Part shown: positions 1 to 21,396 of the stretch, in pieces
Numbering within the stretch: the stretch's first letter is position 1
Layout: the number at the start of each line of letters is the position of its first letter
DNA from: a virus
Reading direction: 5' to 3' (one strand)
DNA: 21,396 nucleotides
Virus record (IMG/VR): IMGVR_UViG_3300012931_000080
Location: 1 to 21,396 of that record
Translations under genes and position numbers: made by a program
The notes under the pieces: model-generated
The model's database searches: none
Told to the model about the DNA's origin: nothing
Seen by the model: the letters and a program-made list of their open reading frames with translations, nothing else

Positions 1-138
1 AACGGCTACACCAATCAGTCGACCGGCGGCGCCGGCGGCGGCGGTCCTACCGACAGGAAGCCCGCGACACCGACTGGTGTGAAGGGGCCGGCGAGGAAGC
101 AGCCCGGCGCGCAGCTCGAAGTCGTTTCCGCGCAGTAG
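1..138 (+). CDS. C-terminal end of an upstream phage gene, possibly portal (partial)
   Basis: An open frame enters from the left edge and stops at TAG 136-138, leaving 45 residues. They are low-complexity: a Gly-rich run, then Lys/Pro/Thr-rich sequence, ending in QLEVVSAQ. No domain can be recognised in this fragment. In lambda-like phages the portal gene sits just upstream of the S49 head protease, and portal proteins often end in disordered, polar tails, so portal is the most reasonable guess. That rests on position only. The next gene follows after a 96-bp gap holding a promoter and a palindromic operator, so this gene appears to end an upstream transcription unit. Confidence 0.4.
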   Translation, partial: NGYTNQSTGGAGGGGPTDRKPATPTGVKGPARKQPGAQLEVVSAQ

Positions 139-154
139 CTCAGCCCTCCCCGGC

Positions 155-183
155 TTGCGGGTCGGTGCGAGTTCGCGTATGCT
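155..183 (+). promoter_or_regulatory. Possible sigma70 promoter P1 before the fibre cassette
   Basis: TTGCGG at 155-160 and TATGCT at 178-183 are separated by 17 bp. The -10 hexamer is the left arm of operator copy 1. The match to consensus is only moderate. It would transcribe the fibre cassette starting at 235 with a leader of about 45 nt. Confidence 0.4.
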
Positions 184-192
184 ATTGTCATA
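178..192. promoter_or_regulatory. Palindromic operator copy 1
   Basis: TATGCTATTGTCATA is a 7+1+7 dyad. It is one of six related sites in this window, all in intergenic gaps. Here it overlaps the -10 region of the predicted promoter. The arms leave no loop, so it is better read as a DNA-binding site than as an RNA hairpin. Confidence 0.7.
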
Positions 193-234
193 TTTTTGCC
201 TCCCCAAGAACAAGACTCCTAAAGGAGCTTCCGC

Positions 235-684
235 ATGTCCGCGATGTCCGATTACCTCGAGAACAAGCTGATCGACTTCCTCTTTCGGGGGCAAACGCTC
301 GCCAACCCCGTGCTGTACGTTGGGTTGCTCACTGCCGCGCCTTCGGATGCGGGCGGCGGCACGGAAGTTTCGGGCGGCTCGTATGCGCGCGTGAAGGCCG
401 CGGCGGCCGCGGCGCAGGCGCTCACCGATTGGGCCGGCACCCAGGCGGCGGGGTCGACTGTCGCCTCGAGCGGTACTGGCGGCACCACGTCGAATAACGG
501 CGCGGTGACGTTCCCGGCGCCGACGGCGAATTGGGGGGTGGTGACGCACTTCGGCATCTACGACGCGGCCACCGCGGGGAACCTGCTCTTTTGGGGCGCG
601 CTCACCGTGTCCAAGACGATCAACAACGGCGACGCCGCGCCTTCCTTTGCGGCGGCTGCGCTCTCGGTCCAGATCGACAACTAA
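235..684 (+). CDS. gp80-type phage tail fibre protein
   Basis: This 149-residue protein looks like the small phage tail fibre family often called gp80-like. Family-like features are the opening SDYLENKLIDFLFRGQ, then LYVGLLTAAPSDAGGGTEVSGGSYAR, split here by an Ala-rich stretch, and the central block VTFPAPTANWGVVTHFGIYDA followed by GNLLFWGALT. Family members are thought to be virion fibre or adaptor parts and usually lie next to other fibre genes, as here. The ATG at 235 is chosen because AAAGGAG at 221-227 lies 7 nt upstream; ATG 244 in the same frame is less well spaced. It is the first gene of the cassette and sits behind promoter P1 and operator copy 1. The family call rests on recalled motif similarity. 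Confidence 0.8.
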   Translation: MSAMSDYLENKLIDFLFRGQTLANPVLYVGLLTAAPSDAGGGTEVSGGSYARVKAAAAAAQALTDWAGTQAAGSTVASSGTGGTTSNNGAVTFPAPTANWGVVTHFGIYDAATAGNLLFWGALTVSKTINNGDAAPSFAAAALSVQIDN

Positions 685-694
685 GGGTGATGGC

Positions 695-919
695 GTGCAG
701 TGGGGCAACTGCCTCCTGTATGCCGGCATTGCGTGGATACGCCGCGGGGGTTCAATCAAGCTCCGGGTTATCCGCGTGGGGTGGGCCTGGAAGGTGCGCT
801 TCTACCATGTCTCTCGCGACGGGGTCTGGACCTACTTTGCTCCCTTGCACCCGAAGCGCGGACTGGCCGCTTGCGTGCATTCGATCTGGTACGAGGGGAG
901 GGTAAGACATGCTAACTAG
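695..919 (+). CDS. Small phage protein of unknown function (GTG start)
   Basis: A 74-residue protein beginning GTG CAG TGG (read MQWGNCLLYAGIAW). AAGGG at 683-687 stands 7 nt before the GTG and overlaps the stop of the fibre gene. The gene fills the otherwise empty 224-bp gap and its end overlaps the next start by 11 bp. The protein is short, basic and rich in Trp and aromatics. It has a plausible globular pattern: hydrophobic start, RRGGSIKLRVIRVG, then a Trp/Tyr-rich strand GVWTYFAPLHPKRG and HSIWYEGRV at the end. Comparable small proteins that start near QWGNCLL and end near W/F-EG-V are, as I recall, frequent among phage fibre genes, but no function is known to me. Competing reading frames here (for example ATG 700) give Cys/Arg/Pro-rich products with no such pattern. 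Confidence 0.6.
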   Translation: MQWGNCLLYAGIAWIRRGGSIKLRVIRVGWAWKVRFYHVSRDGVWTYFAPLHPKRGLAACVHSIWYEGRVRHAN

Positions 920-1373
920 CACACAGATTGCGGCTCTCACCACGGAGCTGTCCACGGACCCGGCGGCGCTCGGTTACGCGGCCCTGACGGCGGCGCCCGA
1001 TGCGGCGGGCCTTGTCACGTTGCTCAACGATACAACGAAGGGCGGCACGCTGAACCCGACCTACGTCGATGCGCACGCGCTCGTGAACGCGGTGGTGGCT
1101 TCCGAGTACAACGCGCTCACGCAGGCCGCGCGCGACCTATGGCGAGACGTCATCGTTGCGGCAGGCACGAATGGCGTGCGAGTGAACGACGCCGGCGTGA
1201 AGGCGATTGTGCTGGCGGTTTGGGCCGCCGGTACAACGACGCGCACCGCGCTCGCCGCGCTTCAGACGCGCGCGTGCTCCCGCTTTGAGAAGCTGTTCGG
1301 GGAGAACGCAGCGTGCCAAGACAACGATGTGAAGTCTGCGATCTGGACTGACGCGGGCGTGCGGAGGTTCTAA
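909..1373 (+). CDS. Phage structural-cassette protein of unknown function
   Basis: This 154-residue, Ala/Thr-rich, probably mostly helical protein begins MLTSTQIAALTTELSTDP and contains a DPAALGYAAL stretch. Similar N-termini (TD/DPxxLGYxxL, then a short linker and NDT) are common in small cytoplasmic or virion proteins of siphovirus fibre regions, with no assigned role. A strong ribosome site, GGGGAGGG at 895-902, lies 6 nt before ATG 909. The gene overlaps its upstream neighbour by 11 bp, and its stop TAA shares a base with the next ATG (TAATG), so translation is probably coupled. A clear residue pattern of alternating hydrophobics in the C-terminal half (VKAIVLAVW, LAALQTRACSRFEKLFG) suggests a folded helical protein rather than a spurious frame. 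Confidence 0.65.
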   Translation: MLTSTQIAALTTELSTDPAALGYAALTAAPDAAGLVTLLNDTTKGGTLNPTYVDAHALVNAVVASEYNALTQAARDLWRDVIVAAGTNGVRVNDAGVKAIVLAVWAAGTTTRTALAALQTRACSRFEKLFGENAACQDNDVKSAIWTDAGVRRF

Positions 1374-1732
1374 TGGCTGCTACCAAAACACTCTCGACCC
1401 TTATTGCTGCCGGTACTTCGAACGCGGCAGCTGGCACCACTACCGGTACAGCGAAGAACACTTCTACAGCTTACGGTGGCGCAGTCACGGCCAAGCTCAC
1501 CAACGGTGCGACTGGCCCAACCGTTGCGGCGCAGGCGCACGTTCTCGTCTCTGGTGATAACGTGAACTGGAAAACGCTTTGCACGTTCTACGGCGACACT
1601 GTGAACAACAGCGTCAACGAGTTCGCGGTTGACATCAACCCAGGCTACCAGTACGTCAACGTGAAGGTGGACTCCAACACCGCTCAGGCCGTGACCTGCG
1701 AGGCGTTCTTCCATGAGCTGACCACTGTCTAA
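1373..1732 (+). CDS. Putative beta-rich phage virion protein, unknown
   Basis: This 119-residue protein is rich in Thr, Ala, Asn and Val. The second half alternates hydrophobic and polar residues as in a beta sandwich: AKLTNGATGPTVAAQAHVLVS, DNVNWKTLCTFYG, EFAVDINPGYQYVNVKVDSN and TCEAFFHEL. Strands of this kind (SGDNVNW, GYQYVNVKV) resemble small beta-sandwich proteins found beside phage fibre genes, perhaps decorating a fibre or baseplate, but I cannot name a family. ATG 1373 overlaps the previous stop by one base. The DNA here is visibly less GC-rich and uses more A/T-ending codons than the head and tail genes, which hints at separate acquisition together with the following gene. Confidence 0.6.
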   Translation: MAATKTLSTLIAAGTSNAAAGTTTGTAKNTSTAYGGAVTAKLTNGATGPTVAAQAHVLVSGDNVNWKTLCTFYGDTVNNSVNEFAVDINPGYQYVNVKVDSNTAQAVTCEAFFHELTTV

Positions 1733-1744
1733 TGGGGGCGAGCT

Positions 1745-2566
1745 GTGCCGAGCATCGTCCTTCCATCTAGGCGCTTTCTGCCGCCAGCGGTAGAAACCCT
1801 CGACCCAAGCAATCAGTTCTACCCCTACGATGGGGATGTTTATCTTGGCGGGATGGGGCTAATCGGCGCACGCACGCAGACCCTTGCTACAACAGTTGGT
1901 GGAAACTTGTACGCGAGATTCGGAACGGTAGCTGGCAATGCATTTGATGCAAGTGGACAATCTGGCGCCGCCTTCCTTTCAAGTCGAAGCTACACTCCGC
2001 CGCTGAATCAGACGATATTTGCGGTGATTCGACCGACAAGCTGGCCCGCAAGCGGCATCGACAGGGGCAAGATTGTTGGCGGGTGGACGCAGGCGCACCT
2101 TAGCGGCACCGGCGCTCCGCTCGGCGCTAACGCTGGTCTCGTGATCTCGTGCCCTTTCCAGTCGTTCGCCAACTACATTCCGTGCGATGCTTGTCTGACG
2201 TACTCGGATGGCACCAGTGAGATCGTGGACGGTCCCGCTACCACTAACAGTGCAAACGCTACTAAGAATCCTTGGTTCATTTCGATCAGCTACAAGGACG
2301 CGTCGCTGCTGAGCTTCTACAGCCGCGACTTGGTGACTGGCCTCATCCTTTCGAGCAGCGTGTCGAAAACCAAGAGTCTGAAGCAGGCGTCGCAGCCGTT
2401 TTCAATTTTTAGCAGCGACCCGAACAGCGACACCAATAACTCATGGACCGGGGGCCTTGGAACTGCCTACGGTCTCTACGTTGGCTGGGTGGCTCGCGCG
2501 TGGACGCTGACCCAGCTTGCGCAACTCGCCGCGAACCCTTGGCAGATTTTTAGGCCGCAGCTATGA
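1745..2566 (+). CDS. LamG / concanavalin A-like phage protein
   Basis: This 273-residue protein starts at GTG 1745, 12 nt after the previous stop, with GGGGGCGAG just upstream. Evidence for a LamG-like jelly roll: an N-terminal FDASGQSGAAFLSS-type strand, TIFAVIRPTSWP (the typical first core strand), WFISISYKD, and near the end a GLYVGWVARAWTLTQLAQLAANPWQIFRPQL segment. The closing WQIFRP after a short helix with L-x-x-NP is a recurrent ending of phage and bacterial LamG-like domains. Such domains bind glycans or act as fibre tips. The gene overlaps the next by ATGA at 2563-2566. Lower GC and different codon use than neighbouring head genes suggest horizontal exchange. No catalytic site is evident, so a binding rather than hydrolytic role is inferred. 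Confidence 0.65.
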   Translation: MPSIVLPSRRFLPPAVETLDPSNQFYPYDGDVYLGGMGLIGARTQTLATTVGGNLYARFGTVAGNAFDASGQSGAAFLSSRSYTPPLNQTIFAVIRPTSWPASGIDRGKIVGGWTQAHLSGTGAPLGANAGLVISCPFQSFANYIPCDACLTYSDGTSEIVDGPATTNSANATKNPWFISISYKDASLLSFYSRDLVTGLILSSSVSKTKSLKQASQPFSIFSSDPNSDTNNSWTGGLGTAYGLYVGWVARAWTLTQLAQLAANPWQIFRPQL

Positions 2567-3636
2567 GACTGTATTGGCAAGCAGGTGGCGGCGGCGCAGC
2601 CGCCCTTGCATCGTCGGTCTCAGCAAGTTCAACGGCAGCCGGCAGCCTCACTACTGGCATCCCGCTTGGCGGCTCGGTTGCGGCGGTGAGCACGGTGGTT
2701 TCTGCCACGCTGACGACCGCGATCGACATGGCCGCGAGCATCGCAGCGCTCTCCTCTGCGCTCAGCGCGGCTCTCACGACGCAGCTCAAGCTGAGTGCCG
2801 CCATCTCGGCGACGGTTACCACTGGCGCGGCCCTTGCAACAGCGATCAAGCTGCAGACCTCGATCGCCGCCCAAGTGACGGCTACAGGATCGCTTGCCGC
2901 TCCCGGCGCTGCGCTCGCAGCCTCCGTGCAAGCGACAGCGAGCGCCACGGGTGCGCTCACCACTGGCATCCAGCTCGCGGAATCTTCCAGCGCGCAGTCC
3001 ACTGCTTCGGGCGCGCTCACCACCAGCATCAAACTTGCCGCCTCCGCCACCTCGCAGGCGACGGTCACGGGCGCGCTCACCACCGGCATTCAGCTCGCCG
3101 CGGCGGCGGGCGCCCAGGTAACTGCGAGCGGCAGCATCGTTGCCTTCACAGGGCTCAATGCAGCTGCGAGCTGCTCGAGCTCCGCTACTGGCGCGCTCAC
3201 CACCGGCATTCCGCTCGGTGCCTCGGTGGCGTCGGCCGTAGCCGCCACCGGCGCGCTCACCACCGGCATCGCGCTTGCGGCAGCAATTGCCGACCTGAGC
3301 ACGGCGAGCGCCACGCTCACCAGTTCCTCCGCGACCTTCGCCGCAGCAGTTAGCGCGCAGGCCACCGCCACTGGCACGCTCACCACCGGCATCGAGCTTG
3401 CCGCGGCTGCTGCCGGCACGAGCGCCGCAAGCGGCGCGATCGACACGCAGATCCCGCTTGTCGGAGCGCTGGTTGCAAACGTAACGGCAAGCGCTGTCTT
3501 TTGGTCGCGCACGAAAGTGTTCTCGCCCGCGCGCGATTACCTCGTGCCGCTGCAGGCGCGCGACTACCTTGTGCCGCTGCAGGCGCGCGCTTACGCCGTG
3601 CCGGCGCAGAACCGAAGTTTCGTTGTCACGGAATGA
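2563..3636 (+). CDS. Repeat protein with about fourteen 20-residue units
   Basis: This 357-residue protein is made almost wholly of Ala, Ser, Thr, Gly, Val and Leu. From about residue 27 to 310 it repeats a unit of the form G-A-L-T-T-G-I-x-L-A-A with a period of 20-21 residues. Units begin near residues 27, 48, 69, 89, 109, 130, 150, 170, 190, 210, 230, 250, 271 and 291, some of them degenerate. The regular alternation fits a beta-solenoid or a long repetitive rod. The C-terminus switches to 9-residue repeats (ARDYLVPLQ, ARDYLVPLQ, ARAYAVPAQ, then NRSFVVTE), an ending reminiscent of other small phage virion proteins. ATG 2563 overlaps the previous stop. Position between a LamG-like protein and a fibre-tail adaptor suggests a fibre shaft or spacer. 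That role is inferred; I do not recognise a named family. Confidence 0.7.
   Translation: MRLYWQAGGGGAAALASSVSASSTAAGSLTTGIPLGGSVAAVSTVVSATLTTAIDMAASIAALSSALSAALTTQLKLSAAISATVTTGAALATAIKLQTSIAAQVTATGSLAAPGAALAASVQATASATGALTTGIQLAESSSAQSTASGALTTSIKLAASATSQATVTGALTTGIQLAAAAGAQVTASGSIVAFTGLNAAASCSSSATGALTTGIPLGASVASAVAATGALTTGIALAAAIADLSTASATLTSSSATFAAAVSAQATATGTLTTGIELAAAAAGTSAASGAIDTQIPLVGALVANVTASAVFWSRTKVFSPARDYLVPLQARDYLVPLQARAYAVPAQNRSFVVTE
2641..3492 (+). repeat. In-gene tandem array, 60-bp period
   Basis: The DNA behind the 20-residue protein repeats. The core GCGCTCACCACCGGCAT recurs with little change, for example near 2953, 3010, 3070, 3190, 3250 and 3373, mostly 60 bp or multiples of it apart. 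Outer units have diverged. The conserved copies offer homology for slippage or recombination that would keep the frame. Confidence 0.8.
3529..3633 (+). repeat. 27-bp tandem repeats at the 3' end of the repeat gene
   Basis: Units at 3529-3555, 3556-3582 and 3583-3609 encode ARDYLVPLQ, ARDYLVPLQ and ARAYAVPAQ. A degenerate fourth (3610-3633) encodes NRSFVVTE. The first two differ at only two third-codon positions. Confidence 0.85.
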
Positions 3637-3654
3637 CCCCGAAAGGATGAAAAG

Positions 3655-3951
3655 ATGAGCACGCAGAAACTGAATGCCCAGGGCATGCCCGAGTACGTCA
3701 TGGACCCTGCCGACCTCCTCGATTTCGTGCTGGACTGGACCACCTGGCTTGCAGGCGACACGATTGCGACGAGCGCTTGGACGGTGCCCGCAGGCATCAC
3801 CAAGGACTCGGACGTCAATACGCCGACCACGGCGACGATCTGGCTGAGGAACGCTACGCTCGGCAAGCGCTACATCGTGACCAACCACATCACGACTGCC
3901 GGCGGTCGAGGTAAGGATCAGTCGATCGAGATCCTGTGCCGGAATCAGTGA
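3655..3951 (+). CDS. Phage fibre-tail adaptor protein
   Basis: This 98-residue protein has the pattern of the phage fibre-tail adaptor family: an MDPADLLDFVLDWTTWLAGDTI opening, TSAWTVPAGITKDSD, then a TTATIWLRNATLGKRYIVTNHITTA sandwich and a final strand GKDQSIEILC. The family is a small Ig-like beta sandwich (W-x-x-W-L, SxWTVPxGIT, TxxWLxxGTxGxxYxVTNxITTxxGR) that joins fibres to the tail. AAAGGA at 3642-3647 precedes ATG 3655. It is the last gene of the fibre cassette; a promoter and operator follow at once. Together with the gp80-like gene at the other end, it supports reading the whole 235-3951 block as virion fibre equipment. Confidence 0.8.
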   Translation: MSTQKLNAQGMPEYVMDPADLLDFVLDWTTWLAGDTIATSAWTVPAGITKDSDVNTPTTATIWLRNATLGKRYIVTNHITTAGGRGKDQSIEILCRNQ

Positions 3952-3952
3952 G

Positions 3953-3981
3953 TTGATTGGCTCGAGCCTTTCCGGTAATAT
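3953..3981 (+). promoter_or_regulatory. Sigma70-type promoter P2 before the head genes
   Basis: TTGATT at 3953-3958 and TAATAT at 3976-3981 with a 17-bp spacer form the best promoter of the window. The spacer contains the perfect palindrome GGCTCGAGCC. The expected start near 3988 gives a leader of about 20 nt to ATG 4008. The -10 runs into operator copy 2. Confidence 0.65.
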
Positions 3982-3993
3982 GCCAATGTCATT
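3979..3993. promoter_or_regulatory. Palindromic operator copy 2
   Basis: TATGCCAATGTCATT, same 7+1+7 dyad. It covers the last bases of the -10 element and the likely transcription start of P2, where a bound protein would block RNA polymerase. Confidence 0.7.
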
Positions 3994-4007
3994 TCCTGGA
4001 AGCGCCC

Positions 4008-5471
4008 ATGCCGCTTAACCTGCGCGATGTGCTGTGGTACGGAACCCGGGCCTCGCTCGATCAGGCGATCAGGCTTGATGAAGCCGCGGCGCACATCGAG
4101 GCGAGCTCTCCTGCGCATGCGGAGGAGGACGGCCCGAAGCAGGATTACCTGCTCGATGTCCAGGGGCCGATCGGCACCATCTCGATCAAGGGGCCGCTGG
4201 TCAACGCCGACAACTGGATCACGCAGCTGCTCGGGATGTCCACCTACCCTGCCATTCGGCGCGCGCTCGTGTCGGCGGCGCAGAACCAGGACATCCGGCA
4301 GATCCTGCTCGATGTCGATTCGGGTGGTGGCGCGGTTGCTGGTGTCGATGATACGGCGCAGCTCATCAAACAGATCAACGCGAAGGTGAAGCCTGTCACC
4401 ACGTTCGCCGACGGCATGATGGCGTCGGCCGCGTACTGGCTCGGCTCGACCGCCAGCAAGGTGTATGCGTCCAAGACTTCGATGATCGGGTCGATCGGCG
4501 TGCTCACCACGCACATCGACCGGACGCAGCAGCTTGCGAACGAGGGCATCAAGGCAACGGTGCTGCGCGCCGGCAAGTACAAGGCCCTTGCTAACCCGCT
4601 CGAGCCGCTCTCGGAAGCCGCGCGCGAGCAGATCCAGGCGCAGCTCGACGCCGCTTACCAGATTTTCGTTCAGCACGTTGCGGATTCCCGCGGCGTGTCC
4701 TACGCAACCGCTGACCAGAAGATGGCGCAAGGCCGCGAGTTCTTCGGTGCTGCTGCGCTCGATGCAGGGCTACTCGACGGCATTTCGTCCTTCGACGCGG
4801 TGATGTCTCAGCTCACCAAGAGCGCAAGTGTTGACAAGCGCCGGCCGCTATATGACAATGGCATTAATTTCAAGGGAGAAGTCATGCCGAAAGCTGCCCT
4901 GACCGAACAAACGATCGCCGCCCTCGCAGAGGGTGCGGTGCTCGAGCCGGTTGCCGATCCGGCGAAGCCGGCGGCTGCGGCCGTCGTCGAAGATCCGGCG
5001 AAGCCTGCGGTCGACCCCGCGAAACCGGCTGCGGCCGTCGTCGAAGATCCGGCGAAACCGGCTGCGGTCGTGGAGCCTGCGAAGCCGGCAGCGTCCGAGT
5101 CGGGCGAGCTGGTGAAGTTTCTCCAGAACCAGGTCAAGGAAAAGGACGCGGCGCTCATGCAGGGCGCGATCGACAAGAAGGCCGTCGATGACCGCCTTGC
5201 GGCCGTGGAGACGACCCACGAGAGCCTGCTCACCATCGCCCGCGATTCGGTGAGCCGCATGCGTGTCGCCCTGGGCGGCTCCGCGAGCGACTTGAAGGCT
5301 CTCTCGGCAGTCGAGATCGTGGCCGAGCATTCGCGGCTGTCCGCCGAGTTCAAGGCCAAGTTCAAGGTCGGCGGCGTCGCAGCCGTCGAGCCCGAGCAAA
5401 AGAGCAAGGGACCCGCCGCAGCGGCGGATCATCTTCACCAAGCCCGCGTCGCCGCGGTCAAGTCCAAGTAA
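4008..5471 (+). CDS. S49 family head maturation protease with C-terminal scaffold domain (lambda C-like)
   Basis: This 487-residue protein. Residues about 45-265 form an S49 (SppA/ClpP-like) peptidase: IGTISIKGPLVN, the DVDSGGGAVAGV turn (residues 102-113), MMASAAYWLGS holding the probable nucleophile Ser140, SMIGSIGVLTTHID, and AGKYKALANPLEPL with the probable catalytic Lys190. It should cleave scaffold and head proteins during procapsid maturation. Residues 293-487 are a scaffold-like extension: a Pro/Ala/Lys repeat hinge, then a charged helical part. The frame opens at TTG 3957, but ATG 4008 is preferred: it begins MPLNLRDVLWYG, lies downstream of promoter P2, and the extra upstream residues would be encoded by promoter DNA. 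The head gene order protease, decoration, capsid matches lambda C-D-E. Confidence 0.88.
   Translation: MPLNLRDVLWYGTRASLDQAIRLDEAAAHIEASSPAHAEEDGPKQDYLLDVQGPIGTISIKGPLVNADNWITQLLGMSTYPAIRRALVSAAQNQDIRQILLDVDSGGGAVAGVDDTAQLIKQINAKVKPVTTFADGMMASAAYWLGSTASKVYASKTSMIGSIGVLTTHIDRTQQLANEGIKATVLRAGKYKALANPLEPLSEAAREQIQAQLDAAYQIFVQHVADSRGVSYATADQKMAQGREFFGAAALDAGLLDGISSFDAVMSQLTKSASVDKRRPLYDNGINFKGEVMPKAALTEQTIAALAEGAVLEPVADPAKPAAAAVVEDPAKPAVDPAKPAAAVVEDPAKPAAVVEPAKPAASESGELVKFLQNQVKEKDAALMQGAIDKKAVDDRLAAVETTHESLLTIARDSVSRMRVALGGSASDLKALSAVEIVAEHSRLSAEFKAKFKVGGVAAVEPEQKSKGPAAAADHLHQARVAAVKSK
4884..5471 (+). CDS. Probable internally started scaffold protein (lambda Nu3-like)
   Basis: Within the protease gene and in the same frame, ATG 4884 (residue 293) is preceded by AGGGAG at 4873-4878, 5 nt away. 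This is a stronger ribosome site than the one at the full-length start. The product would be 195 residues: MPKAALTEQTIAALAEGAV, then a hinge of five PAKPA motifs, then a charged, probably coiled-coil region (KFLQNQVKEKDAALMQ to DDRLAAVETTHESLL), and a basic end. Lambda makes its scaffold Nu3 exactly this way, from an internal in-frame start in gene C. There is no separate scaffold gene between protease and capsid, which supports this reading. Function is inferred by analogy; the start site itself is seen in the sequence. Confidence 0.72.
   Translation: MPKAALTEQTIAALAEGAVLEPVADPAKPAAAAVVEDPAKPAVDPAKPAAAVVEDPAKPAAVVEPAKPAASESGELVKFLQNQVKEKDAALMQGAIDKKAVDDRLAAVETTHESLLTIARDSVSRMRVALGGSASDLKALSAVEIVAEHSRLSAEFKAKFKVGGVAAVEPEQKSKGPAAAADHLHQARVAAVKSK
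4956..5090 (+). repeat. DPAKPA-type repeats in the scaffold hinge
   Basis: Five PAKPA motifs at residues 318, 330, 337, 348 and 357 of the protease frame, separated by AAVVED-like linkers. The DNA repeats GATCCGGCGAA and GCGGCCGTCGTCGAAGATCC. A Pro/Ala/Lys repeat of this kind normally makes an extended flexible linker. Confidence 0.8.
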
Positions 5472-5483
5472 GGAGAGTTCGAC

Positions 5484-6023
5484 ATGGCGAAGTTCCTGAT
5501 GAAAGAGCTGGTCACCGACGGCGACATCGTCACCGCGCGCCTTGGCGCCGGAAGCGGGTCGGCCAACAACATCGACGACAAAGAGGTCCACAAGGCGGTC
5601 AAGCTGGTCGCCGACTCGCGCTACGATCTGTGCGCGGCAGGGGACCCTATCGAGGGCTTCATCGCCTCGGTCGAGTCGGCCACCCTTGACGGTTACTCGA
5701 TCGGTTCCGTGCAGGTCGAAGGCCGCAAAGAGGTGACCTTCAACGGTCTGCAGACGACCCCCGGAACCGGCACGATCGCCGTGGGTGACTACGTCGTGAT
5801 GGGCGCCGCCGTGGCGAAGGGTACCGCGCTCGCGGCCAGCAACAGCAACAACGTCACCAAGGCCACCATGCAGCCCGGCGTGACCGCGGCAACGGTGATC
5901 GGCGACGTGGCTCCGATGCTCAAGGTTGCCATGCAGGCGTGGCGCGTCGTGTCCCTCGGCTCGGCCGGGACGGGCGCGGTCGGCACGACCGGCGTAATCG
6001 AACGCGTGAACGGCGCCGCGTAA
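5484..6023 (+). CDS. Putative head decoration protein
   Basis: This 179-residue protein is rich in Ala, Val, Gly and Thr with a beta-strand pattern: VKLVADSRYDLCAAGDPIEGFIASVES, GYSIGSVQVEGRKEVTF and IAVGDYVVMGAAVAKG. It lies between the protease/scaffold gene and the capsid gene, the position of lambda decoration gene D, though it is longer than gpD (about 110 residues) and I see no direct gpD motif. The fold hints resemble the capsid-stabilising small beta proteins, including a 'GDPIEGFI' turn typical of proteins with an SH3-like strand order. AAGGAG at 5470-5475 lies 8 nt before ATG 5484. The role is inferred mainly from position; head fibre or minor capsid protein are alternatives. Confidence 0.62.
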   Translation: MAKFLMKELVTDGDIVTARLGAGSGSANNIDDKEVHKAVKLVADSRYDLCAAGDPIEGFIASVESATLDGYSIGSVQVEGRKEVTFNGLQTTPGTGTIAVGDYVVMGAAVAKGTALAASNSNNVTKATMQPGVTAATVIGDVAPMLKVAMQAWRVVSLGSAGTGAVGTTGVIERVNGAA

Positions 6024-6065
6024 GCGCCCAACCTCGGCACAGAAGAACAAGAAAAGGAGATCGCA

Positions 6066-11855: not shown

Positions 11856-14800
11856 ATGGCAGACGTAGGCACCTCCCCAACTTTGACGATGAAGGTCCGG
11901 GCGCCCGAAGCGCTTGCGGGCTTCAAGGCGTTGAGGACGGAGGTCGACGCGCTGAAGGCGAGCCTTGCCGGCTTGCGCACGGGCGGCAGCACTGGCGGCA
12001 GCCGCAACGCCACCCTCACCCGCCTCACCGCCGAAGTCGCAGAGCTGCGCGCCGCGCTGAAGGCGAGCCAGCTCGATGTCGAGCGCCTCTCGATCGCCGT
12101 CCAGCAGAACGCCGCCAAGGAGGTCGAGGCGGTGCGCAAGGTCTCTCGCGCGAAGAAAACCGCCGCCGATGAGGAGACCGCCCTGGTAGAGAAGAACGAG
12201 GCGTACAGGCGCAAGGTCCAGCTCAACTCGGCGATCATGACCGGCCAGGCGATCCTGCGGGCGAACCGGGACGTCGAAGCCTCGATCACCCGGATGATTG
12301 CCGAGCAGGAGCGCGAGCGCGAGCGTATTCGCGCCGCCGCGGCGCGCCAGGCGACAGCCGGCACAGGCGGCGTAGCGGGCTTTCGTCGCAACCTCGTTTA
12401 CAACTCGACCGTCGCCGCCTGGGGCGGTTTCGAGCGCTCGCGCGTGGCGGTCGAAAGCTCGCTCACGACGCTCGTGCGGGAACAAGAGGGCGCGCAGCTC
12501 CGGGCGACTCGGGAAGCGGAGGCGGCGCGCGTTGCCGCCGCGCGGGAGGCCGTCCGGGCGCGAGTCGCGATCGAGCTCTCGCTTACCAGGTTGATCCAAG
12601 AGCAGGAGCGCGAGCGGGCGGTTGCGGCCGCGCGCGCCGCGCGCGCCGCGCGCGCATCCGCCGGCGGCGCAGGCGGGGCCGGCGTCGGGCGTAGCGCCCT
12701 GCGCGGCGCCCTTGCCCCGTCGGGCGGCCTATTCCTCACCTACGGCTCGTCCATCCCGGCGCTTGCCGGCGGCTTTGCCGCCGCTGCGGCGGTACAGCAG
12801 ACGTTCAGCCAGGGCTCGCAGTTCCAGTATCAGATGCAGTTCGTTGGCGCGTTGGGCGGCCTCGCCTCCCAGCAAATCGCCGCGCTGAGCCAGCAGGTGC
12901 TCGAGCTGGGGCGGAACAGCGTCTACGGGCCGGTCGAGCTCGCCAAGGGCATGCGCGTGCTCGCGCAGGCGGGCTTGAGCGCGACGGACGCGATCAAGGT
13001 GCTGCCGATCGCCACCAAGGTTGCGCAGCAAGGCGAGACCGATCTCACGTCGGCGTCGGAAACGCTGATCGGCGTGATGAACGAATTCAAGCTGCAGATC
13101 TCGGATCTCCCGCACATCGGCGATTCGCTTTCGAAGGTCGCGGCGCAAACGCCGACCTCGCTCGGCGAAATGGCTTCGGCCATGAAGCAGGTGACCGGCG
13201 TATCCGAGCGGTTCAACGTGTCGCTTGAAACGTCCGAGGCGCTGGTCGGCCTGCTTGCCCAGCGCAAGATCGTGGGCAGCATGGCCGGTACGGTCACGCG
13301 CCGGTTCCTCGAGGAAGCCTACTCGCCGCGCTCGAACCTTGCGCAGCAGCTCGAGAAGTCGATGGGCCTCAACCCCTTCGACGCCCAGGGCAACCTCAAG
13401 AAGGACACGCAGTACATCCAGGAGGTCATCTCGGCGCTGCGCTCGCTCAACCGCGAGGCTCAGCAGCGCGCGATCAGCATCTTGTTCGATGAGCGTAGCG
13501 CCAAGCTCGCTGCGGCGCTCGTGGGCGATGTGACGGACGAGTTCATGAAGCTGCGCACCGAAGCGCAGAATTCGGACGGCGCGCTGCAGCAGTTCTCGAA
13601 CGACCTGAACACGTCCGTGCTTCAGGTGCTCAAGCAGGCGTGGTCGAACCTGTCGTCGGACATGATCCGAGGGTTCGACAAGATTAAGCCGCAAGTCAGC
13701 GAATTTGCGACCGCCTTGCGCGACGCCTTCAACACCGATGCGGCGAAAGGATTCTTCGCCGTGCTTTCGGAGGGCTTGGGCGCACAGCTTGCTGCGGTCA
13801 CGCAGATCATGAAGCTGCTCCACGGCGCGCCCGCCTTTGGGCACACGCCTGCGATCAACGCCCTGCTGCCCGGCTTCGGGCTTGCCGGTGTTGCGGCCGA
13901 GACGTTCTACGCCCGGTCGCAGGGGCGCGGCCCGCAATACCTGTCGGGTGCGGCGAACGCCGGCGAGCTGGCGCGGCTGGGCGCGCACCAGGGCGACGCA
14001 ATTGCGGCACAGGCCCGAGCCGCGTCGGCGGGTTACGCCGGCCAGGTGGGTGCGCTTACGACCGGCTCCGGCACGCTTGCTGCGAAGTTCATGGACCCGG
14101 ATGCCTATAAGAAGGCTCAGGCCCTCGCCTCCGCGAACGAGCGCGCGGCCACCGCCGCGCAACAGCGCGCCTATCAGCGCATCCAGCAAACCACAGCGTT
14201 CGAGACCCAGCAGGTCGAGGCGCTTCACCGCTACAACCTGATCAGCGAAAGCGAGTATGTCCGCCAGATCGATGCGATCAACGAGCGGCGGCGCCAGGCG
14301 GCAATCGACGAGGCCAACAAGGCTGTTGCGCTGCTGCAGGCCGAGCTGAAGAAGAAGCTCGAGGCTGACAAGAAGGTGTACGTGGAAACTGCGCTCGCCG
14401 ACGCGAAGGCGAAGCGCGACGCGCTCCTGCGCGAGTCGAAGCAGGCTCAGGACCTAGTGCGCTACCGGCAGCAGGGGGAGCTCAAGACGCTTGAGGATGC
14501 AGGTGCGAAAAGCCTGCGCAAGCACGCCGAGGATGGGGTGCTTCGCCGTCAGCAGATCCAGCAGCAGCACGACGCAGCGCTGCAAGGCCAAGTGGATGCC
14601 GCGGTCGCTGCGGAAGCCTTGCGCACGCGCAAGAGCTTCGAGCAGGACCTTCTGCAGATCGAGCAGCAGCTTTACGCCCGTCGCGCCGACGAAGCCAAGC
14701 GCGCGGACCCCGAGAACGAGAAGGCGATTGCGGTTTTGCTCGCGCGCAAGAAAGCGACCGAAGCGCAGCGTGATGCGGAAGCGAAACGCAACGCTGATGC

Positions 14801-15470
14801 GGTGCGCGCCGCAAAAGAGGACGAGCGCTCGTTTTCCTACGGCTGGGACTCGGCCTTCAAGGCGTACTCGGAAGCTGCTACGAACGCCGCGCAGAACGCG
14901 CGCGACCTGTTCAACACCGCTGCGAACTCGATGACCGACGCGATCGTCAACTTCGCCATGACGGGCAAGTTTTCCTTCCAGTCTTTTGCCAATGTGGTTG
15001 TTCAGGAAATGGCGCGCATCGCGGCGGCTAGGGCAGTTGCCGGGATCGTGGGCGCTATCGGCGGCTCGGTGGGCGGCGCTGCGGCGGGCACCGCTGTATC
15101 CGGCGTGGCCTCCACCGCAGCCATTGCGCACACCGGCGGCATCGTGGGCGCTTTGCAGGCGAGCCGCTCCGTCTCGCCCTTCGTGTTCTCCGGCGCTCAG
15201 CGCTACCACACCGGCGGCATCGTCGGCAGCGAGGTTCCCATCATCGCGCAGCATGGCGAGGGCGTGTTTACGCCGGAGCAGATGAAGGCGCTTTCGCCGG
15301 CCAGCAGCGGCGGCGCATACGTGAGCATCACCATCAATTCCGATGGCAGCGTCAGCAGCGCGGATGCGAGCAGCGCGCAGCTCAAGCAGCTTGGGCAGCG
15401 GATCTCGGGGCTCGTTGCGCAGGAAATCGTCAAGCAACAGCGGCCCGGCGGCCTGCTCTCGAAGGCTTGA
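11856..15470 (+). CDS. Tape measure protein
   Basis: This 1204-residue protein sets tail length and is ejected through the tail. Domains in order: an N-terminal coiled-coil, Ala/Arg/Glu-rich region (about 25-265) with three related segments near 141, 200 and 240; a phage minor-tail/tape-measure core (about 320-620) with ELGRNSVYGPVELAKGMRVLAQAGL, TDLTSASETLIGVMNEF and SMAGTVTRRFLEEAYSP; a long coiled coil (about 745-990); and a lambda-type C-terminal domain starting FSYGWDSAFKAYSEAAT at 993. HTGGIVG occurs at 1092 and 1119, followed by VPIIAQHGEGVFTPEQM, a common ending. GGAA before ATG 11856 is a modest ribosome site. It is the first gene of the tail-tip unit, behind P6 and operator copy 6. 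Lambda gpH is 853 residues, so the tail should be longer than lambda's. Confidence 0.95.
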   Translation: MADVGTSPTLTMKVRAPEALAGFKALRTEVDALKASLAGLRTGGSTGGSRNATLTRLTAEVAELRAALKASQLDVERLSIAVQQNAAKEVEAVRKVSRAKKTAADEETALVEKNEAYRRKVQLNSAIMTGQAILRANRDVEASITRMIAEQERERERIRAAAARQATAGTGGVAGFRRNLVYNSTVAAWGGFERSRVAVESSLTTLVREQEGAQLRATREAEAARVAAAREAVRARVAIELSLTRLIQEQERERAVAAARAARAARASAGGAGGAGVGRSALRGALAPSGGLFLTYGSSIPALAGGFAAAAAVQQTFSQGSQFQYQMQFVGALGGLASQQIAALSQQVLELGRNSVYGPVELAKGMRVLAQAGLSATDAIKVLPIATKVAQQGETDLTSASETLIGVMNEFKLQISDLPHIGDSLSKVAAQTPTSLGEMASAMKQVTGVSERFNVSLETSEALVGLLAQRKIVGSMAGTVTRRFLEEAYSPRSNLAQQLEKSMGLNPFDAQGNLKKDTQYIQEVISALRSLNREAQQRAISILFDERSAKLAAALVGDVTDEFMKLRTEAQNSDGALQQFSNDLNTSVLQVLKQAWSNLSSDMIRGFDKIKPQVSEFATALRDAFNTDAAKGFFAVLSEGLGAQLAAVTQIMKLLHGAPAFGHTPAINALLPGFGLAGVAAETFYARSQGRGPQYLSGAANAGELARLGAHQGDAIAAQARAASAGYAGQVGALTTGSGTLAAKFMDPDAYKKAQALASANERAATAAQQRAYQRIQQTTAFETQQVEALHRYNLISESEYVRQIDAINERRRQAAIDEANKAVALLQAELKKKLEADKKVYVETALADAKAKRDALLRESKQAQDLVRYRQQGELKTLEDAGAKSLRKHAEDGVLRRQQIQQQHDAALQGQVDAAVAAEALRTRKSFEQDLLQIEQQLYARRADEAKRADPENEKAIAVLLARKKATEAQRDAEAKRNADAVRAAKEDERSFSYGWDSAFKAYSEAATNAAQNARDLFNTAANSMTDAIVNFAMTGKFSFQSFANVVVQEMARIAAARAVAGIVGAIGGSVGGAAAGTAVSGVASTAAIAHTGGIVGALQASRSVSPFVFSGAQRYHTGGIVGSEVPIIAQHGEGVFTPEQMKALSPASSGGAYVSITINSDGSVSSADASSAQLKQLGQRISGLVAQEIVKQQRPGGLLSKA

Positions 15471-15473
15471 TCT

Positions 15474-15809
15474 ATGGCTATTTTCACCTGGGTGCCTTCC
15501 TACGGAACGCAAGTGAGCAAGAAGCCTCGCATGCTCGCCGCGCAGTTCGGCGACGGGTACGCGCAGCGCGCGCAGAACGGCATCAACTCCAATCCGCAGA
15601 GCTGGTCGCTCGTGTTCAGCTCTATTGCTCCTGCGGATGCGGACGCGATCGACACCTTCCTTGCGACGCAGGCCGGTGTCACGCCTTTTGACTGGACGAC
15701 GCCCAAGGGCGACGCGTTGCGCTTCACATGCGCGGAGTGGAGTCGCACCTACGACGCCTACGCTGGGCACACGATCACGGCGACCTTTGAGCAGGACTTC
15801 GCACCGTGA
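15474..15809 (+). CDS. M: Minor tail protein M
   Basis: This 111-residue protein matches lambda gpM (109 residues) in length, place and pattern: FTWVPSYGTQVSKKPRMLAAQFGDGYAQRAQNGIN at the start, where 'K-P-R-x-x-x-x-x-FGDGYxQR-x-x-x-G-(I/L)N' is the family signature, then SWSLVFSSIAPADADAIDTFL, FDWTTPKGDALRFTCAEWSRTY and a final strand TITATFEQDF. It is a component of the tail tip, where it joins the tip complex to the tube. ATG 15474 comes 3 nt after the tape measure stop; the next gene overlaps by GTGA. Confidence 0.93.
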   Translation: MAIFTWVPSYGTQVSKKPRMLAAQFGDGYAQRAQNGINSNPQSWSLVFSSIAPADADAIDTFLATQAGVTPFDWTTPKGDALRFTCAEWSRTYDAYAGHTITATFEQDFAP

Positions 15810-17767
15810 CGATCAAGCAAGACATCCAGAAGCTCGAGCCGGGTGCGCTTCTCGAGCTGTTCGACATTGACGCAACCGCGCTCGGCGGCACGATCAACCG
15901 TTTCCATGCCGGCACGAACAGCTTGCGCACGGCCGTGGTGTGGCAGGGCAACACCTACAACCCCTGGCCGATTGACGCGACCGGCTTCGATATTAGCGGT
16001 AAGGGTCAGCTTCCGACGCCGCACCTCAAGGTGGCGAACATTGGCGGCCTGGTGACCGCGCTTGCGCTCGCCTATGACGATTTGATTGGCGCCAAGGTGA
16101 CGCGTCGGCGCACGTTTGCGAAGTACCTGGACGCAGCGAATTTCATCGAACAGCCGGCGCTAGACATCAAATTCACTGCGGGCTCGGCGGTGCCGATAGC
16201 GGGGGAGCCTTCGCTGCCGCTCACGTGCACGCGTACCGGCACGGCTACGCGGGTGAACGCCCAAGGGCTACTCGAGACCGTAGCCGCGAACACGCTGCGC
16301 CTGAACTACAACCCCGTGACACTTGCATGCAGGGGGCTGCTTAGCGAAGAAACCCGGACGAACCTCGCACTCCAATCGGCGGACATTTCTAGCGCGGCTT
16401 GGGGCAATGAGAACGTAACGGTTGTCGGGAACCAGCTTGCGGCCCCTGACGGTGCCGTAGCGATGGGTTCGCTTACGGAGAACGTGGCGCTCGGGTACCA
16501 CAGGATTTGGCTAGGCTCTAATCAACCGCGCAACGCTAATTACGCATGGAGCGTTTTCATAAAGCGTAAGGCCGGTACGCACGGCATTGGACTTCAGCTC
16601 ACGACCGGTGGCGCGAATAACCTTTGGCAGAACTTCAACATCGACACCGGCACGGCCCAGGGCGCGCCGATTGTGAGCGGTGATGCGGTATTTGCCGAAG
16701 CCGGAATTGAAGATTGGGGCAACGGCATCTACAGGGTATGGATTGCTGGCAAGCCGAGCGCAACGGACTCTGCCAACGGCGTGAGCGGGTACGTCTACAT
16801 GATGGACGGCACCTGGTCCAACAGCTTCACCGGCGACGGCACGAGTGCCGTGTATGCGTGGGGCGGCCAGCTCGAAGCCGGAGCCTTCCCCACCTCCTAC
16901 ATCCCTACCGGCGTAGCCGCCGTGACGCGCGGCGTAGAGACCGTGATGGCGAACAATATCTCGAGCTTCTACCTGGCGGCTGGAGGCACGCTTTACACGG
17001 AGATCGAAGCCAATCACCCGGCAGCCGGCCAAATCGAGTGTGCCGCAGGCTTTACCAATACGGGCTCAGTAGCGTCGCGCATCAACCACCTCGTCAACGC
17101 CGCACCGAACGACGAGTTTTCGGTAGTCGATACCAACACTTTTCAGGCAAACCTTGGAGGCGGCGTAACGATTACGAAGGGCATGATCGTTCGCCAAGCT
17201 TCAGCGTTTGTTGCCAATGATTTTGCAACTTCGACGAACGCGGGCGCGGTTGCGACCGACACCGCCGGCACAATTCCGACAGTGACGCGCCTCGGGCTCG
17301 GCTGTTTGGCCCCTGAGTCGCCCTGGCCGCTCAACGGACACCTGCGCCGAGTCACTTACTACCCGACGCGGCACAGCAACGCCGACTTGCAGACGTTCTC
17401 CACGAGCGGCCCGATCGCTTATACCGGCGTAGCAGATCCGACTGCCGAGTTTCCGCTCGACATCTTCTACGTCGAGCGCAAGGTCTCGGAGAACCGCGCA
17501 ATCGTTGAATTCGAGCTTGCCGCGGCGAGCGACGTGGAAGGCGTTTTGCTGCCGCGGCGCCAGGTCATAGCGAACGTCTGCTCGTGGACCTATCGAAGCT
17601 CTGAATGCAGCTACGCGGGCGGCGCGGTGGCGCAGGCTGACGATACACCGACGACGAACATTAACCTCGACGTGTGCGGCAAGCGCGTGTCCTCGTGCAA
17701 GCTGCGCTTTGGCGCACTCGCTGAGCTGCCTTACGGCGGCTTTCCCGGATCTCGGGTGACTGCATGA
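15806..17767 (+). CDS. L: Minor tail protein L with a large inserted spike/carbohydrate-binding module
   Basis: This 653-residue protein is nearly three times the usual length of gpL (lambda, 232). Residues 1-113 are the normal N-terminal domain (IQKLEPGALLELFDIDATALGG, GKGQLPTPHLKVANIGG, RRRTFAKYLDAANF). Residues 542-653 are the normal C-terminal domain (VADPTAEFPLDIFYVERK, VEGVLLPRRQVIANVCSW), with Cys592, Cys601, Cys624 and Cys631, the four cysteines that hold the iron-sulfur cluster in lambda gpL. Between them, residues 114-541 resemble phage head-spike/fibre carbohydrate-binding proteins: LTCTRTGTATRVNAQGLL, RGLLSEETRTNLALQS, QLEAGAFPTSYIPTG, VTRGVETV, then a LamG-like half ending LNGHLRRVTYYPTRHSNADL. 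GTG 15806 overlaps the M stop. The insert likely projects from the tail tip. Confidence 0.9.
   Translation: MTIKQDIQKLEPGALLELFDIDATALGGTINRFHAGTNSLRTAVVWQGNTYNPWPIDATGFDISGKGQLPTPHLKVANIGGLVTALALAYDDLIGAKVTRRRTFAKYLDAANFIEQPALDIKFTAGSAVPIAGEPSLPLTCTRTGTATRVNAQGLLETVAANTLRLNYNPVTLACRGLLSEETRTNLALQSADISSAAWGNENVTVVGNQLAAPDGAVAMGSLTENVALGYHRIWLGSNQPRNANYAWSVFIKRKAGTHGIGLQLTTGGANNLWQNFNIDTGTAQGAPIVSGDAVFAEAGIEDWGNGIYRVWIAGKPSATDSANGVSGYVYMMDGTWSNSFTGDGTSAVYAWGGQLEAGAFPTSYIPTGVAAVTRGVETVMANNISSFYLAAGGTLYTEIEANHPAAGQIECAAGFTNTGSVASRINHLVNAAPNDEFSVVDTNTFQANLGGGVTITKGMIVRQASAFVANDFATSTNAGAVATDTAGTIPTVTRLGLGCLAPESPWPLNGHLRRVTYYPTRHSNADLQTFSTSGPIAYTGVADPTAEFPLDIFYVERKVSENRAIVEFELAAASDVEGVLLPRRQVIANVCSWTYRSSECSYAGGAVAQADDTPTTNINLDVCGKRVSSCKLRFGALAELPYGGFPGSRVTA
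16145..17428 (+). other. Inserted spike-like domain within the L gene
   Basis: Region coding for residues 114-541 of the L homologue. Removing it in frame would restore an ordinary gpL reading from KYLDAANF to VADPTAEFP. It has two halves: a jelly-roll-like part (about 120-380) and a LamG-like part (about 385-530). Confidence 0.8.
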
Positions 17768-18456
17768 CCCCCGAAGCGCTCGAAGCGTTCAAGGCGCATG
17801 CGCGCGCCGAGTACCCGCGCGAAGCGTGCGGCTTGCTCGTCAACTCGCGTTACGTTTCCTGCCGCAACCTGGCTGAGACGCCGGCCGAGCATTTTGTGCT
17901 ATCGCCGCACGACTACCTGGCCGCGTCGCAGCAGGGCAAAGTTGAGGCGGTCTGCCATACGCATCCGAACGCGAGCGCGGAGCCGAGCGAAGCTGACCGC
18001 GCCGCTTGTGAGGCGTCGCAGCTGCCCTGGTACATCCTCTCCTGGCCTACCGAAGTGCTGCGCTCTATCGCGCCGTGCGGTCATGTCACGCCGCTTCTCG
18101 GGCGCGCGTTCGTGCACGGCATTCACGACTGTTATGGGCTCGTGCGTGACTACTACAAGCAGACCCTGGGTATCGAGATCCCGGATTACGAGCGCCGCGA
18201 TCAGTGGTGGGAGCGCGGTGAAAACCTCTACATGGAGTTTTTTGCCGAAGCGGGCTTCGTTTCTGTGCCTGACCTGCAGCCGCACGATGTGATTCTCATG
18301 CAGGTGCGTTCGCCCGTGGCAAATCACGCCGCGGTCTATCTCGGCAACAACATCATGATCCATCACCTTTGGGGTCGCCTTTCCAAGCGCGATGTGTACG
18401 GCGGCTATTGGGCCAAGCACACGCGTCTGATTGTTCGGCATCGGAGTCGCCTGTGA
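17764..18456 (+). CDS. K: Tail tip protein K: JAMM plus NlpC/P60 peptidase
   Basis: This 230-residue, two-domain protein matches lambda gpK. The N-terminal Mov34/JAB metallopeptidase domain (about 1-110) shows Glu20 in YPREACGLL and the zinc motif HTHPNASAEPSEAD with His65, His67, Ser75 and Asp78. The C-terminal NlpC/P60 domain (about 114-230) has the nucleophile Cys123 in HDCYGLVRDYY and catalytic His188 in NHAAVYLG, followed by IMIHHLWGR. The NlpC domain probably cuts peptidoglycan cross-bridges during entry, and the JAMM domain may process tail-tip proteins. All key residues are present, so both domains should be active. ATG 17764 overlaps the L stop (ATGA). Confidence 0.94.
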   Translation: MTPEALEAFKAHARAEYPREACGLLVNSRYVSCRNLAETPAEHFVLSPHDYLAASQQGKVEAVCHTHPNASAEPSEADRAACEASQLPWYILSWPTEVLRSIAPCGHVTPLLGRAFVHGIHDCYGLVRDYYKQTLGIEIPDYERRDQWWERGENLYMEFFAEAGFVSVPDLQPHDVILMQVRSPVANHAAVYLGNNIMIHHLWGRLSKRDVYGGYWAKHTRLIVRHRSRL

Positions 18457-19085
18457 AAACGATCATTCTCGAGGGAGCGCTTGGCGAGAAGTTCGGCTCG
18501 CGCTGGGAGCTGGACGTTCGCTCGCCCACGGAAGCGCTGAGGGCTATCGAAGCGAATCGCCCGGGCTTCTTCCGGCACTTGGTTGCTTCTGATGAGCAGG
18601 GCGTGAGCTACGCCGTGTTGCTCACTACGGAAGATCAGGGCATCGAGTGCCTGGCCGAGAGCCAGCTGCGCTCGCCGTTTGGCAACGAGACGCTGCGCAT
18701 TGTTCCGATGATCACCGGCGCCAAGTCGAGCGGTGCGCGCGCTTTCGAATATGCGACAGGCTGGTTCGGTGCTTCGAGGCCCGGAGGCGGTCAGACTGTC
18801 CTCGGCGTGGCGCTTCTGGTGGTCTCGTATTTCGTGCCCTGGCTGGCGCCCTACTTCGTGCCCCTCGGCCTTGCGCTGATTGCCGGCGGCGTGTCGAAGA
18901 TGCTCACCAAGCATCCGCAGACCGACCAGAGTACGGCTGATGGGCTTACCAGCTATTACTTCAGCGGTGCGCAGAACACGGCCGCGCAAGGCGCAGCCGT
19001 ACCTGTTGGTTACGGGCGGCTGATCGTCGGATCGGTGGTGGTGAGCGCCGGAGTCGTCTCCGACAACCTGCGGGTGTACACCTGA
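18453..19085 (+). CDS. I: Tail tip assembly protein I
   Basis: This 210-residue protein begins at GTG 18453, overlapping the K stop as GTGA; the in-frame ATG 18369 lies inside K and is not preferred. The start KTIILEGALGEKFGSRWELDVRSPTEALRAIEANRPGF is the typical lambda tail assembly I pattern. Residues 115-146 are strongly hydrophobic (VLGVALLVVSYFVPWLAPYF and LGLALIAGG) as in lambda gpI, followed by a Gly/Ala-rich end with FSGAQNTAAQGAAVPVGYG, a standard I-family ending that binds the J hub. Length is close to lambda gpI (223). The next gene shares one base (TGATG). Confidence 0.92.
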   Translation: MKTIILEGALGEKFGSRWELDVRSPTEALRAIEANRPGFFRHLVASDEQGVSYAVLLTTEDQGIECLAESQLRSPFGNETLRIVPMITGAKSSGARAFEYATGWFGASRPGGGQTVLGVALLVVSYFVPWLAPYFVPLGLALIAGGVSKMLTKHPQTDQSTADGLTSYYFSGAQNTAAQGAAVPVGYGRLIVGSVVVSAGVVSDNLRVYT

Positions 19086-21396
19086 TGGGTCAGCTTAAGT
19101 CCATTGTCGGCGCCGGCGGAGGGAAGGGTGCCGGGAGCTCTCAAGGCCCGACGGAGGCGCCGGATTCTCTGCAATCCAAAGCCTACGCGAAGCTGCTTGA
19201 CCTGGTGTGCGAAGGCGAGATTGGGGGGCTGGTCAACGGTGCGCAGTCCGTCTTTTTAGACGATACGCCGATTCAAAACGCGGACCTGAGCTACAACTTC
19301 CAGAACGTCACGTTGCTGACGGTGCCGGGCACTCAGTCGCAAAGCTACATTCCGGGATTTTCAGACACCGAATCCGAAACGGCCGTGGGCACGCAAGTGC
19401 TTTTCGCGACGCCGGTTATTCGGCAGATCGTTGACGCGAGCGACAACCGCTTGCGCATTACGCTGGGCTTCCCGGCGCTGCTCACGACCAACCTTACTTC
19501 GGGCGACACGACGGGCGCCTCAGTAGGGATCACCATCGAAGTACAGCCCAACGGGGGCTCTTACAGCACGATCGTCTCAGACACGATCACCGGCAAGACG
19601 CGCTCGCGCTATCAGCGCAGCTACGAGATCCCGCTGACTGGCTCGGCGCCCTGGAATATTCGCGTCAAGCGCGCCTCGCTCGAGAGCCAGGTTTCCAGCG
19701 TTCAGGATCAGGTGTGGTGGGATAGCTATACCGAGATCGTCGATTCGAAGTTCTCGTACCCGAACTCGGCGCTGGTCGGCATTCAGATCGACGCCTCGCA
19801 GTTCAACAACGTCCCGGTCCGCGGTTACGACATGAAGTTGCTGAAGGTCAAGATCCCCAGCAACTACAACCCGATCGCGCGCACCTATACCGGAACTTGG
19901 GACGGCACCTTCCAGGTTGCGTGGACCGATAACCCGGCGTGGTGCTTCTACGATCTGATCACGAACACGCGCTACGGCCTGGGTAGCTATATCGATCCGG
20001 CGCTCGTGGATAAGTGGGGGCTGTACGCAATCGCTCAGTATTGCGACCAGCTGGTGCCAGATGGGTACGGCGGCACAGAGCCGCGCTTCACGATGAACGT
20101 GTACCTGCAGTCGCAGGCGGAAGCCTACAAGGTCGTGAGCGATCTGGCCTCAGTGTTTCGCGGAATGGCGTACTGGTCGAGTGGCTCGCTTGTTGCCTCG
20201 CAAGACTCGCCGGCTGACCCGGTGCAGATCTTCACGCTTGCGAACATCGTCGGCGATTTCAATTACGCAGGCGCGGCGCGCAAAGCCCGGCACACCGCGG
20301 TGGTCGTGCAGTACAACGACCCCAACAACCGCTACAAACTGACGCCAGAATATGTTGAGGGCGATCCCTCGCAAATCACTCGTTTCGGGGTGCGCGAGGA
20401 ACTCGTGGTCGCTTTCGGTTGCTCGAGCCGGGGCCAGGCCAATCGTGTCGGCCGCTGGATTCTGTTCACTGAGCAGTACGAAGCCGAGGTGATCACTTTC
20501 GAGGCGGGGCTGGATTCAGTTTATTGCCGCCCCGGGGACATCATCAAGATCGCCGATCAAGGCCGCGCCGGCACGCGCATGGGCGGAAGGCTTCTCTCTG
20601 CGGCCTCGGACAACGTCACGATCGACAACCCCGTCACTCTAGCCGCCGGGCACACCTACACGCTCACTCTCGTGATGCCCGACGGCACGCTGCAGGATCG
20701 CATCCTCAACAACTCGGCGGGCAGCACGTCCGTGCTTACGTTCGCCGCGGCGCTTCCAAGCACCGACATCGTCGGCACGCTTTGGGTGCTCGCCGCCGAC
20801 AACCTGCAACCACAGCTTGCGCGCGTCGTGGGTATCGGGGAAGCCACCGAAACCACGATCAGGATCTCGGCGCTTGCGCACTACCCGAGCAAGTATGCCC
20901 TAGTGGAAAACGGTTTGCAGTTGCAGACCGTCGCCATTTCCCAACTTTCCAACACGCCCTCGCCTGTCGCATCGGTCACAGTCGAACAGGAGCTCTACAT
21001 CGAGGCCGCCACGGTCAAGGTTCGCATGGTGGCGCATTGGGGTGCGGCAGCCGGTGCAGCGACGTACCGCGTGCTCTGGCGCCGCGCGAGCGGCAACTGG
21101 ACGCTTGTGCCGCAGCACAGCGCCACGATGGTGCAGGTCGAGGACATTTCGCCCGACACCTACGAGGTCAAGGTCTACGCCGTGGGCGCGTTCGGCGACT
21201 TGAGCGTACCCACAACGGGCAGCGCCGCCCTTCCCGGCAAAGGGGCGCCTCCTGCGAATGTCACCGGTTTCACCGCCACAAAGGCTGCGGGCAGTGTGCG
21301 GCTGACCTGGAATGCGGTGCCGGATCTCGACGTTGCCGGCTACGAAATTCGGCAGGGCGCGAGCTGGGCAACCGGCACTCCGATCCTCGCGGACTA
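19085..21396 (+). CDS. J: Tip attachment (central tail fibre) protein J, partial
   Basis: The frame is open to the window edge: 770 residues of a protein that in lambda has 1132. The N-terminus shows MGQLKSIVGAGGGKGAG and LQSKAYAKLLDLVCEGEIGGLVNGAQSVFLDDTPIQN, both hallmarks of gpJ. Further family blocks are RSYEIPLTGSAPWNIRVKRAS, DNPAWCFYDLITNTRYGLG, and the central tail-hub segment up to about residue 540. Two fibronectin type III-like domains follow, about 624-715 (VRMVAHWGAAAGAATYRVLWR) and from about 717 (PPANVTGFTATKAAGSVRLTW). The missing C-terminus would be the receptor-binding end. ATG 19085 overlaps the I stop by one base. Confidence 0.94.
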   Translation, partial: MGQLKSIVGAGGGKGAGSSQGPTEAPDSLQSKAYAKLLDLVCEGEIGGLVNGAQSVFLDDTPIQNADLSYNFQNVTLLTVPGTQSQSYIPGFSDTESETAVGTQVLFATPVIRQIVDASDNRLRITLGFPALLTTNLTSGDTTGASVGITIEVQPNGGSYSTIVSDTITGKTRSRYQRSYEIPLTGSAPWNIRVKRASLESQVSSVQDQVWWDSYTEIVDSKFSYPNSALVGIQIDASQFNNVPVRGYDMKLLKVKIPSNYNPIARTYTGTWDGTFQVAWTDNPAWCFYDLITNTRYGLGSYIDPALVDKWGLYAIAQYCDQLVPDGYGGTEPRFTMNVYLQSQAEAYKVVSDLASVFRGMAYWSSGSLVASQDSPADPVQIFTLANIVGDFNYAGAARKARHTAVVVQYNDPNNRYKLTPEYVEGDPSQITRFGVREELVVAFGCSSRGQANRVGRWILFTEQYEAEVITFEAGLDSVYCRPGDIIKIADQGRAGTRMGGRLLSAASDNVTIDNPVTLAAGHTYTLTLVMPDGTLQDRILNNSAGSTSVLTFAAALPSTDIVGTLWVLAADNLQPQLARVVGIGEATETTIRISALAHYPSKYALVENGLQLQTVAISQLSNTPSPVASVTVEQELYIEAATVKVRMVAHWGAAAGAATYRVLWRRASGNWTLVPQHSATMVQVEDISPDTYEVKVYAVGAFGDLSVPTTGSAALPGKGAPPANVTGFTATKAAGSVRLTWNAVPDLDVAGYEIRQGASWATGTPILAD

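Follow-up and report, generated by a model that had tools for sequence, protein, structure and literature searches.

A two-domain lectin-type module within the HDI loop of tail-tip protein gpL: a candidate host-surface-binding cassette

The window analysed here is the whole 21,396-nucleotide stretch of the IMG/VR virus record IMGVR_UViG_3300012931_000080, and it carries a tail-tip block in the lambda-type order of tape measure, M, L, K, I and J. The gpL ORF (15806-17767, + strand) is a single open frame with a GTG start that specifies 653 aa. Upstream lies gene M (15474..15809, +), encoding a distal tail protein (Dit-like; PF05939, 8.6e-29) that is a plain 111-residue protein, whilst downstream are gene K (17764..18456, +), with JAB and NlpC/P60 domains (PF14464 and PF00877), a tail assembly protein gene (phrog_32) and J. 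With PF05939 before it and the K, I and J genes after it, the ORF thus occupies the position of gpL. A megablast search with the window returned no match to any named phage, and the best match of its capsid protein (35%) was to Vibrio phages. Upstream of the S49 peptidase and capsid genes we also observed genes matching the fibre protein gp80 (235-684; 8.9e-46) and the fibre-tail adaptor gp77 (3655-3951; 2.5e-22) of podophage GP4, which suggest a second fibre set; between these fibre-type genes, positions 2563-3636 encode a 357-residue low-complexity Ala/Ser/Thr repeat protein (ATGALTTGI-type).

The ORF matches the gpL model TIGR01600 above its cut-off (259.5 versus 70.75 bits), and does so in two stretches: TIGR01600 and PF05100 cover residues 6-115 and then, after a gap of ~426 residues, the C-terminal end past the insert. 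Residues 1-113 (15806..16144, +), aligned to TIGR01600 positions 1-109 and to lambda gpL (8iyk_L), make up the first, tail-tube-like part of the HDI domain. Residues 542-653 plus the stop codon (17429..17767, +) fall in the second TIGR01600 stretch and contain the last HDI strands, as assigned by DSSP of the model, together with the Fe-S domain. In the four-cysteine region (17579..17698, +), Cys592, 601, 624 and 631 are invariant columns of the gpL alignment, in keeping with a predicted Fe-S cluster; in lambda gpL the cysteines are Cys173/182/205/212 and the cluster lies on the outer surface (PMC10721106). With all four cysteines present, the two flanks rebuild an ordinary gpL, as had been predicted originally from the sequence.

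Residues 114-541 (16145..17428, +) form the insert, a two-domain module of spike-fibre type matched by NF048003, phrog_5939 and 6tb9_F3, and the finding of these families between the two pieces of a gpL match confirms that gpL does carry an insertion. The nearest un-inserted gpLs align to residues 1-113 and 543-649, with 3-8 residues bridging both pieces, which places the proposed junctions at 113/114 and 541/542 no more than a few residues from the true ones. Close gpL relatives lack the insert. The original prediction had a single sequence to go on, and among the annotated phage records in the collection searched none covers 80% of the window gpL, as might be expected had a sequencing or assembly artefact joined a gpL gene to a spike gene. 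This reading is refuted by two further contigs with the same architecture. One (L001) has an identical gpL gene, with SNPs elsewhere (5 in total versus the window beyond position 12,731). The other (G418), a 682-kb bacterial contig containing a prophage, aligns over residues 1-650 and has relatives of M, K, I and J in the same stretch as gpL; its identity to the window protein is 55% and 62.5% in the flanks and 34% in the insert. As such, the insert is not an assembly chimera.

The expectation that the insert would be domain-sized and of the head-spike or fibre type was borne out by profile searches. NF048003 was matched by the insert alone (2e-36) and, in the full protein, by residues 179-376 (124.9 bits, cut-off 36); phrog_5939 was matched by the insert alone (3e-58), and the solved-structure entry of Rcc01080, the head spike fibre of RcGTA (6tb9_F3), was matched within the full protein (8e-23). 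The likeness is one of domain only, and the window protein is not a capsid head-spike protein, as its module sits inside a tail-tip hub. A predicted structure lacking an independent domain would have spoken against a separate module; AlphaFold instead returned two confident beta-domains, with pLDDT near 80-97 for the greater part of residues 184-362 and 425-535. The first (residues about 179-368; 16355..16891, ~184-362, +) is a beta-sandwich of the NF048003 type with pLDDT mostly 82-97, whose best structural matches are baseplate chains of the Pseudomonas phages Pa193 and E217 (Z 20.5, for 9b45_1, and 18.4), and which also resembles CBM4-2 (2y64_A; Z 12.4). The second (residues ~387-535; 16964..17410, +) is concanavalin/LamG-like, matching the sialic-acid-binding CBM40 6er3_B (Z 17.4, rmsd 2.5) as well as pentraxin and LamG folds. 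As the CBM40 match spans model residues 116..534 with only 159 aligned, a strand ahead of domain 1 appears to belong to domain 2; in the model, the second domain is probably completed by the strand at 115-122, and domain 1 is apparently nested within it. A BFVD structure search likewise returned concanavalin-like phage proteins. The likeness to CBM4 and CBM40 is one of shared fold only: a Pfam scan of the window protein matched no CBM family, and in scans of ten inserts no family rose above its own cut-off. Free-standing versions of the module terminate many kinds of phage ORFs, and in our collected set 89 of 104 module-bearing ORFs end no more than 20 residues past it, a C-terminal position expected for a spike or fibre tip.

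In lambda gpL the HDI domain comprises residues 1-166 and the Fe-S domain begins at ~154 (PMC10721106). In the model, HDI strands stand on both sides of the insert, at 97-104 before it and at 552-562 and 566-573 after it. VIA-align superimposes lambda gpL residues 1-162 (8iyk_L) on model residues 1..585, skirting the insert, with Z 16.1 (151 aligned, rmsd 3.6). These comparisons place the insertion in a loop of the N-terminal HDI domain and not, as first proposed, between the two domains of gpL. The related proposal that gpL tolerates a domain-sized insertion stands as to the insert, fails as to its location, and was incomplete, given a second internal site and a C-terminal one among other gpLs.

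To gauge how often such insertions occur, we surveyed 258 distinct gpL ORFs, drawn from both viral contigs and bacterial genomes, for insertions at least 40 residues long. Twenty-three ORFs had one at the HDI loop (HMM positions 110-124) and seven at positions 180-203, the loop between the cysteine pairs, with none at any other position. This set is rich in inserts because several of the scans had insert-bearing queries. In samples without query bias, HDI-loop inserts were present in 2 of 26 gpLs from a phylum-wide draw of 398 genomes and in 5 of the 15 genomes with a gpL that belong to the same family as genome G275. No split gpL match was seen in a spread of 60 of the 1518 named phage records, and a profile search of genome contigs with the gpL alignment gave one locus, which had no insert. 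Most gpLs thus lack the middle region, which is not a universal part of the family, and the suggested search for longer homologues did uncover further insert-bearing gpLs. NF048003-type inserts occupy the HDI loop in L030, L107, L110, L357 and G418, and the repeated occupation of this loop makes it a hotspot, of which the window gpL is one instance.

Several other variants were noted at the HDI loop. A 680-residue gpL (L173:1090-3129) has a 432-residue insert with no family above cut-off; the insert starts with a Cys-rich part, as is also seen in the short inserts of its tree neighbours L112-L185. Among the latter, L112-L114, L161, L172, L177, L179 and L185 form a clade with short Cys-rich inserts of 50-92 residues, possibly small disulfide-bonded repeats. 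In L046, L053, L057 and relatives the loop contains 22-27 residues of the pattern LLxEDxxxLLLEDGG, which may represent an occupied site at an early stage or after reduction. Between Cys2 and Cys3, 104-232 residues are inserted in L007-L012, L072 and L144 (viral contigs) and in L104 (from G117), often bordered by Ala-rich stretches; this site is in the same domain as the oligosaccharide-binding insertion of the RcGTA and R4C hubs. Another gpL group is extended at the C-terminus by about 230-245 residues; in L082, L087-L091 and L093-L097 the extension is rich in T/S/G and the usual LPFGSFPG-type ending is shifted to the new C-terminus. The gpL C-terminal region has been described as hypervariable in the LSH1 paper (PMC13243795). 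In the marine virus AG-345-A17 (MH327491.1, 3060-3992) the gpL match is ~150 residues longer than expected, possibly owing to another internal insert.

Comparison of closely related scaffolds reveals that the content of the HDI loop changes on its own. Among the gpLs L189 (which shares its gpL with the G275 prophage), L110 and L109, protein identity is 98-99% in the left flank and 96-100% in the right, with 99% and 100% for L110 versus L109. Their inserts, on the other hand, show no similarity clearly above shuffled sequences for L110 versus L109 (Z 2.1) or L189 versus L109 (Z -0.1), and 38% identity for L189 versus L110, whilst L190-L193 have no insert and a GNPTADP linker instead. The L109 insert was modelled with low confidence (pLDDT mostly 25-72), and its CBM matches, at a background level of Z 7-8, give a hint of such a fold at most. 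We used a 56-row gpL/module alignment in which the modules are correctly placed, and set aside a mixed 110-sequence alignment in which modules were misregistered against gpL flanks. On the flank tree, the insert state requires nine changes, at least six of them imposed by well-supported branches. The window gpL and G418 were not sisters in a quick tree, whereas a tree uniting them scored higher by 19 log units (p-AU 0.69); this is compatible with a single acquisition of the two-domain module, and independence is not claimed for this pair. Exchange of modules among near-identical gpLs is, like the anatomy of the insert, the site and its recurrence, demonstrated. We lean, by a little, towards the broader view that the HDI loop is a general cassette slot: in Gram-negative bacteria, lambda-type siphophages and prophages would use it to exchange unrelated lectin-type modules between near-identical hubs by recombination.

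With regard to function, we consider it probable that residues 114-541 are a host-surface-binding cassette of two lectin-type beta-sandwich domains, recombined into the HDI loop. The predicted folds hint at, but do not in themselves establish, binding of a receptor or glycan by the insert. In lambda there are three gpL per tail tip, with the HDI domain in the last ring (PMC10721106), and recombination would have put a module of the head-spike-fibre family into a loop of this ring domain, such that each tip would bear three of them, exposed on the outer face of the hub ring; their outward placement is proposed from their size and by analogy with the trimeric lambda ring. The modules may then bind capsule, LPS or exopolysaccharide weakly, which would keep the tail tip at the surface whilst J finds its receptor. 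A gpL of this kind could be viewed as an 'evolved' hub, the counterpart of the evolved Dit of Gram-positive siphophages. In favour of surface binding are the matches of the insert to NF048003 and Rcc01080, as a tagged RcGTA head spike fibre bound capsulated cells better (PMC10218006), and likewise the CBM4-2 and CBM40 folds, the C-terminal position of the free-standing relatives, the hotspot, the exchange of modules and the precedent of evolved Dit (PMC10688798).

Counting against this is the fact that, among solved structures, domain 1 is matched best by a baseplate chain, which could point to a structural role: the beta-sandwiches would be docking points for side fibres or for other proteins of the tail, with no host binding. 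The chain matched in Pa193 and E217 is ~500 residues long, and from its length we take that of E217 to be gp45, the 504-residue triplex protein that anchors the tail fibre (PMC10329688). Near-identical gpLs bearing unrelated modules or none suggest, however, that there is no fixed assembly contact, and the same module family terminates free-standing ORFs; we thus regard a docking role as unlikely. Rather less probable still is that the insert is a functionless passenger, a recent recombination product tolerated in one lineage. It is true that gpL functions without an insert in most phages, and that the second insert domain has a lower GC3 (0.54) than the gpL flanks (0.74-0.81). Nevertheless, the frame has been kept open in both of the near-identical contigs as well as in a distant relative with only 34% insert identity, the domains are intact and confidently folded in the AlphaFold model, and the same site was used repeatedly among the 258 ORFs.

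The lambda tail tip counts gpL among its conserved components. Binding modules carried on the hub would add an element of host recognition beside J and the side fibres, and would account for part of the adsorption to capsulated hosts. A cassette slot, if real, would alter surface recognition by the tail tip independently of J and side fibres. More broadly, the HDI loop is a place that evolution repeatedly uses for domain-sized insertions, and prophages with near-identical scaffolds and differing modules make module function testable by comparison.

Relative to known systems, the window gpL shares with lambda gpL (TIGR01600/PF05100; 8iyk_L) the HDI fold, the four-cysteine Fe-S domain and a gene placed between M and K, but the lambda protein has 232 residues in 8iyk and an HDI loop without a module, compared with 653 residues here. 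The family of RcGTA Rcc01080 and NF048003 matches the insert in sequence and likewise consists of beta-rich, sugar-binding-like modules; Rcc01080, however, is a separate protein whose N-terminus anchors on the capsid, whereas the window module is internal to a tail hub. The RcGTA hub Rcc01696 and the roseophage R4C hub are gpL-type proteins that also have an inserted domain of glycan-binding type, although theirs is an ~82-residue domain within the Fe-S (ion-binding) domain, the second internal site of our survey, rather than in the HDI loop (PMC7296036, PMC10276861). Glycan-type insertions previously known in gpL-like hubs are confined to that Fe-S-domain site, and the HDI-loop site, judged from the alignments, appears new; we found no report of it, or of module exchange there, in the literature searched, and earlier notice is possible. 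Finally, the evolved Dit of lactococcal skunaviruses is, like the window gpL, a tail-tip ring protein with optional carbohydrate-binding inserts, and these restore adsorption to EPS-bearing lactococci (PMC10688798). The carrier there is Dit and not the hub, and the hosts are Gram-positive, such that the window protein, a gpL, is not itself an evolved Dit; the likeness is drawn from architecture, and the two may work alike.
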